Shown: in pieces, positions 1 through 40,681 of the stretch
Numbering within the stretch: position 1 is the stretch's first letter
Layout of the letters: every line of letters begins with the position of its first letter
NCBI GenBank assembly: GCA_009379795.1
Contig: WHTC01000006.1
Span: forward strand, 1 to 40,681
Source of the DNA: Nitriliruptorales bacterium
Lineage (GTDB): Bacteria; Actinomycetota; Nitriliruptoria; Euzebyales; Egibacteraceae
DNA: 40,681 nucleotides
Reading direction: 5' to 3'
Notes under the pieces: generated by a model
What the model was told of the DNA's origin: nothing
The model's input: the letters and a program-made list of their open reading frames with translations, nothing else
Database searches by the model: none
Translations under genes and position numbers: made by a program

Positions 1-276
1 GCGGTCCTTGACGCCCGCGAGGCGGCACGGCTGTTGGTGGCTCGGCCCGACGGATCGCTGCGCCGAGCGTCCGGCGTGCCGGTGCCGGTGATCCTGATGG
101 GATCCGGACCGCTCGACGGAGCGGGTGCGCACCGCCTGCTCGGCAGGGTGCCCGCCGGTTGGCTGCCCGCCTCGGCCAGGGTGGCACGCGCCGGGCTGGC
201 GGGCCGGGTCCCCTCGAGCCTCCCGGGCAGCTGGATCGCGGCACTGCGCGGGCTGCTCGCGCGGGTGCGGCCGTGA
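1..276 (+). CDS. C-terminal part of a protein truncated by the window edge; possibly CpaE/TadZ/Ssd-like by position upstream of tadA
   Basis: Frame 1 is open from base 1 to TGA at 274-276. Its stop overlaps the GTG start of the TadA ATPase (GTGA). Family assignment rests on position only. Confidence 0.45.
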   Translation, partial: AVLDAREAARLLVARPDGSLRRASGVPVPVILMGSGPLDGAGAHRLLGRVPAGWLPASARVARAGLAGRVPSSLPGSWIAALRGLLARVRP

Positions 277-1445
277 GCACCCGCACGGGCGCCATGCCCG
301 CGGCCCGCGGCCTGGCCGGCGAAGCGCTCGATCTCCTGCGGCGGCGGGTGGCCGAGGACCCGCTGGTGGACGCGGCACCTGAGGGACCCGGCCGTCTTGC
401 GGCGATCCGCAGCGCAGTCGCCCGCACCGTACGGGAGCAGGGGGTACTGCTGCCGCCGGGGGCCCTGGCCTCGCTGGTGCGCGATCTCGCTGACGCGCTG
501 GCCGGCCTGGGGCCGGCGCAGGCGCTGTTGCGGGATCCCCAGGTGACCGATGTGATGATCAACGGCCCCGACGAGGTCTGGGTCGAGCGCGCTGGGCGGC
601 TGGAGCGCACCGGCGTGCGCTACCTCGACGCCGAGGCGCTCCGCGCCGCCGTGCAGCGCGTGGTCGGCCCGCTGGGGCTGCGCTTCGACCGGGCGCGGCC
701 CTACGTGGACGCCAGGCTGGCCGACGGCAGCCGCCTGCATGCGCTGCTGCCCCCACTGGCGCCGGACGGGCCGGTGGTCACCATCCGCAAGTTCTCCGCC
801 GTGGCGCTGGCCTGGGACGACCTCGCGGAGTTCGACGCCGTGCCCGAGGAGGCCGCCGCGCTGTTGCGCACCGCGGTGAGCGAGCGTCGGGCACTGGTGA
901 CCTGCGGGCGGACCGGCACCGGGAAGACAACGTTGCTGAACCTCCTGCTCAGCGAGGTCGGCGACCGGGAGCGGGTGGTCGTGATCGAGGACGCACCGGA
1001 ACTGCGCCCACGCTGCGCCCACGCCGTCCGGCTGGAGACACGTCCCCCCAATGCCGAGGCCGCCGGCGAAGTGACCGTCCGTGACCTGGTCCGCCAAGCG
1101 CTTCGGATGCGCCCTGACCGGATCGTGGTCGGCGAGGTGCGCGGACCGGAGTTGGTCGACGTACTCGCCGCGCTGGCTACAGGACATGAGGGCTGCATGA
1201 CGACCCTGCACGCTCGCGCCGCCGACGAGGCACTGGTCCGTCTGGAGGGGATGGCCCTGCTGGCCGGGCTGCCCCTGGAGGCGGCTCGGGGCCAGATAGA
1301 GGTGGGGATCGACCTGCTCGCCGTCCTCTCGCGGGGACCGGAGCAGCAGCGGGGACTGGTGCAGATCGCCGAGGTGCAACGCCGGGCTGATGGGCGCGGG
1401 CCGTTGCGGGTTGTCGAGTGCTGGCGCCGGGAGGGCTGGAGATGA
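273..1445 (+). CDS. tadA: Tad pilus assembly ATPase, TadA/CpaF family
   Basis: Contains GRTGTGKTTLLNLLL (Walker A), VVVIEDAPELRP, RMRPDRIVVGEVRGPE and ATGHEGCMTTLHA (secretion ATPase signatures). GTG start at 273. Confidence 0.9.
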   Translation: MSTRTGAMPAARGLAGEALDLLRRRVAEDPLVDAAPEGPGRLAAIRSAVARTVREQGVLLPPGALASLVRDLADALAGLGPAQALLRDPQVTDVMINGPDEVWVERAGRLERTGVRYLDAEALRAAVQRVVGPLGLRFDRARPYVDARLADGSRLHALLPPLAPDGPVVTIRKFSAVALAWDDLAEFDAVPEEAAALLRTAVSERRALVTCGRTGTGKTTLLNLLLSEVGDRERVVVIEDAPELRPRCAHAVRLETRPPNAEAAGEVTVRDLVRQALRMRPDRIVVGEVRGPELVDVLAALATGHEGCMTTLHARAADEALVRLEGMALLAGLPLEAARGQIEVGIDLLAVLSRGPEQQRGLVQIAEVQRRADGRGPLRVVECWRREGWR

Positions 1446-2734
1446 ATGGCCTGGCGATCCGGCGGGTCCCGCTTGGCCGCTCCGGCCGGGTCGCGTCCTC
1501 CCGTGGCCGCCGCGCTCGGCATGACCGGTCGGCCCAGAGCCATGCCCACACCGCGCTCCTGGTCGAGGTGCGTGCGGCGCTTGCCGCCGGCGCCGCACCC
1601 GGCACCGCGCTCATCGCCGGCGTGGACGCCCATCCCGCACCTCCCGCCCCGCTCCGGGAGACGGCCGACGCCATCCGACTCGGTCGTTCGCTGATGGATG
1701 CGGCCGCGGAGATCCACACCGGCGACGCTGGGCTCGACCTGCTGGTGCGGGCGCTCGGTGTGGCGGAGCGCAGCGGTGCCGGGGGAGTGGCCGGGGTCGA
1801 TCAGGCGCTGGCAGCCGCCTCCGATGAGGCCGAAACCGCTCGCCGCCTGCGGGTGAAGACGGCTCAGGCTCATGGCACCGCTGGCGTGCTCACGGTCCTG
1901 CCGGTGGTGGCCTGGCTGCTGTTCGTCGTGCTCGACCCGGCCATGCTCGGCTTCTACGTCACGCCGGTGGGGGCGCTGTCCGGCGTGCTGGCGCTGGCGC
2001 TGGCCATCGCCGGACGCTGCTGGTCCACCCGCATCGTCCGGCAGGGCAGTCAGGCCGCAGCCGAGGCGGATCCCCTGCACCCGCCACCGCCCCGGCCCGA
2101 TGTCGCCCGCGCGGTTGCGCTGGCGGCCCCCGGCTTCCTGGTCGTCGCCGTGGGCGCGGGATTCCTCGCCGGCGCAGCCGTCGCAGCGGCCATCCTGCTC
2201 GTCGGGTTGCGCCGTCCGGCGGCCGCTGGCGCGCGCTCGGGGACGGCCGGTCCCGGTGCTACAGCGGCGGCCTCGCCGCCGGGCAAGGGAGCCGTGTCCG
2301 AGCCCGACCGGCGGCCCGGCGGGGCTGCGGAGACGGTGGAGTTGGTGGCGGTCGCGCTCGCCGCCGGCCTGCCCCCGGCCGGGGCGATCGATCTCGTCGC
2401 GCTGCTGGCCCCCAGCGCCGCGCGCCCGCTGCTCACCGCCGCGGGCAGCCGTCTCCGCGCCGGATGGGAGCCTGCTGAGGTCTTATCCGGGACCGGCCTC
2501 GCGCCGCTCGGCGCGGTGCTGGGCGCCAGCGAGCGGTGGGGCGCCCCCGCCGAACCGGCGCTACGCCGCCTGGCCGCCGAACTGCGCGCCACCCGCCGTT
2601 CGGCGGCCGAGGAGGCCGCCGAACGCACCCAACTCCATCTCGTCTTCCCCACCACCCTGCTGACCCTGCCCGCGTTCACCATGGGCGTCGTGCCACCGAT
2701 GCTGTGGACGGCGTTCGTGGGTGCGGGTGGCTGA
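1442..2734 (+). CDS. Type II secretion F-domain protein; apparent single-ORF TadB-TadC fusion
   Basis: ATG overlaps the tadA stop. Two T2SSF-like helical modules sit in one uninterrupted ORF, with TM segments VLTVLPVVAWLLFVV, LAAPGFLVVAVGAGFLAGAAVAAAILLV and a C-terminal TM. Confidence 0.75.
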   Translation: MNGLAIRRVPLGRSGRVASSRGRRARHDRSAQSHAHTALLVEVRAALAAGAAPGTALIAGVDAHPAPPAPLRETADAIRLGRSLMDAAAEIHTGDAGLDLLVRALGVAERSGAGGVAGVDQALAAASDEAETARRLRVKTAQAHGTAGVLTVLPVVAWLLFVVLDPAMLGFYVTPVGALSGVLALALAIAGRCWSTRIVRQGSQAAAEADPLHPPPPRPDVARAVALAAPGFLVVAVGAGFLAGAAVAAAILLVGLRRPAAAGARSGTAGPGATAAASPPGKGAVSEPDRRPGGAAETVELVAVALAAGLPPAGAIDLVALLAPSAARPLLTAAGSRLRAGWEPAEVLSGTGLAPLGAVLGASERWGAPAEPALRRLAAELRATRRSAAEEAAERTQLHLVFPTTLLTLPAFTMGVVPPMLWTAFVGAGG

Positions 2735-2756
2735 AGCGCTGCCAGAAAGGACCGTC

Positions 2757-3044
2757 ATGCACGCCATGACTCGAACCAACCCTGCCGTCGCCACCGTCGT
2801 AGGGGCCCGGATCGCCGGCGCGGATCTGCGCCAGCGCGTCCTCGACGGCGCCGCGCAGCGTCTCGATCGTCTCCGGGACGACGGCGAAACCGGCGCCCAG
2901 GCGGCCGAGTACGCCATGCTCGGTGGCGTCAGCGCCGCCGCGTGCGGTGGGCTCGTCGCGCTGTTCAAGAACAGCGACGTGCTTGAACAGGTGGTGTCGT
3001 CGGTGATCACCGCACTGACCAACACCATCAACACGTGGTTCTGA
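2757..3044 (+). CDS. Flp-family (type IVb) pilin / DUF4244-like protein
   Basis: ETGAQAAEYAMLGGVSAAACGGLVALF carries a G|XXXXEY prepilin cleavage motif followed by a hydrophobic helix. GAAAGG SD-like sequence upstream. Confidence 0.8.
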   Translation: MHAMTRTNPAVATVVGARIAGADLRQRVLDGAAQRLDRLRDDGETGAQAAEYAMLGGVSAAACGGLVALFKNSDVLEQVVSSVITALTNTINTWF

Positions 3045-3478
3045 CACGCCAGGGAGGGGGCGCCGGGCGCACCGGCGCCCCCCGGCCCCCGTGCCCGCCG
3101 GTCCGCCGTCGCCCTGGCCTGGCGGCTGGCGAACGCGGGAGCCAAACCCTCGAGTTCGCGCTGGTCCTGCCTCTAGCGGTGCTGCTGCTCGTCCTCGGGC
3201 TGCACGCCGGCCTGCTCGCGGCGGACCTGGTGGCCGCGCAAGGGCTGGCGCGCGAGGCGGCCAGGATGGCCGCGGTCGCCGATGACGACACGGTCAACGC
3301 CGCGCTGGCGGCGGCCGCTGGGCGGCAACCGGTCGGATTGGCGCTGCGACCCCAGAGCCCACGACGGCCAGGAACCTTCGTCACGGCGGAGGTGCGCCTG
3401 CGCAGCCGAGCCTTCCGGGCGTTCGGTCAGGAGGTCTGGCTTCCAGCGACCGCGACCATGCGAACGGAGTCGGCATGA
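3035..3478 (+). CDS. TadE-like pseudopilin
   Basis: GERGSQTLEFALVLPLAVLLLVLGLHAGLLAADLVAAQGLAREAARMAAV: TadE motif with G|XXXXEF. Start overlaps the flp stop. Confidence 0.8.
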   Translation: MVLTRQGGGAGRTGAPRPPCPPVRRRPGLAAGERGSQTLEFALVLPLAVLLLVLGLHAGLLAADLVAAQGLAREAARMAAVADDDTVNAALAAAAGRQPVGLALRPQSPRRPGTFVTAEVRLRSRAFRAFGQEVWLPATATMRTESA

Positions 3479-3975
3479 CCCGGGCCCGGCCCCGCGGCCG
3501 GACTGCGCTGGCCGACGAGCAGGGCGCGGTCGCGCTGTTGGTGCTTATGGCCATGTTCGTACTGTCGGCGGCCGGTCTGGTGGTGCTCGGTGCCGTTACC
3601 GATCTGGCGGTGACGGCAGCCCGGGCCCGGACGGCGGCGGACTCCGCGGCGCTCGCCGCAGTCGGGGCGACCCCGCTGCTCGGCGGTGACGGGGATACCT
3701 GCGCCGCCGCGTCCGACGCGGCGGAGGCCAACAACGGGCGATTGGTGCGCTGCGAGTCCGCAGGTGCACCGGGAGCGAGCGGCGCCACCGGCTCCGGGGT
3801 GCTGGTCGAAGTCGCCGTGGCTCCTGACCGGCAACTGGTCAGGACGCTGGCAGGCGACATTCAGGCCAAGGCAGCCGCCGGCCTCCGGCCCACATCCGGC
3901 CCGACGCTCCCCGTCCCCACGGATGACGCCCAGTCTCCGGCACCCCTCCAACGCCCGGCGGTAGCGCCGGACTAA
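3475..3975 (+). CDS. Rv3654c-like secretion/TadG-like protein
   Basis: EQGAVALLVLMAMFVLSAAGLVVLGAVTDLAVTAARARTAADSAALAA. ATGA overlap with the upstream tadE-like gene. Confidence 0.75.
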   Translation: MTRARPRGRTALADEQGAVALLVLMAMFVLSAAGLVVLGAVTDLAVTAARARTAADSAALAAVGATPLLGGDGDTCAAASDAAEANNGRLVRCESAGAPGASGATGSGVLVEVAVAPDRQLVRTLAGDIQAKAAAGLRPTSGPTLPVPTDDAQSPAPLQRPAVAPD

Positions 3976-3995
3976 GATGCGAGCGTGGGTGTCGA

Positions 3996-5153
3996 GTGGG
4001 AGGCCGGAGCAGGGGTGCGGCTCTGCTGGCGTCCGGCGCGGGCTTGGACGCCGTGAGCGGCGCGCAGGGTGAGGCCGCTGCGGCAGCGGCGGCGGGGGGT
4101 GGGGATCTGCTGGGGGGCGGCCAGTTACCGGGGTTGCGGATCGACGCGGTGACACCGTGGCTGGCCGATCATGTCGGGCTGAGCCCACCGCTTCGCTTCC
4201 AGCGCATCAGCGGCGGCCGTTCCAACCTCACGTTCAAGGTCGCTGACGTCGAAGGCCGGACCCGAGCGTTGCGGCGCCCGCCGGTGTCAGGCGTTCTGCC
4301 GTCGGCGCACGACATGGGCCGGGAGTACCGCGTCTGCCGCGCCCTGCGAGGCACGGCGGTGCCGGCCCCCGAGGCGCTGGCTTTCTGCGACGACCCAAAG
4401 GTCACCGGTGCGCCCTTCTGGGTGATGGACTTCATCGAGGGCCAGGTGGTGCGCGACGAACTCACTGCCTCGCGCCTGTTCGACCCGTCCCAGCGCCGCG
4501 CGCTCGGCCTCGCCGTCGTAGACACCCTGGCCGACATTCACGCGGTGGACCTGGACGCCGTTGGGCTCCGCGATCTGGGCAGGGGGGAGGACTACGTGGG
4601 CCGCCAACTCCGACGCTGGCACCGGCAGTGGGAGCAGTTCCGGATCCGGCCGCTGCCCATCCTGCAGGAGACGCACGACGTCCTGGTCGACGCGGCGCCA
4701 CCACCGGGAGAGATCACCCTGGTGCACGGCGACTACCGCTTGGCCAACGTGCTGGTCTCACTGACGGGCGAGATCCGCGCGGTCCTGGACTGGGAGTTGT
4801 GCACCCTCGGCGACCCGCTGGCCGATCTCGGCCTCACCCTGGCCTATTGGAACGAACCCGACGACGAGTTGCAACCACTCGGCTCCGCCCCCACGTCCGC
4901 ACTGGGCTTCCCGTCCCGCCGGGACGTGCTCGCCCGCTACGCCAAGCGCACCGGCCGCGACGTCAGCAAGGCCGCCTTCTACCTGGCGCTGGGCTACTGG
5001 AAGCTCGCCGTCGTGCTGGAAGGAGTGCACACCCGGGAGCGCAGCGGCGCCTACGGTGATCAGCGGCACACCGACGAGGATCCCTTCCCCCCGGTCACCG
5101 AGGACCTGGCGACCGCCGCCCTGCGGGTCTGCGCCGACCCCCAGTTGCTCTGA
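3996..5153 (+). CDS. Phosphotransferase family (APH/ACAD10-like) protein
   Basis: Motifs ISGGRSNLTFKV, LVHGDYRLANVLV and AVLDWELCTLGDPLADLG. Exact start uncertain (GTG 3996 or a later GTG). Confidence 0.85.
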   Translation: MGGRSRGAALLASGAGLDAVSGAQGEAAAAAAAGGGDLLGGGQLPGLRIDAVTPWLADHVGLSPPLRFQRISGGRSNLTFKVADVEGRTRALRRPPVSGVLPSAHDMGREYRVCRALRGTAVPAPEALAFCDDPKVTGAPFWVMDFIEGQVVRDELTASRLFDPSQRRALGLAVVDTLADIHAVDLDAVGLRDLGRGEDYVGRQLRRWHRQWEQFRIRPLPILQETHDVLVDAAPPPGEITLVHGDYRLANVLVSLTGEIRAVLDWELCTLGDPLADLGLTLAYWNEPDDELQPLGSAPTSALGFPSRRDVLARYAKRTGRDVSKAAFYLALGYWKLAVVLEGVHTRERSGAYGDQRHTDEDPFPPVTEDLATAALRVCADPQLL

Positions 5154-5164
5154 GGTCGCCCTTC

Positions 5165-7651
5165 TCAGGCAGGCGCCGGCTGCCGTAGGCCGCTCGCACG
5201 CTCGGTCAGCACGGCGCGCAACAGCGCGACCGCGCCGGCTTTGTCCAGCGGTTCGTTGCCGTTGCCGCATTTTGGTGACTGCACACACGACGGGCATCCC
5301 GTAGCGCACTGGCAGGCGTGGATCGCCGATAGGGTCGCACGAAGATGGGCGTCGTCGCTGCGGAACCCGCGCTCGGTGATGCCCGCCCCACCGGGATAGC
5401 CGTCGTAGATGAAGATCGTGGGCAGCCCCGTGTCGGGATGCCACGCCGTGGAGACGCCGCCGATGTCCCAGCGGTCGCACATGGCGAACAGCGGGAGCAG
5501 GCCGATGGCGGCGTGTTCGGCCGCGTGGGCCGCGCCGGGAACGCGCACCTGGTCGATGCCCGCGACAGCCAGCACATCGGAGGGGATGGTGAGCCACAAC
5601 GCCTGCGTGACGAGGTGCAGCGGCGGCAGGTCGAGTTCGACGATCCCCAGGGACTCGCCGCTGGACAGCCGGCGCCGCTCGTAGGCCAGGACCCGGTTCG
5701 ACACCTCGACCCTTCCCCGAACGAAACGGCAGCGCCCCCAGTCGACGGACTCGGTGACCGCCAGCACCGAGATGTCGGTGTCGCTGCGGGGCTGCGTGTA
5801 CTCGTCGCCGGTGAACATCCTCGCCACCGCCACCCGCTCGCGCAGATCCAGGCGCTCGATGCGGTAGGACTGGCCCTGGTGCAGGTACACCGCACCCTCG
5901 TGGACCGTGCGGTAGGCGCGTGATTCGTCCACGTCGCCGATCAGCGCTCCGGTCATGCCGTCAACGATCTGGAACGGTGAGCCTCCGGCGCTGCGGATCG
6001 ACACTCCCGCAGCCGGCGACCCCCGTCCCGACCAGTAGAAGCGACCACCACGCTCCCGCAGCCGGCCCGCGCCCACCTCACCGTCGAGATGGCCGGCCAC
6101 ATCGGGGCGGGGGCCACCGGGAGTGCCGAAGACCTCCTCCTCGGCATCGAGCGGCAGTTCCCATGCCGCGCAGCGCAGATGCGGCAGCAGGATGTAGGGG
6201 TTGGTGAGGTCTACCACGGCCGACTCCAGCGGCCGCCCCCACAGCTGGTCCGGGTTGCTGAGCAGGTAGTGGTCGAGGGGGTTGTCGTCGGCGACGAACG
6301 TCACGACCGCCTCCTGGCCCCGGCGCCCGGCGCGGCCCGCCTGCTGCCACAGGGAGGCCAGGGTGCCCGGCCATCCGGCGATGATGACCGCGTCGAGCGT
6401 GCCGACGTCCATCCCCAGCTCCAGCGCGTCCGTGGTCGCCACGCCGTACAGCGATCCGTCCTGCAAGCCCCGCTCGACCGCCCGCCGCTCGCTCGCGAGG
6501 TAACCGGCGCGATACGCCATCACCCTGTCGTCGAGCCCCGCCGGGGCCAGCAGCCGCCGGGTCTGCGTGGCGACGACCTCGGCACCCTTGCGAGAACGCA
6601 CGAAGGCGAGCGTCGCGACCTGCGCCTGGATGAGCCCAGCCAGCAGGTCGGCGCTTTCGGCCAGGGTCGACCGGCGCCCTCCCTGATCGGTGTCCCCCAG
6701 AGGCGGTTCCCACAGCCCGAAGGTGACCGGTGGTTTGGGTGACCCGTCGCGGACGACCTCGACGACGTCGAGTCCGGACAGGTTGCGCGCGTGCTCGCCC
6801 GCGTTGCCGATCGTGGCGGAGGCGAACACGAAGCAGGGCGACCCGGTACCCGCGCCCCGAGGCTCCCCGTCGTCCCTTATGCGCAGATCATCAGCCGGAT
6901 CCTCGGCGAGCCCATCGCGGGACCCGCCCGCACCCCTGCCCCGGCCACCGGCCCAGGCGGTGCGCCCACTCCGTCCCAGCAACGCTGTGGACGGAGTGGA
7001 GTAGTAGGCGCACAGGCGCCGCAGCCGCCGCAGGATCGCCGCGACGTGCGATCCGAACACCCCGCGGGCGACATGGCACTCGTCCACCACCACGAGCGCC
7101 AGCCGGTGCAGGAAATCCCCCCACCGCCGGTGTCCCGGCAGCAGCCCAGCGTGGAGCATGTCGGGGTTGGTCAACACCACGTTGGCGGTCCGCCGGATGG
7201 CCTCGCGTTCCCCGGCGGGTGTGTCGCCGTCGTAGGTCGCCGCGCGGATGTGCGGCAGCCGGAAGGCACGCAGCGCCCGCAACTGGTCGTTGGCCAGCGC
7301 CTTGGTCGGTGCGAGGTACAGCGCGGTCGCCTTGTCGTCGGTCAGCAGCCGCTCCAGCAACGGCAGCTGGTAGCACAGGCTCTTCCCGCTGGCGGTGCCG
7401 GTGGCCACGACCACGTGCCGACCCGCACGAACGTGCTCCAGCGCCTCGGCCTGGTGGCGGTACAGCCGGTCCAGACCTGCTAGCCGGAGCCGGTCAGCCA
7501 CCAGCGACGGGAGATCGTCTGGCAGATCGACGAGATCGGCCCGACGGGCCGGCAGGCGCTGCACGTGGGTCAGGCGGGGGCGCCTGTCCGCGGCCGGCAG
7601 CGCCGCGGTGAACTCCTCATCGAGCCGGTGCAGCAAGGCCTGGCTGTCCAC
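5165..7651 (-). CDS. DEAD/DEAH-box helicase with C-terminal DUF1998-like cysteine cluster (Rv3649/MrfA-like)
   Basis: ATGTASGKSLCYQLPLL, VVVDECH, FASAT, QQAGRAGRRGQ; C-terminal CQCATGCPSCVQSPKCG. GTG start at 7651. Confidence 0.9.
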   Translation of the reverse strand: MDSQALLHRLDEEFTAALPAADRRPRLTHVQRLPARRADLVDLPDDLPSLVADRLRLAGLDRLYRHQAEALEHVRAGRHVVVATGTASGKSLCYQLPLLERLLTDDKATALYLAPTKALANDQLRALRAFRLPHIRAATYDGDTPAGEREAIRRTANVVLTNPDMLHAGLLPGHRRWGDFLHRLALVVVDECHVARGVFGSHVAAILRRLRRLCAYYSTPSTALLGRSGRTAWAGGRGRGAGGSRDGLAEDPADDLRIRDDGEPRGAGTGSPCFVFASATIGNAGEHARNLSGLDVVEVVRDGSPKPPVTFGLWEPPLGDTDQGGRRSTLAESADLLAGLIQAQVATLAFVRSRKGAEVVATQTRRLLAPAGLDDRVMAYRAGYLASERRAVERGLQDGSLYGVATTDALELGMDVGTLDAVIIAGWPGTLASLWQQAGRAGRRGQEAVVTFVADDNPLDHYLLSNPDQLWGRPLESAVVDLTNPYILLPHLRCAAWELPLDAEEEVFGTPGGPRPDVAGHLDGEVGAGRLRERGGRFYWSGRGSPAAGVSIRSAGGSPFQIVDGMTGALIGDVDESRAYRTVHEGAVYLHQGQSYRIERLDLRERVAVARMFTGDEYTQPRSDTDISVLAVTESVDWGRCRFVRGRVEVSNRVLAYERRRLSSGESLGIVELDLPPLHLVTQALWLTIPSDVLAVAGIDQVRVPGAAHAAEHAAIGLLPLFAMCDRWDIGGVSTAWHPDTGLPTIFIYDGYPGGAGITERGFRSDDAHLRATLSAIHACQCATGCPSCVQSPKCGNGNEPLDKAGAVALLRAVLTERASGLRQPAPA

Positions 7652-7780
7652 CCCGACACCCTAACGTGACCTGGCCTAGTATCTGGAGTTTCGCAGGGCC
7701 GAGGGCAGGGCACACCCAAGCGTGACTCGGCTGGGCTGCCGAGGGTGACCCGTGCAAGTAAGACTGAACAGGAGCGAGGC

Positions 7781-8119
7781 GTGGAATTGACCCTCAACCA
7801 CCGCAAGGAAGGGGACAAGACCGTCCTCGAGGTCGGCGGTGAGGTCGACGTCTACACCGCGCCCAAGCTTCGTGAGAAGCTCGTCGAACTGGTGGGCGAG
7901 GGCCGCTACGACCTCGTGGTGGACATGACCAAGGTCGAGTTCCTCGACTCAACCGGTCTTGGTGTCCTGGTCGGCGGCCTGAAGCGGGTGCGTTCTCACG
8001 ATGGGAGCCTCGCGCTGGTATGCAACCAGGAGCGAATTCTGAAGATCTTCCGCATCACTGGTCTGACGAAGGTCTTCTCCATCTACGACTCCCTCGACGA
8101 GGCGCTGCAGGACGGATAG
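7781..8119 (+). CDS. bldG: STAS-domain anti-sigma factor antagonist, BldG family
   Basis: [81 protein letters not shown] is near-identical to my memory of BldG. GTG start with GGAGCGAGG upstream. Confidence 0.93.
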
Positions 8120-8574
8120 TGGGCGACGTCGAACTCCACCTACCACCCGACGTCCAGTACGTCGGTCTCGCGCGGCTTGTGGTCTGTGCGGCTGCCCGGC
8201 AGGCCGGGATGAACGGCGAGCGCGTCGAGGACCTGCGGATCGCGGTCAGCGAGGCGACCACGAATGCGGTGGTGGCGCACCGCCGTGTTGGGCAGGTGTC
8301 GCCGGTCGTGCTGCGCTTTGGGGCGACCGATAACGGCGGCTTCGAGGTGACGGTGGTCGACACCGGTCCCGGCTTCCACCCCCTGCCTCCCGAGGCGATG
8401 AACGGGCGGGACTGGGCCATCGAAGGTGGGCTCGGGGTCACCATCATCCGGGGCCTGACCGATGATGTCCGCTTCGTCCGCGACGAGGGGATGCGGGTGT
8501 CCATGAGCTTCGCGATGGACCTGGGTGCCGACGGGGGCGAGGAGCGCAACGGTCGTCACCTGGGTGGTGCCTAG
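8119..8574 (+). CDS. RsbW-like anti-sigma factor (HATPase_c) serine kinase
   Basis: ISEATTNAVVAH-type N-box (AVSEATTNAVVAH), DTGPGF (G1), GGLGVTIIRGLTD (G2). GTG overlaps the bldG TAG stop. Confidence 0.88.
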   Translation: MGDVELHLPPDVQYVGLARLVVCAAARQAGMNGERVEDLRIAVSEATTNAVVAHRRVGQVSPVVLRFGATDNGGFEVTVVDTGPGFHPLPPEAMNGRDWAIEGGLGVTIIRGLTDDVRFVRDEGMRVSMSFAMDLGADGGEERNGRHLGGA

Positions 8575-8658
8575 CGAAGGGGCGGCGCCGCTGGATCGTT
8601 CGACCGGACCGTGGCTGATCTTCGTCGGAACGGCGCTGGCGCTCTAGCATCGTCGAGC

Positions 8659-9276
8659 GTGGATGCTCGACTACGCCAGACGCAGGACGCCTACGACGCC
8701 AACGCCGCGGACTACCAGCGGCGCTGGCGTCAGCACCGGCCCCTCGACGCCATCCGGAAGTTCGCCAGTCGCGTCGGTCGTGGGGGGCGGATCCTGGACG
8801 TGGCCTGCGGCCCCGCCCTTGATGTCCGCCTGCTGCGCGATGGCGGCCTGACCGTCTTCGCGGGCGATCTGTCCCATGAGTCGATGCGACTGGCCAAGAC
8901 GCTGTTCCCCAAGGGCTGCGTGGCGCGCTGGGACTACCGCAACCTCCCGTTCCCGGACCGGGTGTTCGACGGCATCTGGGCATCTGCGGCGCTGCAGCAC
9001 GTCCCCCGGTCACAGGTCCGCCCGGTCCTGGCCGAGTGGCGCCGGGTCCAGGCACGTGGTCCGGTCTTCGTGAGCCTGCGGGAGGGCACGGGCGACCTGG
9101 AGGCGGTCGAGGAGCCCGCCGTCGGTTTGGTCCACGCCACCACCGTCAGCGCCCATGAGTTGAAGGCGCTGCTGGTGGACGCGGGCTACGTCGACGTCGA
9201 GGTGGAGCCCCGGCCTGACCTGCTGGGCCGGACCGACGTGACCTGGCTGTACGGGTTCGGGCGCCTCCCTGGTTGA
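8659..9276 (+). CDS. Class I SAM-dependent methyltransferase
   Basis: GRGGRILDVACGPALDVRLLRDGGLTVFAGDLS (motif I) and FDGIWASAALQHVPR. Confidence 0.85.
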   Translation: MDARLRQTQDAYDANAADYQRRWRQHRPLDAIRKFASRVGRGGRILDVACGPALDVRLLRDGGLTVFAGDLSHESMRLAKTLFPKGCVARWDYRNLPFPDRVFDGIWASAALQHVPRSQVRPVLAEWRRVQARGPVFVSLREGTGDLEAVEEPAVGLVHATTVSAHELKALLVDAGYVDVEVEPRPDLLGRTDVTWLYGFGRLPG

Positions 9277-9367
9277 CTGCGCCCGTCCGGCGAGGGGTAG
9301 CGTGCCACCCGCCGCGGGCACTGTCGGCTGAGCAAGCACGGCCGCGGCAGGAAGCAGGGAGTGCCTG

Positions 9368-10519
9368 ATGGAGCAGGCGAGCACCCCGGAGACGGCTGAG
9401 CGGCCGCCCCCGGTCCAGGAGGCCGGCGCCGAGTCCCGGCGCCAGCGCTCGCACCCCTTCCTGCAGATCGGTCGCTACGCCTGGGCGACGGTTGGCATCG
9501 TGGCAGTCCTGGTGGTGCTGGGCTTCATCTCCTCCCGGCTCACCCTCGTGGTCGTCCCACTGACCCTGGCACTGTTCCCGGCCGCACTGCTCGCACCGGT
9601 CGCCGCTTGCTTGAAGCGCCATAGGGTCCCACCCGGGCTCGCATCCCTGCTGACCATCCTGGGTCTGCTCCTGCTCCTCGGCGCGACCATCGGCGGGCTG
9701 GTTCCGGTCGTCACCGCCGAGATCCCGGATCTGGTGGAGTCGTTCCAGCAGGGCGTCGCCGAGCTTGAGGCCTTCCTCCAGGCAAACCCCTTCGGGATGG
9801 GGATCGGCGGTATCGAAGAGCTCATTGAGCAGGGACGGCGGCAGCTCCAGGAGGCCGCCGGCCAGATCGCGACGGGAGCCTTCGCGTTCGCCGGCCAAGC
9901 GGCCGAAGTGCTCGTGGGCATGGTCTTCCTGTTCGTCGTCCTGTTCTTCTATCTGAAGGACGGCGACCGGATCGGCGGCGGCATCCTTGGGACTTTCCCC
10001 GAGCGGATGCGGCCGGACGTCGAAGCGATCGGCGGACGGGTCTGGTACACCGTCGGCCGCTACTTTCGCGGTCAGTTGCTGATCGCGCTCGTCGATGCCG
10101 TCCTCATCGGCATCGGCCTGCTGATCCTCGGGGTGCCGCTGGCGCTGCCGCTTGCGGTACTCGTCCTCTTCGGCGGGCTGTTCCCGATCGTCGGGGCGCT
10201 CGTGTCGGGCTTCGTCGCCGTGCTGGTCGCCCTGGCGGACGGTGGCATCACGACCGCGCTGCTCACCCTCGCGCTGATCGTCGGGGTGCAGCAGGCTGAG
10301 GGGAACGTCCTTGAGCCGCTGGTGCTGGGGCGGGCGATCTCGCTTCACCCGCTCATCGTGCTGGGGGCGCTGACTGCCGGCGGCGTCACGCTCGGCGTGC
10401 TCGGCGCCTTCCTGGCGGTCCCGGTCGCCGCCAGCGTCGCCCGCGTGGTCGACTACGCGCGGGAGCGCGACCGCGGCCAGCACGAGCCCGGCGAGCGCGC
10501 CGCCACCACGGAGCGCTGA
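9368..10519 (+). CDS. AI-2E family transporter (PerM-like)
   Basis: Multiple TM helices with GQLLIALVDAVLIGIGLLILGVPLALPLAVLV and QQAEGNVLEPLVLGRAISLHPLIVL. GGGAG SD before ATG 9368. Confidence 0.88.
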   Translation: MEQASTPETAERPPPVQEAGAESRRQRSHPFLQIGRYAWATVGIVAVLVVLGFISSRLTLVVVPLTLALFPAALLAPVAACLKRHRVPPGLASLLTILGLLLLLGATIGGLVPVVTAEIPDLVESFQQGVAELEAFLQANPFGMGIGGIEELIEQGRRQLQEAAGQIATGAFAFAGQAAEVLVGMVFLFVVLFFYLKDGDRIGGGILGTFPERMRPDVEAIGGRVWYTVGRYFRGQLLIALVDAVLIGIGLLILGVPLALPLAVLVLFGGLFPIVGALVSGFVAVLVALADGGITTALLTLALIVGVQQAEGNVLEPLVLGRAISLHPLIVLGALTAGGVTLGVLGAFLAVPVAASVARVVDYARERDRGQHEPGERAATTER

Positions 10520-10573
10520 CCGGCCGCAGGCGTTGCCTGCCGGCGTGGTGCACAACCCGCCTGCGCGGGGCGC

Positions 10574-12652
<2,079 letters not shown>

Positions 12653-13043
12653 CAATGCTCCGTCGCCAGGTTCGAGGAATCGGCTCGTGGGCCCGCACCG
12701 GCACGCCGACGAGAAAGGGCGGCACGCGGGCAGCAGCCACTCGCACCGCAACAAAGGGCACAGACGATTCTACCGACCGCGGCTGGCTGTTCGGCGTACG
12801 GTGGTCCGATGGCCGGGAGCACGGTGTGCGTGATCGCCCAGCAGCGATCAGCCGCCGGGGAGTGTACGGTGTCCACCCCGCGGGTGGTCGCCGTAGGGCC
12901 GCTGGAGGCCCACAGGTCCTCCCGCCCAGCCGCCGTCCCGGTTACGGTGGGAATGGCAAGGGACGGATCCGTGTTCGGTGGGAGCGGGCTGCTCGGCCCA
13001 CCGACATCCCCTGCGGTCCCGACAGGAAGGACGCCGCCGACTC

Positions 13044-15443
13044 ATGGCCAAGAACCTCGTGATCGTGGAGTCGCCCACCAAGGCCAAGACGATCGAGAAG
13101 TATCTCGGCAAGGACTTCAAGGTCCTGGCCTCGGTTGGTCATGTCCGTGATCTGCCTCGCAGTGACTTCGCCGTCGACGTGTCCAACGGCGAGGTCGCGC
13201 TGCGCTACGAGGTGCCGAAGTCCTCCGCCAGGGTCGTCAGCCAGATCAAGCGAGAGGCCAAGGCAGCCGAGCGGGTGTTCCTCGCCACCGACCTGGACCG
13301 CGAGGGCGAGGCGATCGCCTGGCATGTCGCCGAGGTCGCGGGCGTGGACATCTCCCAGGAGAACCGGGTGGTGTTCTCCGAGATCACCAGCGACGCGATC
13401 CTGGCCGCCTTCGAGCGGCCGCGGCGTATCGACGACCACCTGGTCGACGCGCAGCAGGCGCGCCGGGCCGTGGACCGGATCGTCGGCTACCGCCTGTCGC
13501 CGACGCTGTGGCGCAACGTCTCCAGCGGTATCTCGGCCGGCCGGGTGCAGTCCGTCGCACTGCGGCTGATCTGCGACCGCGAGGACGAGATCCGACGTTT
13601 CGTCGCCCAGGAGTACTGGACGGTCCATGGGGCGTTCGACCGTGAGGGCACGCGCTTCGACGCCGACCTCCACGCGGTCGAGGGCAAGCGCGTCGTCACG
13701 CCCAAGAAGATGGAGGAGTACGCCGAGAAGGGCACCCAGGAGCGCTACCTGGTGCTCGGTGACGGCGAGGCGGCCGCCCTGCTGCAGGCCCGCGCTCGCG
13801 AGGTCGACACCTGGACGGTTACCGGTGTCACCCGTCGCGAGACCAGGCGCACACCCCCGCCACCGTTCATCACCTCCACGCTCCAGCAGGAGGCCGCGAA
13901 CCGGCTGAACTTCTCGACCGCCAGGACCATGCGCGTCGCCCAGCAGTTGTACGAGGGCATCAATGTCGGCCAGGAGGGTCAGGTCGGCCTGATCACCTAC
14001 ATGCGCACCGACAGCGTGAACCTGGCGGCGTCGGCGCTGGCGGAGATCAGCGACCTGGTGCGCTCGGAGTACGGCGAGCGCTACACCATCGCCAGGCCGC
14101 GGACCTTCGCCTCGCGATCCAAGGGCGCCCAGGAGGCGCACGAGTCGATCCGGCCCACCAGCGTGAAGCGCCTGCCCGCCCGGCTGGCGCGCCGCCTGGA
14201 CGCCGATCAACTGGCGCTCTATGACCTGATCTGGAAGCGCACCGTCGCCACGCAGATGGCTCCAGCTGTGCTGGACAGCCTGCGCGCCGACCTCGTCGGC
14301 ACGGACGCCGGCGGTGCTGAGCTCACCTTCCGGACCTCCGGCCAGGTCGTGAAGTTCGATGGCTACCGGCGGGTGTACGGCGAGGGAGCGACGGCCGGCG
14401 AGGCCCAGGTCGGCCGGGCGGCGCCCCCCGGCGAGCTTCCCGATCTGGCCGACGACCAGTTGCTCCGCCTCATCGAGGTCCGCGGTGAGCAGCACTTCAC
14501 CGAGCCGCCACCCCGCTACAACGAGGGCAGCCTGGTCAAGCTGCTCGAGTCCGAGGGCATCGGCCGGCCGTCCACCTACGCCTCGATCATCCAGGTGCTG
14601 AAGAACCGGGACTACGTCCGGCTCGAGAACCGCCGGTTCCTGCCGACCCCGCTCGGGGAGGTGGTGACCGCCTACCTCAAGCAGCACTTCGCCGAGGTGG
14701 TCGACGTCTCCTTCACCGCGCGCATGGAGGAGGAACTGGACGAGATCGCCCGCGGCGACGAACGCTGGGGTCCGATGGTCTCGGAGTTCCTCGGTGAGGT
14801 CGACGACTGGATCTCCGAGCGCAAGCCGGAGCGGCCGCGTATCCCGATCGAGGATGCCCAATGCCCCACCTGCGGGGCGCAGATGATGAAGGTGTTCAGC
14901 GGCAAGTCGCGGCAGTGGTTCGCGTCCTGCCAGCGCTTCCCCGACTGCAAGGGCTCGCTGCCGCTGGACTCCTACGGCAACATCACCACCGTCGCGGCGC
15001 TGCAACCGGACGAGGACGTCCCGTGCCCGGTATGCGGGAAGGGAACGATTCGCCGGGAGGGTCGCTATGGCCCCTTCTACGGCTGCCAGGACTACCCGAA
15101 CTGCAAGGGCATCGTGAACGTCGAGCAGCGCATCGGCCTCCCCTGCCCCAAGTGCGGGCAGGGTGACCTGACCGAGCGCAGGTCGCGGTACGGCAAGCCG
15201 TTCTACGGCTGCAACCGCTACCCGGACTGCGACTTCGCGATGTGGACGCAGCCGCTCGCTCAGCCCTGCCCGAACTGTGGCGGTCCCCTGAAGCCGCCGC
15301 GGCGCAACGCCAAGAACCCCGTGGCAACCTGTGCCCATTGCGAGCAGCGGGTGCCGGTCGAAGCCGACCCGCCCAGGGTTGAGACCTTCGAGTTCGTGCC
15401 CGGCCGCCGCCCGGCCGAGCCCGCGGGCCTGGGCCGCTCCTGA
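13044..15443 (+). CDS. topA: DNA topoisomerase I with four C-terminal Cys4 modules
   Basis: MAKNLVIVESPTKAKTIEKYLG, TDLDREGEAIAWH, ITYMRTDSVNL; C-terminal CPTCG/CPVCG/CPKCG/CPNCG modules. AGGAAGG SD upstream. Confidence 0.96.
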   Translation: MAKNLVIVESPTKAKTIEKYLGKDFKVLASVGHVRDLPRSDFAVDVSNGEVALRYEVPKSSARVVSQIKREAKAAERVFLATDLDREGEAIAWHVAEVAGVDISQENRVVFSEITSDAILAAFERPRRIDDHLVDAQQARRAVDRIVGYRLSPTLWRNVSSGISAGRVQSVALRLICDREDEIRRFVAQEYWTVHGAFDREGTRFDADLHAVEGKRVVTPKKMEEYAEKGTQERYLVLGDGEAAALLQARAREVDTWTVTGVTRRETRRTPPPPFITSTLQQEAANRLNFSTARTMRVAQQLYEGINVGQEGQVGLITYMRTDSVNLAASALAEISDLVRSEYGERYTIARPRTFASRSKGAQEAHESIRPTSVKRLPARLARRLDADQLALYDLIWKRTVATQMAPAVLDSLRADLVGTDAGGAELTFRTSGQVVKFDGYRRVYGEGATAGEAQVGRAAPPGELPDLADDQLLRLIEVRGEQHFTEPPPRYNEGSLVKLLESEGIGRPSTYASIIQVLKNRDYVRLENRRFLPTPLGEVVTAYLKQHFAEVVDVSFTARMEEELDEIARGDERWGPMVSEFLGEVDDWISERKPERPRIPIEDAQCPTCGAQMMKVFSGKSRQWFASCQRFPDCKGSLPLDSYGNITTVAALQPDEDVPCPVCGKGTIRREGRYGPFYGCQDYPNCKGIVNVEQRIGLPCPKCGQGDLTERRSRYGKPFYGCNRYPDCDFAMWTQPLAQPCPNCGGPLKPPRRNAKNPVATCAHCEQRVPVEADPPRVETFEFVPGRRPAEPAGLGRS

Positions 15444-15557
15444 CCCCGCGAGACCGGGCGTGGAGGACTGGCCGTCCCATTGGCCGGCCGACGCTACGCT
15501 GCGGCGCGGTGCGCGCCTACCCTGGGCGTCCCAGGAGAGCAGAGGACGACGGAGCGG

Positions 15558-17792
15558 ATGGCGGCGGAGGGACAGAGCCGACCTCACGCCGAGGGGATGA
15601 TTCCGGGCGTGACGGAACGTGGCGTGCGAGGGCTCGTCGAGGGCGCCGCCGGTTATCGCCCCCTGTTGCGCAACCGCAACTACCGTCTGTTCTTCCTGGC
15701 CTCGCTGGGTTCCAGCCTGGGTGACTGGGCCGGACTGTTCGCTCTGCAGATTCTCATCCTGCAGCTGTCGACGCAGGGCTCCCGCTTCGCGCTGTTCTCC
15801 CTCGGCGCGATCATGATGGCCCGCCTGCTGCCCAGCCTCCTGCTCGGGCCCGTCGCCGGGGTGTTCGCCGACCGCTATGACCGCAAGCGGTTGATGGTGT
15901 TCTGCAATGTCGTCCGCGGTGTGCTGTTCCTGGGCATCGCCCTCAGCACCGACCTCATCGCCCTGCTCGCCCTGACCTTCATCGTGGAGTGCCTCGCGCT
16001 GATGTTCGTCGCCGCCAAGGACTCCTCGGTCCCCAGCGTCGTCGGGCGGCGCCAGCTCACCGAGGCGAACCAGCTCAACCTGCTGGCGACCTACGGCCCG
16101 CTCCCGTTCGGGGCGGCGCTGCCCGCGCTGATCGCCGGCATCACCGCGCTGCTGGCCAACGCAGGCCTGGACGTCAACGCCGTCCGCTTGGTGCTGGTCC
16201 TCAACGCGCTCGCGCTGTTCGCGGCCGGTGGACTGATCTCGCGGCTGCGGCTGCCGGCGCGCAGGAGGGCCGCGGACCACGACGAGCCCGCGAACTTCCT
16301 GGCCGAGTTGCGCAGCGGCATGACCTTCATCGGCGGTCGCCCGCTGATCCGCTCGCTGATCCTCGGCGTGGTCGGGGTCTTCTTCGGCGCCGGTGTCGTC
16401 GTCACCCTGGGCCCGGAATTCGTGCGCACCGAACTCGGCCGTCCCTCCACCGACTGGTCGCTGCTGATCACCACCGTCGGCGTGGGGTTGGCGGTGGGCA
16501 TCGCGGTAGTCGGGCTGACCCGCACCCTGTCCAAGGCCAAGGTCTTCCCGTGGGCGCTGGCCGCCACCGGTGCCATCACTGCGATCATCGCCACGCTGCC
16601 CGACTTCCCCCTCACCCTGGCCTTCGGCTTCCTGCTGGGCGTGGCGGCGGGTATCGCCTTCGTCATGGGCTACACGCTGCTGCATGAGACCACACCGGAC
16701 GATGTGCGCGGCAAGACCTTCGCCGCCTTCTACACCGCCACGCGCGCGGCGCTGTTCTCCTCGTTGGCGGTGGCCCCGTTCGTCGCCGCGTTCATCGGCT
16801 TCTTCTCCCTGCGAATCGGCGACTTTCGCGTGTCGATGTCAGGCGTCCGGGCCAGCATGCTCGTCGCCGGCCTGGTCGGGCTGTTCGCCGCGGTCAGGGC
16901 CGGGCGGGGGATGTACCGGGCGGTGAACAACGAGCAGCGCTCCTTCCACCTGCCCGGCCAGCAGGTCGGGACGACAGGCGAGGGCGTGTTCGTCGCCTTC
17001 GAGGGCGTCGAGGGATCGGGAAAGTCGACGCAGGTCCATGCGCTCGTCGAGATCCTGCAGCGCGAGGGCCACGAGGTTGTGATCACCCGGGAGCCGGGCG
17101 GGCCCCCCGTGGCTGAGCACATCCGGGACCTGCTGCTGGATCCGGATATCGGGCCCATGCACCCTCGAACCGAGGCGCTGCTCTACGCCGCCGCCCGTGC
17201 CGAGCACCTGGAGCAGGTCGTCCTGCCGGCCCTGCACGAGGGCAAGGTCGTCATCTGCGACCGTTTCCTGGACTCCTCGCTGGCCTACCAGGGCTACGGG
17301 CGGGGTCTGGGCACCGATGACGTGCTCGACATCAACACCTGGGCGGTCGACGGGGTGCTTCCCCACGTGGTGGTGCTGCTGCGGTTGGACCCCGCCGAGG
17401 GGCTCCGCCGGGTGGCCGAGCGCATCCGCGACGCCGTCAACGATCAGCGCGACACGACTCCTCCAGGTGGGCGCACGGGGATGGATCGACTGGAGCAGGC
17501 GGACCTTGCCTTCCACCGGCGTGTGGCGGAGGGCTACCTGCAGTTGGTGCGGCGGGACCCCGGTCGCTTCCTGGTGGTCGACGCGTCTGCCGACGCCATG
17601 ACCGTGGCCCGCTCGGTACGCACCGGGCTGCACCGGTGGCTGCCGCTGCCGGCGGTCCAGGATCCTGCCAAGCGTCTGCCGGGTGGCGGAGCCGCCGGGG
17701 AGACCGGACGCACGGCCCGGCAGCGGGATGAGGAGGGGAAGGAGAGCGCCGCCGACGGAACGGCGCGGGCGGGAGGCCGGTCGCGGCGATGA
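15558..17792 (+). CDS. tmk: Fusion: N-terminal MFS transporter plus C-terminal thymidylate kinase
   Basis: Twelve-TM-like MFS region, then VFVAFEGVEGSGKSTQVHALVEILQREGHEVVITREPGG and VICDRFLDSSLAYQGYGRG. Start uncertain (15480, 15558 or 15597). Confidence 0.9.
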   Translation: MAAEGQSRPHAEGMIPGVTERGVRGLVEGAAGYRPLLRNRNYRLFFLASLGSSLGDWAGLFALQILILQLSTQGSRFALFSLGAIMMARLLPSLLLGPVAGVFADRYDRKRLMVFCNVVRGVLFLGIALSTDLIALLALTFIVECLALMFVAAKDSSVPSVVGRRQLTEANQLNLLATYGPLPFGAALPALIAGITALLANAGLDVNAVRLVLVLNALALFAAGGLISRLRLPARRRAADHDEPANFLAELRSGMTFIGGRPLIRSLILGVVGVFFGAGVVVTLGPEFVRTELGRPSTDWSLLITTVGVGLAVGIAVVGLTRTLSKAKVFPWALAATGAITAIIATLPDFPLTLAFGFLLGVAAGIAFVMGYTLLHETTPDDVRGKTFAAFYTATRAALFSSLAVAPFVAAFIGFFSLRIGDFRVSMSGVRASMLVAGLVGLFAAVRAGRGMYRAVNNEQRSFHLPGQQVGTTGEGVFVAFEGVEGSGKSTQVHALVEILQREGHEVVITREPGGPPVAEHIRDLLLDPDIGPMHPRTEALLYAAARAEHLEQVVLPALHEGKVVICDRFLDSSLAYQGYGRGLGTDDVLDINTWAVDGVLPHVVVLLRLDPAEGLRRVAERIRDAVNDQRDTTPPGGRTGMDRLEQADLAFHRRVAEGYLQLVRRDPGRFLVVDASADAMTVARSVRTGLHRWLPLPAVQDPAKRLPGGGAAGETGRTARQRDEEGKESAADGTARAGGRSRR

Positions 17793-18943
17793 GCGCCGAG
17801 CCGCCCCCCGCCTCGTGGGACATCCCCGGCCAGCGCCGTGCCGCTGCCGTCCTCCAGGGGGCGTGCGCCCGGGACGAGGTCAGCCATGCCTGGGCGTTTG
17901 TGGGACCGGCAGGGGTGGGCCAGGAGCAGGCCGCGCGCACGCTGGCCGCCGCGCTCAACTGCGCTCAGGCGGCCGAGGGCGCGCCCTGCGGCGCTTGCGA
18001 CGTCTGCCAGCGCTGCCGCCGCGGCGCCTTCCCCTCCTTCTGGGAGTTCGCTCCCTCCGGCAGTTTCCATCGTGTGAACGAGGTGCGTGAGCAGTGGCTG
18101 GCGACGGCCTTCCGCAGTGCTGTTGAGGGGCGTTGGAAGGTGCTGCGGATCATTGACGCGCACCGCATGAACGAGGCGGCGGCCAACGCCTTCCTCAAGG
18201 GTCTGGAGGAGCCCCCGCCCAATGCGGTCTGGGTGCTGGACATCGCCGACCCTGACGAGTTGCCCGACACGATCCTGTCGCGCTGCCGGACGGTGCGCTT
18301 CGTGGCCTGGACTCCCGACGAACTGCGTGCTGAGACGCGGCGGCTTGGCCTGGACGACGACCAGGATCGGGCGCTGGCGGTACGGGCCTCCCTCGGGTCG
18401 CCAGTGGCTCTGGCACGGCTGGCCGCCCCCGGTGGACTGGATGATCTGCGCATGCATCGGGAGATCCCCCGCCGGCTGCGCGAGCAGGGTTCCGGCTACG
18501 CGGTGCTGGCAGCCCGGCAGTTGGATGAGGAGGGCAAGCGCCGGAGCGCCGCGTTGAAGGCCGAGGGCCGTGCAGAACTGGAGGCGCTGGCGGAGTTGTA
18601 CGGGGATGCGCTCCCGCGCGGGGTCGCCAAGCAGGTGGAGGATGGCCTGTCCCGGCGGGAGCGCGAGGCGCGCCTGAGCACGCTGCAGGCGGCTCTGGAC
18701 GACCTGGTCGGGTGGTACCGCGACTGCCTGCTGGTAGCGGCTGGCGGGCATCCCGCGCAGGCGCTGCACGCCGACGACGCGAAGGCGCTGCAGGCCGACG
18801 CCGCTGCGTCCAGTCCCGCGGCCACCCTGCGCGCCATCGACCTGGTGCTCGCCGCGCGCGAGGATCTGGAGCTCAACGTCCAGCAGACCCTCGCCCTGGA
18901 GGCGCTGTTCCTGGAACTGGCGAACCTCGCGCTGACCACCTGA
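17789..18943 (+). CDS. holB: DNA polymerase III delta' subunit
   Basis: HAWAFVGPAGVGQEQAARTLAAALNC, CGACDVCQRCRRGAFPSF, IDAHRMNEAAANAFLKGLEEPPPNAVWVL and LSRCRTVRF. ATGA overlap with tmk. Confidence 0.9.
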   Translation: MSAEPPPASWDIPGQRRAAAVLQGACARDEVSHAWAFVGPAGVGQEQAARTLAAALNCAQAAEGAPCGACDVCQRCRRGAFPSFWEFAPSGSFHRVNEVREQWLATAFRSAVEGRWKVLRIIDAHRMNEAAANAFLKGLEEPPPNAVWVLDIADPDELPDTILSRCRTVRFVAWTPDELRAETRRLGLDDDQDRALAVRASLGSPVALARLAAPGGLDDLRMHREIPRRLREQGSGYAVLAARQLDEEGKRRSAALKAEGRAELEALAELYGDALPRGVAKQVEDGLSRREREARLSTLQAALDDLVGWYRDCLLVAAGGHPAQALHADDAKALQADAAASSPAATLRAIDLVLAAREDLELNVQQTLALEALFLELANLALTT

Positions 18944-18952
18944 GTGCGGGCG

Positions 18953-19639
18953 TCAGGCGGCGATCGTGGTCATGACCAGCGCCTCTCCCCGCTGGCGCAC
19001 GGCGAGCGCGTGGTCGAAACGGTTCGCCTCGCTCGCCAGCTCCAGGTCCTCCAGCGGAAACGCGACCTTGGCGGGGTCGGCGAACCGGCGGCCGGCGGTG
19101 GAGGCCCGGATCCGGGCCAGGAACGGCTCCACCGCCGGCGCCAGCCCCGCGACCAACGCGGCGATGTACTCGGCGCAGGCGCGGTCCTCCTCACCGTCCC
19201 GGCGCTCGTCGGCGCCGGTGACGACAAAGGTCACGGTGTCGGGCTTCAACCGCCGGAGCATCCGGGCTGTGGCCGCCGCCGAGACGAAGCTGGCCGCGAG
19301 CAGCCGGCTGGCCCTGGCGCTGCGCACCAGGCCCTGTGTGCCGGCCGTCGTGCGGTGGACGATCACGCACCCGCTCAGGTCGCGGCGCCTGACCTCGGCG
19401 GGGGAGTTGCTGAGGTCGAAGCCGTCCACCGGCAGCCCGGCGACCTCCCCGGCCACCAGCAGCGCGGGATCGCGCTCTCGCGCCAGCAGCGCCTCGTCGA
19501 CGGTGGCGACGGGGCGGATCTCCCGGACCCCGGCGGCGAAGGCGTAGCTGGCCATCGTGAACGCCCGCAGCACGTCGATCACGACCACGGTGCCCTCGGC
19601 TTGTGCACAGGTCGTCAGGTCCGCCATGACCGTCCGCAT
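18953..19639 (-). CDS. ComB-like (2-phosphosulfolactate phosphatase family) protein
   Basis: VVVIDVLRAFTMASYAFAAG, LVAGEVAGLPVDGFDLSNSPAEV and LSGCVIVHRTTAGTQGL are ComB-family signatures. Confidence 0.85.
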   Translation of the reverse strand: MRTVMADLTTCAQAEGTVVVIDVLRAFTMASYAFAAGVREIRPVATVDEALLARERDPALLVAGEVAGLPVDGFDLSNSPAEVRRRDLSGCVIVHRTTAGTQGLVRSARASRLLAASFVSAAATARMLRRLKPDTVTFVVTGADERRDGEEDRACAEYIAALVAGLAPAVEPFLARIRASTAGRRFADPAKVAFPLEDLELASEANRFDHALAVRQRGEALVMTTIAA

Positions 19640-19665
19640 GCTCACAGCCTGCGGCACAACCGATC

Positions 19666-21525
19666 TCAGCCTTCGGCGGCGTGCCGCGACACGCGGGGGA
19701 ACGAGGCGATGGCCGGGTTGCAGTCGCCGAATACCACCCGGCGGCCACCCCCGACCCCCAACAGTGCGAATGCGGTCTCCGGCAGGGTCTGCAGGACGGT
19801 CGGCTCGACGTGGAACTCATAGACCCGTGACCGGGTCTGGCCGCCCTGACGGCTTTCTGCCCAAGCCTGGTTCACCGACTGGGACCAGTCGGCCGAGCGT
19901 GACGAGGTCACCACCACCGAGGTGGTAGCCCTTCGGTCGGGGACCCAGCCCGAGCCGGTCGTCCTGCTGCGCTCGTTGGCCTCGCTGGTGGCGCTCGCCT
20001 CGGAGCCGCCCGCGCTCGTGCCGCGTGCATCGGTGAAGGTCTGGCCGAGCTGCATCGTGAGATCGCTCAACTCGAAACGGTGACCCCGGCCGATGAACTC
20101 CGCCGCGGTCGCGGCCTCCCTGCCGTTACCCAGGCGCATGACCACGGTGGCGCCGGCGCCGGCACCGAGGAAGCGCTCCGCGATGTCGCGCAGGTGGTGG
20201 AACATCACCAGGAGTTGGACCTGCGAGCGCTCGGCCTGGCGGGCCAGCCGTTCCAGCGCGCCGTCCCCGAGCCTGTCCGCGCCGGCCACCGCCACGGTCT
20301 GCCGCCAGTTCGCGGCCGGCGCGTTGCGCAGCCCATGCAGCAGGGCCTGGACCACTACCCGATCCAGCAGTTCCTTGCGGGCGCTGTCGTGACCACCGGT
20401 CTCCACGACCAGCACGCCCTCGGCCGGTCGGAGACGGGCTGCGGTCGCGGGGTTCGCGGGCGCGGCTCCACCGAGCAGGTCGAGGCTGATCCGAAGCAGT
20501 CGCAGGCGCTCACGCGCGCGTTCGGTGCCTGCGGCTCGTTCGATCTCTTCGACCAACCGGTCGACCTCGGCGGGCGCCAGCACCCCCTGCTGGTCGGACT
20601 CGCCGAGCAGCGTGCGGATCCCCGCGGCCAGCCGGGTCACCGACGCCGGCCCCTGCAGGCACCCAGCCACGGTGCGCAGCAGGTCGGCGTCGGCCGCGCG
20701 GTCGTCGGGTCCGTCATCACCGCGGGCGCGGCCGGCGTGGATGGCGTCGGTGAACAGCGTCACCACATCGTCGCCGCCGAGGCCGGCCAGCAGGTCGATC
20801 CGGTCGAGCTCATCCGGCAGCCTGATGCCCGCCACTGCCTTTCCCACCTGGCCGGCCAGAGCGGCCAGATCGTCGGCGACGCCGTACTCGCTGAAGTCCA
20901 GGACCAGCAGCGCCGCGTCCTGGCTCAGCCGTGAGCAGCCGAAGGTCGCCAGCAGCGAGTTCCAGCCGACTCCTCCGCCCCCCACCACGTCGATGCGCGC
21001 CCCGATCGGCTGCGCTGGCAGCGGATACCACAGCGGCGCCTGCGCCAGGCGGTGCAACTCGGACTCCTCCTGAAGCTCAACCTGTCGGCGCCACTCGTCG
21101 ACCCGGCGCAGATGCTCTGCCCACAGCCGGGTGCGCCGCTGCTCGTACGTCTGCTCCGACTCCTCCCACTCACGGCGAAGCTGACGCTCGCGGGCTCCGA
21201 CGGCGCGGAGCAGAGGGTAGATCGCACCGAAGGTGCCAACGGACAGCAGGGGACCCCACCAGCTCTGGCCGAGCAGGATCAGCCCGGCGACGAACAGCGC
21301 AACCACGATCCCCGCGACCAGCGGTCCGGGGGGCCCGCTGGCCCGCGCTTGGTGCAGGGCGTAGGCGTACGCCAGTTCGTCGGGGGCGGGCGGCTCGTGC
21401 CAGACCGGCTCCTCCTCGGCGAGGGAACCGGGCTGCACGGGCCCGAGTTCGGCGGCCTCCCAGCCCAGCCGGTCCCGGCCGGCGAACAGCAAGTGCGGAT
21501 CGAAGCCACCTGCCATCTCGTCCAT
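19666..21525 (-). CDS. Membrane-anchored protein resembling VirD4/TraG/HerA-type P-loop ATPase, with degenerate Walker A and B
   Basis: N-terminal TM pair, charged coiled-coil-like segment, RIDVVGGGGVGWNSLLATFG...ALLVLDFSEYGVADDLAALA, then TVAVAGADRLGDGALERLARQAERSQVQLLVMFHHLRDIAERFL. ORF confidence high; family assignment is inference. Confidence 0.7.
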   Translation of the reverse strand: MDEMAGGFDPHLLFAGRDRLGWEAAELGPVQPGSLAEEEPVWHEPPAPDELAYAYALHQARASGPPGPLVAGIVVALFVAGLILLGQSWWGPLLSVGTFGAIYPLLRAVGARERQLRREWEESEQTYEQRRTRLWAEHLRRVDEWRRQVELQEESELHRLAQAPLWYPLPAQPIGARIDVVGGGGVGWNSLLATFGCSRLSQDAALLVLDFSEYGVADDLAALAGQVGKAVAGIRLPDELDRIDLLAGLGGDDVVTLFTDAIHAGRARGDDGPDDRAADADLLRTVAGCLQGPASVTRLAAGIRTLLGESDQQGVLAPAEVDRLVEEIERAAGTERARERLRLLRISLDLLGGAAPANPATAARLRPAEGVLVVETGGHDSARKELLDRVVVQALLHGLRNAPAANWRQTVAVAGADRLGDGALERLARQAERSQVQLLVMFHHLRDIAERFLGAGAGATVVMRLGNGREAATAAEFIGRGHRFELSDLTMQLGQTFTDARGTSAGGSEASATSEANERSRTTGSGWVPDRRATTSVVVTSSRSADWSQSVNQAWAESRQGGQTRSRVYEFHVEPTVLQTLPETAFALLGVGGGRRVVFGDCNPAIASFPRVSRHAAEG

Positions 21526-21561
21526 GAGGTGAAGGCTATCCGCAACGGAGGGCGGCTCGGG

Positions 21562-23514
21562 TCATGCCAAGGATGCGGGCAGGCACTCGCCATGGCGCGT
21601 GGCCAGCAGGTCTTCGAGATCCTCCGGACCGAGGGGATAGGAGAACAGGTAGCCCTGGCCGAGGTCGCAGCCGAGTCGCCGCAGATGGGCCAGCTGCCCG
21701 CTGCTCTCGATGCCCTCGGCGATGATCTGCATGTCCAGGGTCCGGGCCATCTGCACGATGCCTTCGGTCAGCTTGGCCTGTCGCCCATCGCTGCCCAGGC
21801 CGGCGACGAAGGAGCGGTCGATCTTCAGCACGTCAACCGGCAGCCGCTGAAGGTAGGACAGCGAGCAGTACCCGGTGCCGAAGTCATCCACAGCAAGCCG
21901 GATCCCGAGTTCCTTGAGGCTGTGGACCGTCGCGGCGGCGGACTGTGTGTCGCGCAGCAGCGTGCTCTCGGTGAGTTCGAGCACCAGGCACGCCGGCGGC
22001 AGGCCGGAGTTCTCCAGCGCCCGCTCCACGTCCTCCACGACGGCGCCCTCGTCGAGCTGCGTGCTCGTCAGGTTGACGCTGATCGACAGCGGCTGGCCAG
22101 GGAAGCGCGCCCGGCACGCCTGCGCCTGCAGGCATGCCCGCTCCAGCACCCAGCGGCCGATCGGCCGCATCAGCCGCGTCTCCTCGGCCACCGGCAGGAA
22201 CTCGTCCGGCAGCAGCGTGCCGAGCTGCGGGTGCTGCCACCGCAGCAGCGCTTCGGTGGCCACCGCGCGCCCGCTGCCGAGTTCAACGATCGGCTGGTAG
22301 TGCAGGAACAGCTCGCGCCGGGCGAGGGCGTTGGCGAGATCCGCGCGCAGGCTCAGGCGCTGCAGGGCGCCGTTCTGCAGCGCCGCGTCAAACACCGCCA
22401 CCTGGCCTTTGCCCTGGCTCTTCGCCTGGCGCATGGCCATGTCCGCGTCCCGCAGCAGCGAGGCGGCCGAGGCACCTTCGTTGGTCAAGGCGATACCGAC
22501 GCAGGCGTGCATGGTGAGGGTCAGCCCGTGCAGCGCCAGCGGCTGGGCCACCACTTCGACGAGTCCGCGAGCCACCTGCACCGCCGTGTGCATGCTGGGC
22601 AGGTCGACCAGCAGGACGCCGAACTCGTCGCCGCCAAGACGGGCCGCCAGGTCATCGGGGCGCAGGCACCCGTTGATCCGAAGCGCGACCTTCAGCAGCA
22701 ACTCGTCACCGACGGCGTGGCCCAGCGTGTCGTTGACGGTCTTGAAGTCGTCGATGTCCAGGAACAGGACAGCAAGCAGCCGAGGACGGCCGTTGCGGAC
22801 GGCCAGTGCCTCCTCCACCCTCCGGTGGAACAGCAGACGGTTGGGCAGAGCGGTCAGCGGGTCGTGCAGCGCCTGATGGACGAGTTTCGCCTCAATTGCC
22901 TTGCGCTGGGTGATCTCATGGACGTTGAGGACGAACCCCGCGACCGCGGGGTCCTCGCGCAGGTCGGAGAGTTTGGACTCCACCCAGAGGATGCTGCCGT
23001 CGGCCCGCTGGAGTCGCAGGTCGAAGGGCAGCACCGCGGCGTCCTCCTCTTCGAGATCGCGGAGGGCGCCGGTCAGCAGCGGCAGGTCTTCAGGGTGCAC
23101 CAGGTCGGCCGTATCCATGCCGACGCAGTCGTTCGGCTCCAGCCCCACCAGCCTGCCTGCGGCCGGACTCAGGTAGGTGATGCCGCCGTGCCCATCGATC
23201 ACCAGAGCAAGGTCAGGAGCATGCCGGAGCAGTGATTGGAACAAGCGGTCGCCGGGGATCGTGGCCCACCGGTACCGAGCGGTCCGTCGGCGGGCGAGGC
23301 GCCACAGCGCGAGCGCCATCAGCAGACCCGCCCAGGCGGCCAGGACCCATCCCCACGCCACACCGACCGACCCTGAGGGGATAACCAGGAGCGCAACCAA
23401 GGCGCCCAAGGGAAGGAACAGCGGCAGGCACACAACGTCGGTGGGCCCGCGCCGCCTCCGCGGCCGCGGGGCTGCGGGACCGCAGCGCTGGTGTTTCACG
23501 CGGGAGTTGCCCAT
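21562..23514 (-). CDS. Membrane PAS-GGDEF-EAL protein (c-di-GMP turnover)
   Basis: ARLGGDEFGVLL with upstream RPDD I-site, TEALLRW, LELTES, DDFGTGYCSL, LKIDRSF and AEGIE. GGAG SD before ATG 23514; ORF open to 23634. Confidence 0.93.
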   Translation of the reverse strand: MGNSRVKHQRCGPAAPRPRRRRGPTDVVCLPLFLPLGALVALLVIPSGSVGVAWGWVLAAWAGLLMALALWRLARRRTARYRWATIPGDRLFQSLLRHAPDLALVIDGHGGITYLSPAAGRLVGLEPNDCVGMDTADLVHPEDLPLLTGALRDLEEEDAAVLPFDLRLQRADGSILWVESKLSDLREDPAVAGFVLNVHEITQRKAIEAKLVHQALHDPLTALPNRLLFHRRVEEALAVRNGRPRLLAVLFLDIDDFKTVNDTLGHAVGDELLLKVALRINGCLRPDDLAARLGGDEFGVLLVDLPSMHTAVQVARGLVEVVAQPLALHGLTLTMHACVGIALTNEGASAASLLRDADMAMRQAKSQGKGQVAVFDAALQNGALQRLSLRADLANALARRELFLHYQPIVELGSGRAVATEALLRWQHPQLGTLLPDEFLPVAEETRLMRPIGRWVLERACLQAQACRARFPGQPLSISVNLTSTQLDEGAVVEDVERALENSGLPPACLVLELTESTLLRDTQSAAATVHSLKELGIRLAVDDFGTGYCSLSYLQRLPVDVLKIDRSFVAGLGSDGRQAKLTEGIVQMARTLDMQIIAEGIESSGQLAHLRRLGCDLGQGYLFSYPLGPEDLEDLLATRHGECLPASLA

Positions 23515-23659
23515 GCCATGTCTCCGACGCGGAGGATCCTCTTTTCTGCGGCGCGCCGCGTCGCACCCGCACGCACGCTCACTGTTCGGCTGGCCTGTCG
23601 GCTGGCTCGGCCGCGCGGGGTCGCCCTCCCCCATCCGGGGGAAAGTCTGCCACCTTTGA

Positions 23660-23705
23660 CCATGTGATAGCTAAAATGATACTAAATACTCCAATGGCCC
23701 TGACG
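23660..23705 (-). promoter_or_regulatory. AT-rich candidate promoter/regulatory region upstream of the GGDEF-EAL gene
   Basis: Strongly AT-rich stretch (tgatagctaaaatgatactaaatactccaatgg) in an otherwise very GC-rich window, ~150 bp upstream of the minus-strand start. Confidence 0.4.
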
Positions 23706-23751
23706 CTGTGTGATCTGACGCTCGGGCGGTCACCGCACCCCCCGGTCGCCC

Positions 23752-26700
23752 TCAGGCCAGTAGACGGAGTTCGCGAAGGGCGACCGACAGGCCGGCGAGG
23801 TCATGAACGTCGCCCGCCTGGAGATCGCCGAGGACGCTCAGGCAGCGCTGGACCGGTTCGTCGCACTGCGCGAGCCAGGACGCCAGGCGCGCCTCGGGGG
23901 GGTCCTCGCGGCCGGTCGCGTGCAGGACCGCCGCGGTCAGCGCGCGGTGCTGGCTGAAGAAGTCGTCGCGCATGGCGTCGCGCGCGAGCGTCTGCCAGCG
24001 GTCGTCGCGCGGCAGCGCCGTGATGCGGCGCCGCAGCCACCCCAGTTCCAACTTCTCGCTCAGCAGGAAGTAGATGCTCGCCGCCGCCTGGATGGGCTCC
24101 CCGGTCTTGGCTTCCACCTCGACCAGCGGCAGCGCCGCGAGCATGATGTCGAGCACCGCGACGCGGCCGGCCAGCCCGGGCGGCACCTCCTGAGCGATCA
24201 GCGCCTCGCCTGCCCGCTCGATCGCCTCCCGCTCCGCGCCCGACAGAACCTCTGGCAGCAGCGCGCCCAGGGCCGCCGGGCCGTGGGCGTAGCGCGAGAT
24301 CATCGCGGTGATGTCGATCGGCCGGCGCGGTCGCAGCAGCCAGCGGGTCGCGCGCTCCACCAACCGCCGCGCGTCCAGGATCATCGCCGTCTGCGTCTCG
24401 GCGGCCACCTGGTTGTCCAGCGCCACGATGCTGGCCTGCATCCCCTCGACGTCGAAGACCTCGCGGGCGACGGTGAACGCCCGAGCCACCTCGTCGGAAG
24501 GAGCCCCGGTCTCCTCGCCCAAGCGGTGCACGAAGGTCATGCCCGCCTCGTTGACGATCGTGTTCGACAGGCAGGTCGCGATGATCTCCCGCCGCAACCG
24601 GTGGTCGTACATGCGCTTGCCGAAACGCTCCCGCAGCGCGGTAGGGAAGTAGCGCTCCAACTCAACCGACAGGTACGGGTCATCAGGCGCGTCGGAGTCC
24701 AGCAACTCGTCCTTGAGCGCGATCTTGCTGTACGCCAGCAGCACCGCGAACTCCGGCGAGGTGAGACCGCGCCCGTCCGACGCCCGCTCGTCAAGGACCT
24801 GATCGTCGGGCAGGAACTCCAACCCGCGGTCCAGGCGGCCGGCCTGCTCCAAGCTCCGCAGGTACCTCCGGTGCACGTTGACCATCGCCCCGGCGTTCAC
24901 CGCCGCGTTGCTGATCGCCTGGGTCTGCGCCTGGTTGTCGCGCAGGACGAGGCCCGCGACGTCCTCGGTCAATTCCTCCAGCAGGATGTTGCGCTGCTTG
25001 CGGGTCAGATCGCCGGCGTCGACGACCGCGTCAACCAGGATCTTGATATTGACCTCGTGGTCAGAGCAGTCCACCCCGGCGGAATTATCGATGGCGTCGG
25101 TGTTGACCCTGCCGCCGCCCAGGGCGTACTCGATCCTGGCCCGCTGGGTCAACCCCAGGTTGCCACCCTCCCCGACGACCCGGCAGCGCAGTTCGTTCGC
25201 GTTCACCCGGACCGTGTCGTTGGCCTTGTCGCCCACTTTGGCGTGGCTCTCGTCGCTGGCCTTGACGAACGTGCCGATCCCACCGTTCCAGAGCAGATCG
25301 ACGGGGGCGCGTAACAGCGCGCTGATGACCTCGCTCGGGGTCAGCGCCCCGGCCGCGACGCCCAGCGCCCGCCGTGCCTCGGGCGACAGCGTCACCGACT
25401 TGGCGCTGCGCGGCCACACCCCGCCACCGGCGGAGATCGCGCCGCGGTCGTAGTCCGCCCATGACGATCGGGGAAGGGCGAACATCCGCTCGCGCTCGCG
25501 GAAGCTCACCTCCGGATCCGGGTCGGGGTCCAGGAATACATGGCGGTGGTCGAACGCGCCCACGAGCTTGAGCTGAGGCGACAGCAGCATGCCATTGCCG
25601 AACACGTCCCCGGACATGTCCCCGATCCCGACGACGCTGACCTCCGTGGTGGGGACGTCGATGCCCAGTTCGCGGAAGTGCCGTTTGACCGACTCCCATG
25701 CCCCGCGCGCGGTGATGCCCATCTTCTTGTGGTCATAGCCGGTGGAGCCGCCCGAGGCGAACGCGTCGCCCGGCCAGTAGCCGTACTCCTTGGCGATGCT
25801 GTTGGCCAGATCGGAGAAGGTGGCGGTCCCCTTATCGGCGGCGACCACCAGGTACGGGTCGTCATCGTCGTAGCGCACGACTCGCTCAGGTGGGCGGACC
25901 TCGCCGTTGACAAGGTTGTCGGTCAGGTCCAGGAGGCCCCGGACGAACGTCGCATAGCAGGCACGCACCTGCTGACTCATCGCTTCGCGACTGCGGTCTG
26001 CCGGCGGTCGCTTGACGACGAACCCGCCCTTCGCGCCCACCGGCACGATCACGGCGTTCTTGACGGTCTGGGCTTTGACCAGGCCGAGTACCTCGGTGCG
26101 AAAGTCCTCCCGCCGGTCCGACCAGCGCAGGCCCCCGCGCGCGACCTTGCCCCCACGCAGATGGATCCCCTCGGTCTGGGGGGAATAGACGAAGATCTCG
26201 TACGCCGGCCGGGGCAGGGGCAGGTCGGGGACCCCCTCCGGGTCGAGCTTCAGCGACAGGTAGGGCTTCGCGCGCCCGTCGGTGCTTCTCTGGTAGTGGT
26301 TCGTGCGCACGGTCGCCTGGATCAGCGCCAGGAACCCGCGCAGGATGCGGTCCTCGTCGAGGCCGGTGACCTGGTCGATCGCCTCGGTGATCGCGGTGAC
26401 TGACGCGCCGGTGCCGCGTGCGGCCCCATCGCCGCGGTCGGGGTCGAAGCGCTCATGGAACAGCCCGACCAGTTGCCGGGCGATCCGTGGATGGGCCGTC
26501 AGGGCCTGCTCCATATAGGTCTGGCTGAAGCGGCTGCCGACCTGCCGCAGGTACTTGGCATAGGCCCGCAGAACCAGGATGTCGCGCCAGGGCAGACGCG
26601 CCCTCAGGACCAGCCGGTTGAAGCCGTCGTTCTCGGTCTCGCCGTGCCACAGCCGGGCGAAGGCGTCGGAGAAGGTGTCCTTGACCTCCTCGGTGTCCAA

Positions 26701-28578
26701 CTCACCGGCTTCGCCGGCGTCGAGCCCGAAATCGTAGATCCACGCCGGCGGGCGCCCCGTGGGATGAATCTCGTAGGGGCGCTGGTCCAGCACGCGCACG
26801 CCCATGGTCTCCAGGCGCGGCAGCACGTCGGACAGCGAGATCGGTGGGCCGCAGCGGTACAGCTTGAAGCGCAGACGGCCCATGTCGGCCTCCGGCGGGT
26901 GGTACAGGCTCATGCCGAGGTCGCGTTCGCCCTCCAACCGTTCGATGCGCTCGATGTCGACGACGCCGATCGGGGCGGGGACATCGTCGCGATAGCCCGG
27001 CGGGAACGCCTCGCCGTAGCGGTGATACAGCTTGATCCCGAGTTCCTCGCCGCAGTGCTCGATCAGCGAGTCGTGCAGGGCGTCGGTCCACGACCGCACC
27101 GCCGAGGCCAGCCGCCGCTCGAGGTCGGTCACATCGACGTCGGCCTCCCGGCCGGGTTCCGTGCGGATGACGAGGTACAGGCGGGCGAGCACGGACTCCG
27201 ACAGCCGCGCTGATTGATCCACCCCGATGCCGTCAAGCGCTCCCCGCAGGATCTCCTGCATGCGGATCCGGGTCTGGGTGTTGTAGCGGTCGCGCGGCAC
27301 GAACAGGATGCACGACCAGAACCGCCCGAAGGGGTCTCGCCGCATGAACAGCCGGACCCGCTGGCGCTCCTGCAGGTTGAGGATGCCCATCGCGATGCGG
27401 AAAAGTTCGTCCTCGCTGATCTGGAACAGTTCGTCGCGCGGATAGGTCTCCAGGATCGCCACCAGTTCCCTGCCGCCGTGGCTGGACGGGGCGAAGCCCG
27501 AACGCTCCAGGACGCGGACGGCCTTGCCTCGCACGACCGGGATATCCAGGACACTGGAGTGGTAGACGCTTGACGTGTACAGGCCGAGGAACCGGCATTC
27601 GCCCACGACCTGTCCCTGCTCGTCGAAGCGCTTCACCCCGACGTAATCCAGGTAGGTGGGGCGGTGAACGGTGGCGCGGGCGTTGGCCTTGGTGAGGTTG
27701 AGCAGGTACGGCGCGCGCGCCAGCCGGCGCGCCCGCGGAGGAAGCCGCTCGAAGCTGCCGGAGCGCGTCCGGGCACGCTGGTCGCGCAGGATGCCCAGGC
27801 CCGAGCCGGGGACGCCGCGCAGGGCGTCATCGCCGTCCACCGAGGCCAACTCGTACTCCCGGTAGCCCAGGAACGTGAAGTTGTCCTCGTGCATCCAGCG
27901 GAGCAGGTCGAGCGCCTCGGCCCATTCCTTTTCGTCGACCGGCGGGGGGTGCTGGGTGAGGTCGGTGATGACCGCGCGGGCGCGGGCGCGCATCGGTCCC
28001 CAGTCGCCCACCGCGGCCCGCACATCGCCGAGGACCCGGCAGAGATCGGCGGTCAGTCGCTCGACGACCTGGAGGTCGGTCTGCCGGTCGACTTCAAGAC
28101 GGGTGATCGCCTCGTCCAGCGCGTCATTGGCCTGGGTCCCGGGTTCCAGGACCTCGACAAGGTTCCCCTCCCCGTCGCGACGCACCGTCATCACGGGGTG
28201 GACGAGCAGGTGGATGCCGAGGCCGTGGCGGGTCAGCTCCATGCGGACCGAGTCGACCAGGAAGGGCATGTCGTCGCCGGTGATCTCGACCACGGTGTGG
28301 GTGGACTGCCAACCGTGCTCTTCGATCCGCGGATTGAAGACCTTCACCTTGAACTCGCCCGGCCGCCGTTGCCGCGCCTGGCTCCAGTGCGACAGGGCCG
28401 CACCGTAGAGGTCGCCGGCCGCGCGCTCGGCCAGATCCTCTGGCGGCACACCGCCCACCCTGTAGTACTGCCGGATGAAGCGCTCGACCTGGTCTGCCCG
28501 CTCGGCCTCCAGGCGCTGCCGGGCAAGCGCGACCGCGTCGGCGATGAGCTCCGCCCCACCATCCGGCATCGCCGACAT
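23752..28578 (-). CDS. NAD-specific glutamate dehydrogenase, large (~180 kDa, GdhB/Gdh2) type
   Basis: ~1608-aa intact ORF with GGKVARGGLRWSDRREDFRTEVLGLVKAQTVKNAVIVPVGAKGGFVVK, EYGYWPGDAFASGGSTGYDHKKMGITARGAWESVKRHFRE and DLLWNGGIGTFVKAS. Confidence 0.95.
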   Translation of the reverse strand: MSAMPDGGAELIADAVALARQRLEAERADQVERFIRQYYRVGGVPPEDLAERAAGDLYGAALSHWSQARQRRPGEFKVKVFNPRIEEHGWQSTHTVVEITGDDMPFLVDSVRMELTRHGLGIHLLVHPVMTVRRDGEGNLVEVLEPGTQANDALDEAITRLEVDRQTDLQVVERLTADLCRVLGDVRAAVGDWGPMRARARAVITDLTQHPPPVDEKEWAEALDLLRWMHEDNFTFLGYREYELASVDGDDALRGVPGSGLGILRDQRARTRSGSFERLPPRARRLARAPYLLNLTKANARATVHRPTYLDYVGVKRFDEQGQVVGECRFLGLYTSSVYHSSVLDIPVVRGKAVRVLERSGFAPSSHGGRELVAILETYPRDELFQISEDELFRIAMGILNLQERQRVRLFMRRDPFGRFWSCILFVPRDRYNTQTRIRMQEILRGALDGIGVDQSARLSESVLARLYLVIRTEPGREADVDVTDLERRLASAVRSWTDALHDSLIEHCGEELGIKLYHRYGEAFPPGYRDDVPAPIGVVDIERIERLEGERDLGMSLYHPPEADMGRLRFKLYRCGPPISLSDVLPRLETMGVRVLDQRPYEIHPTGRPPAWIYDFGLDAGEAGELDTEEVKDTFSDAFARLWHGETENDGFNRLVLRARLPWRDILVLRAYAKYLRQVGSRFSQTYMEQALTAHPRIARQLVGLFHERFDPDRGDGAARGTGASVTAITEAIDQVTGLDEDRILRGFLALIQATVRTNHYQRSTDGRAKPYLSLKLDPEGVPDLPLPRPAYEIFVYSPQTEGIHLRGGKVARGGLRWSDRREDFRTEVLGLVKAQTVKNAVIVPVGAKGGFVVKRPPADRSREAMSQQVRACYATFVRGLLDLTDNLVNGEVRPPERVVRYDDDDPYLVVAADKGTATFSDLANSIAKEYGYWPGDAFASGGSTGYDHKKMGITARGAWESVKRHFRELGIDVPTTEVSVVGIGDMSGDVFGNGMLLSPQLKLVGAFDHRHVFLDPDPDPEVSFRERERMFALPRSSWADYDRGAISAGGGVWPRSAKSVTLSPEARRALGVAAGALTPSEVISALLRAPVDLLWNGGIGTFVKASDESHAKVGDKANDTVRVNANELRCRVVGEGGNLGLTQRARIEYALGGGRVNTDAIDNSAGVDCSDHEVNIKILVDAVVDAGDLTRKQRNILLEELTEDVAGLVLRDNQAQTQAISNAAVNAGAMVNVHRRYLRSLEQAGRLDRGLEFLPDDQVLDERASDGRGLTSPEFAVLLAYSKIALKDELLDSDAPDDPYLSVELERYFPTALRERFGKRMYDHRLRREIIATCLSNTIVNEAGMTFVHRLGEETGAPSDEVARAFTVAREVFDVEGMQASIVALDNQVAAETQTAMILDARRLVERATRWLLRPRRPIDITAMISRYAHGPAALGALLPEVLSGAEREAIERAGEALIAQEVPPGLAGRVAVLDIMLAALPLVEVEAKTGEPIQAAASIYFLLSEKLELGWLRRRITALPRDDRWQTLARDAMRDDFFSQHRALTAAVLHATGREDPPEARLASWLAQCDEPVQRCLSVLGDLQAGDVHDLAGLSVALRELRLLA

Positions 28579-28780
28579 CGGCCCTCCCCCCTCGCTCCGG
28601 CTCCTCACTGCGGCTCGGTCACCGTAACCGCTGGTGACGATAGACCACCCGAGCGAGCGGTACCCGGGTGAGGCCGGCCTCGAACCGACCCCTTAGGCTG
28701 AGTCCTGCTCAGGTCACGACTGAGGCGGCACCCGGGCGTGCAAGAGGAAGGATCGGGAGGGTCATGACGGGCACGGGACG

Positions 28781-29750
28781 ATGAAGGCTGCGCGCATCCA
28801 CCGTTACGGGGGACCCGAGGTGCTGACGATCGAGGAGGCCGAGCGACCCGAGCCGGTCCCCACCGAGGTGCTCGTGCGCGTGCACGCCGCCGGCCTCAAT
28901 CCCGTGGACTGGAAGTCCCGCGCCGGGCGAGGGATGTCCGCGCTGCTGGGCGACCCGGGGACCGCCCCGGTGATCCTCGGGTGGGACATCTCGGGGACCA
29001 TCGAGCGGCTTGGGCGTGGTGTGACCCGCTTCGCCGAGGGCGATGAGGTCTTCGGCATGATCCGCTTCCCCCACCAGGGAGCGGCCTACGCCGAATACGC
29101 GACCGCACCCGTCGCGGCACCTGGCGCGCAAGCCTCCCCGGATCGACCCCGTGGAGGCCGCGGGCCTCCCTCTGGCGGCCCTGACCGCCTGGCAGAGCCT
29201 GTTCGACACCGCTGACCTGCGGCCGGGCCAGACGGTGTTGATCCACGCCGCGGCCGGCGGGGTGGGCCACCTCGCCGTGCAGCTTGCGAAGTGGCGCGGG
29301 GCGCGGGTCATCGGCACCGCGTCGGCGCCCAAACGCGACTTCGTCCGCGGCCTGGGTGCCGACGAGGTCATTGACTACCGTTTCGCGCCCTTCGAGGGGG
29401 CGTTGCCCGAGACCGCCGGCCGGGCCGTCGATGTGGTGCTCGATGCCGTGGGGGGCGACTACGTCCAACGGTCGCTGCAGGTTCTGCGGCCCGGGAGGAT
29501 CGCGATCAGCATCCCCTCCGGCGCCTCGGACGCGGCCTTCGATGAAGCGGCCCGTCTGGGGGTGCGCCTCACCGGGATCCTCGTCGAGCCGGACCATCAC
29601 GCGCTGGGCCAGATCGCCGGGCTGGTGACCGACGGTCATCTCCGGGCCGCGATCGACACCGTCCTGCCGCTGACCCAGGTGGTCAGGGCCCACGAGTTGG
29701 GGGAGACGGGCCGGACGCAGGGCAAGCTGGTGCTCCGTGTCGGAGGATGA
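28781..29750 (+). pseudogene. Zinc-less NADP-dependent quinone oxidoreductase/alcohol dehydrogenase, frameshifted near 29114
   Basis: Frame 2 (28781-) gives MKAARIHRYGGPEVL...AAYAEYATAPV. Frame 0 continues as HLARKPPRIDPVEAAGLPLAALTAWQSLFDTADLRPGQTVLIHAAAGGVGHLAVQLAKW...GKLVLRVGG. Confidence 0.85.
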
Positions 29751-29786
29751 TCACGTCTCCCATGGCTGCCGACAGGAGGGCGAGGG

Positions 29787-31049
29787 GTGGACGACGTCGA
29801 GCGTGCGGCGCTGGCCGCGTTGGACGGCGCCGAGCTTGTCGAGACGGTGCGTGAGTTCGTCCGCCTGCCGAGCGTGACTGGCACGCCCGGCGAGTCCGAG
29901 GCTCAGCATTGGGTCGCGGAGCGCCTCCGCAGGCTGGGCTGCGAGGTCGATCTCTGGCCGATCGAACTGAGGGCGGTCAGTGGCCACCCGGACTTCCCGG
30001 GCTGGGAGGTCCCGCGCGGCGATGCCTGGGGGCTCGTCGGCGACTGGGGCGGCCGTGAGGGACCCACGCTGATCCTCAACGGCCATGTCGACGTCGTGCC
30101 GGAGGGCGATCCGGCGCAGTGGACGCACGGCGATCCTTTCAGCGGACGCGTGGACGGGGGTGTGATCTACGGGCGCGGGACCTGCGACATGAAGGGTGGG
30201 CTGCTGTGCAACCTGTTCGCGGTGAAGGCCATCGCCGACGCCGGGATCGCCCTGCGTGGGCGCGTGGCACTGCAGAGCGTGGTGGGGGAGGAGGACGGTG
30301 GCCTCGGCACCTTCGCCACGCTGCTCCGCGGGCATCGCGGGGACGCCGCCATCATCACCGAGCCCACCACGCTCGACCTCATCACGGCCAACGCGGGAGC
30401 ATTGACGTTCCGCCTGCGCGTGACCGGGTTGTCCGCGCACGCCAGCGTTCGCCGCGAAGGCGTGGATGCGGTGGAGAAGTTCTGGCCGATCTGGAAGGCG
30501 TTGCGCGCGCTGGAAGCGCAGCGGAACCGGGACGTCCACCCGCTGTTCTCCAGGTGGGAGTTGCCGTATGCGCTCATCATCGGCACCGTCCAGGCCGGCA
30601 GTTGGGCGAGCAGCGTTCCCGGCGAACTCGTCGCGGAGGGCCGTCTCGGGGTCGCCCTCGGTGAACCGGTCGCCCAGGCCCGGGCACAACTGGAGGGGGC
30701 GGTGGCGGCGGTCTGCCGGCAGGACGAGTGGCTCCGCGAGCACCCGGTCGAGGTGGACTGGTTCGGCGGGCAGTCCGCCAGCGGCGGCCCGCCCTCGGAT
30801 CCTCACATCGCCGACCTGCTGCTGGGAGCGCATGGCGATCTGCAGCGCACGGACCCGCAGGTGTTCGGGGCGCCGTATGGCAGCGATCTGCGGTTGCTGA
30901 GCGGTTTCGGCGGGATCCCCAGCGTCCATTACGGTCCGGGCGACGTCCGTCATGCCCACGCGCCCAACGAGCATGTCGCCGTCGACGACCTGCTCGCGGC
31001 CACCCGTACCCTGATCGTGACCGTCCTGCGCTATTGCGGTGCGGCATGA
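29787..31049 (+). CDS. M20 family metallopeptidase (ArgE/DapE-like)
   Basis: LILNGHVDVVPEG, GRGTCDMKGGLLCNLFAVKAI and VVGEEDGGLGTFATL. GTG start with GAGGGGTG context. Confidence 0.92.
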   Translation: MDDVERAALAALDGAELVETVREFVRLPSVTGTPGESEAQHWVAERLRRLGCEVDLWPIELRAVSGHPDFPGWEVPRGDAWGLVGDWGGREGPTLILNGHVDVVPEGDPAQWTHGDPFSGRVDGGVIYGRGTCDMKGGLLCNLFAVKAIADAGIALRGRVALQSVVGEEDGGLGTFATLLRGHRGDAAIITEPTTLDLITANAGALTFRLRVTGLSAHASVRREGVDAVEKFWPIWKALRALEAQRNRDVHPLFSRWELPYALIIGTVQAGSWASSVPGELVAEGRLGVALGEPVAQARAQLEGAVAAVCRQDEWLREHPVEVDWFGGQSASGGPPSDPHIADLLLGAHGDLQRTDPQVFGAPYGSDLRLLSGFGGIPSVHYGPGDVRHAHAPNEHVAVDDLLAATRTLIVTVLRYCGAA

Positions 31050-32239
31050 CTGAGGCCGCCACCGCGGCCGTGGACTCGGCCAGGGCATGGCGGGCTGTGG
31101 TTGCCGGCTTCCTGTCGATGTTCACCGTCTTCGGCGTCGCCTACAGCTTCGGCGCCTTCTTCGAGCCGATGGCCGCTGAGTTCGGCACAGGACGGGGCGC
31201 GACGTCGCTGGTGTTCTCCATCACCGCCTTCCTGTACTTCGTGCTCGGCGCGCTGAGCGGTCCGGCGGTGGACCGGTTCGGCCCCCGGCCCGTGCTGCTT
31301 GCAGGCGCGGCCGTGATGGGTGCAGGGCTGTTGCTGACCGCCACCGTGCAGTCGATCTGGGTGGGCTATGCCACCTACGGCGTCGGCGTCGGGGTGGGCG
31401 TGGCGTGCGCCTACCAGCCGATGCTGGCCGTGATCGGCGGCTGGTTCGAGCGTCGCCGCAGCGCCGCCTTGGGAGTAGCCGTCGCCGGCATCGGGCTCGG
31501 CACGGTGATCGTCGCTCCGTTGGCCGCCCGGCTGATCGAGCGCTACGGCTGGCGGACCACCTACGCGATCTTCGGCGTCGCCGCGGCCGCGCTGCTCGTC
31601 CTGGCCGCGGCCCGAGCGGAGCGGCCACCGCAGCCGACCGTTGCACGGCACCCGGTCCGCCTGCGGGACAGCATCCGCACCCGCGCGTTCGTCTGCCTGT
31701 ACGCGTCGGTGCTGCTGCTGTCCCTCGGGCTGTTCCAGGTCTTCGTCTACGTCGTCGACTTCGCGCAGACGATCGGCATCGGCAGGGTGGCGGGTGCCAC
31801 GCTGGTATCCATCGTCGGCGCGGCCAGCGTCGTCGGCCGCTTGGCGCTCGGGATCATTGCGGATCGAGTGGGGCGGCTGGCCACCTATCGCAGCTGTTTC
31901 CTGGTGATGGGGCTCAGTTTCGGCATCTGGCTGACTGCATCCTCCTACGGTGCGCTGGTCGCGTTCGCGCTCGTCCTCGGCACGGCGTACGGCGGGTTCA
32001 TCACCCTGTCGCCGGCCGTGGCAGCCGAGGTCTTCGGCGTGACCGGCCTCGGCGGTCTCATCGGCGTGCTCTACACCGGAGCGGGCGTCGGGAGCCTCTT
32101 CGGTCCACCGCTCGCGGGGCTGCTCATCGACGCCACGGGCGGCTACCGGTGGGCCATCGCGGCGTCGGGCCTCGTGGCGATGGCCTCATGGGCGGTCCTG
32201 CTGCTCCTCCGCCAGCCCCGCCGCGCACCTGCCCGGTAG
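31046..32239 (+). CDS. MFS transporter (monocarboxylate/OFA-like)
   Basis: Twelve-TM-like protein with GPAVDRFGPRPVLLAGAAVMGAGLLL and GWRTTYAIFGVAAAALLVLAA. ATGA overlap with the M20 gene. Confidence 0.88.
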   Translation: MTEAATAAVDSARAWRAVVAGFLSMFTVFGVAYSFGAFFEPMAAEFGTGRGATSLVFSITAFLYFVLGALSGPAVDRFGPRPVLLAGAAVMGAGLLLTATVQSIWVGYATYGVGVGVGVACAYQPMLAVIGGWFERRRSAALGVAVAGIGLGTVIVAPLAARLIERYGWRTTYAIFGVAAAALLVLAAARAERPPQPTVARHPVRLRDSIRTRAFVCLYASVLLLSLGLFQVFVYVVDFAQTIGIGRVAGATLVSIVGAASVVGRLALGIIADRVGRLATYRSCFLVMGLSFGIWLTASSYGALVAFALVLGTAYGGFITLSPAVAAEVFGVTGLGGLIGVLYTGAGVGSLFGPPLAGLLIDATGGYRWAIAASGLVAMASWAVLLLLRQPRRAPAR

Positions 32240-32326
32240 GCATCGATACGATCCTCCCAGGTTCTCATACCCACCAGTGCCGGCGGAGTCCCCCGTAGAC
32301 CGCCCGGTCGCCATCCCCGCGAGCGG

Positions 32327-33631
32327 TCAGCGTGCGTCGCGGCGTCCGTCGATCTCATCCAGGGCCTCGGCGAGGACGGCCAGTCCGTCGTCCGCCTCCT
32401 CGAGCCGCAGGGACAGCGGCGGCGCGATGCGCAGCACGTTGCCGTAGAGCCCGCCTTTACCGATCAGCAGGCCGCGGCGGCGGCAGGCCTCCAGCAGCGC
32501 GCTCGCGGCAGTCGGGTCAGGTTCGGTGCCACCCGGCCGGACGAGTTCGACGCCGATCATCAGACCCTTGCCGCGGAGGTCGCCGACGGCCGCGTGTCCC
32601 GCAACGAGATCGGCGAGCCCGGACCGTAGGTGCGCGCCCATCTTGCGGGCGTTGGACTGCAGGTCGTGCTCCAGAAGGTAGCGGAGGTTGGCCAGTCCGC
32701 CGGCCGCGGCAAGCGGGTTGCCGCCGAAGGTGGAGATCGAGTTGGCCTCAACACCGTCCATCAGGTCGGCGTGGGCGACCACCCCGGCCAGCGACAGCCC
32801 GTTCCCGATGCCCTTGGCGAAGGTCAGGATGTCGGGGACGGTGTCGTGTGCCTGGACGCCCCAGAAGTGCTCGCCGGTCCGCCCCCATCCGGTCTGCACC
32901 TCGTCGGTGACGAACAGGATCCCGTGCTCCTCGCAGACCTGCTTCATCGCGCCCAGCAACCCGTCGGGCGGGACGGCGAAGCCGCCGACTCCCTGGACCG
33001 GTTCGGCGATCAGGCAGGCGACATCACCCGCCGTCGCGGTGTCGATGAGGTCACGCAGGTCGTCGACGCAGGCGCTGATGTAGGCGGCGTCGTCGAGGTC
33101 GCGGAACGGGCTGCGGTACCGGTACCCGCCGTGGACGTAGCTGACGTTGAACGGCGACAGGCTCGACGCCGACCATCCACGATTCCCGGTGACCCCCATC
33201 GTCGCGAAGGACCGGCCGTGGTAGCTGTTGCGCAGCGCCAGGATCTGGTTCGATCGGCGAGCGTTACAGGCGAGCAGCAGCGCCGCCTCGTTCGCCTCGG
33301 TTCCCGAGGTGGTGAAGAACACCTTGGCGTCGGGTATGGGCGCCAGCGCGGCGATCCGTTCGGCCAACTCGATTGCGGGCTCGATGAGATACAGCGTCGA
33401 CGTGTGGATCATGCGGGCGGCCTGCTCCTGGATCGCCTCGACGACCTCGGGCACGGCGTGACCCGTCATGGTCGTCAGGATCCCGCCGAAGAAGTCGAGG
33501 TAGGCATGGCCTTCGGCGTCCCAGACGCGCCGCCCCTCACCACGCACCAGCGCGATCGGCTGCTCGTAGTACAGCGACTGCCATGACGGCATCACGGCCT
33601 CGTGCCGTTCCCGCAGACGAGCGTGGATCAT
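32327..33631 (-). CDS. Class III PLP-dependent aminotransferase (aspartate aminotransferase family/AGXT2-like)
   Basis: DFFGGILTTMTGHAVPEVVEAI, FFTTSGTEANEAALLLA, LFVTDEVQTGWGRTGEHFWG, TFAKGIGNG and STFGGNPLAAA. AGGAGG SD before ATG 33631. Confidence 0.93.
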   Translation of the reverse strand: MIHARLRERHEAVMPSWQSLYYEQPIALVRGEGRRVWDAEGHAYLDFFGGILTTMTGHAVPEVVEAIQEQAARMIHTSTLYLIEPAIELAERIAALAPIPDAKVFFTTSGTEANEAALLLACNARRSNQILALRNSYHGRSFATMGVTGNRGWSASSLSPFNVSYVHGGYRYRSPFRDLDDAAYISACVDDLRDLIDTATAGDVACLIAEPVQGVGGFAVPPDGLLGAMKQVCEEHGILFVTDEVQTGWGRTGEHFWGVQAHDTVPDILTFAKGIGNGLSLAGVVAHADLMDGVEANSISTFGGNPLAAAGGLANLRYLLEHDLQSNARKMGAHLRSGLADLVAGHAAVGDLRGKGLMIGVELVRPGGTEPDPTAASALLEACRRRGLLIGKGGLYGNVLRIAPPLSLRLEEADDGLAVLAEALDEIDGRRDAR

Positions 33632-33805
33632 GAGGCAACCTCCTGGAGTGCACGTGACAGCGCTCACCGGTCGAGCGGCTGGGTCAGGATAGTGACACGC
33701 CACGTGGGCCCGGCGCTCAGCGGACCGCCAGGCTGCCGTCGTCCAGTAGCCCTCGCGCCGATGCCTTCGCCTTTTGCAGTTCGGTCATTAAGCCTCAGCC
33801 GGTGC

Positions 33806-33925
33806 ATGCTAATCGGCCGCAGAGTCGGCAAGACAACCGTCATGTACCAGACGGTGCGGCGCCTGCTGAGGGCTGGGCTCGGCCCTCGGTCGCTATGGTG
33901 GCTCCGTCTCGACCATCCCCTGCTT
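33806..33925 (+). pseudogene. N-terminal fragment of an AAA_14/DUF4143-like ATPase
   Basis: Conceptual peptide MLIGRRVGKTTVMYQTVRRLLRAGLGPRSLWWLRLDHPLL matches the GxRRVGKTTLMYQ...LDxP N-terminus of such ATPases; no continuation. Confidence 0.55.
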
Positions 33926-34116
33926 CCCTTCTTCCTGGGAGCGCGCGGATGGTCTCGTCGAGGGTGGAACCGACCTCGATGTTCGGATGTCGCGCAGCTC
34001 TCGTCTGGCTTTGCGGGTCGGCTGGACCTGCACGTCCCGCTGGGCGTGGCTATCTTCGGCCAGTCGATCACCCTGTTGGTCGGCACCTCCAGGCTGGCGT
34101 GGGGTAGGGACGTTGA

Positions 34117-36198
<2,082 letters not shown>

Positions 36199-36302
36199 TC
36201 GCGTTCTACGGGGGGCAGCAGGCGCTACGAGCAGAGGTGGGCAACCTTTCTGCCCCCCGCGGTCGGGAACCTTACCCACCCCCGTTCGGCGCGCGTCCTG
36301 TC

Positions 36303-36695
36303 GGGCTGGTCGCGCTCCCAGCAGCGTGGGGACCGAGGCGGCTGCCCGCTTGGCCGGAGCGATACCTTCCCGCAGCCGCTCCGGTGTCAGGCGCAGTGAA
36401 GGGCCGCTGACGCTGAACGACGCGAAGCAGCCGTTGGCCAGCGCGGCGAACGGCGCCGCGACGGTGCGCCCCCGACCTGCGATGACGGCCGCTCCCAGAC
36501 CGAGGATGCGGTCCAGCACAGCGGTCAGCGGCCGGGCAGCGGGGTCGTCGGAGCCGCTCACGGTGACGGCGAGCCAGTCGACCAGGCAGCGCCTGGCCGC
36601 ATGGAGCACGTCGGCCGGAAGCGCGTCGGCGGTGATCACGCTGGCCCAGCACGCCAGCTCTCGGGTGAGCTCGGCGCGCTGCGCGGGGTGCTGCT
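36303..36695 (-). pseudogene. Hybrid remnant: MmgE/PrpD N-terminus joined in frame to an IclR-regulator C-terminus
   Basis: TADALPADVLHAARRCLVDWLAVTVSGSDDPAAR...AAVIAGRGRTVAAPFAALANG (PrpD-like) then ASFSVSGPSLRLTPERLREGIAPAKRAAASVPTLLGARPAR (IclR C-terminus-like). No upstream ATG/GTG between the stop and the PrpD region apart from internal GTG 36639. Confidence 0.6.
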
Positions 36696-36826
36696 GGTCG
36701 GTGGTTCACCGACGGCGTGGGCTGCAATATCCGGCCTGGGGATCGGGCCTCGGGGCGTCCGGATCGCGCTGACCCGGTGAGCGGCGCCATCGCCGGCAGC
36801 GGTTTGCAGCCTAACCGTAACAGTCC

Positions 36827-36840
36827 CGCCGCCTGCGGCG
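36827..36840. repeat. Inverted repeat cgccgc-ct-gcggcg
   Basis: Perfect 6-bp palindromic arms, 2-nt spacer, read directly. Confidence 0.6.
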
Positions 36841-36877
36841 TCTCAGGGGTGCGCCTACCTGGTACCCGAGTGCCAGG

Positions 36878-36914
36878 CACGACCCCCGCTGAGCTTCCCG
36901 GAGCGGGGGTCGTG
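36878..36914. repeat. Strong hairpin: 13-bp perfect stem, 11-nt loop (possible U-tract-less terminator)
   Basis: cacgacccccgct ... agcgggggtcgtg, no T-run after either arm. Confidence 0.75.
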
Positions 36915-36966
36915 GTGGCTCTAGCGGGCTCTCGGGCTCCTGGTGACCATGAGGCAAGGCTCAGAG

Positions 36967-36986
36967 GTGCCCGGCCTGCCGGGCAC
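36967..36986. repeat. Hairpin: 8-bp stem, 4-nt loop
   Basis: gtgcccgg-cctg-ccgggcac. Confidence 0.7.
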
Positions 36987-37036
36987 GGCCTTGTGCGGGT
37001 TCCTCTACCATCACGGCTGGTCCAAATGGGCTGAAC

Positions 37037-37058
37037 CACCGCCCGCGGGTGGGCGGTG
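37037..37058. repeat. Hairpin: 8-bp stem, 6-nt loop
   Basis: caccgccc-gcgggt-gggcggtg. Confidence 0.7.
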
Positions 37059-37132
37059 TCCTGGAACCCATTGCGTGTCCTCGGCGGGTCCAGATCGGTT
37101 TCGGACGGTCGTCGCAAGCGAGGTCGTTGTAC

Positions 37133-37369
37133 ATGAGCAAGCCCAACCACAGCCCCGACGGGGAAGGACCGGCAGGCAGCACCCCACGCGGCTCGTCGCC
37201 CCCGCATCCCGCTTTCGGCCTCGTGCCCACCACCGCGCGCAGCCGGCTGCTGTGGGCATGGGGCGCCATCAACGTCGTGCTTACGCTCCTGCCGGTGTAC
37301 GCCACGGACGCCTCGCGCGGTCGTCGAGCCCGCGCCGCGCTGACCACGCTGAGGGATCCTCTACCCTGA
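37133..37369 (+). CDS. Small hypothetical protein with one predicted TM helix
   Basis: ATG 37133 with GAGG ~9 nt upstream; MSKPNHSPDGEGPAG...LLWAWGAINVVLTLLPVYATDASRGRRARAALTTL. Confidence 0.4.
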   Translation: MSKPNHSPDGEGPAGSTPRGSSPPHPAFGLVPTTARSRLLWAWGAINVVLTLLPVYATDASRGRRARAALTTLRDPLP

Positions 37370-37427
37370 CGTTGACACGGCCGACAGCATCTAGCAGAAG
37401 CAGTGTCACGCAGCCCCCGGAGACCGA

Positions 37428-38456
37428 ATGACCACAAAGATCTTTGTGCCCCAGCCGATCCCCGAGCCTGCCGCCGAGCGGCTGAGAGCGCTCGGTGAGC
37501 TGACGATGTTCCCGCACGTCGATCGCCGCATCCCCTATGAGGAACTGCTGGAGGCGGTCCAGGACAAGCATGTGCTCTACGCCCTGGGCGAGATCCCCTA
37601 CGACAAGGCGGTGATCGAGGCTGCGGGGGAGTTGAAGCTCGTCGCGGCGATGCACGTGTCGGCCAAGTTCGTCGACATTGCCGCCGCGACGCGACGCGGT
37701 ATCCCGGTCTCCGGCATCCCGAACACCGGTTTGGCCAAGACGACGGCGGAATTCACTCTCGCGCTGCTGATCGCGACCGCCTGGCGCCTTCCGGAGGCGG
37801 ATCGCCTCCTGCGGGAGGGGCGGTGGCAGCAGAACCAGTCGATGGCCATCAACGGCTCCCGCCTGTACGGCAAGCAACTCGGGATCGTCGGCATGGGCAG
37901 CATCGGCCAACTGCTGGCACGGAAGGCGGTGGGCTGCGGGATGTCGATTCTGTACAACAAGCGCAACCGGCTCAGCCCTGCCGAGGAGATGGTGTTGGGC
38001 GGGGCCGAGTACCGCAGCCTGGAGGATCTGTTCCGCGAGTCCGACATCGTCGCGCTCACGCCCGCGCTGACGAAGGGCACGAAGGGACTGGTCGGTGCGG
38101 ATCTGATCGCGTTGATGAAGGCGTCCGCGATCCTGATCAACACCTCTCGTGGGGCCGTACTCGACGAGGTCGCTCTCGAGGAGGCACTGCGCGGCGGGCG
38201 TATCCGCGGCGCCGGGCTCGACGTGTATCAGACCGAGGTGCCCGAGCCCGCCGCCGGCCCGTCAGAGGGCCTCAAGAGCCTGCCGAACGTGGTGCTGACG
38301 CCCCATATCGGCAGTGCGGCGCGGGAGACCCGGCAGGAGATGGCCCTGCGGACCGTGGACAACATCGAACGGTTCCTGGCCGGCCAGCGGCCGATGGACG
38401 TCCTCAACCCGGAGGTCTACGGAGAAGCGGCGCGCGACGACGAACGAATCGGCTGA
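37428..38456 (+). CDS. D-isomer-specific 2-hydroxyacid dehydrogenase
   Basis: GKQLGIVGMGSIGQLLARKAVGCGM (NAD-binding), LINTSRGAVLDEVALEEALRGGRIRGAGLDVYQTEVPEP and VVLTPHIGSAARETR. Confidence 0.92.
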   Translation: MTTKIFVPQPIPEPAAERLRALGELTMFPHVDRRIPYEELLEAVQDKHVLYALGEIPYDKAVIEAAGELKLVAAMHVSAKFVDIAAATRRGIPVSGIPNTGLAKTTAEFTLALLIATAWRLPEADRLLREGRWQQNQSMAINGSRLYGKQLGIVGMGSIGQLLARKAVGCGMSILYNKRNRLSPAEEMVLGGAEYRSLEDLFRESDIVALTPALTKGTKGLVGADLIALMKASAILINTSRGAVLDEVALEEALRGGRIRGAGLDVYQTEVPEPAAGPSEGLKSLPNVVLTPHIGSAARETRQEMALRTVDNIERFLAGQRPMDVLNPEVYGEAARDDERIG

Positions 38457-38606
38457 CCCCCACCGTCGCGGCCACTGACGCTCTTCGGAGGGCCGGATGA
38501 GCAGTTGGGTCAGGAGGACGTCTGCGCGCGTGCGGTGTCCGCCCCGTCGCGAAGCTTCACCATGGACACAACCGGCTCGGTCCTCATCTGAAGGTGGAGC
38601 GGCTCG

Positions 38607-39269
38607 ATGACGCAGCAACACGGAGACCGAGCGCCGGGCCTCGTCCGCATTGAGCCACTGCGCCCCAACCGCGCGGTCGAGGCCGGCGACGTGCTCGCCG
38701 CCAGCCATGCCGACTACCCCGCGTTCCGGCACCTGTTTCCCGATCCGGCAGTGCGACGCCGGGTCCTGCGGCCCCTCATGACGGCCGCGGCCCGCGACGC
38801 CGCCACCCACGCACGGGCAATGGTGGCCCACGACGACGACGGCATGCTCGGCATTGCCCTGTGGATGCCGCCGGGGACCTTCCCACTGTCCAGCGGTCGC
38901 AAGGCACGGATGACTCCTGCACTGCTGCGAGTGGCCCTCGCAGCGCGTGGCTCGTTCCTGGCATTTGCGCGTGTCGGCACCGCCCTGGAGAAGGCCCATC
39001 CGGTTGACCCCGCGTGGTATCTGCAGGCGATGGGTGTCCATCCGCGCGCCCAGCGTCGCGGCGTCGGTCAACGACTCCTCACCTCGACGCTCGCTCTCGC
39101 CGACGAAGCTGGTCTGCCCTGTCATCTGCACACGTCGGATCCGGCAAACGTCGACTACTACCGGCGCTTCGGCTTCCAGGTGAGCCGGCCTGCGATCCAG
39201 GTGTTCACGAACGGGCCCCACTACATCGGTATGGCCACGCCACCACACGGGGAAGCGCCGTCCTTATGA
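38607..39269 (+). CDS. GNAT family N-acetyltransferase
   Basis: WYLQAMGVHPRAQRRGVGQRLLTSTLALADEAGLPCHLHTSDPANVDYYRRFGFQV. Confidence 0.9.
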   Translation: MTQQHGDRAPGLVRIEPLRPNRAVEAGDVLAASHADYPAFRHLFPDPAVRRRVLRPLMTAAARDAATHARAMVAHDDDGMLGIALWMPPGTFPLSSGRKARMTPALLRVALAARGSFLAFARVGTALEKAHPVDPAWYLQAMGVHPRAQRRGVGQRLLTSTLALADEAGLPCHLHTSDPANVDYYRRFGFQVSRPAIQVFTNGPHYIGMATPPHGEAPSL

Positions 39270-39286
39270 CCGGCGTGCCGAGCGCT

Positions 39287-40407
39287 TCAGCCCCAGATCT
39301 CCTCCGCCGTTTCGACGACGAGTGCCAGCTTGGCGACCTGCTCGTCATAGGTGAGGACGTTGCCCTCGACCGTGGAGGAGAAGCCACACTGCGGTGAGAG
39401 GCACAGCTGCTCCAGGGGAACGTAGCCGCTGGCTTCCTCCACGCGGCGCTTGAGCTGGTCCTTGACTCCAGGCTCCCCCGCTTCGTGGTGACCAGCCCCA
39501 GCACAACCTTTTTTCCGGGCGGGACGAAACGGAGACGCTCGAAGGTACCGGAGCGTTCGTCGTCGTACTCGAGGAAGAACCCGTCCACCGCCAGCTCGCT
39601 GAACAGCGCCTCGGCAACGAAGTCGTATCCGCCCTCGGCGGCCCACGAGGAGCGGTAGTTGCCTCGGCACATGTGCGTGGTGACGGTCAGCCCTTCCGGC
39701 CGGTCGGCGAGGGCGGCGTTGATCTGGCGGATGTAGTGCTCGTGTTGGTGCTCGGGGTCGCCGCCCTGGGCCGCCACCTGCTCGCGCTGCCGCGGGTCGT
39801 TGAGGTACGCCAGGCTCACGTCGTCGAGCTGCAGGTAACTGCAGCCGAGTTCGGCCATCGACCGCACCTGCTTGGCGTAGGCCGCGGTGAGGTCCGCCCA
39901 GAACTGCTCCTCCTCGGGATACACCTGTGGATCGATCGCCGCGCGACCACCCCGGTAATGGACCATGCCCGGCGAGGGGATCGTCAGCTTGGCGGTCGAA
40001 CCCGTCCCTTCGGTGACCGATCGGAGGAACTGGAAGTCCTCCGCGAAGATGGGTTCGTCCAGCCTGATCGGATTATCGACCTTGAGTGCCGAGCTGGTGA
40101 ACGCGAGCGTCCCCTCGTCGTTGCGGAACTGCACCTGGATGCTGCCCTCGGCACGGTTGACGCCGTGGAGTCGATGGATGAAGTCCATGTGCCACGACGT
40201 GCGGCGGAACTCGCCGTCCGTCGCGGTCTGCAGGCCGACGTCCTGCTGCATCTGGACGGCGCCGCGGATCGCCTCGTCTTCGATCGCTCGCAGCCTTCCC
40301 GGCTCGAGTTCACCGCGGGCGTGCTGCGCACGGGCCTCCAGCAGAGGCTTCGGACGTAAGAGGCTGCCGACGTGATCTCCTCGATAGGGCGGCCCGGCTT
40401 CTGACAT
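39287..40407 (-). pseudogene. Cobalamin-independent methionine synthase (MetE C-terminal)-like protein, frameshifted near 39480
   Basis: Frame from ATG 40407: MSEAGPPYRGDHVGSLLRP...QLDDVSLAYLND...KVVLGLVTTK. Second frame completes GEPGVKDQLKRRVEEASGYVPLEQLCLSPQCGFSSTVEGNVLTYDEQVAKLALVVETAEEIWG, stop 39287. Confidence 0.85.
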
Positions 40408-40620
40408 GGCTCTCCCCTCGCCCAGGTGATGGCAGCAGTCTACTGAGCCACCACGGCGATCAAGCCCTCCTGGAGGGTCCGGGCCCAATCGTCGGGCGCA
40501 GCGGGCTCTCTCTTGCATCACAGCCTCTCCCGTGTCGCCTGCGCAAATGGAACCGCTCCGCCCCCGATCCTCCCGGGCCACAGCGTCGGGGGCAGTCGCG
40601 TTCTGTATGTCAAGCGTTGC

Positions 40621-40681
40621 GCGTGATGCCTAGTAGGATAGCCGCGTAACGTCTAGTAAGCACGCCGCATAACGTCTAGTA
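40621..40681. repeat. 23-bp tandem direct repeat, 2.65 copies, cut by the window end
   Basis: gcgtgatgcctagtaggatagcc / gcgtaacgtctagtaagcacgcc / gcataacgtctagta at exact 23-nt spacing (40621, 40644, 40667). Confidence 0.8.

Follow-up and report, generated by a model that had tools for sequence, protein, structure and literature searches.

A candidate pseudo-ATPase family related to VirD4/TrwB and HerA proteins, with a proposed role in toxin export by actinobacteria

Coupling proteins of the VirD4/TrwB type combine an N-terminal helical hairpin with a RecA-like core into which an all-helical region is inserted. The EccC/EssC motors of type VII secretion systems (T7SSs) are membrane-anchored and export effectors with FtsK/HerA-type domains, some degenerate and others active, several of these domains being arranged in tandem and the substrates being WXG100 or LXG proteins. 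EccC shows that an exporter can require degenerate FtsK/HerA domains, and in the degenerate domain of EccC5 an extended helix replaces the P-loop and nucleotide is not bound (PMC11154593). Variable modular toxins encoded beside constant trafficking genes are the layout of polymorphic toxin trafficking (PMC3482391). Further, exported alarmone synthetases include a signal-less RelA/SpoT protein encoded beside TrwB-, TrwK-, and TrwI-like genes in Streptomyces albireticuli (PMC12691689).

We analyzed a 40,681-nucleotide stretch of DNA from a Nitriliruptorales bacterium (the window), which is contig C475 of a draft assembly (3.65 Mb, 511 contigs, 95.45% complete) and encodes a member of a protein family that resembles the coupling proteins in its N-terminal hairpin and in its predicted RecA-like core, which likewise has an all-helical insertion. 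Unlike the coupling proteins, the family has lost both catalytic motifs and is accompanied by a separate HerA-type ATPase as the candidate motor, and most of its loci lack relaxase or type IV secretion system (T4SS) genes, with T4SS-like neighbors only in Frankia loci. The probable membrane anchor and the pairing of degenerate with active domains recall EccC/EssC, but here the two kinds of domain are split over two proteins, the AlphaFold2 model shows one ATPase-like domain per chain rather than several in tandem, no Pfam hit to WXG100 or LXG was obtained among the neighbors scanned, and the N termini of the putative cargo beside the HerA partner are disordered and proline-rich, unlike those of T7SS cargo. 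The partner itself shares a HerA core with described HerA-type ATPases (NF033849, HerA_antiphage, and CedD; PADLOC HerA) but has N- and C-terminal regions of its own and falls far short of the NCBIfam cut-offs. As in polymorphic toxin modules, relatives of the window locus display a common N terminus, varied toxin-like C termini, and constant putative trafficking genes, whereas the window locus does not.

The window gene and its homologues

The pseudo-ATPase gene was read from the window as an open reading frame (ORF) encoding 619 residues on the (-) strand (19666-21525). By eye, it is flanked on the same strand by a ComB-like gene (18953-19657) and a GGDEF/EAL gene (21562-23634), separated from it by 8 and 36 bases, respectively. 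Homologues are 25-46% identical to the window protein, and we therefore regard the gene as real and conserved. The nearest relative that carries it, a genome of the same family (G011), has two copies with 46% and 43% identity to the window protein, and a search of a 397-genome sample of the phylum with the window protein found five positive genomes, the window's own included. When an alignment of 19 family members (A1) was used as the query, 79 loci were found in named genomes, all of them actinobacterial and belonging to Streptomyces, Actinomadura, Frankia, Actinoplanes, Micromonospora, Amycolatopsis, Kutzneria, and other genera; a scan of genome contigs with the single window sequence, unlike the alignment-based scan, gave no matches. 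The aligned family comprises 95 members, again all actinobacterial, and its distribution is patchy, with some loci on plasmids.

Comparison with sequence databases was uninformative. The window protein matched no Pfam family at E ≤ 10, and so neither DUF87 nor HerA_C, and neither it nor the family alignment gave anything meaningful against Pfam, NCBIfam, PADLOC, or PDB sequences. No sequence profile detected a P-loop domain in the family, and no coupling protein (T4CP) profile matched it; the sole NCBIfam model matched was NF033849, weakly and via a Ser-rich loop.

Two further ORFs of the window were noted by eye. The first (17789-18940, (+) strand) resembles DNA polymerase III delta-prime and has GPAGVGQEQAAR at the Walker A site (canonical GxxGxGKT), so that its P-loop lysine looks to be replaced too. 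The second (15480-17792, (+) strand; 770 amino acids) looks like a fusion of an MFS transporter and a thymidylate kinase (GVEGSGKST).

Predicted fold and loss of the catalytic motifs

An AlphaFold2 model built on alignment A1 had a mean pLDDT of 76.6 and a pTM of 0.67, with most of the ATPase core above 85. When this model was compared with solved structures using Foldseek, TrwB was the top match (E = 1.4e-8), followed by Cag-beta (2.7e-8), VirB4 (3.7e-6), and HerA (4.5e-6), and the Sir2-HerA complex was also among the matches, after Cag-beta; all had a probability of 1.00. The TM-scores were moderate (0.41 when normalized to the query and up to 0.60 when normalized to the target), as expected of a distant relative. 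This one model supports a predicted RecA-like fold of the FtsK/HerA superfamily and agrees with the sequence-only reading of the ORF as a VirD4/TraG/HerA-type protein. That reading had also proposed an N-terminal transmembrane pair followed by a charged helical region, and the model has a hydrophobic two-helix N terminus and a long charged helix (within residues 91-162) at this place. Common to the members are an N-terminal R[LWF]GW motif, the hydrophobic hairpin, the long charged helix, a Ser-rich loop, and three sequence blocks, namely GG...GW, GAD, and, at the C terminus, RVYE..VEP...LP. In the window, the main features are as follows.

19666..21525, (-) strand: pseudo-ATPase gene (P0001), from homologues and the AlphaFold2 model
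21193..21327, (-) strand: hydrophobic helical hairpin, residues 67-111, GPLVAGIVVALFVAGLILLGQSWWGPLLSVGTFGAIYPLLRAVGA; helices 67-87 and 91-162 in the model; probably two transmembrane helices
21040..21192, (-) strand: long charged helix, residues 112-162 (DSSP helix 91-162 in the model); probably a stalk or coiled coil
20959..20982, (-) strand: degenerate Walker A motif GGGGVGWN, residues 182-189 (canonical GxxGxGK[ST])
20275..20301, (-) strand: degenerate Walker B strand and its end, QTVAVAGAD, residues 409-417 (canonical hhhhDE; strand 409-414)
19819..20082, (-) strand: Ser/Thr/Gly-rich disordered loop, residues 482-569 (pLDDT below 50 over 482-569)
19669..19827, (-) strand: conserved C-terminal block RVYE(F/Y)xVEP...LPxxAxxLV, residues 567-619, from the family alignment

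The Ser-rich loop is also found in homologues, at variable length, and Arg-567, Val-568, Glu-570, Pro-575, and Pro-604 of the C-terminal block are invariant.

At the Walker A site, GGGGVGWNS (residues 182-190) corresponds to 20956-20982, and the longer string RIDVV...TFG that was originally singled out corresponds to 20938-20997. The GxxxxG spacing is exact in the window protein, with Trp in place of the lysine and Asn in place of Ser/Thr. Across the family, Gly-182 and Gly-183 are found in 94/94 members, whereas at position 188, where the spacing places the lysine, 82 members have Trp, nine Arg, two Ala, one Cys, and none Lys (n = 94); position 189 is Glu in 59 and Ala in 26 with other residues in the rest, and no Lys occurs anywhere at 183-192 (94-95 members). 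In the model, strand 177-181 is followed by a helix whose start, residue 185, lies ahead of the Walker lysine position; in the degenerate domain of EccC, too, the helix at the dead Walker A site starts early (PMC11154593).

The Walker B site, where VAVAGAD starts at 20295, is altered in a comparable manner. Position 415 is Gly in 91/95 members and Asp or Glu in 0/95, and position 416 is Ala in 81/95 and Glu in 8/95. Judged from the alignment, the equivalent of the DE pair would be either 414-415 or 415-416, and both acids appear in neither. One residue past the expected pair, Asp-417 is kept in 80/95 members and might conceivably serve as the acid. The loss of the Walker lysine (Trp-Asn in the window protein), as originally read from the single window sequence, therefore holds for all 94 members, and the replacement of the DE pair by Gly-Ala for most of the family; because the loss is family-wide, the motifs were not recently erased in the window genome. 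Homologues keep the substituted positions instead of scattering at random there (94-95 members). Further, dN/dS was 0.16-0.32 in eight close homologue pairs, which indicates that the protein is maintained by purifying selection. Because the substituted site is kept, the residues around it are conserved, and selection is purifying, we conclude that the family most consistently reads as an ancestral, maintained pseudo-ATPase. Conservation of the site in the alignment and the modeled fold support selection for a non-hydrolytic role, as first suspected.

A HerA partner and toxin-like neighbors

In most relatives, the gene is paired with an intact HerA ATPase and with toxin-like proteins. Clustering of the neighbors identified a HerA-like ATPase as one recurrent neighbor (in 13 of the 17 relative loci analyzed first), and a HerA-like gene lies within about 10 kb of the pseudo-ATPase in 56/79 named loci, a count that leaves out two loci fetched for the HerA partner itself. 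The partner matches Pfam DUF87/HerA_C, and its Walker A motif, GxTGxGKS, is intact in 56/56 cases and EEAH in 55/56. The two genes are divergent in 31 pairs and on the same strand in 25. Among 18 genomes without HerA at the pseudo-ATPase locus, five have a full-length copy elsewhere, and matches in the remainder are partial, weak, or absent; no HerA partner was detectable in several Frankia and Actinoplanes genomes with the pseudo-ATPase. At loci without HerA, a search for an alternative conserved partner found mainly genus-level synteny. A full-length HerA partner was detected in only three of 297 genomes of the phylum, all three with the pseudo-ATPase, and the pseudo-ATPase without HerA in one, the window's own; this co-occurrence is supportive rather than proof because the sample is small and centered on the window.

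We considered whether the pseudo-ATPase is a recent duplicate of its partner, but a profile comparison of the two found no similarity. The idea of a natural fusion of the two proteins, which arose when NF033849 matched both, was also dropped: the match to the pseudo-ATPase is the Ser-rich loop, and a 1144-amino-acid single-chain protein of genome G206 has an N terminus unlike the pseudo-ATPase. The latter protein (L138:7560-10991, (+) strand) is a HerA-family member, apparently of the NF033849 kind, with a long Ser-rich insertion to which the Ser-rich loop of the pseudo-ATPase family is similar.

The similarity to TrwB could mean that the pseudo-ATPase is a subunit that assists or regulates a conjugative T4SS of actinobacteria, i.e. 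a coupling protein that has lost its motor function. In favor of this explanation, the gene is convergent in five Frankia loci (L054, L055, L058, L061, and L062) with conserved T4SS-like genes, including those for a TraG P-loop protein and DUF6112. However, T4SS genes do not recur at other loci, the Frankia arrangement may be vertical synteny, and most loci have HerA and toxin-like genes instead; we consider a conjugative role improbable.

The genes adjoining HerA encode modular proteins in which a disordered, Pro- and acid-rich N terminus precedes a toxin-like C terminus. Compared with the remaining genes at these loci, they have more disordered N termini (Mann-Whitney P = 1.2e-10 once near-duplicates had been removed). 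Pfam matches identified the C termini as ADP-ribosyltransferases (L036 and L134; 3.5e-28 and 2.1e-24), calpain-type proteases (L035, L119, L123, L128, and L130; down to 4.9e-12), a zeta toxin (L114; 2.8e-18), and RelA/SpoT domains (L070 and L135, both short of the Pfam cut-off, narrowly so at 1.3e-5); the match of L085 to a papain-like C70 protease was weak. In L023, a modular toxin-like gene is followed by a DUF6883 gene, and the C terminus of the L109 protein was linked by NCBIfam to that of XopAD, a family in which Rel-like domains are reported (PMC12691689). The RelA/SpoT locus of S. albireticuli described in the same study is possibly of the same type as the loci analyzed here. Several of the modular proteins adjoining HerA have no recognizable toxin domain. 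Twelve proteins from Actinomadura and Actinoallomurus loci have PPPPDxPGxxGxPSRAxSR near the N terminus in common, but at least four unrelated types of C terminus occur among them. The modular proteins are often followed by small genes or an ankyrin gene. For example, RefSeq annotates a Streptomyces clavuligerus plasmid locus as a closely spaced, partly overlapping run of genes for a hypothetical protein, an ATP-binding protein, an ADP-ribosyltransferase, and a small hypothetical protein, and a Nocardia plasmid locus as hypothetical, ATP-binding, hypothetical, and ankyrin.

Two other kinds of gene were seen beside the pseudo-ATPase. Genes matching M48-type peptidases occur there in Actinomadura and Streptomyces (L100:2441-3595, (-) strand; L110:11819-13285, (-) strand, with DUF2510 at its start; L131:8360-9745, (+) strand), and the peptidase is possibly a third, processing component. 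Further, in some proteins that carry the sorting-like motif at the N terminus, the C terminus is a short hydrophobic stretch plus a basic tail (L103:11915-13270, L105, L107:12059-13405, L111, L114:10445-11779, and L115, (+) strand). Most of these are related to each other and adjoin the pseudo-ATPase gene, and they are perhaps an accessory part rather than toxins.

The main rival to an export role is defense, because HerA proteins occur in defense systems: HerA and the membrane pseudo-ATPase would sense invasion and release or activate the toxin proteins in the same cell. The HerA partner scores against two PADLOC models, HerA and Mads8, and against the anti-phage HerA model of NCBIfam, HerA-effector pairs such as Sir2-HerA (itself among the fold matches) are known, and the distribution of the family is patchy and partly on plasmids. 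However, full-length matches would score far higher against the PADLOC and NCBIfam models, the observed scores reflecting the common HerA core, the membrane hairpin of the pseudo-ATPase is conserved, and a sorting-like N terminus on varied C termini, followed by small or ankyrin genes, is the layout of exported polymorphic toxins. We therefore regard an intracellular anti-phage system as unlikely.

A proposed export machine and the window copy

Because a fixed ATPase-like pair lies beside changing modular toxins, and because degenerate domains can be essential in T7SSs, we propose, with somewhat more confidence than doubt, that the family is a membrane-anchored, catalytically dead relative of VirD4/TrwB and HerA that serves as a dock or receptor for a HerA motor exporting toxins. 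Its helical hairpin would anchor the pseudo-ATPase in the cell membrane, and the degenerate ATPase domain, alone or with HerA, would make a ring to dock the motor, bind substrates, or both. ATP hydrolysis by HerA would then thread the modular toxin proteins, marked for export by their disordered Pro- and acid-rich N termini, out of the cell. The physical complex, the ring, export, and the N terminus as a signal are all what we infer. That the pair constitutes an undescribed actinobacterial secretion system, with a motor split between a membrane pseudo-coupling protein and HerA, a Pro-rich signal, and no other T4 or T7 apparatus, is a more tentative proposal, on which we are close to evenly divided. 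We found no description of the pair in open-access text, and it is not mentioned in the HerA passages of a 2025 review of T4SS diversity (PMC12857230) nor, by word search, among the trafficking modes in PMC3482391.

The present role of the window copy is the least certain step of this explanation. The copy might have lost its tie to export and become a stand-alone membrane scaffold, which would be compatible with a dock or receptor role for the family. The HerA partner was not found in the window genome at E ≤ 1e-3, which makes the window copy an orphan in this assembly, and the gene has no cargo-like neighbor, sitting between the ComB-like and GGDEF/EAL genes. However, the genome is a draft of 511 contigs (95% complete), and in G011 the HerA gene and the cargo-like gene that follows it are on a different contig from the two pseudo-ATPase genes, so that separation does not mean loss. 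We consider the scaffold possible, although we lean against it.

FtsK/HerA pseudo-enzymes are known as domains in the T7SS motor, and here a whole protein family appears to be of this kind. Such a family, with both motifs lost and encoded beside an intact HerA and a changing set of toxin-like proteins, would point to an additional means of delivering protein weapons in soil actinobacteria, and it gives a proposed role to Streptomyces genes that carry no annotation beyond "hypothetical protein" and "ATP-binding protein."
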